Source of the DNA: a virus | Strand: one strand, 5' to 3' | IMG/VR virus record: IMGVR_UViG_3300045960_000111 | Location: 1 to 30,340 of that record | DNA: 30,340 nt | In this document: positions 1-30,340 of the stretch, piece by piece | How positions within the stretch are numbered: position 1 is the stretch's first letter | How the letters are laid out: every line of letters starts with the position of its first letter | Position numbers and translations under genes: made by a program | Notes under the pieces: model-generated | The model's database searches: none | Told to the model about the DNA's origin: nothing | What the model saw: only the letters and a program-made list of their open reading frames with translations

Positions 1-429
1 GCCCCCATCGAGATCGCGCGGGTCGCCCGGACCATCCCGGGCATCGAGATCCTCGCCCAGGAGTACCGGGACGCGTGGGCGGCGCACCACCGGGCGCAGC
101 GTGAACTGTCGACCGTCAACGAGGCCCTGTGTGACGACATGAACCGGGCGTTCTTCCTGGTTCGCGCGGTCCGCGAGGCCGACGTCGACGCGATGACCAC
201 CCTCGCCAGCGCGTACGCCGCGTCGGCCCCGGCCGGCCGGGCCGCGATCCGTGGCGAACTCGTCGAGGTCAAGGCCCGCATGATCGCCTCGGTCGACCCC
301 GACAACCGGGGCATCGTCGAGTCGATGTTCGCGAGCGCGATCGCGACCGGTACGGCGATCATGGTCGCCGAGCGGTACGCCGCGACCATCCGGGATATCA
401 AGGCCGAACTGGTGGCCCTCGCCGACTGA
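1..429 (+). CDS. Hypothetical protein, 5' end outside window
   Basis: The frame is open from the first base of the window, so the true start lies upstream. At least 142 residues are visible before the TGA. The product is Ala/Arg/Glu-rich and looks mostly helical, with no signal peptide, membrane segment or cysteine motif. An internal ATG at 139 exists, but the same frame continues to the left edge with equally good codon usage, so I do not take it as the start. A strong hairpin terminator follows 18 bases after the stop. I do not recognise the family. It is the last gene of a unit that begins outside the window. Confidence 0.75.
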   Translation, partial: APIEIARVARTIPGIEILAQEYRDAWAAHHRAQRELSTVNEALCDDMNRAFFLVRAVREADVDAMTTLASAYAASAPAGRAAIRGELVEVKARMIASVDPDNRGIVESMFASAIATGTAIMVAERYAATIRDIKAELVALAD

Positions 430-446
430 CCGAACCCCAACCGCGC

Positions 447-475
447 ACGGCCCCCGGCACACCACCGGGGGCCGT
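447..475 (+). terminator. Hairpin terminator after first gene
   Basis: A perfect 11-bp stem (447-457 with 465-475) closes a 7-base loop and is followed by a GTCGTCGT tract rather than a T-run. The same CGGCCCCCGG/CCGGGGGCCG stem recurs after most genes of the left region, which supports a terminator role. Confidence 0.7.
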
Positions 476-510
476 CGTCGTATGCAGACCAAAAGGATGA
501 GCGTTAGGAC

Positions 511-546
511 TTGGATACCCTTAACGCACCGGGTAGCATAATGGGC
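511..546 (+). promoter_or_regulatory. Leaderless promoter of gene 547
   Basis: A -35 box TTGGAT (511-516) and a -10 box TAGCAT (534-539) are separated by exactly 17 bases. Only seven bases lie between the -10 box and ATG 547, so transcription should begin at or next to the start codon. The spacer ACCCTTAACGCACCGGG is nearly repeated at 1316, 1858 and 3807. Confidence 0.75.
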
Positions 547-1221
547 ATGACGCAGACGAACACCCCCCGCGAGACCGACACCGCACTCGCCGCCATCTAC
601 AAGCGCCGGGCCGACGCGAACCACATCATCGACCGGGCACTCGACGAGGCACACCGGACCGTGGGCGACCAGAAGCACGGCCGGTCCGCGTGGAGGCGCA
701 GGGACGCCGACGTCGAGATCGACGTCCGCAAGTTGGCCGACATGCACGTACCAACCCCGTGGACCGTGTACGACCCCACGAAGATCGTCGCGCGCCTCGA
801 CGCGGCCCGTGTCGAACTCGACCGGTGCGGCACCGACCAGCGGCCCCTGGACGACCGGTACAACGCGGCCCCGTGGTCCCGGTTCTTCCTGGTGACCTCG
901 TCTGATGGCCACATCCACTCGTCGATGTCGTGCTCCACATGCCGCGTGACGACCGAGTTCGGGTGGCTCCCCGAACTGTCTGGCCAGACCGAGGCCGACG
1001 CGGTAGCGGCACACGGACCGCTGTTGTGCACCGTGTGTTTCCCGTCCGCCCCGATCGAGTGGACGATCGGCCGGCCCAAGGCCCAGTACTGCGAGGGCAC
1101 CCCGGACCCGGAGTCGAGGGGTCGCCGGGTCGGCATGCACACGTACCGCCGGTGCACCTGCGGGTACACCGCGATCGTCAACGCCAACGGGACCCTGCGG
1201 AAGCACAAGCCGGAGAAGTGA
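547..1221 (+). CDS. Cysteine-rich conserved phage protein
   Basis: This is a 224-residue protein. The first half is helical and charged. The second half has a CSTC pair near residue 134, a CTVC pair near residue 165 and a CTC triplet near the end, which suggests one or two zinc sites. The segment reading FFLVTSSDGHIHSSMSCSTC matches, from memory, a protein of unknown function found in many actinobacteriophages. I chose ATG 547 because it sits where transcription is predicted to start. ATG 541 is in frame but lies too close to the -10 box, and there is no Shine-Dalgarno sequence. Function unknown; a DNA- or RNA-binding role is only a guess from the cysteines. Confidence 0.85.
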   Translation: MTQTNTPRETDTALAAIYKRRADANHIIDRALDEAHRTVGDQKHGRSAWRRRDADVEIDVRKLADMHVPTPWTVYDPTKIVARLDAARVELDRCGTDQRPLDDRYNAAPWSRFFLVTSSDGHIHSSMSCSTCRVTTEFGWLPELSGQTEADAVAAHGPLLCTVCFPSAPIEWTIGRPKAQYCEGTPDPESRGRRVGMHTYRRCTCGYTAIVNANGTLRKHKPEK

Positions 1222-1232
1222 CGGACCACGGA

Positions 1233-1259
1233 CGGCCCCCGGCACACCACCGGGGGCCG
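1233..1259 (+). terminator. Hairpin terminator after gene 547
   Basis: A 10-bp perfect stem (1233-1242 with 1250-1259) has a 7-base loop. It is the same family as the hairpin at 447 and separates this cassette from the next promoter. Confidence 0.7.
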
Positions 1260-1309
1260 CACTGTATGTCCAGTTAGAGTGGTTCACCCTGAAGGATGAG
1301 CGCTACAAC

Positions 1310-1344
1310 TTGGATACCCCTAACGCACCCCTTAGACTAGGGGC
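1310..1344 (+). promoter_or_regulatory. Leaderless promoter of gene 1345
   Basis: TTGGAT (1310-1315), a 17-base spacer and TAGACT (1333-1338) are followed six bases later by ATG. The upstream sequence GGATGAGCGCTACAACT is also shared with other cassettes, so the repeat unit extends beyond the two boxes. Confidence 0.75.
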
Positions 1345-1749
1345 ATGACGCAGAACAACGGCGAACACGCCGACATCCCCGAACTCGTCCAGACCCCCGA
1401 GGCCCAGCGCCAGACCGAACTGACCGCCTCGATCGTCAAGCAACGCCCGACCCTCGGAGCCGTCATCGACTACTACGGCCGCAACCTGGGCGTCCTCGCC
1501 TGGTTCGTCAACACCCCGACCGGGGACATGTTCGCCAACTTCGACAACGGCACCCTCACCACCGACCCCAGTGGAAAGGGCGACGTCACCGTACGCATCC
1601 AGAACCCGGACACCGGCCGCGTCCGCACCTACACCATGCCGGACGTCGCCACGGCCTTCTCCACCCTCGGCCTGCACGCCGAGCGCTGCAACGGCATCAA
1701 CGCCTGGCGCGAGATGGAACTCATGCCCGGAACGGCCGGCCGCGACTGA
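1345..1749 (+). CDS. Hypothetical leaderless cassette protein
   Basis: The product is 134 residues, soluble, with no cysteine cluster (a single Cys) and no membrane segment. The N-terminus is acidic. The middle looks like a beta-rich domain (about residues 50-100), followed by a helical end. It starts Met-Thr-Gln like its neighbours at 547, 1888 and 2705. ATG 1345 follows the -10 box by six bases with no ribosome binding site, so translation is probably leaderless. A promoter precedes it and a hairpin follows it, so it is likely monocistronic. I do not recognise the family. Confidence 0.8.
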   Translation: MTQNNGEHADIPELVQTPEAQRQTELTASIVKQRPTLGAVIDYYGRNLGVLAWFVNTPTGDMFANFDNGTLTTDPSGKGDVTVRIQNPDTGRVRTYTMPDVATAFSTLGLHAERCNGINAWREMELMPGTAGRD

Positions 1750-1765
1750 CCAACCCCCAACCACG

Positions 1766-1794
1766 ACGGCCACCGGAACGCGACCGGGGGCCGT
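1766..1794 (+). terminator. Hairpin terminator after gene 1345
   Basis: An 11-bp stem with one A-G mismatch (1766-1776 with 1784-1794). It is a diverged copy of the cassette hairpin. Confidence 0.6.
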
Positions 1795-1851
1795 CCACGT
1801 ACCAGGGAAAACACGACAGCGCTGTAAGCCCGAACGGATGAGCGCTACAAC

Positions 1852-1887
1852 TCGACAACCCCTAACGCGCCGGGTAACTTCTGTCCC
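1852..1887 (+). promoter_or_regulatory. Leaderless promoter of gene 1888
   Basis: TCGACA (1852-1857), 17 bases, TAACTT (1875-1880), then seven bases to ATG. The spacer ACCCCTAACGCGCCGGG is almost that of gene 547. Confidence 0.7.
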
Positions 1888-2148
1888 ATGACGCAGACCA
1901 ACCCGTTCGCCACCCTCGCCCGCATGACCAACGTCGCCCGGTTCTTCGCCGCGCTCGCCGAGAACACCCCGTACACCGTTACCACCGACACCGGCCGCAC
2001 CCGCGTGTTCCCGACCCGGACCAGCGCGCGACGGTTCGCCGAGGTCGTTGCAACCAGCACCGGGGGCGAGGCCGAGGTGTGGGCGAACGGCCGGCCCCTC
2101 GCCCTCATCGCGGACCACATCGGCTGGTGCGTCCCCGTCACCGTCTGA
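1888..2148 (+). CDS. Small hypothetical cassette protein
   Basis: The product is 86 residues. The start region reads Met-Thr-Gln-Thr-Asn, matching genes 547 and 2705. About residues 29-55 look like a small alpha/beta fold with the pattern YTVTTDTGRTRVFPTRTSAR, and the C-terminus is hydrophobic (HIGWCVPVTV) but too short for a confident membrane helix. No Shine-Dalgarno sequence; ATG is seven bases after the -10 box. Unlike its neighbours, it has no clear hairpin terminator before the next promoter. Function unknown. Confidence 0.8.
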   Translation: MTQTNPFATLARMTNVARFFAALAENTPYTVTTDTGRTRVFPTRTSARRFAEVVATSTGGEAEVWANGRPLALIADHIGWCVPVTV

Positions 2149-2179
2149 CCGCCCACGACGCTACCCGTGCCGTAAGGGG

Positions 2180-2208
2180 TTGCCACACCAAAACGGCATG
2201 GGTAGCGT
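2180..2208 (+). promoter_or_regulatory. Promoter of gene 2244, with a 5' leader
   Basis: TTGCCA (2180-2185) and TAGCGT (2203-2208) are 17 bases apart. Here the transcript should have a leader of roughly 30 bases ending in GAGGAAACC before GTG 2244, so this cassette is not leaderless. Confidence 0.65.
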
Positions 2209-2243
2209 AGTCCTAACGCACTCACCAGCGAATCGAGGAAACC

Positions 2244-2708
2244 GTGATCCACCACGCGCACGGAGCGACCTCCGGTCCCTCCTGCATCGCGTACGACAAC
2301 ACCCGCACCACTAAAGACCTCGACGTCACCGGCCTCACGTTCATCCGGGAGAACGTGACCTGCCCCAACTGCCTCGCCGACGTCGACGACACCGGAAACG
2401 TGACCGACGACGCGGCGAGGGCGCAGAACGCCACGGTGTACAACCCCATCGAATCAACGCGGCCGTTGCCCGTGCATACGCCGAACGCCAGGCCCTCGTC
2501 AACGGGTTCGTCGTCGTGTATCCCTTCGTCCGGTATCCCTGGCCCCTCCGCGCGTACCGGCCCATCGCGTACCGCGACCGGTCGACGTAGTACCGTGTCA
2601 TCTGATCACCACCACTGGGCGGACGGCCCCCGGCACGCACACCGGGGGCCGCGTCATGTGCACTACAACTTGCGCACCTATAACGCACTGATTAGTTTGA
2701 CGCCATGA
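2244..2708 (+). CDS. Probable frameshifted zinc-site gene
   Basis: GTG 2244 is preceded by GAGGAAACC. The first 70 or so codons look real: CPNC near residue 40 and an earlier Cys could bind a metal. After about 2450 this frame becomes Ser/Pro/Thr/Arg-rich, runs through the hairpin at 2624-2651 and into the next promoter, which is typical of a shadow frame. From about 2459 the frame beginning one base earlier in phase reads AVARAYAERQALVNGFVVVY and stops with TAG at 2588-2590. The natural product is therefore probably about 115 residues spanning 2244-2590, with a -1 shift (or one lost base) near 2440-2465. Either a programmed shift, a broken gene or a sequencing error could explain it. Confidence 0.55.
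   Translation: MIHHAHGATSGPSCIAYDNTRTTKDLDVTGLTFIRENVTCPNCLADVDDTGNVTDDAARAQNATVYNPIESTRPLPVHTPNARPSSTGSSSCIPSSGIPGPSARTGPSRTATGRRSTVSSDHHHWADGPRHAHRGPRHVHYNLRTYNALISLTP
2624..2651 (+). terminator. Hairpin terminator before gene 2705
   Basis: A perfect 10-bp stem CGGCCCCCGG/CCGGGGGCCG (2624-2633 with 2642-2651) with an 8-base loop. It lies 34 bases after TAG 2590, which supports 2590 as the real end of the preceding gene. Confidence 0.7.
2670..2704 (+). promoter_or_regulatory. Leaderless promoter of gene 2705
   Basis: TTGCGC (2670-2675), 17 bases, TAGTTT (2693-2698), six bases to ATG. The CACTACAACTT context is shared with the cassette at 1310. Confidence 0.7.
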
Positions 2709-3346
2709 CGCAGACCAGCACCTGGGCCGCGACCCTCGCCCGCATCGGCGAAGTCGGCCTGAACGACCAGATCATCGATCCCGCGTGTGTGATCACCGTG
2801 AGCGACGGTGCACCCCTCCTCACCCGGGACGGCACCCGGATCGGGGAGGTTATCGGCGCGTCGGTCATCGACGGATACCTCGTCGTCACCGGCACCCTCG
2901 ACCCCGACCGCACCATCCCGAACGCCCTGCCCACATTCGACGGGGGACCCCACGACCGGCGCACGTTCAGCCCGGTCGATAGCGACGGACCCCACTGCGG
3001 AACGACCACGTTCCACACCCTGACGGTTACCGCCGTGCGCTCCGGTTTCGAGCCGGCGTGGTCCAACCCGGAGATCATGTTCGCCCGTGACTGGTGCGTG
3101 CAGGTCCTCGGCCCCGACGACCTCATCCCCATGCCGGACTACGCCACGGCGGACCGTGCCGCGACACGTTTCAACCGTTGGTGGCAGGACTACCGGGCAC
3201 GCCGACTCAACGACGACGGCGTTGATCTCCCCGAGACCCCGGCGATCGTCTGCCCGTGGCCGTACGACGCGGACGACCCGAACGGGCACGCCGAGGCGCT
3301 CGCCGCCCTCAGCGCGGACGACCCGGACGGGTGGCTGTCCGCATGA
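2705..3346 (+). CDS. Hypothetical protein, first of a three-gene operon
   Basis: The product is 213 residues, acidic, and starts Met-Thr-Gln-Thr-Ser like the other leaderless cassettes. Residues 25-75 look like a beta-rich domain (repeated IGEV, VVTG strands), and the C-terminal third is rich in Trp, Asp and Ala. No membrane segment or recognised catalytic motif is seen. Its TGA overlaps the ATG of the 27-codon gene at 3343 (ATGA), which in turn overlaps gene 3423, so the three are probably translated together from the promoter at 2670. Confidence 0.8.
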   Translation: MTQTSTWAATLARIGEVGLNDQIIDPACVITVSDGAPLLTRDGTRIGEVIGASVIDGYLVVTGTLDPDRTIPNALPTFDGGPHDRRTFSPVDSDGPHCGTTTFHTLTVTAVRSGFEPAWSNPEIMFARDWCVQVLGPDDLIPMPDYATADRAATRFNRWWQDYRARRLNDDGVDLPETPAIVCPWPYDADDPNGHAEALAALSADDPDGWLSA

Positions 3347-3426
3347 GCGAGCGCGCGTTCACCCCGTTCCGCGACGCGGACGACGTCACCGAGGAACTCC
3401 TCGAATCGTCTTTGGTCGAGCAGTGA
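3343..3426 (+). CDS. 27-residue small protein
   Basis: This tiny gene is too short for most gene callers. It starts within ATGA overlapping the end of gene 2705, and its TGA lies inside GTGA, the start of gene 3423. The product is acidic (13 charged residues) with an amphipathic EELLESSLVEQ end. The chained overlaps are the main evidence for translation; it may serve chiefly to couple ribosomes to gene 3423. Function unknown. Confidence 0.55.
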   Translation: MSERAFTPFRDADDVTEELLESSLVEQ

Positions 3427-3608
3427 CCACCGGTGAGCGGCACTGGCCGCGTCGGCACATCACGGGGAGAAAGGCGCAACGCGCGCTCGATGCCCTGATG
3501 GACCTGGTGCAGATCGGCGGCTGGACCGACGTCGACGTGGACGACAGGGCCGCGATCCACGGCGCGTGTTCGGCGCTCACCCGGATGCGTGACGCGGCGA
3601 AGACCTGA
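3423..3608 (+). CDS. Small helical hypothetical protein
   Basis: The product is 61 residues and starts at GTG overlapping the previous stop by four bases. It is basic at the N-terminus (RHWPRRHITGRKAQ) and helical after that, so a small nucleic-acid-binding protein is possible. The hairpin at 3627-3651 ends the operon. No family recognised. Confidence 0.7.
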   Translation: MTTGERHWPRRHITGRKAQRALDALMDLVQIGGWTDVDVDDRAAIHGACSALTRMRDAAKT

Positions 3609-3626
3609 TTCCCTGCCCCCCGCATG

Positions 3627-3651
3627 GCCCCCGGTTCGCCACTGGGGGCCG
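3627..3651 (+). terminator. Hairpin terminator of the 2705-3608 operon
   Basis: A 9-bp stem (3627-3635 with 3643-3651, one G-T pair) with a 7-base loop, followed by GTCGTCGTTTC. Confidence 0.65.
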
Positions 3652-3800
3652 TCGTCGTTTCGGGGTCGTCCTCGTCCCCAGCGGCACGCCACGGGCCGAA
3701 CGGGGTGGTTGGCGTATGCCCGGATCCACCGGTATTTCCTGACGTCAGGGGCCGCCTGGGGCGGTTGTGGAGTGCTGCCCGAAGGCATGAGCGTTATAGC

Positions 3801-3834
3801 TTGACAACCCCTAACGCCATGGGTAGCGTGGTCC
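3801..3834 (+). promoter_or_regulatory. Consensus promoter of the 3835/3873 unit
   Basis: A perfect TTGACA (3801-3806), 17 bases, TAGCGT (3824-3829), then five bases to ATG 3835. The spacer ACCCCTAACGCCATGGG is the cassette spacer. This is the best -35 box of the series. The region 3652-3800 upstream holds no gene I can support. Confidence 0.75.
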
Positions 3835-3876
3835 ATGTCAGCACGAACCGGGACGAAACAAGGGAGACGGACATGA
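3835..3876 (+). CDS. 13-codon leaderless leader peptide
   Basis: ATG 3835 lies at the predicted transcription start, exactly where the other cassettes have their gene starts. It opens a 13-codon frame (MSARTGTKQGRRT) whose TGA overlaps the ATG of gene 3873 as ATGA. The AGGGAGA ribosome binding site for gene 3873 lies inside the leader. It could couple or tune translation of the downstream gene. The sequence shows the arrangement; translation is inferred. Confidence 0.5.
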   Translation: MSARTGTKQGRRT

Positions 3877-4220
3877 CGTACACCAGCCCCGCCGGACACG
3901 GATCGATCGAGGCGACCATGACCGACGTCCTCAACGGCTCCAACATCTACACGTTGGTTACCGAGATCGACGAGTTCCTCGGCCGGCCCATCACGGCGAG
4001 TTGGGGCGAGGACCTCGTCCGCCGATACGACATGGTCCTGCACCTCACGGCCGACGAGGTGCGTCGCGCGGTCGAGACGCTGTCCGAGTTCAGCCGAGCG
4101 ACCATGATCTTCGCCGGTCGGATCGACGACCGCCACGACCTCCCGACCGTGATCCCCGTGGGCTACACGTACCCGACCGTTGACGGCCGTCCCGTCTGGG
4201 CCAAGGTCAACGCGGCGTAG
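3873..4220 (+). CDS. Hypothetical protein with leader peptide
   Basis: The product is 115 residues, acidic and mainly helical (about residues 15-90), with a C-terminal stretch GYTYPTVDGRPVWAKVNAA. ATG 3873 has AGGGAGA six bases upstream. It differs from its neighbours in having both a leaderless leader frame and a normal ribosome binding site. It ends with TAG, and the same frame stays open after that stop through a hairpin into the next gene (see 4266). No family recognised. Confidence 0.8.
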   Translation: MTYTSPAGHGSIEATMTDVLNGSNIYTLVTEIDEFLGRPITASWGEDLVRRYDMVLHLTADEVRRAVETLSEFSRATMIFAGRIDDRHDLPTVIPVGYTYPTVDGRPVWAKVNAA

Positions 4221-4237
4221 TTCCTTCCCAACCACGC

Positions 4238-4260
4238 GGCCCCCGGCGACCCCGGGGGTC
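4238..4260 (+). terminator. Hairpin between 4220 and 4266
   Basis: A 9-bp stem (4238-4246 with 4252-4260, one G-T pair) with a 5-base loop, followed by GTTTCGTG. Its 3' arm CCGGGGG sits 7-12 bases before GTG 4266, so it may act both as a terminator and as the sequestered ribosome binding site of the next gene. Confidence 0.55.
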
Positions 4261-4265
4261 GTTTC

Positions 4266-4727
4266 GTGTACGGCGACGACGACAGCGACTTCATCGCGGC
4301 CGTCTGGAACCCCTACACCCACACCATCGACCACATCGAGTACGACTCCACCCGCTACGGCGGACACGGCAGTGCGACCCCCGACGCGACCCCCGACACC
4401 ATCACCCAGGCCGAGGCGGTACTCACCGCACGCCTCGCCGAGATCGACCTCGCCCAGGCCCACAAGGACGCGACCACCCCGACCAAGGGCCGCCGCGTCC
4501 GGTCCACCACCAAGCGCGGCAAGAACGTCGGGGTCGAGGGCATCGTGATGTGGCGCGGCGAGAAGCGCTCCCAGTACGGCACCTGGTCCCACGGCTACCG
4601 CGTCGGCATCAAGGTCGACGGGGAGACCCGCCTCCGCTACCTCGACGAGACCTCCGTCGACGATGCCACCATCACCCGTCACGCGGCTCGGGACGCCCGC
4701 CGTCACGAGTGGTACCTGTCGAAGTAG
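4266..4727 (+). CDS. Phage KOW/SH3-like domain protein
   Basis: The product is 153 residues. The N-terminal 45 residues resemble the small 'IAAVWNPYTHTIDHIEY' domain of many phage proteins. Residues 75-130 (KGRRVRSTTKRGKNVGVEGI, then WRGEKRSQYGTWSHGYRVGI) look like a KOW/SH3-type barrel common in actinophage accessory proteins. GTG 4266 is the only convincing start; no promoter separates it from the upstream gene, and the hairpin at 4238 lies directly in front. The frame upstream is open back to TAG 4218-4220, so the gene may depend on read-through of the hairpin, or may have lost its original 5' end. Function unknown. Confidence 0.7.
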   Translation: MYGDDDSDFIAAVWNPYTHTIDHIEYDSTRYGGHGSATPDATPDTITQAEAVLTARLAEIDLAQAHKDATTPTKGRRVRSTTKRGKNVGVEGIVMWRGEKRSQYGTWSHGYRVGIKVDGETRLRYLDETSVDDATITRHAARDARRHEWYLSK

Positions 4728-4741
4728 CCCAACCCGCCAGT

Positions 4742-4768
4742 GCCCGGCCAGCCACCCGCAGGCCGGGC
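4742..4768 (+). terminator. Hairpin terminator after gene 4266
   Basis: A perfect 8-bp stem GCCCGGCC/GGCCGGGC (4742-4749 with 4761-4768) with an 11-base loop, 14 bases after the stop. Confidence 0.6.
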
Positions 4769-4805
4769 GCTCCGGCACCCGGCACAAAAACCATTCGATA
4801 GGGGA

Positions 4806-4834
4806 TCGTTAGATCTAGCGCACATGGGTAGCAT
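4806..4834 (+). promoter_or_regulatory. Promoter of gene 4872
   Basis: TAGCAT (4829-4834) sits in the cassette context CATGGGTAGCATGG. Seventeen bases upstream is TCGTTA, a weak -35 box. The transcript would carry a leader of about 30 bases. Confidence 0.5.
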
Positions 4835-4871
4835 GGTGGTATAGAGTTATGCCGCGAACGGAGCATCCACC

Positions 4872-5228
4872 ATGACCGACATCGAAACGACCGCTCGGAA
4901 CCTACGCGCTGACGTCCGCAACGCCATCGAACACGGCACTCTCACCATCCCGCCCTGCGTCCGCGTCACCGTCCGCGTCAGTCGACGCGGCCTCCTCCCC
5001 AGCGTCAACGTCTACTTCAGCCCGGCCGACGAAACCGCCACCGACGACGTCAACGCCTGGAAATACACCCACCAGGACGACAACGCCAGCGTCCTGTCCG
5101 ACGCGGTCAGGACCGCCGGAACCGCGATCCTCGCCCTGATCGACAAGCGCAGCGACGGAGCGTCCTACGGCGAGATCAACTGCAACGGAACCGTCATAGC
5201 CATCATGATTCCCAACCGAAACAGGTAG
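4872..5228 (+). CDS. Hypothetical alpha/beta protein
   Basis: The product is 118 residues. The pattern helix, strand (PPCVRVTVRVSRRG), strand (SVNVYFSPAD), helix, strand suggests a compact alpha/beta fold. Cysteines are isolated and there is no membrane segment. ATG 4872 has a GGAG nine bases upstream. No hairpin separates it from gene 5293, unlike the earlier cassettes. Family not recognised. Confidence 0.75.
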   Translation: MTDIETTARNLRADVRNAIEHGTLTIPPCVRVTVRVSRRGLLPSVNVYFSPADETATDDVNAWKYTHQDDNASVLSDAVRTAGTAILALIDKRSDGASYGEINCNGTVIAIMIPNRNR

Positions 5229-5280
5229 ATCAACCCAACCGTCTACACGTACCGTCACCCAACCAGACGACCCCAACCGG

Positions 5281-5292
5281 TACCGTCCGAAC
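5281..5292 (+). promoter_or_regulatory. -10 element of leaderless gene 5293
   Basis: TACCGT (5281-5286) is followed by six bases and ATG 5293, the same geometry as the other leaderless genes. No good -35 box is seen. Confidence 0.4.
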
Positions 5293-5811
5293 ATGGAGAA
5301 CACCCCAGTCACGCAACGTGTTTTTGACGCAGCGGTCATGATCCTCACCACAGCCGCGACCCGCACCGAGCAAACCGGGGGCCACACCACAGAGGCGTTC
5401 ACCTACGCCGAAGACCGCACCGCCGAGACCTACCGCCTCGACAAATCCGAACTCGCCCACGCGGCCCGGCTCGCCACCTCCGCCGCATTCGCCACGGGCG
5501 CCTACTCGATCAACGCCATGACCAACCCAACCGTACGGGCAACTGCCCTCCACACCGCGATACTCCACATCACCAGGGACCAGCCAAGGGACCAGCTATG
5601 TTCGATAAGATCCGAAAGATCCAAACCGCGTTCAGCCGAACCCCGACCACCATCGAGACCTACGCGCCCGAAGCCCTCGCAAAGATCGGCCAGACACTCA
5701 AAGCAGACCGTTCCCGCCTGGAGGAGATTCGTCAACTCCCTATCGATGAACTCGACCAGCTTTACCACGAGGCCACCGGCCAATAATCCAACCGTGACGA
5801 CCCCCGCGTAG
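5293..5811 (+). CDS. Helical protein overlapping gene 5598
   Basis: About the first 100 codons (to roughly 5597) look real: a helical protein with MILTTAATRTEQTGG and AHAARLATSAAFATGAYS segments. From 5598 the frame is Ser/Pro/Arg-rich (SKPRSAEPRPPSRPTRPKP), which looks like the shadow of gene 5598 in the frame beside it. There is no stop before 5811, so as written the gene covers gene 5598 completely. A lost stop, a frameshift or a true double-coding stretch are all possible. ATG 5293 fits a leaderless start. Confidence 0.55.
   Translation: MENTPVTQRVFDAAVMILTTAATRTEQTGGHTTEAFTYAEDRTAETYRLDKSELAHAARLATSAAFATGAYSINAMTNPTVRATALHTAILHITRDQPRDQLCSIRSERSKPRSAEPRPPSRPTRPKPSQRSARHSKQTVPAWRRFVNSLSMNSTSFTTRPPANNPTVTTPA
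5598..5786 (+). CDS. Small helical protein
   Basis: The product is 62 residues with two amphipathic helices (FDKIRKIQTAF and DRSRLEEIRQLPIDELDQLY). ATG 5598 has AAGGGA about eight bases upstream. Codons have strong G/C third positions in this frame, so this is the main coding frame here even though gene 5293 is also open across it. Function unknown. Confidence 0.7.
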   Translation: MFDKIRKIQTAFSRTPTTIETYAPEALAKIGQTLKADRSRLEEIRQLPIDELDQLYHEATGQ

Positions 5812-5861
5812 TAACGTCACATCCGACGCCGGCCAACCGGTCAACCGGTGCTACATAAACG

Positions 5862-5901
5862 AAGGCCCCGATCACACACTATGGGTTGTGATCGGGGTCT
5901 T
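5862..5901. terminator. Bidirectional terminator
   Basis: A 15-bp stem with one G-T pair (5862-5876 with 5887-5901) and a 10-base loop lies between the rightward left-end genes and the leftward endolysin. A/T at both stem ends makes it usable from both sides. Confidence 0.75.
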
Positions 5902-5921
5902 CCCCGTGCCCGACTACCTAG

Positions 5922-7034
5922 CTACCCGGCGAGCCGGGACGCCTCCTCGTCAACAACCGCGTCCGCGACCTCCGCCGCGCTCGGCACCACCGGGGCCGGC
6001 AACATCGGGGCCAGGGCAGCGGCGAGTGCCGTAATGTCGACATTCCCAATCGTCAGGGCCGACACCCGGTCCAGGGTCTGCTGGGCAAGATCCCGGGCCT
6101 CCTCCGCAGCCGCCTTCGCCTCCTGCGCCGCGACCCGGGCCGCCTCCGCGATATTCCGCGCGTCCCCGGCCGTGTTCGCGGCCCCCATAGCGGTCGAGTG
6201 GATCTCCGACAACTTCGCCGGGACAGCCCCGTACCAGTCGCCCATACGCATCGCGTTCCGTGGTCCACCCATCCAATCCGGAGGCGGAGCACCAACTGTG
6301 CCGTTTTTGAACTCATCGAAGGACATGCCCAGATTCCAATCTCCATCAGAACTACCCGAACCCTCCGACGGTGGCGTGATCACCACACCACCGGACCCCC
6401 CCCCATGGGCCAGCGCACACAACTCGTCCACCGATCCCCGAAACGCGTTCACGTCGACCGTCCGACCGGCGACCGACCCAGACGACGAGAACTGCAACAC
6501 CGTCACGGCCCCCCAGCCGCCATACCGGGACGACCACCACGCCTCCGGCACCTTCTCGTACAACACCGACCCGTACCCCGCCCCAGACACGTACCGGGAG
6601 TCCCACAGGTACGGCGTTAGCGACGCGCCGTTCCACCCGCGCTTCGACCACCACCAGTTACCCGAGTACATGAACAACGGGTGGTCCCCGGCGAGTTCAC
6701 GCCACCGGGCGAAGAAGTCCACCGTCGTCTGCCAACTGGCGTCCGCCTCGTTATCGCACGCGGCGAGCCACCCGTTCGGACCGCCGTGGTCGCGGATACG
6801 CCCGTAGAACGCGTCGCATTGCGCCCGTCCGGACCCAGCCCGTAGGTAGTGGTACGCCCCCGGCACGGCACCGGACGCGAGCACCTGTCCCGCGAACGTG
6901 TCGAACATGCCATCACGGAACGTCTTCCCCTCTGTGGCCTTCATCCACACCCCGGAATATCCCTCGGATACGGCCCGGCCAACGTCGAACGATCCCTGAT
7001 GATTCGAGATGTCGATCAACCAAATACCCATCAT
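5922..7034 (-). CDS. Endolysin, GH25 muramidase with C-terminal extension
   Basis: This 370-residue lysin should cleave the beta-1,4 link between MurNAc and GlcNAc in host peptidoglycan at lysis. Residues 4-210 follow the GH25 lysozyme fold: IDISNHQG (Asp8), the KATEG motif near residue 35, PGAYHYL near 60 and the catalytic pair D-N-E (Asp94, Glu96). Residues 245-370 are a separate region with a WMGGPRN motif, an Ala/Glu-rich coiled coil and an Ala/Pro-rich end. It lacks a clear signal peptide, so it would need the holin to reach the wall. The start is Met-Met at 7034/7031 behind AGGAGGAGGTGA, the strongest ribosome binding site in the window. It is transcribed opposite to its neighbours. Confidence 0.92.
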   Translation of the reverse strand: MMGIWLIDISNHQGSFDVGRAVSEGYSGVWMKATEGKTFRDGMFDTFAGQVLASGAVPGAYHYLRAGSGRAQCDAFYGRIRDHGGPNGWLAACDNEADASWQTTVDFFARWRELAGDHPLFMYSGNWWWSKRGWNGASLTPYLWDSRYVSGAGYGSVLYEKVPEAWWSSRYGGWGAVTVLQFSSSGSVAGRTVDVNAFRGSVDELCALAHGGGSGGVVITPPSEGSGSSDGDWNLGMSFDEFKNGTVGAPPPDWMGGPRNAMRMGDWYGAVPAKLSEIHSTAMGAANTAGDARNIAEAARVAAQEAKAAAEEARDLAQQTLDRVSALTIGNVDITALAAALAPMLPAPVVPSAAEVADAVVDEEASRLAG

Positions 7035-7124
7035 GTCACCTCCTCCTAACTTGATCTCCAACGATAGACATCCGAACGGACCTCGGAGATCAACCTCACG
7101 CACAGCTACACGAGCTGGAAAGGC

Positions 7125-7157
7125 GGAAGCCCCGACCCTCCCCAGGCCGGGGCTTCC
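7125..7157. other. Hairpin in the endolysin-terminase gap
   Basis: The 304-base gap 7035-7338 lies between the divergent endolysin and small terminase genes. It contains a perfect 10-bp stem GGAAGCCCCG/CGGGGCTTCC (7125-7134 with 7148-7157) with a 13-base loop. Because packaging sites often lie near the small terminase gene, it could be part of a cos or pac region, or simply mRNA structure. A TTAGGGT box at 7268-7274 could be a -10 element for the terminase. No gene is supported in the gap. Confidence 0.35.
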
Positions 7158-7338
7158 ATCGGACGCCACAACTTCCCCTCCAGAGCGTGACGTCCGTGTC
7201 CCCATCATGGCACCGCGCCGGAACCACTGTCGACCCACGTGACACAACCCGAATCATGACGTGATCATTAGGGTGGAACGACGGCACAGGGCCGCGACCT
7301 GACATCGGGCGTGGCCTACCGAACGTAGCGAGGCGACC

Positions 7339-7938
7339 ATGGCGAAACGTAGTCCCATCGACCTCGACCCGGGCCGTGAACCGTGGGACCAGCAGCCCCG
7401 GGAGACGTCGAAGCAGTACGAGCGGTTCCTCCGGTTCCGGGACCTCGGCCGGATGAGGTCCCTAACAACCGCTAACAAGGTGCTAACGGGAATAGGGGAT
7501 GAACTCACCTATGGCACCATAAGGATCCAATCCCACACATACCGGTGGACCGAACGCGCACAAGCGTGGGACCGACACCAAGACGAAATCGACCGCGACC
7601 GGATCACCCAGGCCCGACGCGACATGATCGCCCGTCACCAGAAGATCGCCGGAGCACTAGCAACGAAGGCCCTCGGCGCACTCCGCGTCATACGGGAAGC
7701 GGACCTCGACCCGGCCGACGTCGTCCGATTCCTCAAACTCGCCACCGACCTCGAAGTACGCGCGCTCGGCGAACCCAACCAGACGATCGCCGTGACCGGC
7801 CCGGCCGGGGGACCGATCGTCACCGAGGACATCACGCACCTCACCGACGAGGAACGGCGCGTACGCCTCAAGAAGGTCGCGACCGAACTCGCGCGCCGTG
7901 CCGGCCTCAAAACCACCGAAAACGACAACGAGGAATGA
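7339..7938 (+). CDS. terS: Terminase small subunit
   Basis: The product is 199 residues. The N-terminus WDQQPRETSKQYERFLRFRD, followed by a helix-turn-helix-like segment and the WTERAQAWDRHQDEIDRD motif, is the pattern of the small terminase family of Gram-positive phages, which recognises the packaging start and loads the large subunit. A long helix (about 100-125) and the segment LKLATDLEVRALGEPNQ follow; these are also typical. ATG 7339 has GAGG six bases upstream. Its TGA overlaps an ATG (ATGA) of the holin candidate. The large subunit is unusually far away, at 16886. Confidence 0.8.
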   Translation: MAKRSPIDLDPGREPWDQQPRETSKQYERFLRFRDLGRMRSLTTANKVLTGIGDELTYGTIRIQSHTYRWTERAQAWDRHQDEIDRDRITQARRDMIARHQKIAGALATKALGALRVIREADLDPADVVRFLKLATDLEVRALGEPNQTIAVTGPAGGPIVTEDITHLTDEERRVRLKKVATELARRAGLKTTENDNEE

Positions 7939-7940
7939 CC

Positions 7941-8327
7941 ATGCCCAAAACACCGAAAGGCGACACCACCGACAACGACATGCAGGCGGTAGGCCACCAA
8001 ATCGGCTCACTCGCCAGCGTCCTCGTCGTCGCTGCCGTCCAGTTCGGCATACCCCTCACCCCGGGCCAGCAATCATCCATCCTGTCCGTCATCGCCGTTG
8101 CCTGGGCGCTCTTCGCCACCATCTACGGCATCCGGCACCGAATCCCGAGGCGGAACCGGAACGACCCGAACAACCGGACGCAACCCCCGACGACCCCACG
8201 AACAACCACGCCCCACGTCCCACGTGACCCCAACACCACGCCGAACATCAACCGCACCAGACGAATCAGAACCACGGGGATCGACCACGGCACTACCAAC
8301 CAACCCGAACAGGACAAGGTGCCGTAG
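7941..8327 (+). CDS. Holin candidate, two membrane helices
   Basis: The product is 128 residues with two hydrophobic segments, about residues 18-37 (IGSLASVLVVAAVQFGI) and 47-67 (SILSVIAVAWALFATIYGI), separated by a short turn with LTPGQQ. The C-terminal tail is long, basic and Asn/Pro/Thr/Arg-rich. This is the layout of small class II type holins that open the membrane for the endolysin encoded nearby. Two starts are possible, ATG 7935 in the ATGA overlap and ATG 7941; I prefer 7941 for its spacing from AGGA. The tail overlaps an opposite-strand gene (8073-8474), so its odd composition may partly reflect dual coding. Confidence 0.75.
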   Translation: MPKTPKGDTTDNDMQAVGHQIGSLASVLVVAAVQFGIPLTPGQQSSILSVIAVAWALFATIYGIRHRIPRRNRNDPNNRTQPPTTPRTTTPHVPRDPNTTPNINRTRRIRTTGIDHGTTNQPEQDKVP

Positions 8328-8474
8328 CACACCAGCGACCCGCCCCGGATCAGCCCCGACCCGCTTCGCGATCGTGGCCGTGTCAGTGGCACCACCATCC
8401 CGCAACGCCGACACGACCCAGTCCGCGATCCCACCGGCGACCATGAACGGATAGCTACCCCTACGACCACGCAT
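8073..8474 (-). CDS. Leftward winged-helix-like DNA-binding protein
   Basis: The frame encodes 133 residues. Residues 10-65 look like a helix-turn-helix or winged-helix domain: a leading helix (IADWVVSALRDGG), then TDTATIAKRVGADPGRVAGV as the two HTH helices, then LRHLVLFGLVG. The remaining half is Val/Gly/Arg-rich and lies opposite the holin tail, so it is less convincing. The well-formed part (about 8270-8474) covers the one stretch (8328-8516) with no rightward gene, which supports it. The ATG at 8474 has only GGGGGT directly before it. It could be a small regulator; the C-terminal extent is uncertain. Confidence 0.55.
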   Translation of the reverse strand: MRGRRGSYPFMVAGGIADWVVSALRDGGATDTATIAKRVGADPGRVAGVLRHLVLFGLVGSAVVDPRGSDSSGAVDVRRGVGVTWDVGRGCSWGRRGLRPVVRVVPVPPRDSVPDAVDGGEERPGNGDDGQDG

Positions 8475-8516
8475 ACCCCCATCATGACCACCAACGAGCC
8501 ACCACGGGAAGGGACC

Positions 8517-9155
8517 ATGGAACGCCGGCTGGACTACCAAGATCTCGACACCATCGAACCCGCCCCCAACAACCCCAAGGAACACCAGATCGACAACGTC
8601 CGCGCGTCCATCGACCGGTTCGGCTACGTCGCACCCATGATCATCGATGATCGAACCGGACGCCTCGTCGTCGGGCATGGCCGACTCGAATCCCTCAAAG
8701 CACGACGGGACGCCGGGGAAACCCCACCGGAGGGCATCCAGGTCGACGACGCTGGCCGATGGTTCGCCCCCGTCATCCACGGCTGGGCATCCCGATCCGA
8801 CGCGGACGCAGCCGCGTACGTCGTTGCCGACAACCATCTAACCGAACTCGGCGGATGGGACTACGAATCGCTCAACGACCTACTCTCCACCCTCCCCGAT
8901 GACCTCCGTGAGATCGTTTCCTTCGACCAGGAGGAGATCGACGACATCCTCAACGCAACCAAAGATATCGATCTTGACGAGTTAGCCGATGACCTCGGCC
9001 CAAACGACCGAAACGCCCTTTGGCCAACCATCTCAATCCCAAAATGCCCACCACACCTGGTCGCGGTCTGGCTCGAGCGTGTCCACGAACACAACGACGA
9101 CCCCATCGAGGCATTCGCTGCGCTCCTCGGCCTGCCACCAGAACTACCGGTGTGA
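8517..9155 (+). CDS. ParB/Srx-domain protein
   Basis: The product is 212 residues. Residues 8-110 follow the N-terminal ParB-like domain: PAPNNPKEHQIDNVRASI, then FGYVAPMIID and the GHGRLESL motif, then a segment ending DAAAYVVADNHLTELGGWD. In phages, stand-alone ParB domains of this kind often sit beside DNA modification genes or act as nucleases; the precise role here is not shown. The C-terminal half is acidic and ends with a small helical region (LVAVWLERVHEHNDDP). I chose ATG 8517 (GGAAGGGA upstream) over ATG 8484. The stop is one base before ATG 9157. Confidence 0.82.
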   Translation: MERRLDYQDLDTIEPAPNNPKEHQIDNVRASIDRFGYVAPMIIDDRTGRLVVGHGRLESLKARRDAGETPPEGIQVDDAGRWFAPVIHGWASRSDADAAAYVVADNHLTELGGWDYESLNDLLSTLPDDLREIVSFDQEEIDDILNATKDIDLDELADDLGPNDRNALWPTISIPKCPPHLVAVWLERVHEHNDDPIEAFAALLGLPPELPV

Positions 9156-9156
9156 C

Positions 9157-9312
9157 ATGCACACACAACGAACAGTGCGAATCTTGGTGTCTTACGCCTA
9201 TGGCGGCACCATCAACTACACGGACGAGGTCGAATACGCTACACAGCGCGGCATACGACTACAAATCATGGCCGATTATGGTGTCCCCTTTCAAGGGTGT
9301 TGTGCACCATGA
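9157..9312 (+). CDS. 51-residue small protein
   Basis: The product begins one base after the ParB-domain gene ends and stops inside a long inverted repeat. It has 51 residues, with a beta-like start (TVRILVSYAYGGTINYTDEV), a basic middle and a Cys-Cys pair at the end. Codons are less G/C-biased than its neighbours. No family recognised; the tight spacing is the main support. Confidence 0.5.
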   Translation: MHTQRTVRILVSYAYGGTINYTDEVEYATQRGIRLQIMADYGVPFQGCCAP

Positions 9313-9365
9313 TGCGGCCCCGGTGTCGCCTCTGGAAGTGGCTTCGCCGGGGCCGCATCATGGTG
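9305..9365. terminator. Long inverted repeat between convergent genes
   Basis: A perfect 19-bp inverted repeat (9305-9323 with 9347-9365) with a 23-base loop separates rightward gene 9157 from leftward gene 9366. Its left arm contains the stop of gene 9157, and its right arm ends one base before the stop of gene 9366. It can serve as a terminator in both directions. Confidence 0.75.
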
Positions 9366-9566
9366 CTACCGGGACTCCTTGCCGTTCGACCGTACGGACA
9401 CCGACTGGAAACCAACTATGCCGTCTGAGCCGACCATCGACTGAACAGCCGTGTTGACGTACTGGACCACGTCGGCCCGGAGCGCGTCACGATCGGTGCC
9501 ACAGTGATACTCCTTGTCCCAGGTATCTGGGTCGACGTCGAACGTCACCACAATTTGGATCTTCAT
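9366..9566 (-). CDS. Small conserved phage protein
   Basis: The product is 66 residues: a strand MKIQIVVTFDVDP, a helix TDRDALRADVVQYVNTAVQS, then strands (GFQSVSVRSNG). This ferredoxin-like alpha/beta pattern is common among small actinophage proteins of unknown function. The start ATG overlaps the TGA of the upstream leftward gene (ATGA), so the two are cotranscribed from the promoter at 9963-9991. Confidence 0.75.
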   Translation of the reverse strand: MKIQIVVTFDVDPDTWDKEYHCGTDRDALRADVVQYVNTAVQSMVGSDGIVGFQSVSVRSNGKESR

Positions 9567-9925
9567 CGGATCGTCTTGGTGGAAAACGCTTTCACCGTGG
9601 TGGCCTCGGCCGTGTGAATGGCACAGTAGGCGGAACCGTGCTGACGCTCGTTGTCGCAACCCACGATGCCGTGAACAGGGTGCGGGTCGATCCACGCGCA
9701 TGGCCGCATCTCCTCGTCACCGGCGCGGAGGGCCTCGCCGCAGGTGTTGGCGTGGTCGGTGATGACGGTTCCCTCCCCGTCGACGGTGCGCCACGTTCGG
9801 TCGTTGCCCCGGTAGACGTGGGCGACCATGAATCCCTCGGGGTTGATGAGGGTCCAGGCCCCGACGTTCGAGATCATTCCCCGCTTCCAGACGAATCCGT
9901 CCTTGGCGAGTGTGGTGGTAGTCAT
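9563..9925 (-). CDS. Hypothetical protein with Cys/His zinc-like motif
   Basis: The product is 120 residues. Residues 8-70 look like a beta-rich domain (FVWKRGMISNVGAWTLINPE). Residues 80-110 hold three Cys and several His (CAWIDPHPVHGIVGCDNERQ, then YCAIH), a likely zinc site. The start is ATG 9925 behind AGAAAGGG. A promoter with TTGACG/CATACT lies about 38 bases upstream. Function unknown. Confidence 0.75.
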   Translation of the reverse strand: MTTTTLAKDGFVWKRGMISNVGAWTLINPEGFMVAHVYRGNDRTWRTVDGEGTVITDHANTCGEALRAGDEEMRPCAWIDPHPVHGIVGCDNERQHGSAYCAIHTAEATTVKAFSTKTIR

Positions 9926-9962
9926 GGCGTTTCCCTTTCTTAGCTGGTCAATGCGTGGTGCC

Positions 9963-10005
9963 AGTATGAACCATGCACGCAACACCGTCAACCATTACGA
10001 CGTAG
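9963..10005 (-). promoter_or_regulatory. Leftward promoter with TTACGACGTA operator
   Basis: On the minus strand TTGACG (9986-9991), 17 bases and CATACT (9963-9968) form a strong promoter for gene 9925. Directly upstream is CTACGTCGTAA (9995-10005), matching the operator at 10488 and 12971 with the same three-base distance to TTGACG. Confidence 0.7.
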
Positions 10006-10084
10006 ATCCGATATCTGGTACGACGATTGGGGTGTTGACGTCGTACCCGTAATCCACCAGCCACGCGCGCGGCATGGGTTGAGC

Positions 10085-10111
10085 GGGTGTGCCGGCCGAC
10101 CCGGCACACCC
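10085..10111. terminator. Hairpin terminator of gene 10402
   Basis: A perfect 11-bp stem GGGTGTGCCGG/CCGGCACACCC (10085-10095 with 10101-10111) with a 5-base loop, just after the leftward stop at 10121. Confidence 0.65.
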
Positions 10112-10120
10112 CGACGCGCG

Positions 10121-10402
10121 TCAGACCACGTGCGCGTAACACTTCGGCCACCGGTACCAGCCATCCTTGACCAGCACGTAGCCCTTCCCGTCGACGATCC
10201 GGATCGCCTGGATCTTGCGCCGTCCGCCGGACCGGAACCCGAGGGCGCACAGGGTGTCTCCGACGACCAATTGGTTGAACGCGCAGCACTCGACGTCGCG
10301 GCTTCCGACGAGCGCCTCGTTCACGCGGAGGTTCCCGATCACCTTGTCTTCCGAGAAGTCGGTAGCGGCGTTGATGGCGGAGGTGTGGGTGTAGGTGTTC
10401 AT
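10121..10402 (-). CDS. Hypothetical leftward protein
   Basis: The product is 93 residues. It has a short polar N-terminus, then a likely beta-barrel-like region (FNQLVVGDTLCALGF, KIQAIRIVDGKGYVLVKDGW) and a short Cys-His end. ATG 10402 is behind CCAGGAGG with a seven-base gap. It is driven by the leftward promoter at 10455-10484, which is divergent from that of gene 10565. No family recognised. Confidence 0.75.
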   Translation of the reverse strand: MNTYTHTSAINAATDFSEDKVIGNLRVNEALVGSRDVECCAFNQLVVGDTLCALGFRSGGRRKIQAIRIVDGKGYVLVKDGWYRWPKCYAHVV

Positions 10403-10454
10403 GGGGTTCCTCCTGGTGAGTGGGGGTTTTGCCTCCGTTCCCGACGACATGTTC

Positions 10455-10498
10455 AGTATGGAGGAGACATCGTAACTACGTCAACTTTTACGACGGAA
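10455..10498 (-). promoter_or_regulatory. Leftward promoter with operator, divergent region
   Basis: On the minus strand TTGACG (10479-10484), 18 bases and CATACT (10455-10460). Upstream is CCGTCGTAAA (half-conserved operator, 10487-10496), placed as at 9995 and 12971. Confidence 0.65.
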
Positions 10499-10528
10499 AA
10501 TCTGGAATGACCACGTCGCATCTACGCC

Positions 10529-10564
10529 TTGACTTACGACCACGCTACGCGGGATGATGACCCA
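10529..10564 (+). promoter_or_regulatory. Rightward leaderless promoter of gene 10565
   Basis: TTGACT (10529-10534) and GATGAT (10553-10558) are 18 bases apart, with six bases to ATG 10565. The context ATCTACGCCTTGACTTACG is almost identical to that of the promoter at 13001, so both are probably controlled alike. Confidence 0.6.
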
Positions 10565-10810
10565 ATGACCGAACTCGACCCGACCGCCATCGACCTCGCC
10601 AGGATCGAGGCCGACTACGACAAGGCCCTCGCCCGCCTCGCCATGATCAAGGCCATGCGCCGGATGAAGCGCCGCGACCACAAGGCCGCCATCGCAGCGG
10701 TGCTCACGGCCGAGCCGACCGCGACCAACGTCGACCTCGCCGCACGGTTCGCCGTGACCGAGGGCACCATCCGGAACATCCGACGCGGACTCGCGACCCC
10801 AACACCATGA
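10565..10810 (+). CDS. Small helix-turn-helix protein
   Basis: The product is 81 residues. Residues 8-45 form a long charged helix (DLARIEADYDKALARLAMIK), and residues 55-77 form a helix-turn-helix (NVDLAARFAVTEGTIRNIRR). It is probably a DNA-binding regulator and a candidate binder of the shared operators in this region. ATG 10565 is six bases after the -10 box with no ribosome binding site, so leaderless. An in-frame TTG at 10529 is part of the -35 box and is rejected. It overlaps the nuclease gene by ATGA. Confidence 0.78.
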   Translation: MTELDPTAIDLARIEADYDKALARLAMIKAMRRMKRRDHKAAIAAVLTAEPTATNVDLAARFAVTEGTIRNIRRGLATPTP

Positions 10811-11295
10811 CCACCACCCGAGCCAAACCGGCCGTTCGGAAACCCCGACGAACCGAGGAACTCGACATCCAGTCAGCGATCATCGAACTCTGCCTTCTCC
10901 TCGGATACCTCGTCTTCCACGACAACGACCCCCGACGCAACCGGGCCGGCTTCCCTGATCTCGTCATAGCTGGGTACGGGGTCGTCATCGTGATCGAGTT
11001 GAAGACCGACCGGAACGAACCCACACCCGAACAGCGCGCCTGGCTCGACGCGTTCACGGACGCCGGCCTCGACGCGCGGGTGTACCGCACCTCCGCCTGG
11101 AAGACCGGCGACCTCGCCAACGAACTCAAGACCATCAAACGGAACTGGATCCGCACTCACCCAAGGACGACGACATGCCCTACGACCCGACCCTCCCAAT
11201 CCCGGCCGCGACCGACATCGACACCCGCCGTCCCGCCGAAGAGCCGGCGTGGTGGTCGTGCCGCTTCTGCGGCTTCACCGAGTCCGGCCCGATGA
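10807..11295 (+). CDS. VRR-NUC domain nuclease
   Basis: Residues 15-115 match the VRR-NUC (PD-(D/E)XK) fold: a leading helix (ELDIQSAIIELCLLLGYLVF), the RAGFPDLVIAG motif with the catalytic Asp near residue 57, and IELK near residue 70. Phage VRR-NUC proteins cut branched or other structured DNA and often act with helicases during replication or recombination. The last 40 residues are Ser/Pro/Arg-rich and overlap gene 11175, which has better codon usage there. The enzyme core ends near 11165; the tail is probably dispensable, or a stop has been lost. Confidence 0.82.
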   Translation: MTTTRAKPAVRKPRRTEELDIQSAIIELCLLLGYLVFHDNDPRRNRAGFPDLVIAGYGVVIVIELKTDRNEPTPEQRAWLDAFTDAGLDARVYRTSAWKTGDLANELKTIKRNWIRTHPRTTTCPTTRPSQSRPRPTSTPAVPPKSRRGGRAASAASPSPAR

Positions 11296-11630
11296 CCCCC
11301 TACGCGGAGGTCCGACGCTGCGCGGCACACGAGTACCGATGCCCGAAACGTCCGGCCGACGACGTCCCGGGGCAGCACGAACGGGCCGCGTACCAGTTTG
11401 TGCACGCGGCCAACCTCCGCCGTGAATTGGTCAGGCTGTCCTGCAACCTCGACGACCGGCACGCCCTGCTCCGCCGCACCTGGTTCTTCGACTTTTCCGG
11501 CCGGCGTGCGCACCGAGCCGCGATCGACGACCTGTCCAGCCAGGTTGTCGGTGTCCACGCGCGTGCCCTCGCCCTCGGCCTGAGCGACGGTTGGGACGAC
11601 CCGCGCTTCAGGCCGGCCGCCCTGCGGTAG
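11175..11630 (+). CDS. Zinc-binding hypothetical protein
   Basis: The product is 151 residues. Residues 29-67 contain CRFCGF, then a Cys, a His and a further Cys (RRCAAHEYRCPK), a likely treble-clef or zinc-finger site. The rest is helical with a basic segment (FSGRRAHRAAIDDL). ATG 11175 has AAGGA upstream and lies inside the end of the nuclease gene, so the pair is probably translationally coupled. Function unknown. Confidence 0.75.
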   Translation: MPYDPTLPIPAATDIDTRRPAEEPAWWSCRFCGFTESGPMTPYAEVRRCAAHEYRCPKRPADDVPGQHERAAYQFVHAANLRRELVRLSCNLDDRHALLRRTWFFDFSGRRAHRAAIDDLSSQVVGVHARALALGLSDGWDDPRFRPAALR

Positions 11631-11682
11631 CGACCCGGCGACGATCCGACCACATGGGCGACATCCAGTTAGGGTGTCGCCC

Positions 11683-11895
11683 ATGACCGTTGATGGGACA
11701 CCCGAACCGACCCAGGAACACCCGGTGTACACGATGGTGTTGGAGGACGGGGGGAGCGCCACCGACCGCTACATGATCCGGTGCGACGAGGGATGGCGCG
11801 AGATGATCGTCTGTGAGGGTATGTACCGGTGGGCTGCCGAATGGCTCCTCCGCGTCCTCGGAAACCGCCCGTACGCCGACGGAAACGCCCCCTGA
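11683..11895 (+). CDS. Small hypothetical, probably leaderless
   Basis: The product is 70 residues, acidic, with a Trp-rich C-terminal helix (MYRWAAEWLLRVLG). TAGGGT (11670-11675) lies seven bases before ATG 11683, the leaderless geometry seen in the left region, though the -35 box is poor. A 32-bp palindromic terminator follows. Confidence 0.65.
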   Translation: MTVDGTPEPTQEHPVYTMVLEDGGSATDRYMIRCDEGWREMIVCEGMYRWAAEWLLRVLGNRPYADGNAP

Positions 11896-11919
11896 CCACA
11901 ACCATACCCAGAACACGGG

Positions 11920-11951
11920 AAGGCCCGTCAGGATCGATCCTGACGGGCCTT
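11920..11951. terminator. Perfect 32-bp palindromic terminator
   Basis: The sequence 11920-11951 is a perfect palindrome (16-bp arms, starting AAGGCCCG, centre GATCGATC). It lies between convergent genes 11683 and 11970 and should terminate both. Confidence 0.75.
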
Positions 11952-11969
11952 CGTCGTCGTGCCGTACCG

Positions 11970-12893
11970 CTACGCCTTCGGCGCGTCCTCGGCGATCTCC
12001 CAGAACGGGGCCGACAACACGAACCGGCCGACGGTCCCCGTGTCCTCCAACCGCATCTCGCAAATCAGGCCGATCTCGTCGACCTCAAGGATCGTGCCGT
12101 ACCGGTCGTTCGTGACGCAGTGCCAGCGCTGGCCAACCGCGAACGCCGGCTGGTCCACGTACCGCATGCTTTCCGGTCCCGCGTACCCGGTGCTGGTCGC
12201 GGACCGGATCTCGTACGCTCGGTCGGTCGGGTCGATGGGGTTCTCGCTCATCCCGATCACGACCCCGAACTGGTTGTCACGCTGCCCGAATCGGTAGTAC
12301 ACCCGGTCGCCAACCTCGTACGTCCGGTTGAACGGGCCGAACCCGGGCCGGTCGAGCAGGGTCGCCTTCCGCTCGTCGGACGCGTGGTAGGTATAGATGT
12401 CGTCGCGGCCGTTGACGCCCTCCTCGACCTGGATCGCCCAGTCGCGGTTCTTCATGACGAACCAGGTGCGGACGACGAGGCGGGGGGTCGGGTCGCCGGG
12501 CAGGATGACGGTGTCGAACCCGGCGATGGCGACCTGCCCGGTCGGTCCGGTCGCGTGCACCTCCTTGGCGCGGTAGTCGACAAACATGATCTTCCACCGC
12601 TGGGCGCCCGACCCGTCGATGGTGACGAAGTCGTTGATACGCCAGTGGTTCATAACCTTCAGCGCCTTGGCGAGGGCGACCCGGTACTGTGGCCGGTCGT
12701 CGTCGTGGCACGGACACGCGCACTCGGCCGGTCCACCAATGGGGAAGATCCAGCCGGAGCAGACCTCGTGGTGTCCGTCGACGCAGTTGCAGGTGATGTC
12801 GTTTCGGGTGCTACGCCAGATTCCCGTGATGGTCCGACCGCCGTTGGCGATCATGTCCTCGAACTTGGCGAGTGCCGGGCCGGTGAGGTTCAC
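11970..12893 (-). CDS. Hypothetical multi-domain protein with Cys cluster
   Basis: The product is 307 residues from GTG 12893, which is placed by GGAGG four bases upstream. Residues 30-70 contain six Cys and three His (CNCVDGHHEVC, then CACPCH), a probable zinc domain. The rest is several beta-rich modules with repeated barrel-like patterns: FVTIDGSGAQRWKIMFVDYR, YEVGDRVYYRFGQRDNQFGV and FAVGQRWHCVTNDRYGTILE. The last two look like KOW/SH3-type repeats. A soluble nucleic-acid or protein-binding role is possible. A strong promoter with a perfect operator lies about 45 bases upstream. Confidence 0.75.
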   Translation of the reverse strand: MNLTGPALAKFEDMIANGGRTITGIWRSTRNDITCNCVDGHHEVCSGWIFPIGGPAECACPCHDDDRPQYRVALAKALKVMNHWRINDFVTIDGSGAQRWKIMFVDYRAKEVHATGPTGQVAIAGFDTVILPGDPTPRLVVRTWFVMKNRDWAIQVEEGVNGRDDIYTYHASDERKATLLDRPGFGPFNRTYEVGDRVYYRFGQRDNQFGVVIGMSENPIDPTDRAYEIRSATSTGYAGPESMRYVDQPAFAVGQRWHCVTNDRYGTILEVDEIGLICEMRLEDTGTVGRFVLSAPFWEIAEDAPKA

Positions 12894-12938
12894 GGTTCCT
12901 CCGTGGTGTGGGTGTCGGGCTTCTCCGTGGGCTCGTTC

Positions 12939-12981
12939 AGAATACGCGTGATTCGTAGATACGTCAAGTATTACGACGTAA
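12939..12981 (-). promoter_or_regulatory. Leftward promoter with perfect TTACGACGTAA operator
   Basis: On the minus strand TTGACG (12962-12967), 17 bases, TATTCT (12939-12944). The palindrome TTACG-A-CGTAA (12971-12981) sits three bases upstream of the -35 box. Confidence 0.75.
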
Positions 12982-13000
12982 GGAATAGCGTATCTACGAC

Positions 13001-13028
13001 TTGACTTACGTGACGCGTGCGATACTAT
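13001..13028 (+). promoter_or_regulatory. Rightward promoter of gene 13064
   Basis: TTGACT (13001-13006) and TACTAT (13023-13028), 16 bases apart, in the context TATCTACGACTTGACTTACG shared with 10521-10539. It is back to back with the leftward promoter at 12939. Confidence 0.65.
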
Positions 13029-13063
13029 TGACCAGTCAACGCACGCCACGAAGGGGAACCCCG

Positions 13064-13549
13064 ATGTCGAAACGCACCGACCGCCTCAACACCCGCGCAA
13101 CCGAACTCCGCGCCCTCGAACACGTCGCCCAGATCCGCCTCCGCAACGCCGAACGCGGCCTGATCGACCACGGCATCAACGACCTCCCCAACGTCACAAA
13201 CGCCTTCCGCGCGGAGGTCAAAGCTGCCAGAGAGGCCCTCAACGAGATCCACGAAATTCAAAATCAGATCATCCGTGACCTCGACCAACACACCACCGAC
13301 TTCCCCAATCGCGCCATGCTCCTCGTCGACGACCCCAACGGCCTGCGGATCGTCGAACGCCGCGACGACGACAACACGGGCACCGACGAAACCCACTGGT
13401 TCGACCTCGGCGCACCCTACGACGATCACCCCATGTCCTTCGATACCGCAATCGGGGTCACCAGCAAGAACCCAGGAGGATACGAGTTCTACCGCCTGTA
13501 TACCCAGGACGAGGTCGATGACCTCCTGGACAAAGCCCTCGGTCTCTGA
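13064..13549 (+). CDS. Coiled-coil hypothetical protein
   Basis: The product is 161 residues. Residues 5-80 are a long charged helical, coiled-coil-like region (ELRALEHVAQIRLRNAERGL, EVKAAREALNEIHEIQNQII). Residues 85-155 are an acidic alpha/beta part ending TQDEVDDLLDKALGL. ATG 13064 has GAAGGGG upstream, so this transcript has a leader. The last codons and the stop lie in an 80-base repeat that returns at 14595. Function unknown. Confidence 0.78.
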   Translation: MSKRTDRLNTRATELRALEHVAQIRLRNAERGLIDHGINDLPNVTNAFRAEVKAAREALNEIHEIQNQIIRDLDQHTTDFPNRAMLLVDDPNGLRIVERRDDDNTGTDETHWFDLGAPYDDHPMSFDTAIGVTSKNPGGYEFYRLYTQDEVDDLLDKALGL

Positions 13550-13609
13550 CCAATCCCCGCGCTGGCCCGGTGGACACCCACCGGGCCGCACCCATGAAAG
13601 GAACCCTGT
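13530..13609 (+). repeat. 80-base direct repeat, copy 1 (gene boundary)
   Basis: This copy holds the last codons of gene 13064, its TGA, a perfect 10-bp hairpin (13564-13573 with 13578-13587), the mini-frame ATGAAAGGAACCCTGTGA (five codons) and most of the start of gene 13608. It matches 14595-14674 at 73 of 80 positions without gaps. Confidence 0.85.
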
Positions 13610-14723
13610 GAGCAGGATCTACTTCCACACCATGACCCACACGGCGGAACTCCTGGGCTCCGAACGCGGCTGGCTCCGCGACGTAGCCACGAACACCGCC
13701 CAGCCCTGGTGGGGCCTCAACGATCGGTCCACACCCACCGCCCGGGCACTCGACATCATCGACATCATCATGCCCGGGACGAGTGGCCAGTACGTCCTCG
13801 ACATCGCCGGACCCGTCCGGAACGGCCAGCGCGACCACGCCACCGTCAAGGCCCTCGTCGACGTCCTCACCACCTGCCTCCGCGTCAACGACGTCCCCCT
13901 CCGCGTCGGCGACCACGCCGTGTCATCGGCGAACGTCGAACTGAACACCGCGCTCGCCACCGGCAACGACCTCGTGTGCCTCGCCGCGAAGATCCACGGC
14001 TGGTGCGAGATCCACCCGTGGGTCGAGGAGACCGACCGGGCATGGTGCGCTGACGTCATCGAACGTGCCATCACGGCCGGCGTGTACCGCGCCGGTATGT
14101 GGTATACCGGCCACGGCGGACAACGCACCTGGGCCGACCAGGGATGGTCAGACGTCGTCGCCCTGCTTCGCGACACCACCACACACCCCGGGCCGGTAGT
14201 CCTGTCCTACTCGATATGCGACGGATTCCCGAACCCTGAAGTAGCGACGACTATGCCGGCGTGGCCGGATGGTGTTGCCGAGGACTGGAGCGAGTTGACC
14301 TCCCAGCAGGATGAGCGCAAAAGGGCGACAACGGCTTGGTACGACCTCTCTGAACATGACTGGAGTGCGTTGACCCCAGCCCAGCAGGGCGAGCGCCGGA
14401 AGGCGCGAACCGACTGGTATGACCTTCCGGTCTACCGGCGGTGGGAGACCGCCATGGATGGTATCCGTCGTGATCAGCCGTGGGCGAACATCGCCCCGGG
14501 CAATCTCACGACCACAACGTTTGGTCCGGCTGTCACCTTGTTTGACCTGTTCCATCCGGATCGGGTCGACCGGGTTCACGCGGCGTACGTGCGCACAAGG
14601 CCATCGGCCTCTGACCAACCCCCGCGTTGGCCCGGTGGACACCCACCGGGCCGCACCCATGAAAGGAATTCTGTTCCGCGATTGCCACGACTGGACCACC
14701 GTAAGGAGACCCCCGATGACTAA
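13608..14723 (+). CDS. Hypothetical protein with internal repeat and odd C-terminus
   Basis: The product is 371 residues from GTG 13608 (AAAGGA upstream). Residues 1-190 look like a conserved globular domain (YFHTMTHTAELLGSERGWLR). Residues 235-285 contain two imperfect copies of a Trp-rich motif: WSELTSQQDERKRATTAWYD and WSALTPAQQGERRKARTDWY. From about 14595 the frame reads through the second copy of the 80-base repeat in the wrong phase, giving a Pro/Arg/His-rich tail of about 40 residues. In that repeat the homologous reading frame ends KAIGL-stop, so the natural end of the protein was probably there. Likely a recombination or frameshift product at its end. Family not recognised. Confidence 0.7.
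   Translation: MSRIYFHTMTHTAELLGSERGWLRDVATNTAQPWWGLNDRSTPTARALDIIDIIMPGTSGQYVLDIAGPVRNGQRDHATVKALVDVLTTCLRVNDVPLRVGDHAVSSANVELNTALATGNDLVCLAAKIHGWCEIHPWVEETDRAWCADVIERAITAGVYRAGMWYTGHGGQRTWADQGWSDVVALLRDTTTHPGPVVLSYSICDGFPNPEVATTMPAWPDGVAEDWSELTSQQDERKRATTAWYDLSEHDWSALTPAQQGERRKARTDWYDLPVYRRWETAMDGIRRDQPWANIAPGNLTTTTFGPAVTLFDLFHPDRVDRVHAAYVRTRPSASDQPPRWPGGHPPGRTHERNSVPRLPRLDHRKETPDD
14595..14674 (+). repeat. 80-base direct repeat, copy 2
   Basis: The seven differences from copy 1 are near both ends; the hairpin core (14629-14638 with 14643-14652) is identical. It also carries ATGAAAGGA, which here is in frame with gene 14716 instead of ending in TGTGA. Confidence 0.85.
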
Positions 14724-15081
14724 CATGATCTTCAAGGTCGATCCGGAACCCGGCACCGACCGGTACATGATCTGGTCCACCGTGACCGACATGCCGAGCG
14801 TGATCGGAACCCGTGACGACATGATCGCCTGGTTGCAACCCCCGACCGGGGACGGCGACCGGGTGCAGGCGATGCGGGTCATGAGCCGCGTCGACCAGAC
14901 CGGCACCTCGGACCGGGCCGGCCGTGGCGGATGGCACGACATCGGACCAATCCCGGTCGGTGATATCGCCCCCGACGATGGCTGCTACCAGGTGAATCGG
15001 CGTTACCTCCCCGCGCTCGCCGACGCGATCGGATGTGGTGACACGGCCGCTGCCCGCCAACTCTTCGTCAAATACGCCTGA
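14716..15081 (+). CDS. Hypothetical protein
   Basis: The product is 121 residues. An alpha/beta pattern (NMIFKVDPEPGTDRYMIWST, then TRDDMIAWLQP) is followed by a WHDIGPIPVGDI segment and a C-terminal helix (DTAAARQLFVKYA). ATG 14716 is set by AAGGAGA seven bases upstream. An in-frame ATG at 14659 inside the repeat could extend it by 19 residues but has no ribosome binding site. It overlaps the tail of gene 13608 by eight bases. Function unknown. Confidence 0.75.
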   Translation: MTNMIFKVDPEPGTDRYMIWSTVTDMPSVIGTRDDMIAWLQPPTGDGDRVQAMRVMSRVDQTGTSDRAGRGGWHDIGPIPVGDIAPDDGCYQVNRRYLPALADAIGCGDTAAARQLFVKYA

Positions 15082-15379
15082 CTAGCGACCATGGTAGTAG
15101 TGCGCTAGTGTGGCGTTAGATGGTCCGCTGCACGAACCAGGGGGACGACTGGCGGCTCACCCCTGGCGTACCGAACGACTGACCGACCGCCTTGCCCCAG
15201 ACAACCCCTGGGGGTCGACGTCGGATGGTTCTACTAGGGAAAACTCGATCCGTCAGGCAACCATCTTGCGGCCCCGGCCAGCCACCGTCGCTGGGGATCA
15301 AGAGAACGGTGGACACGAACGCCTCGGCACCAGGGGAAATCTGGACCGTCGGGGCGTTCACCATGTCGAGGGGAAACCG
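15082..15379 (+). other. 298-base gap with possible 20-codon leaderless frame
   Basis: No full gene is convincing here. A TAGTGT box (15106-15111) is followed eight bases later by ATG 15120, opening a 20-codon frame (MVRCTNQGDDWRLTPGVPND, stop 15180-15182). That sequence resembles the start of small phage proteins of the CTNxGDDWRLTPG type, so it may be a truncated gene. A short hairpin CCCCAG/CTGGGG lies at 15195-15212. Another frame (GTG 15309, ending 15422) reads EIWTVGAF and may be an eroded 5' end of gene 15380. Confidence 0.3.
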
Positions 15380-15667
15380 GTGGCGATCGACGACGACACC
15401 ACGGCGCGCTGCACGTGGCTGACCATGACCTACATGGACGCGGCCGGAACCGTCCGGGTCATCGAGATACCAGCGGGAAACGAGATCCGAGTGACAGTCA
15501 AGGAGACCCGTCCGGACCCCTACACGGTCGGGGTCGAGATGGACCTCATGGCCATCCCCCCACAAAGTCTGTCGGCGTTGTTCGACCGGGGCGTGAAGGT
15601 AACCGTCGACGCGCGTCGTGGTTCACGGCCCGAGGGTGGCATTCTCCGGATCTACGGCCGGCCGTAG
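15380..15667 (+). CDS. Small beta-rich hypothetical protein
   Basis: The product is 95 residues from GTG 15380, which has AGGGG six bases upstream. It is dominated by strands (RCTWLTMTYMDAAGTVRVIE, EIRVTVKET, VKVTVDARRG). Upstream the frame is open to 15110, but that part is Arg/Pro/His-rich and not convincing. Function unknown. Confidence 0.65.
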   Translation: MAIDDDTTARCTWLTMTYMDAAGTVRVIEIPAGNEIRVTVKETRPDPYTVGVEMDLMAIPPQSLSALFDRGVKVTVDARRGSRPEGGILRIYGRP

Positions 15668-15707
15668 ACCGTCGTCACATGGGGTATACGACCACTACCC
15701 TGTGAAC

Positions 15708-16127
15708 ATGTTCCGGACATGCGAAACCTACCGGTTCGACCTTGTCAGTGAAGGGGATACCGGGCCGATCCGTATCCCCTGCCGGGTCGAGATCACGTCA
15801 CGTCGCGACCTTCCCGACGTCGACCACCACGACATATTCACCATCGACGACACCACCGACGCGCGCCTGTCCATGGTCACCCGATCCGTCATCACGTCCC
15901 GGATCGCCGAGGACCTCGACGGTATGCCCATCGACGGACCGATCCTCGATCTCGGACCAACCAACCACGCCCCGGAACGCATCGCGGTCTGGGCCTACTG
16001 GCTCGCCCATGATCAGTCAGGGTATGAGCGGAAGGTCACCGACTGGAACCTCGTGGTCGAGTCGACCCGGGTCATCGTGTCCGACCGCTGGTCCGTCGAG
16101 TACGCGCCAACGGCCGGAGATCGGTGA
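15708..16127 (+). CDS. Hypothetical protein upstream of queE
   Basis: The product is 139 residues with a beta-rich start (YRFDLVSEGDTGPIRIPCRV), a helical middle (MVTRSVITSRIAEDLDG) and a Trp-rich end (IAVWAYWLAHDQ, DRWSVEYAP). TACCCT (15696-15701) is six bases before ATG 15708, compatible with a leaderless start. Its TGA overlaps ATG 16127 of the QueE-like gene by one base (TGATG), so the two are probably coexpressed. I do not recognise the family. Confidence 0.7.
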   Translation: MFRTCETYRFDLVSEGDTGPIRIPCRVEITSRRDLPDVDHHDIFTIDDTTDARLSMVTRSVITSRIAEDLDGMPIDGPILDLGPTNHAPERIAVWAYWLAHDQSGYERKVTDWNLVVESTRVIVSDRWSVEYAPTAGDR

Positions 16128-16864
16128 TGGAGGCCGAGGACGGGCCGGACCCGGCACGGAACGCCGTGCTCTACGCGAACGAGTTCCGAACCGACACGAT
16201 CATCCCGGACGGTCCGGACGCCGGCCGGCGTTGCGCGGTAATCCGCCTCGCCGGCTGCAACCTCACCTGCGACGTGTGCGACCAACCATCGACGTGGGGG
16301 CCGCAACCGATGAACCGCCCGGTGCGTGTCGGTGCGTTCCTCGACCGCCTTGACCAGGCGGGGCGGACGTTTCCCGTCGGCCGGGTCGTCATCACCGGGG
16401 GCGAGCCGCTGATGCAGCAGGAGGGGCTGGCGTTGCGTGGCCTCATCGAGGGGTGCGTCGACGTCGGCCGGACGGTATACGTGGAGACCAACGGGACGAT
16501 GTCCCCGGCACCGTGGCTGGTGGACCTCGACGAGTGCGGCCGGGTCCGGTGGCGTGTCTCCCCGAAGGTGTTCGGACCGTTGGCGTCCGATCCACGGCAG
16601 AAGCGCCTGTATCCCCCCGCGTTGCGGTGTTTCGTCCGGAATCCCTGGGCCGATTTCCTGTTCCCGTGCCGGGAGGCGACTGACATCGACGCGATTCGCC
16701 TGTTCTGCACCGACTACCAACTGAACCCCGGCCGGGTGTGGGTCTACCCCCTGGCCACGGAGTACAACGACGTCGTCCGGACCGGTCAACGGCTGGCCCC
16801 GGCCGCGCTCTGGTCCGGTTTTAACATCTCAACCCGCCTCACCGTGATCATGATGGATGGGTAG
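16127..16864 (+). CDS. queE: QueE-like radical SAM enzyme (7-carboxy-7-deazaguanine synthase)
   Basis: The product is 245 residues. Near residue 45 the motif CNLTCDVCD gives the CX3CX2C site that binds the 4Fe-4S cluster and S-adenosylmethionine. The GGEPL motif (about 85-90) and ETNGT (about 123) are standard for QueE, which rearranges 6-carboxy-tetrahydropterin to 7-carboxy-7-deazaguanine in preQ0/preQ1 synthesis. Phages use this pathway to place 7-deazaguanine bases in DNA as protection from restriction. No other pathway gene (FolE, QueD, QueC) or DpdA-type transferase lies in this window, so they would be elsewhere in the phage or supplied by the host. ATG 16127 is preferred over GTG 16124 for its distance from GGAG. 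Confidence 0.88.
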   Translation: MEAEDGPDPARNAVLYANEFRTDTIIPDGPDAGRRCAVIRLAGCNLTCDVCDQPSTWGPQPMNRPVRVGAFLDRLDQAGRTFPVGRVVITGGEPLMQQEGLALRGLIEGCVDVGRTVYVETNGTMSPAPWLVDLDECGRVRWRVSPKVFGPLASDPRQKRLYPPALRCFVRNPWADFLFPCREATDIDAIRLFCTDYQLNPGRVWVYPLATEYNDVVRTGQRLAPAALWSGFNISTRLTVIMMDG

Positions 16865-16885
16865 GTCAACCATCGGGGAGGGGCC

Positions 16886-19468
16886 ATGGTGAAACTCCGG
16901 GGGCTACGCGACCCCTCCAACATGAGCGACGCGGAGTTGATGGCGGAGGCCGAGGCGCTCGAAGCGGCCGAGGACCGCGCGGCGTTGTCGGACCCGGCCG
17001 CGTTGCTCCACCGCGTTGTCCCGCGCTACCGGCTCCGTCCCCACCTCGACGTGATCACCAACCAGATGAAACGGATCATATCGGGGGAAATCGACCGATT
17101 GTTGATCACCCTTCCACCACAGACTGGGAAGACCCTGACCGCCGTCGTCGGTGGCGCGGTCTGGTGGCTGGCGAACCGCCCGGACGCGAAGGTCATCATA
17201 GGGTCGTACGGGGACTCGCTGGCCGTAGACCGGGGCCGCGACTCGAAACGCATCATCGAGGAGCACGGGCACCGGTTCGGCCTGACCCTCGCACGCGGCT
17301 CCGAGGCGGTGCAGGATTGGCAACTGGTCACCGGTGGAGGGGTCCTGTCAGTCGGGATCGGGGCCGGCGTGACCGGGAAGCCGGGGGACATCGCGTTCAT
17401 CGACGACCCGCACAAGAGCCGGGCCGAGGCCGACTCGCTACGGTTCCGCGACCGGGCGTACCGGTGGTTGTCGGCGGACATCATCAGCCGGCTGTCCCCC
17501 GGAGCACCGATGGTCATGGTGATGACCATGTGGCACCCGGACGACCTCGCGGCCCGGGTCGTCGCGGACGAGGGGACCACGGCCGAGGGGGGCCGATGGG
17601 AGGTCGTGCGGATGCCCGCGTTCTGCGACGACCCCGACCACGATCCCCTGCACCGGAAACTCGGCGACCCACTACCGCATCCGAAGATCCGGATCGCTGA
17701 CACCGCGCGGGCAACCGCCCACTGGCAGGACAAGCGCCGGGCCTCCACCGTCCAGGACTGGCACGCGTTGTACATGTGCGACCCGAAACCGGCCGAGGGC
17801 GCGCTGCTGACCCGCGAACTCCTCCGGGAGCGCCGGTGCTACACGAAGGGGTCGGCGTGCCACCCGTGCGACACGAACCCGGTTCGGGCCGCCATTGCGG
17901 TCGACCCGTCCGGGGGCGGCAGGGACACGGCCGGGGTCATCGGCGGCTACCTCGGGTCGGACAAGCGCCTGTACCTGATCCGGGACGCGTCCGGGGCGAT
18001 GTCGTCGGACGCGTGGGCGAAGGCCGCGTGCGAGATGGCCGTGGACATCGACGCCGACCTGATCATCTTCGAAAAGAACTTCGGAGGCGACATGGCGGGT
18101 CGGATGATCCGTACCGCGTGGTCGACATTGCAGTCGGAGGAGCGGGAGGCTGTCCGGAATCGGGTGATGGACGAACAGCCGCACCTGACCGCGCGAGAGG
18201 TTGAACGGATCGTAGACCGGACGACCCTGCGGTACGGGCGGTTATGTCCCCGGATCAAGGCCGTGACGGCACGGAAGAACAAGCGGTTGCGCGCGGACCC
18301 GATCGCCCAGCAGTGGGTGGAGGACCGGGTGCGGACGGCCGCGTACCTACCGGAGGTCGAGGAGGAGTGGTGTGTCGCTGAGGGGGAGGAAGTTACGACA
18401 CGTCGTGGTCTTGTCCCTATTGAGAATGTTCGTGTTGGGGATGTGGTGGCGACTAGGTCTGGATGGCGTGATGTCGTGTGGTCCGGGCAAACCGGTGTCA
18501 AGGAGGTGTTGACGATAACGGCGTCTGATGGGCGGATGCTGCGATGTACCGATAATCACGAGATATGGGTGGTTGGAAAGGGGTGGACAAGGGCGGATGA
18601 AATAGAGGAGTCAGATAGAATGATGGTATCGAACACTGGCTTCTCCACCGGGCCGTATGGGCCGCACACAACGGTCCAATTCCAGCCCGACACTTCATCC
18701 GACACCGCGACGGTAATCTCGCGAACAACGACATCACCAACCTCGACGCCATCCCCTACGGGGCAACCCGCCGATGGATCGAGTTCGATGGCAAGCGCTT
18801 CTACCGTGGATCAGACGGATACTACCAGCGAGCCAAGTCCGTCAACGGAGAACGACTTCTCCACCGGGCCGTATGGGCTGCACGCAATGGACCTATCGCC
18901 AATAGAACTCATATTCACCACGAAGACGAAAATCGGTCCAACAACGACATCAGCAACCTACGCGCCATGCCAGAGCACGAACACCTCTGTCGACATAAGG
19001 CCGCTCCGATTGGGGCATCAGCAGAGGACAGCGCAACACGATCGGCAAGACGCAGAGATGAGTGGAGCAGACGCCAACCACGGACGATCATCTGCGCCGA
19101 GTGCGGAATTTCCTACCAGTCAACAGGTCAGAGGGCAAAATACTGCACAACAGCGTGTCGAGACAGGAACCGTCATCGTCGTGCGCGTGACAAGGGGGAA
19201 GCGCGTTCCGGTCTATGACTTGACCATCGACGAAGATCACGAATTTTTCGCCAACGGCATACTCGTGCACAACTGCACGTGGCAGGAGGGGTCGTCGGGC
19301 TCGCCCGGCCGGATCGACGCGAGCACCTACCTGGCCTATGCCCTGTTGCCGATCCCGAAGGGTGGTTCGGGTGGTGCGGCTGCACCGGGCGGTTCGTTGC
19401 CGACGACGGGTTCCTCGCCGCTTGATCGTGGTGGTTCCGCCGGTGGGTTCGGGCCGTTGGCACGCTAG
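16886..19468 (+). CDS. terL: Terminase large subunit interrupted by an intein
   Basis: The precursor is 860 residues; removal of a 301-residue intein would leave 559. Residues 76-83 are the Walker A motif (LPPQTGKT), 169-175 the Walker B (IAFIDDP), and MTMWHPDD near 213-220 the coupling motif; this ATPase pumps DNA into the prohead. The RNase H-like nuclease follows: Asp341 in AIAVDPSGGG, then IIFEKNFGGD, and after the intein the last Asp in RIDASTYLAYALL (Asp811). The intein sits between Trp495 and Cys797, 14 residues before that Asp, so the unspliced protein should lack nuclease activity. The C-terminal tail is Gly/Ser-rich. ATG 16886 is behind GGGGAGGGG. It is about 9 kb from the small subunit. 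Confidence 0.92.
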   Translation: MVKLRGLRDPSNMSDAELMAEAEALEAAEDRAALSDPAALLHRVVPRYRLRPHLDVITNQMKRIISGEIDRLLITLPPQTGKTLTAVVGGAVWWLANRPDAKVIIGSYGDSLAVDRGRDSKRIIEEHGHRFGLTLARGSEAVQDWQLVTGGGVLSVGIGAGVTGKPGDIAFIDDPHKSRAEADSLRFRDRAYRWLSADIISRLSPGAPMVMVMTMWHPDDLAARVVADEGTTAEGGRWEVVRMPAFCDDPDHDPLHRKLGDPLPHPKIRIADTARATAHWQDKRRASTVQDWHALYMCDPKPAEGALLTRELLRERRCYTKGSACHPCDTNPVRAAIAVDPSGGGRDTAGVIGGYLGSDKRLYLIRDASGAMSSDAWAKAACEMAVDIDADLIIFEKNFGGDMAGRMIRTAWSTLQSEEREAVRNRVMDEQPHLTAREVERIVDRTTLRYGRLCPRIKAVTARKNKRLRADPIAQQWVEDRVRTAAYLPEVEEEWCVAEGEEVTTRRGLVPIENVRVGDVVATRSGWRDVVWSGQTGVKEVLTITASDGRMLRCTDNHEIWVVGKGWTRADEIEESDRMMVSNTGFSTGPYGPHTTVQFQPDTSSDTATVISRTTTSPTSTPSPTGQPADGSSSMASASTVDQTDTTSEPSPSTENDFSTGPYGLHAMDLSPIELIFTTKTKIGPTTTSATYAPCQSTNTSVDIRPLRLGHQQRTAQHDRQDAEMSGADANHGRSSAPSAEFPTSQQVRGQNTAQQRVETGTVIVVRVTRGKRVPVYDLTIDEDHEFFANGILVHNCTWQEGSSGSPGRIDASTYLAYALLPIPKGGSGGAAAPGGSLPTTGSSPLDRGGSAGGFGPLAR
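18619..19218 (+). CDS. HNH endonuclease nested in the intein, -1 frame
   Basis: The frame one base behind the terminase is open from 18619 to TGA 19218. It encodes two tandem HNH modules: LLHRAVWAAHNGPIPARHFI then RHRDGNLANNDITNL, and LLHRAVWAARNGPIANRTHI then HHEDENRSNNDISNL. The second keeps both histidines; in the first the HH pair is RH. Between them is FDGKRFYRGSDGYYQ, the usual lead-in of phage HNH_3 proteins. At the end is a zinc-finger-like CAECGISYQ...KYCTTAC. No ATG, GTG or TTG precedes the modules (first ATG at 18967), and the upstream stop is TAG 18616. Expression would need -1 frameshifting from the intein frame (between 18619 and 18640) or an unusual start. It could also be a decayed gene, but it has no stops. 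Confidence 0.65.
   Translation, partial: NDGIEHWLLHRAVWAAHNGPIPARHFIRHRDGNLANNDITNLDAIPYGATRRWIEFDGKRFYRGSDGYYQRAKSVNGERLLHRAVWAARNGPIANRTHIHHEDENRSNNDISNLRAMPEHEHLCRHKAAPIGASAEDSATRSARRRDEWSRRQPRTIICAECGISYQSTGQRAKYCTTACRDRNRHRRARDKGEARSGL
18640..18662 (+). repeat. 23-bp direct repeat, copy 1 (HNH module start)
   Basis: The 23 bases starting CTTCTCCACCGGGCC recur identically at 18856-18878. They encode the LLHRAVW motif of each HNH module, so the repeat reflects duplication of the module. Confidence 0.75.
18856..18878 (+). repeat. 23-bp direct repeat, copy 2
   Basis: Identical to 18640-18662. The two copies are 216 bases apart, a multiple of three, so both HNH modules stay in one frame. 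Confidence 0.75.
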
Positions 19469-19477
19469 ATTGTGATC

Positions 19478-19615
19478 ATGGGTAGATGGTTGGCGGGCCT
19501 CGTGTTGGCCGTGATCGTGGTGATAATCGGTGTCCTGGTTGGGGCGGTTTTCACGTCCGCGTTCGACGATGACCATGTTGGGGTGGTCGTTCCGCTTGAT
19601 TCCCCGGTGCGATAG
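19478..19615 (+). CDS. 45-residue single-pass membrane protein
   Basis: The product has one strong membrane helix (LAGLVLAVIVVIIGVLVGAV, residues 5-24) and an acidic outer part. TAGATT (19466-19471) lies six bases before ATG 19478, matching the leaderless geometry of other genes. It sits between the terminase and portal genes next to a second membrane protein. It may affect lysis or superinfection, but no function is shown. Confidence 0.65.
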   Translation: MGRWLAGLVLAVIVVIIGVLVGAVFTSAFDDDHVGVVVPLDSPVR

Positions 19616-19650
19616 GACAATAATCTGCCGGCTGCGCCTATGATCACGAC

Positions 19651-19986
19651 ATGATGCCGTCTGTTGTCGTGCTGGCGTTGTACGCCCTGGCGGTAGCGCG
19701 GATCACCACGTTGGTCACGCATGACGAGATCACGCGGCCGGTTCGCGAGCATCTCATCGCACGGTTCGACCCCTATCGTCGAGTACATCGGTGGTTGGTG
19801 TACCTCCTTGGCGAGCCGGACGGGGACGCCACGGGTTGCCCGTGGTGCGTGTCTGTCTGGATCGGATTCCTCACCGCACCGATCATCTACCTGTGGGGTA
19901 CCACCACGATCGTCTTGATCATCGTGTTGGCGCTCGCGGTTTCGCAAGTTACCGGCATGATCTACGCATACGGGCGGCAACGATGA
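19651..19986 (+). CDS. DUF1360-like membrane protein
   Basis: The product is 111 residues with an N-terminal hydrophobic segment (residues 3-20), a basic loop and a C-terminal hydrophobic stretch (about 70-103). The CPWC motif near residue 63, followed by SVWIGF, resembles the GCxxCxxxW pattern I associate with DUF1360 membrane proteins of phages and Bacillus. TATGAT (19639-19644) is six bases before ATG 19651, so the gene may be leaderless. Its TGA overlaps the portal start (ATGA). Role unknown. Confidence 0.75.
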   Translation: MMPSVVVLALYALAVARITTLVTHDEITRPVREHLIARFDPYRRVHRWLVYLLGEPDGDATGCPWCVSVWIGFLTAPIIYLWGTTTIVLIIVLALAVSQVTGMIYAYGRQR

Positions 19987-21992
19987 ATATCCGGCGGAGG
20001 AAGCGGCAACTACGCGCAGTCGGCGATATCGATCCGGTCCTCCGCGAAGAGATCGACGGATTGTTCTCGCCTCCGCTCCTGTGGCGGTTCCGGGGGGCTG
20101 ACACCACGACGACACGATTCCGGGAGATCGTCACGTCCTCGGCGCGTCGGGCGCTCGCCGACGAGTCGGCCGGGTCCTCGGTCACCGCTGCCGTGTCGCG
20201 GTTGTCGATGGATGGCGCGTCGTGGCGTTCCTACCGATTCGGTGACCGGGCGTGGCAGGCCGACGCATGGCGCCTGTACGACATCACCGGACAACTCCGA
20301 TTCGTGGCGAACTGGGTTGGTAACTCGGTCTCCCGCTGCAACCTCTACGTCGCCCGAACCAAACCGGACGGGTCACCCGGCGAACGCGTCGACACTGGTC
20401 CCGTAGCGGAACTCGCAGCCGGCCCGTTGGGCACCGGCGACGCGAAGGCCGAGGCCCTCCGCCTCCTCGGGATCGACCTGTTCGTTCCCGGCGAGGCGTA
20501 CGTGGTCGCCCAGTCCGGGGGCGGAGAGGACGGCGAAGACCTCTGGTGGGTCGTCACATCGAGGCAGATCAAACGACAGGGCGACAACATCACGGTCATC
20601 CGGTCCCCGGTCCACGGGGGCGGAACCATGGAGTACCGCGAGGGCATTGACCTGATCATCCGGGTGTGGACACCACACCCGGCCGACACGTCCGAACCCG
20701 ACTCGGCAACCCGGTCCGCGATCCCGGACCTCCGCGAGATGGAGGCCCTCCGGAAACGCGAATTCGCCGAACTGGACAGCCGGTTGTCCGGGGCCGGCGT
20801 GTTCGCCCTCCCCGAATCCCTGGAACTGCCACGGGGTGACGACGACCCCGTTGGTGCTGCCGGGTTCTCCGCCCTCCTCGGCCGGGTCATGTCCCGGTCG
20901 TTGCGCGACCGGTCGTCGGCCGAGGCCATGGTCCCGATCATCATCACCGGACCCGGCGACGATATTGGAAAGATCCGACACATCACCCTCTGGTCGGAAC
21001 TGTCCGAGCAGATCGGGACCATGCGTGAGGGCGCCCTCCGGTCCCTCGCCCAGTCGTTGGATATCCCCCCCGAGGTCCTGATCGGCCTCGGGTCGTCGAC
21101 GAACCACTGGAACGCCTGGGCCATCAGCCGCGAAGCCGTACAGATCCACATCAAGCCGGTGTTGACCCGCATCGCAGCAGCCCTGACCACCGGCTACCTC
21201 GCACCAGCCCTTGAGGCCATGGGCGAGGACCCCACCGGGTACATGTATGCGTTCGACACCGCGCCGTTGACCGTGAACCCCGACCGGTCCGGCGACGCGA
21301 AAGACCTTCACGATCGGATGCTCATCTCCGACTCGGTGATCCGTGCCGCGTCGTCGTGGACCGATGGGGACGCCCCATCGTCCGCCGAGCGCACCGTGCG
21401 CCTGGTCGAGAAACTCCTCCTCGCCTCCCCGAACGCGGTCCTGTCCGATCCGGCCCTCCGTGCCCTGATCGGCCTCCCCGAGGCCCAGGCCGTCCCAGTC
21501 GAGGAGACCACGGCCCCCCCCGGCCAGGAGGAACAACCGGCACCGGCCGAGGAGGAGGAGACGCTACCGGAGGAGACCGAGGAGGAGACGGAGGAGGAAC
21601 AGGGGCCGCCCCCGGCCGGATCACCAACGGAACCATCCGGTTTATCGTTCGCGGCGCAGTTGGCGATCCGGCGTGCCCTCGGCCTCGCCGGAACCCGTCT
21701 CGTCCCCCATTCGAAGCGTCCGGCCGGGATACCCACCTACCAGTTGCACGTCCATCACGGGCCGGTGGTCGGGTCGCAGAAAATCTCGACGTTCCTCGGC
21801 GGATCCTGGCGGGACGAGTTCGCCGGGGTCGGGCCGGCGTTCGGGATCGACGACCGGTTGTTCCTCGCGATGGTCGAGGAACACTGCCGTGACCTCCTCG
21901 TCCGTGGGATCGCCTATGACCCCGTCGACGTCGAGACCCTGTTCGCGTCCCCGGCGACCGTGAACCGATTGCGGGTGATGTCCTGTGCATGA
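19983..21992 (+). CDS. Portal protein
   Basis: The product is 669 residues. The segment WRLYDITGQLRFVANWVGNS (about residues 95-114) and the later TMREGALRSLAQSLDIPPEV and HWNAWAISREAVQIHIKPVL motifs are typical of actinophage portal proteins, the dodecameric ring through which DNA enters and leaves the head. Residues 505-550 are a long Glu/Pro-rich linker, followed by a C-terminal domain of about 120 residues that is not part of the usual core. ATG 19983 overlaps the previous stop. The end overlaps the MuF gene by eight bases. Confidence 0.88.
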   Translation: MNIRRRKRQLRAVGDIDPVLREEIDGLFSPPLLWRFRGADTTTTRFREIVTSSARRALADESAGSSVTAAVSRLSMDGASWRSYRFGDRAWQADAWRLYDITGQLRFVANWVGNSVSRCNLYVARTKPDGSPGERVDTGPVAELAAGPLGTGDAKAEALRLLGIDLFVPGEAYVVAQSGGGEDGEDLWWVVTSRQIKRQGDNITVIRSPVHGGGTMEYREGIDLIIRVWTPHPADTSEPDSATRSAIPDLREMEALRKREFAELDSRLSGAGVFALPESLELPRGDDDPVGAAGFSALLGRVMSRSLRDRSSAEAMVPIIITGPGDDIGKIRHITLWSELSEQIGTMREGALRSLAQSLDIPPEVLIGLGSSTNHWNAWAISREAVQIHIKPVLTRIAAALTTGYLAPALEAMGEDPTGYMYAFDTAPLTVNPDRSGDAKDLHDRMLISDSVIRAASSWTDGDAPSSAERTVRLVEKLLLASPNAVLSDPALRALIGLPEAQAVPVEETTAPPGQEEQPAPAEEEETLPEETEEETEEEQGPPPAGSPTEPSGLSFAAQLAIRRALGLAGTRLVPHSKRPAGIPTYQLHVHHGPVVGSQKISTFLGGSWRDEFAGVGPAFGIDDRLFLAMVEEHCRDLLVRGIAYDPVDVETLFASPATVNRLRVMSCA

Positions 21993-24900
21993 CATGTGGT
22001 CGCTCGACTACGCGCGCACGGTGCCCGGGGCGATGGTGAACGCGGCCGGGGACGTGTTCTACCCGGACGGTCCCGACGACGCGGCGTGGTTCGCGGAGGA
22101 ACACGGGGCTTGGGTGATCACCGGTGCCGACACGGGTCCGGTGTGGGACGGGGAGGGAACCGACCCGTGGATCGTTCCCCGGATGGAGGCGGCTACGGAG
22201 GCTGCCGTGATCGAGGCCGCGATCCGTGAGGCCCTGTGGGTCGAGTTGTCGGCGTGGTTGGTGACGGTGTCCCGCGCGGTCCTCCACACCGTTCTCCCCG
22301 ACCCCCTAGCGATCTTCGCGAAAGCTCCGGCTTGGTCGGCAGCCGTTGACCGGATCGTCCGGGGTCCGGTTCGGGACGCGGTCGGCACGACCTACCACAC
22401 GTTGCTCGGTGACGGGTACCGGTTCGGGTCGCGGCCGGCCGTGGTCGAGCACCTGGCGACGGTGTCCAACCGAATGGTTCGCACCGTGGACTCGACGTTT
22501 GACCTCGTCGCCCGGCAGGTGTCGATCGGGGCGAACCTCGGCGAGGGTGCGGCGGAGATCGCGGACAGGGTTGACGAGGTGTTGTCGACCACGCGCACGG
22601 AGCGCTGGCCGAACCGGGCGACCGTGGTCGCTCGGACGGAATGCCTCCTTGGTGATTCCGTTGTCGCATCAGATGGGATTGAGGCCGTCTATAGGCGTTG
22701 GTACGATGGGCCGATATTCCGGGTACACACGGCCAGCGGCCAACAGTTCTCCGGTACCGCGAATCACCCGATACTCACGTCGAGAGGTTGGGTTGGTTTT
22801 GAACACCTCGTGCCAGGAGATGAGTTGGTCCATAACTCGCTCATTCAATGTGTGCGTATGGCGACTGATGAACACATAAGCGACGTTCCATCCAGCATCA
22901 GCCAAATCTACGATGCGCTCGCGGCAATAGGCATCGTTGTCCGGGCGGAGACTGGAAAACCAGATTTCCACGGCGATGGGATGAATGGATACGTCGATAT
23001 TGCGACTACCAACCGCGTGCTGGCGGACCGGATTATATCCACGGGCGCTGAGCGATTCGAAAATCTCGTCCTCGAACCGTCCGATACCAACGATGTCCTG
23101 TTGTCGCGTCTTAGCGATTTTCTCACGGTTGGTCGACCTTCCGGGAGTTCGCATAATTCCAAGTGGTCGGAGGCGTCGCTCGATCGTGTCCTTCGACACG
23201 CCATACTCGCTTGCGAGGTCAGAGGCGCTCGCCCCGGAGAGGTATTCGGATGTCAGCGTGTCAATGTCGATTTTTATCCATCGCGATCCGTGTTCTCCGC
23301 GAAGGTGGAACTGGGCGGCCTTCGCCTCCTTCATTCCTCTTGTATTGATACCAGCTCCTGTCAAGATCCGTTTTATGACATCGGTGTCGGTGTGGTACGT
23401 GGTTGCCAACTTGCGAAGACTTTGCCCAGCCTCGTATGCGGACACGACAAGCGTGGTGTCGATGTCATTTCTTCGAGGCATGGAAGCGGCCTCATGTTGG
23501 GTCAGCGTCGTTATCCCGGCGTTGGCCAATATGGATCTGATTCGTCTGGGATGGATGCGATACGCCTTCTGAATAGCGTTGATGCTGCTTCCCGACCGGT
23601 AGGAGTCGATAATGTCGTTGGGGTCGATGTCATTCCGTTTAGCGGCCATGTGTACAACCTCACTACTCGCCGAGGGTGGTTCAACTATGGACCACTATAC
23701 AGCGGTAACACGATGGGGGCGTTGAACGCCGGCCGGCAGGACGCGTTCGCGGCCGTGGCCGAGGAGTTGGCGACCCCGTTCGAACAGATGTGGGTGGCGA
23801 CCGTGGACCGGAGGATTCGTCCGACCCATCGTCGCGCGGACGGGCAGCGGGTACCGACCGGGCAGCCGTTCATCGTGGGTGGCGCGTCGCTACGGTTCCC
23901 CGGCGATCCGTTGGGTCCCGGCAAGGAGGTGATTCAGTGCCTACCCGGAGACGTCGTTGTCGACTACCGCGCTGTACGTTCCGTCACGAGACGTTGGTAT
24001 GAGGGCGATATTGTTGTCATCCGGTTTGCCGGTGGCAACAATCTCACCATTACACCGAATCACCCGGTACTGCGGGCTGACGGTGTCTGGGTAGCCGCTG
24101 GTTTGATCAACGAAGGAGATCACTGCGTCCGCTGTGATATCCGTCGGGGCGATTCCGGAACACCAGACGAAGATTGTGGACCATCCAAGATTGGCGAGAT
24201 CTACGGTACGGCGTGCGAGGCGAAGACGCCTGACCGGATATCCCTCTCCCCACCAGACTTCCACGGCGACTCTACCGATGGTGATGTTGAGGTTGTACCC
24301 ATATATGGCAACCTGCGTTTCGACGGTTACCCCGCGCGCGATGAGGAAATCGACGAGTTCGGCCTCTCCCTTGCCGATTTTGCGTGTTCGCGTGGTCGCC
24401 GTGCTGATGGTAGGACGTTCACGGTCGGGGTTCCGCTTCGCGAAGTCGACGTTCAACCGCCTTCGTTCGGCGTTCGCTGGTGCCGTGAGGAGACGTCTGG
24501 CTTCGATGCTGGCGCGACTCATTCTGATCTTGTTGGCTTCGCTTACGGTTCTGGTGTCCAGCCCGGCTGCTGCGAGTCGACGGATGATGGTTGGCCTGCT
24601 CACTCCAAACGCTTTGGCGATCGCGAGGACGCTGTCTCCGTTGTTGTATCGGGAGATGATGTCGTCAATGTCGACGTCGACTCCTTTGGCGAGTCGGGCC
24701 GCTTCGGACGCGGTTCTGATTCTGGCGCCGCAGGCCCGGAGGTATTTGGTGATGGTGTCCGGGGTGCAATCCAAGAGTCGTGCGAGTTCGACGGTGCTCG
24801 CCCCGTCTTCGTATCGACGTCGGAGGTCGTCTCTGTCGATCGCTTTTCGTTCGCGGGTCATGTGTTCAACCTCGATACCGGAGTTGGTTGGTACACCGCC

Positions 24901-24996
24901 AATTGTGTACCAGTGAGAAATTGCCGTTGCACCACGATCCTCCTGGAGCCGGGGGAGACCGTTGACCTTACGCATCGTCAGTTCAAGAACTACTAG
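21985..24996 (+). CDS. MuF-like head protein with two inteins
   Basis: The precursor is 1003 residues; removing 356- and 328-residue inteins leaves 319. The joined exteins read as a MuF-like minor head protein: an N-terminal helical region, then TMGALNAGRQDAFAAV, WVATVDRRIRPTHRRADGQR, VGGASLRFPGDPLGP and EVIQ joined to CRCT. Such proteins sit at the portal vertex and help assemble or are packaged in the head. The inteins begin at Cys220 and Cys652 with +1 residues Thr and Cys, and both interrupt the most conserved motifs. GTG 21985 is the annotated start; ATG 21994 is an alternative. Both inteins are overlapped almost entirely by leftward nuclease genes. Confidence 0.88.
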   Translation: MHDMWSLDYARTVPGAMVNAAGDVFYPDGPDDAAWFAEEHGAWVITGADTGPVWDGEGTDPWIVPRMEAATEAAVIEAAIREALWVELSAWLVTVSRAVLHTVLPDPLAIFAKAPAWSAAVDRIVRGPVRDAVGTTYHTLLGDGYRFGSRPAVVEHLATVSNRMVRTVDSTFDLVARQVSIGANLGEGAAEIADRVDEVLSTTRTERWPNRATVVARTECLLGDSVVASDGIEAVYRRWYDGPIFRVHTASGQQFSGTANHPILTSRGWVGFEHLVPGDELVHNSLIQCVRMATDEHISDVPSSISQIYDALAAIGIVVRAETGKPDFHGDGMNGYVDIATTNRVLADRIISTGAERFENLVLEPSDTNDVLLSRLSDFLTVGRPSGSSHNSKWSEASLDRVLRHAILACEVRGARPGEVFGCQRVNVDFYPSRSVFSAKVELGGLRLLHSSCIDTSSCQDPFYDIGVGVVRGCQLAKTLPSLVCGHDKRGVDVISSRHGSGLMLGQRRYPGVGQYGSDSSGMDAIRLLNSVDAASRPVGVDNVVGVDVIPFSGHVYNLTTRRGWFNYGPLYSGNTMGALNAGRQDAFAAVAEELATPFEQMWVATVDRRIRPTHRRADGQRVPTGQPFIVGGASLRFPGDPLGPGKEVIQCLPGDVVVDYRAVRSVTRRWYEGDIVVIRFAGGNNLTITPNHPVLRADGVWVAAGLINEGDHCVRCDIRRGDSGTPDEDCGPSKIGEIYGTACEAKTPDRISLSPPDFHGDSTDGDVEVVPIYGNLRFDGYPARDEEIDEFGLSLADFACSRGRRADGRTFTVGVPLREVDVQPPSFGVRWCREETSGFDAGATHSDLVGFAYGSGVQPGCCESTDDGWPAHSKRFGDREDAVSVVVSGDDVVNVDVDSFGESGRFGRGSDSGAAGPEVFGDGVRGAIQESCEFDGARPVFVSTSEVVSVDRFSFAGHVFNLDTGVGWYTANCVPVRNCRCTTILLEPGETVDLTHRQFKNY
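22642..23709 (+). other. MuF intein 1
   Basis: The intein has 356 residues, Cys1 (CLLGDSVVASDG) to Asn356 (PLYSGN), with +1 Thr. Block B is TANHPILTSRGW, and block F is SGHVYNLTTRRGWF. The penultimate residue is Gly rather than the usual His. Residues 70-320 contain no known endonuclease motif in this frame. They include PDFHGDGMNGYVDI, which lies opposite the catalytic motif of the antisense nuclease. The intein is homologous to intein 2. Confidence 0.88.
22669..23649 (-). CDS. Antisense HTH-Vsr-like endonuclease inside MuF intein 1
   Basis: The 326-residue protein lies wholly inside the intein on the opposite strand, covering intein residues 10-336. Three helix-turn-helix units recur, each beginning with Ile-Asp: residues 8-46 (IDPNDIIDSYRSGSSINAIQ), 63-101 and 128-165 (SASDLASEYGVSKDTIERRL). 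Residues 190-285 look like a Vsr-like PD-(D/E)XK nuclease: Glu193/Glu195, Gln210, NIDV with Asp219, AVEIW with Glu228, and a helix-strand end DLADAGWNVAYVF. Such proteins are probably homing endonucleases. ATG 23649 has GAGG eight bases upstream; both are the complement of intein block F. Its codons are in register with the sense codons. Expression and cutting are inferred. Confidence 0.82.
   Translation of the reverse strand: MAAKRNDIDPNDIIDSYRSGSSINAIQKAYRIHPRRIRSILANAGITTLTQHEAASMPRRNDIDTTLVVSAYEAGQSLRKLATTYHTDTDVIKRILTGAGINTRGMKEAKAAQFHLRGEHGSRWIKIDIDTLTSEYLSGASASDLASEYGVSKDTIERRLRPLGIMRTPGRSTNREKIAKTRQQDIVGIGRFEDEIFESLSARGYNPVRQHAVGSRNIDVSIHPIAVEIWFSSLRPDNDAYCRERIVDLADAGWNVAYVFISRHTHTLNERVMDQLISWHEVFKTNPTSRREYRVIRGTGELLAAGRVYPEYRPIVPTPIDGLNPI
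23938..24921 (+). other. MuF intein 2
   Basis: The intein has 328 residues, Cys1 (CLPGDVVVDYRAV) to Asn328 (CVPVRN), with +1 Cys. Block B is TPNHPVLRADG, and block F is AGHVFNLDTGVGWY. The penultimate residue is Arg instead of His. The linker frame is Asp/Gly/Ser-rich without endonuclease motifs but keeps PDFHGD. It shares both splicing halves with intein 1, so they are related copies at two sites of one gene. Confidence 0.88.
23941..24861 (-). CDS. Antisense HTH-Vsr-like endonuclease inside MuF intein 2
   Basis: The 306-residue protein is encoded opposite intein 2 and covers intein residues 2-308. Two clear helix-turn-helix units are at residues 8-46 (STVELARLLDCTPDTITKYL) and 64-102 (SVLAIAKAFGVSRPTIIRRL). 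The nuclease part is at 160-260: GKGEAELVDFLIARG, Gln183, YGYNLNI and AVEVWWG (Glu201), then DLANLGWSTIFVW. It is homologous to the protein at 22669-23649. At the position of that protein's Asp219 it has Asn, so catalysis may be lost or altered. ATG 24861 has GAGG eight bases upstream, again the complement of intein block F. The stop is the codon next to intein Cys1. Confidence 0.82.
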   Translation of the reverse strand: MTRERKAIDRDDLRRRYEDGASTVELARLLDCTPDTITKYLRACGARIRTASEAARLAKGVDVDIDDIISRYNNGDSVLAIAKAFGVSRPTIIRRLAAAGLDTRTVSEANKIRMSRASIEARRLLTAPANAERRRLNVDFAKRNPDRERPTISTATTRTRKIGKGEAELVDFLIARGVTVETQVAIYGYNLNITIGRVAVEVWWGEGYPVRRLRLARRTVDLANLGWSTIFVWCSGIAPTDITADAVISFVDQTSGYPDTVSPQYRVIRCNGEIVATGKPDDNNIALIPTSRDGTYSAVVDNDVSG

Positions 24997-25012
24997 CGGT
25001 TAGGGGCTAGAT

Positions 25013-26908
25013 ATGGGTACCGGATGGCGGGGCATGCTCGCCCCCCTCGACGTGTCCACCGGGGACGGCCGGCGTTTCCTGTCGTCCGGTGTGTCGTCAC
25101 GGCAGTTGCCGTTGCCGTTGAAGTGGCAGCGCGCGGACACCGAGGGTCATGACAACTCGGTGATCGTCGGTTCGTTGGAGCGGATCGAGTACGGGACGGT
25201 CGCGGAGGCGATCGAAGCCGGATGGATCGACGCGAAATGTATCAAACCATCCAAGTTTGCGAAGGACCTCCGCGCCGCGTGGGGATTCGGACGCATGTTC
25301 GACGACATCAACCCGAACGACATGCCACGCCTCCACGAAGACGTCGCCGAGTCCATGCACCTCCTCGGCCAACAGGTCATCGGCCCGTCCGTCGACGCGG
25401 GATCGTACGAGGCCGTCATCGCCCTCAAGGGCTCCGACGAGGCCCTCACCGAGGAGGAGTTCGACAAACTGTTCTGGGGCGAGGGATCGGAAGACGTCGA
25501 ACTCGAACTGTTGTTCACCGAGTACCAGATCGCCGCTGCCACGTTGGTGCCGATCCCGGCGTTCGCCGAGTGCCGGCCGTTCCAACTACTCGCCGAGGAG
25601 GCCCTCACAGCGGCCGTCCGGAAGACCGGATGGTCCGACATGCCCCTCGCCGAACGGGACATGGCCTGGGACGGCACGGCCGCTGAGAAGCGGGTCGCGG
25701 AAAACGCCGGGATCGGGGGCAACAACCCGAACTGGGACCGGTACGCGCAGGCGTTCCTCTACCAGGACGACGAGGCGAACGCCGAGACCAAGGGGGCGTA
25801 CGGGTTCCAGATCGCGGACATGGTCGACGGAACACAACGGATCGTTCCCCGCGCGGTGTTCGCCGTTGCCGGGGTCCTCCAAGGCGCGAGGGGTGGCACA
25901 ACCATCCCCCAGGCCGACCAGGACGCCATGAAGACCGTGGTCGAGGGGCTGTACAACCGGATGGCGGAGGAGTTCCAGGACGACACGATCGTGGTGCCGT
26001 GGGCGGAGGAAACCGCGTCGCTCATCGCGGCCGTCACAGCCGCTGCCGGCATACTCGCCGGCTACGACCCGACCCTGTTCGACAATCCGAACCTCGACCG
26101 GATCACCCCGATCACGGTCACGGAGGACGGCCGGGTGTTCGGACACGTCGCCACCCACGACACCTGTCACGTCGGCATGCCCGGGATGTGCACCACGGCC
26201 CCCGTCGACAACGACGGGTACGGCATGTTCCACCGGTACCAGCCGGAGGGGTTCCCCATGCCGGTCGGCCGGATCACCACCGGGGGCGGGAAATTCGGGT
26301 GCACCTGTCGGCAGTGCGGGGGGCGGAACGACGACCACGCGTGCCTCAAACTGTCGTTGGGCGGGGCGATCGCGCATCATGACCGGTTGTCCACGGTCGC
26401 GTGGGTTCGGGCAGGGGAGGACACCCGACTGAACGCCGTGTGGATCGCCGGGGTTGCGAACCCGGCCGCGTCGGTCGAGGAACTCGCCGCGTTGTCCCGG
26501 CAGAAGGTATCGGGGGACTGGCGTCCGGCCGGGGGGCGGACAGAACTCGTCGAGATCCTTGCCCTGGCCAGGGAGGAACCCGGGTTCCCCCTGCCACGGT
26601 TCCGGATCGCGGCCGGCCAGGTTGCGGCGCTCACCGCTGCCGGCGTGGTACTACCATCCAGGGCCGAGACGCCCGGTACGATGACCATCGATTACGAGCG
26701 GTTGGCGGACCTTCTCGCCGGGCGTCTCGCCACCCACCTCCAACCGGCGGTTCCCCCGGCCGGTGGAGACGAAACCACCGTCACGGCCGCTGACACCACG
26801 TCCCCCACGGTCGATGATGATGTTGACAGCCTGCTCGGGGAGGTCGATGACGCGGTCAACACCGGGCACGCGATCCGGCTCCGGGCCGAACTCGACGAGG
26901 TGTTCTGA
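25013..26908 (+). CDS. Capsid maturation protease
   Basis: The product is 631 residues. The N-terminal domain reads as an actinophage capsid maturation protease: WRGMLAPLDVSTGDGRRF, RQLPLPLKWQ, a conserved EGHDNSVIVGSLERIEYG (His near 46) and, near residue 179, a segment EYQIAAATLVPIPAFAE. These cleave scaffold or head proteins during assembly. The middle (about 195-330) and the Cys/His-containing part (HDTCHVGMPGMCTTA, CTCRQCGGRNDDHACLKL, about 382-455) are typical of the long fused form of this family. The C-terminus is acidic and may act as a scaffold. ATG 25013 has AGGGG upstream. The major capsid gene is not in the window. Confidence 0.85.
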   Translation: MGTGWRGMLAPLDVSTGDGRRFLSSGVSSRQLPLPLKWQRADTEGHDNSVIVGSLERIEYGTVAEAIEAGWIDAKCIKPSKFAKDLRAAWGFGRMFDDINPNDMPRLHEDVAESMHLLGQQVIGPSVDAGSYEAVIALKGSDEALTEEEFDKLFWGEGSEDVELELLFTEYQIAAATLVPIPAFAECRPFQLLAEEALTAAVRKTGWSDMPLAERDMAWDGTAAEKRVAENAGIGGNNPNWDRYAQAFLYQDDEANAETKGAYGFQIADMVDGTQRIVPRAVFAVAGVLQGARGGTTIPQADQDAMKTVVEGLYNRMAEEFQDDTIVVPWAEETASLIAAVTAAAGILAGYDPTLFDNPNLDRITPITVTEDGRVFGHVATHDTCHVGMPGMCTTAPVDNDGYGMFHRYQPEGFPMPVGRITTGGGKFGCTCRQCGGRNDDHACLKLSLGGAIAHHDRLSTVAWVRAGEDTRLNAVWIAGVANPAASVEELAALSRQKVSGDWRPAGGRTELVEILALAREEPGFPLPRFRIAAGQVAALTAAGVVLPSRAETPGTMTIDYERLADLLAGRLATHLQPAVPPAGGDETTVTAADTTSPTVDDDVDSLLGEVDDAVNTGHAIRLRAELDEVF

Positions 26909-27084
26909 TGTGTTGCGGTAACAAGGTCGTTGCGAACCAGCAGGCCAGGGCCGCGTCGGCTACGACGTGGCAGGTGCTCGACGCGAGTAACCATGTGGTG
27001 TCTACGAAGACGTCGGAGATCGCGGCGAAACTCGCAGCCGCCCGGATCGGGGGAACCGTCGTAAAGCAGACGTCGACGTCGTGA
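26908..27084 (+). CDS. Small conserved head-region protein
   Basis: The product is 58 residues and starts MCCGNKVVANQQARAA, a signature of a small protein often found beside capsid genes in actinophages. The core is one strand (TTWQVLDASNHVVSTK) and a helix (SEIAAKLAAARIGG). ATG 26908 overlaps the protease stop by one base, and its TGA overlaps GTG 27081 by four. Function unknown. Confidence 0.75.
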   Translation: MCCGNKVVANQQARAASATTWQVLDASNHVVSTKTSEIAAKLAAARIGGTVVKQTSTS

Positions 27085-27653
27085 CGGTCCCAGAGTCGAC
27101 CTACACCGGGGCGAGGGCGTTCTGTCCTTGCCCCGGTCTTTGGCACACCCCGGACATTCAGGCGACCGAGGTCGAGGTGACCGAACTGGTCGGGGCGATG
27201 GTCCGCGCGACCCAACCCGATCATGTGGTGGAGACCGGCACCTACCTCGGGCACACGGCGGAGGCGATCGGTCGGGCGCTCGCCGCGAACGGGCACGGCC
27301 GGTTGTACACGATCGAACAGGACGAGGCCCTCGCCGGGGAGGCCCGGCACCGGTGCCTTGACCTACCCGTGATCGTGATCAACGGCGATACCCTGTCGTT
27401 TTGCCCACCGTTCCCCATCGACTTCGCATGGTTCGATTCCGGGGACCTGATCCGTGGGGCCGAGTTCCGGCGGTTCCACCGGTTCATGCACGAGCGGACC
27501 GTGGTCGGGTTCCACGACGCTGGGCCGCAACACCGGGTGTTCGACCAGGTCCTCGCCCTGGTCGACGAGGGTCTCCTCGCCCGGCCACTGTTGATCCACT
27601 CGCCGAGGGGGGTGTGTTTTGCCAACGTGCTCAGATGTGAACCGGCATCATGA
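27081..27653 (+). CDS. Class I SAM-dependent methyltransferase
   Basis: The product is 190 residues. Residues 45-85 hold the Rossmann motif I region (VVETGTYLGHTAEAIGRALA) followed by LYTIEQDEALAGEARHRCLD, with the acidic end of strand 2 at Glu/Asp. IDFAWFDSGDLIRGAEFRRF is motif IV-like. This resembles O-methyltransferase (Methyltransf_24-like) enzymes acting on sugars or small molecules. It begins a run of sugar-type enzymes next to the capsid genes, starting at GTG within GTGA. Confidence 0.78.
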   Translation: MTVPESTYTGARAFCPCPGLWHTPDIQATEVEVTELVGAMVRATQPDHVVETGTYLGHTAEAIGRALAANGHGRLYTIEQDEALAGEARHRCLDLPVIVINGDTLSFCPPFPIDFAWFDSGDLIRGAEFRRFHRFMHERTVVGFHDAGPQHRVFDQVLALVDEGLLARPLLIHSPRGVCFANVLRCEPAS

Positions 27654-28458
27654 CCACGGGACGGTCACGGTGTCGATGCCCTATTGGGGTTGCCCCCGGA
27701 CGGTTCGGTCCGCCGTTGACTCGGTCCTCGGACAGACGTACGAAAACCTGCGCCTCGTCGTCGTGAACGACGGCGACTCCCCATCGATCTGGGGTGCGCT
27801 CGCCACCGTCGACGACCCCCGGCTCATCCGGTTCGACCTGCCGAAGAACCGTGGCCGCTACTACGCGGACGCCGTCGTGTTGGCCGCTGTGGAAACGCCG
27901 TGGTTCGCGATCCACGACGCAGACGACTGGTCTGAGCCGATGTGGCTGATGGAACTGGTGTCCCAGGCGGTTGAGGGTGACGCGGTAGCGGCGTTCGCAC
28001 CGCAGGTGTTGCACCACGGTGGGCGGGTGAGGGCTGAGGCGGTTCACCCGCAGTTGGCAACCCGGACCCGGCTAGTGCAGATGACGCAGTTGGCGCACCA
28101 CGCTGGGGTGTACCGGACCACGGCGCTCCGGTCCGCTGGTGGCTACCATCCGGCGTACCGGATCGGCTACGACACCATGATCGTGAACCTGGTTCGGATG
28201 GTTGGGCCGTGTGTGGTGTCACCACAGGCCCGCTACCATCGGGTACATCGGTTCGGGTCGTTGACGACGTCACGGCAGACCGGGTTCGGATCGCCGGAGC
28301 GCAACGCGGTGAAGATCCGGTTGCAGGAGATGTACCAGGTGGCGCTCGGCACGGACCCGTCCTGTCTGGCCGACATGGTCCGGTCGACGATTCCACCACC
28401 GTTGCTCGTCGACGTCGACCGGGACGCGAAACGACTAGTGGCGATGATCAAGGGATGA
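27637..28458 (+). CDS. GT2-type glycosyltransferase
   Basis: The product is about 273 residues with a GT-A fold. The N-terminus (VTVSMPYWGCPRTVRSAVDS, LRLVVVNDGDSPS) is the nucleotide-sugar half. HDADDWSEPMW near residue 95 contains the DxD-type metal site. The rest is the acceptor half. The usual substrate is a nucleotide-activated sugar; the acceptor could be capsid or tail protein, or DNA. The start is uncertain: GTG 27637, GTG 27670 and TTG 27619 are all in frame, none with a good ribosome binding site. It overlaps the next gene by ATGA. Confidence 0.8.
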   Translation: MNRHHDHGTVTVSMPYWGCPRTVRSAVDSVLGQTYENLRLVVVNDGDSPSIWGALATVDDPRLIRFDLPKNRGRYYADAVVLAAVETPWFAIHDADDWSEPMWLMELVSQAVEGDAVAAFAPQVLHHGGRVRAEAVHPQLATRTRLVQMTQLAHHAGVYRTTALRSAGGYHPAYRIGYDTMIVNLVRMVGPCVVSPQARYHRVHRFGSLTTSRQTGFGSPERNAVKIRLQEMYQVALGTDPSCLADMVRSTIPPPLLVDVDRDAKRLVAMIKG

Positions 28459-30340
28459 TCACAGACAGTATCGCGGAGGCATCCGTGTGGGGCGGTTGGT
28501 CGTTGGACCGGGCAACCGCCCTCGAACTCGCCGCGTTCTACCGGCGCGAGCAACCCCGGATGGTGGTCGAGGCCGGATCGGGGTACTCGACGGTCGTCGC
28601 CGGGGAGTACGCGCGGGACAGTGGGGCGACCGTCTTGTCACTCGACCATGATCGAATCTATGCCGATCGGACCCGGGGTCTCCTCACTACCCATGGCCTC
28701 GACCGGTACGTGACCGTCCGGCACGCCCCCCTCGTCGACATCCCGACTCCGGACGGCCCGGCACCCTGGTATGACATCGAACTTCCGGACGGGATCGACT
28801 TCGCCCTCGTCGACGGGCCGCCCGGCCGGATCGGTCGCCGGGGGGCGATGTACGGCCTCATGCCGCACCTGAGTCCGGACGGGTGGCGGGTATGGCTTGA
28901 CGACGCGGACCGGGATGGTGAACAGGCCGCGCTCGCCGAGTGGCGGTTGCGTCTTGGGGTGAACGCCGGGCACGTGCCGTTGTCCAAGGGCCTCGCCGTG
29001 ATCACCAGCGATCCGGAATGTCGTATATTCGCGGACACGTGGGTGATCACAATCCTGACCGGCCGACGGCCCAACTACCTCGCCGACACGATCCGGGCCT
29101 TCGAGGACACGGCCCCTGGTGTCCTCGACACGGCGCATGTGATCGTGTGTCACAACGGCCGCGACCAGGCGACCCGGGAACTCCTCGCCACGATGCCGTT
29201 CGTCGACGACTACCTGCCCGTTGGTGGTCCCGACATGATCCCCCTCGGTGAGGCGATGGGGATCATCGCGGCCCAGGTCGCCCGGTTCGACCGGGCCTCG
29301 ACCGCCCACTACCTGTGGATGCATCTTGAGGACGACTGGCGTGCCGCGACCACGACTCCCGCCCGGTGGTGGATGCGGGAGGCCGCTCGTGTCCTCGCCG
29401 ACCATCCCGATATTGGGCAGGTACGGCTACGGCACCGATCCGAACCGACCCATGCGCGGAACATCCGGACCGGCGCGCCGATCCACTGGGAACCGGCAGA
29501 CCAACACGTGTTGACGTCGACCACGGCGCACTACACCTGCAACCCGTCCGCCATGCGGGTCACGGATACCGACCTGGCGTGGCCAGCGAACGGGGAGAAC
29601 GGGGCGATCGATCGGTACGTTGCTTCCGGCCTACACGTCGCCCAGCTGTCCCCCGGGGTGTTCCACCACACCGGGGGAACCATGTCCCTAGAGGGCCACC
29701 CGGCACCGGGCAGGCCATCGTCGGCGCGGAGGAGACGACCCATGGCACGGCAGGCACCCGGCACACCAGCGACTCCGAGGAGCCTCGACGACTACACCCG
29801 CTTCTACAAGGCGGGGGGGTGGACGTACGACCTCGAGGTAGAGGCCGACGTGATGCGCATGATCGCCTATCTCGCCGGATGGAAACCGGGCGACCGGGTC
29901 CACGAGATCGGGGCCGGCCGGGGCGACCACGCCGGAATCATGGCCAAACTGGGGTACCGGGTCACGGCCGTGGACCGGGCCGAGCCCGGAACCGTGGTGA
30001 CCCGGGAGCGCTACCCGGAGGTCGAGGCGGTCAACGCCGACGTCGCCGGATGGGCACCACCCGATCGTGGTCACATCTTCGCCCGTGGCATGTCGTGGTT
30101 TCACTGGGAGCTCGACGGGATCAACGCGAACGGGGTCGACGTACCAACCGAAACCCGGGGCCTGGTCGACCGGGCACTCGACCCGGCCGGGTCGTTCGTG
30201 TTACAGGTCTGGTCGGATCTGTCCGGCCGATGGTCGACGACCCGGGTTCACGACAACACCCTTGGCGCGTACCACGACCTGTTCGACCCGATCTTCACCG
30301 ATGTAAAGATCTACGACTGGTCGGGGCGTCTGATCATCCC
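28455..30340 (+). CDS. Methyltransferase-glycosyltransferase-methyltransferase fusion, 3' end outside window
   Basis: One frame is open from ATG 28455 to the window edge, 628 codons without a stop. Residues 30-190 look like a SAM-binding domain (MVVEAGSGYSTVVAGEYARD, LVDGPPGRIGRRG). Residues 195-415 look like a GT-A glycosyltransferase (WVITILTGRRPNYLADTIRA, YLWMHLEDDWR with the DxD-type site). Residues 445-628 are a second methyltransferase (VHEIGAGRGDHAGIMAKLGY, VTAVDRAEP). It follows the GT2 gene with an ATGA overlap. The three domains may build and cap a glycan on the virion. Because the gene runs off the end, more domains may follow. An internal ATG at 29742 could start a separate third domain, but no stop separates them. 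Confidence 0.78.
   Translation, partial: MITDSIAEASVWGGWSLDRATALELAAFYRREQPRMVVEAGSGYSTVVAGEYARDSGATVLSLDHDRIYADRTRGLLTTHGLDRYVTVRHAPLVDIPTPDGPAPWYDIELPDGIDFALVDGPPGRIGRRGAMYGLMPHLSPDGWRVWLDDADRDGEQAALAEWRLRLGVNAGHVPLSKGLAVITSDPECRIFADTWVITILTGRRPNYLADTIRAFEDTAPGVLDTAHVIVCHNGRDQATRELLATMPFVDDYLPVGGPDMIPLGEAMGIIAAQVARFDRASTAHYLWMHLEDDWRAATTTPARWWMREAARVLADHPDIGQVRLRHRSEPTHARNIRTGAPIHWEPADQHVLTSTTAHYTCNPSAMRVTDTDLAWPANGENGAIDRYVASGLHVAQLSPGVFHHTGGTMSLEGHPAPGRPSSARRRRPMARQAPGTPATPRSLDDYTRFYKAGGWTYDLEVEADVMRMIAYLAGWKPGDRVHEIGAGRGDHAGIMAKLGYRVTAVDRAEPGTVVTRERYPEVEAVNADVAGWAPPDRGHIFARGMSWFHWELDGINANGVDVPTETRGLVDRALDPAGSFVLQVWSDLSGRWSTTRVHDNTLGAYHDLFDPIFTDVKIYDWSGRLII

Follow-up and report, generated by a model that had tools for sequence, protein, structure and literature searches.

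Homing inteins of the canonical type carry a LAGLIDADG or HNH endonuclease within the intein polypeptide. The locus described herein resembles them in having splicing blocks A, B, F and G, in its location at conserved motifs of an essential gene, in carrying a putative endonuclease and in its polymorphic presence, but differs in that the endonuclease appears to be encoded not within the spliced polypeptide but by a separate gene on the opposite strand. In 2009, Dassa et al. reportedly described fractured split inteins with a separate gene for a Vsr-like homing endonuclease (HEN) between the two intein halves. As in the present case, a HEN of a similar superfamily is encoded by its own gene at the intein locus, but there the intein is split into two genes, whereas here it is contiguous and shares its DNA with the HEN gene, which runs on the opposite strand. 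Antisense HEGs are known from some nuclear group I introns, so that these have, as here, an endonuclease opposite to the host gene in a self-splicing element; an intron RNA, however, needs no open protein frame, whereas here both strands read as protein. I-Bth0305I resides in a group I intron. This Vsr-like enzyme of the EDxHD family shares with the products described below, HEN1 and HEN2, a nuclease fold to which DNA-binding helices are tethered, but the His of EDxHD is missing in HEN1 and HEN2, and the gene here lies antisense in an intein. I-Bth0305I serves as the EDxHD example in a review of intron endonucleases (PMC3943268).

The ShiLan element, reported in 2025 (PMC11855218), is a hidden HNH endonuclease in the methylase insertion of a phage gene. 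It is similar to the present locus in that a phage gene has an in-frame insertion without stops, which is overlapped by a HEN frame, but it is of the HNH type, lies on the same strand and is devoid of a self-splicing domain and of a recognisable ribosome-binding site (RBS), whereas the frames analysed here are on the opposite strand, in register, within true inteins and preceded by a conserved Shine-Dalgarno (SD)-like site. HEN1 and HEN2 are hence not of the ShiLan type, characterized by an alternative frame on the same strand and no splicing domains. In the full-text literature searched, an antisense endonuclease inside an intein was not found, and relative to these known neighbours the opposite-strand endonuclease inside an intein appears to be new; a 2025 preprint on non-canonical actinobacteriophage inteins (10.1101/2025.01.02.630785), which lies beyond that literature, may describe one. 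The head-gene intein of KMB36 and UPWr phages is named in two papers, whose passages on it leave the opposite strand unmentioned.

Two inteins in a minor head protein gene

The window, that is the whole stretch of 30,340 nucleotides analysed in this study, derives from an IMG/VR virus record (IMGVR_UViG_3300045960_000111) and includes the genes for terminase small and large subunits, portal and head. The host gene and its insertions are as follows (a slash marks the insertion site or the splice junction).

21985-24996, plus strand: MuF-like minor head protein gene (host gene), 1003 aa unspliced, interrupted by two inteins
22642-23709, plus strand: intein 1, 356 codons, at site ARTE/T in the MuF domain, from Cys1 of CLLGDS to Asn of YSGN/T; block A CLLGDS, block B TANHPIL, block F GHVYNL, end ..YSGN
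23938-24921, plus strand: intein 2, 328 codons, at site EVIQ/CRC in the MuF domain; block A CLPGDV, block B TPNHPVL, block F GHVFNL, end VRN/C

Both insertions carry the N-terminal Cys in block A, the TxxH of block B, block F and the C-terminal Asn followed by Cys, Ser or Thr. In the Pfam search of the sense frame of the head gene, Intein_splicing and Phage_Mu_F were matched (with the entire 1003-aa protein the former scored 27.5 bits, under the cut-off of 35.8), and no endonuclease family was found in this frame. After removal of both inteins the predicted MuF-like head product is 319 aa in length, and this spliced protein aligned in one unbroken piece with six IMG/VR contigs at 82-93% identity, the three best intein-free contigs showing 91-93% head-protein identity. 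At the nucleotide level the exteins are 79-87% identical to the intein-free relatives, and the junctions are visible in the nucleotides. The unbroken alignment indicates that both intein junctions are exact and that intein-free alleles exist. Based on the splicing blocks and these empty alleles, both inteins are predicted to be self-splicing. No nuclease-family match was detected in seven of the records behind the intein-free relatives, several of these records being fragments, and the intein and the nested nuclease gene appear to be present or absent as a whole unit among close relatives.

Predicted nuclease genes on the opposite strand

The following frames were identified on the opposite strand of the two inteins.

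22669-23649, minus strand: HEN1, putative antisense homing-endonuclease gene, 326 aa, ATG start, stop TGA; HTH repeats plus Vsr/PD-(D/E)XK-like domain
22966-22995, minus strand: predicted catalytic core of HEN1, D219 (22993-22995) to E228 (22966-22968), NIDVSIHPIAVEIW; the sense motif opposite is DFHGDGMNGYVDI
23941-24861, minus strand: HEN2, antisense homologue in intein 2, 306 aa from the ATG opposite the block F His

HEN1 lies wholly within intein 1 and covers 91.9% of it. The initial annotation had pointed out this leftward frame of 326 codons, with 92% coverage of the intein and a core of Asp219 and AVEIW; the ORF with its ATG start was confirmed, the intein-free relatives confirmed the boundaries, and both core elements are present. 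The predicted catalytic residues E193, D219 and E228 are all intact in HEN1 and line up with residues conserved throughout the family. The second case, HEN2, was absent from that annotation. Its ORF is also readable from an earlier ATG at 24975, and the two products align as homologues over 323 aa, 28% of the residues being identical (E=6e-27).

HTH domains were detected over the Pfam cut-off in both HEN1 and HEN2, and residues 192-266 of HEN1 gave a sub-threshold match with REase_MTES_1575. In the relative L014, both DUF559 (E 1e-13) and MTES_1575 were over the cut-offs. A sequence search of PDB with HEN1 gave nothing useful. The AlphaFold model of antisense HEN2 (pLDDT 83) combines an alpha/beta nuclease core with two HTH units, and the best solved folds for this model were the I-Bth0305I catalytic domain 3r3p (Foldseek E 2.8e-3, probability 1.00; Z 9.6) and Vsr 1cw0 (Z 10.3), the nuclease fold match spanning residues 160-279. 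In contrast, only the ends of the sense translation of intein 2 fold, its residues 123-290 staying at a pLDDT of about 22, in a comparison with unequal alignment depth of 19 sequences for HEN2 versus 4 for sense intein 2. The description of the sense intein as carrying splicing blocks and no endonuclease held in the Pfam search, and for intein 2 the middle of the sense frame gave no confident fold.

The products of the family generally consist of one to three HTH units and a Vsr/EDxHD-like nuclease domain. As to the active site of EDxHD enzymes (E, D, H, D), E and D are conserved across the nuclease family, with N for D in HEN2, and HEN1 as well as HEN2 lacks the His of the GGxWH segment; for these reasons the two are filed as EDxHD/Vsr-like and not as strict members. 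The tethered multi-domain DNA binding of the EDxHD family is apparent, both from HTH in Pfam and from the helical HTH units in the model. Judged from sequence and model together, the product is a member of the Vsr/DUF559/I-Bth0305I-like nuclease family.

HEN2 keeps the conserved E166 and E201, but carries Asn192 (codon 24286-24288) at the position of the catalytic Asp, which is conserved in 18 of the 19 aligned relatives, suggesting that the HEN2 nuclease may be inactive. The active site of HEN2 is thus probably dead or weakened (D to N), while HEN1 looks catalytically intact. This substitution could mean that both genes are former homing endonucleases, now inactive in this genome, the element having reached the part of the homing cycle in which it degenerates, and it agrees with this reading that the promoter scan recognised none: no convincing leftward promoter was found for HEN1 or HEN2, the scan for promoters and terminators being at chance level. 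We consider such a state of the two genes unlikely, because both ORFs are intact with start codons and SD-like sites, all the predicted catalytic residues are kept in HEN1, and the purifying signal in the antisense frame is clear in comparison with relatives.

Register and start signal of the antisense genes

The frames of HEN1 and HEN2 match the sense frame in exact register: the first position of a codon lies opposite the third position of its partner, and the two middle positions face each other. In this phase, every stop of the sense frame would read as TTA, CTA (Leu) or TCA (Ser) on the antisense strand, and the in-register phase permits double coding since these stop-equivalent codons have synonymous replacements. 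Within the overlap TTA, CTA and TCA are nearly absent, as opposed to 7-14 expected in many loci of moderate or low GC content.

An antisense frame in such a phase might be a shadow of a real sense-frame domain in GC-rich DNA, because in-register frames partly mirror the conservation of each other and the GC-rich window contains many spurious ORFs. The chance of openness was indeed P ~0.1-0.2 for either intein in this GC-rich contig. The open frame alone is therefore not improbable here, and its significance rests on the homologues, the substitution pattern and the low-GC relatives. For loci of up to about 50% GC, with codon usage taken from the rest of each gene beyond the antisense frame, the chance is typically 1e-5 to 1e-9, and in the phages of 34-45% GC, where the antisense frame is likewise open, it is about 1e-6 to 1e-9, which argues against a shadow.

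The window contains a third intein, in the terminase gene.

18371-19273, plus strand: intein in the terminase large subunit gene (16886-19468), Intein_splicing 51 bits
18619-19215, plus strand: HNH_3 endonuclease in the terminase intein, in another frame of the same strand, E=1e-22, two HNH_3 stretches

The in-register antisense frame of this intein contains seven stops, and the terminase intein thus provides an internal negative control for antisense openness. No ATG, GTG or TTG is present in the HNH frame ahead of its first HNH stretch. A GAGGAG and an ATG of the sense frame are located directly upstream (18607-18622).

The start regions of the two antisense genes coincide with block F of the inteins.

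23647-23661, minus strand: predicted RBS and start of HEN1, GAGGTTGTACACATG, the exact reverse complement of sense HVYNL (block F), with the ATG opposite the His codon CAT
24859-24873, minus strand: predicted RBS and start of HEN2, GAGGTTGAACACATG, the reverse complement of sense HVFNL

The His codon of block F supplies, through its complement, the antisense start in most loci (CAT giving ATG, CAC giving GTG). The complement of the V-Y-N-L codons is GAGGTnnnnnnn ahead of the antisense start, and that of HVYNL as a whole gives GAGGT-7 nt-ATG. The block F Leu codon is CTC in 20 of the 26 loci against 6.0 expected, and this codon places GAGGT ahead of ATG or GTG. The sequence of the start region is different in the Helicobacter locus, yet AAGGAG is still produced. 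Two loci, L014 (5908-6564) and L015 (3269-3910), carry the canonical GGNWH together with a DUF559 match, and have Trp in place of the block F His; with this replacement, their start signal departs from the GAGGT-ATG rule.

Distribution of the antisense nuclease

By tblastn search with the antisense proteins, homologues were found in 34 (HEN1) and 123 (HEN2) phage records, and also in IMG/VR contigs and prophages. In the approximately 40 strong loci examined, which span 34-68% GC, the homologue is antisense, in the same phase and inside a full-length sense ORF, the sole exception being the Acinetobacter lineage (see below). The hosts include Gordonia, Salmonella, E. coli, Klebsiella, Vibrio, Pseudomonas, Aggregatibacter, Edwardsiella, Idiomarina and Helicobacter. 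Dozens of phages that are unrelated to one another share the arrangement. A profile search with a narrower alignment gave no members in genome contigs, and a second such alignment gave four loci; few strong members were found by profile search in two phyla, represented by 398 and 199 genomes, respectively. Weak profile matches (mostly 25-45 bits, short nuclease-part or HTH proteins) were left out of the member count. Among plasmids, one prophage-like case was found on a Candidatus Promineifilum plasmid, in addition to one partial match with HTH only. In the annotations examined, the antisense nuclease was missed in nearly all phage records, only the free-standing Acinetobacter copies being annotated as genes.

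The interrupted genes are nearly always minor head genes, in which the insertion sites are before the CRC motif, inside ARTE and before CRARDG. In the virus Rctr197k (L030, 619-2025, minus strand), the gene interrupted by the intein with its antisense nuclease is one for a dCMP/cytidine deaminase, and the insertion site is its PCxxC zinc motif. This deaminase gene is annotated as head morphogenesis. In two related Kagunavirus phages of E. coli, L016 and L019, the element occupies two different head-gene sites, TSTT/CRARDG and HPN/CRSTT, respectively. As most members are in minor head genes, a role in the head gene beyond homing is possible, and the product might be a real DNA-binding nuclease with another main function, such as phage exclusion or antisense control of the head gene. 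Relatives can be excluded by homing endonucleases. A main role other than homing is nevertheless rather improbable, considering that the nuclease moves with the intein to several head-gene sites and even to the dCMP deaminase gene, that intein and nuclease are jointly absent in close relatives, and that the nearest fold is that of a homing endonuclease.

Strand under selection within the inteins

In order to identify the selected strand, codon-aligned pairs of relatives were compared by codon position, and 11 pairs were pooled. In the nuclease body, the fastest-changing position was sense position 1, which is the antisense wobble position, whereas in the splicing blocks and exteins it was sense position 3. 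The single changes in the nuclease body were synonymous only in the antisense frame in 391 cases and only in the sense frame in 158, while the corresponding numbers in the flanks (splicing blocks) were 99 and 365, giving an odds ratio of 9.1 for body versus flanks (p=6e-59, an indicative value because the changes were treated as independent). For the Jerseyvirus-type pair L019/L098, 25 of the 28 single changes were synonymous in the antisense frame and 4 in the sense frame. The comparison of these pairs thus indicates conservation of the antisense frame in the nuclease body. The sliding profile of intein 2, obtained with the window against L005, L007, L033 and L035, delimited the following stretch.

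24109-24828, minus strand: stretch of intein 2 under antisense selection, the fastest-changing position being mostly sense position 1; outside of it the sense frame is selected

Two noisy windows deviate near 24649-24685. In intein 1 the antisense signal extends from about 22732 to 23330; further on, the sole relative, L004, has a deletion. The constraint flips from sense to antisense and back to sense at the nuclease borders. Opposite the antisense catalytic strand VAVEV, the complementary codons encode the conserved sense motif DFHGDG, and opposite the sense block B TPNHPV they encode the conserved antisense motif YRVIRG, indicating constraint on both strands in different segments.

A free-standing relative was found in Acinetobacter phage P1068, in which the head gene is uninterrupted with its MCKCR motif intact, and the nuclease gene adjoins it in convergent orientation as an annotated CDS of its own (L025, 2312-3205). 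The identical free-standing protein is present in P1068, IME285 and BUCT629. The frame opposite to the P1068 nuclease is broken, and the gene includes 13 TTA, CTA or TCA codons compared with 11 expected from its neighbours. This gene is, as judged from its sequence, a natural control for the overlap loci; the nested form could have descended from the free-standing copy, or the free-standing copy could have escaped from the nested form.

A homologue of the antisense protein thus exists outside of sense-strand inteins, and the sense frame does not explain the synonymous conservation; the refutation proposed in the initial annotation thereby fails. The substitutions in the body being synonymous in antisense and not in sense, the nuclease and HTH homologues and fold belonging to the antisense product with none for the sense middle, and the broken sense frame opposite to the free-standing homologue all argue against a spurious ORF, which was rejected by the codon-position tests; we regard it as extremely improbable that the antisense frame is such a shadow.

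Discussion

The separate opposite-strand nuclease gene within the intein, first proposed for intein 1, is consistent with the conserved antisense frame, the assignment to a nuclease family and the conserved start with its SD-like site. With a probability that we put at about 0.86, the homing endonuclease does not form an intein domain but has a gene of its own, which is nested in the intein on the opposite strand with codon facing codon. The sense frame retains blocks A, B, F and G and is open throughout the nuclease gene. It is also very probable that the locus represents a widespread class of inteins in phages of both Gram-positive and Gram-negative hosts, in which a Vsr-like HEN gene runs antisense and in register, HVYNL of block F doubles as RBS and start, and the long, old and doubly coding overlap is constrained on different strands in different segments.

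Expression, DNA cleavage and homing by the antisense nuclease are inferred as follows. The leftward transcript would direct synthesis of the endonuclease, of which the HTH units would bind the intein-free head gene for cutting at the insertion site, and repair of the cut would copy the intein together with the nested nuclease gene. The rightward transcript would give the head precursor, from which the intein would be spliced out. Being on the opposite strand, the nuclease gene would be expressed in a manner uncoupled from the spliced protein.

The 'mini-inteins' and other inteins without a recognisable endonuclease may hide one on the other strand, overlooked by annotation. In such elements the expression of the homing endonuclease would be freed from that of the host protein. 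The loci would also be a clear-cut natural example of long genes that overlap in antisense and follow a simple, directly testable rule, that is, the in-register phase and the avoidance of a few Leu and Ser codons. Their HTH-guided, Vsr-like nucleases may constitute a family that targets conserved sites in phage head genes.
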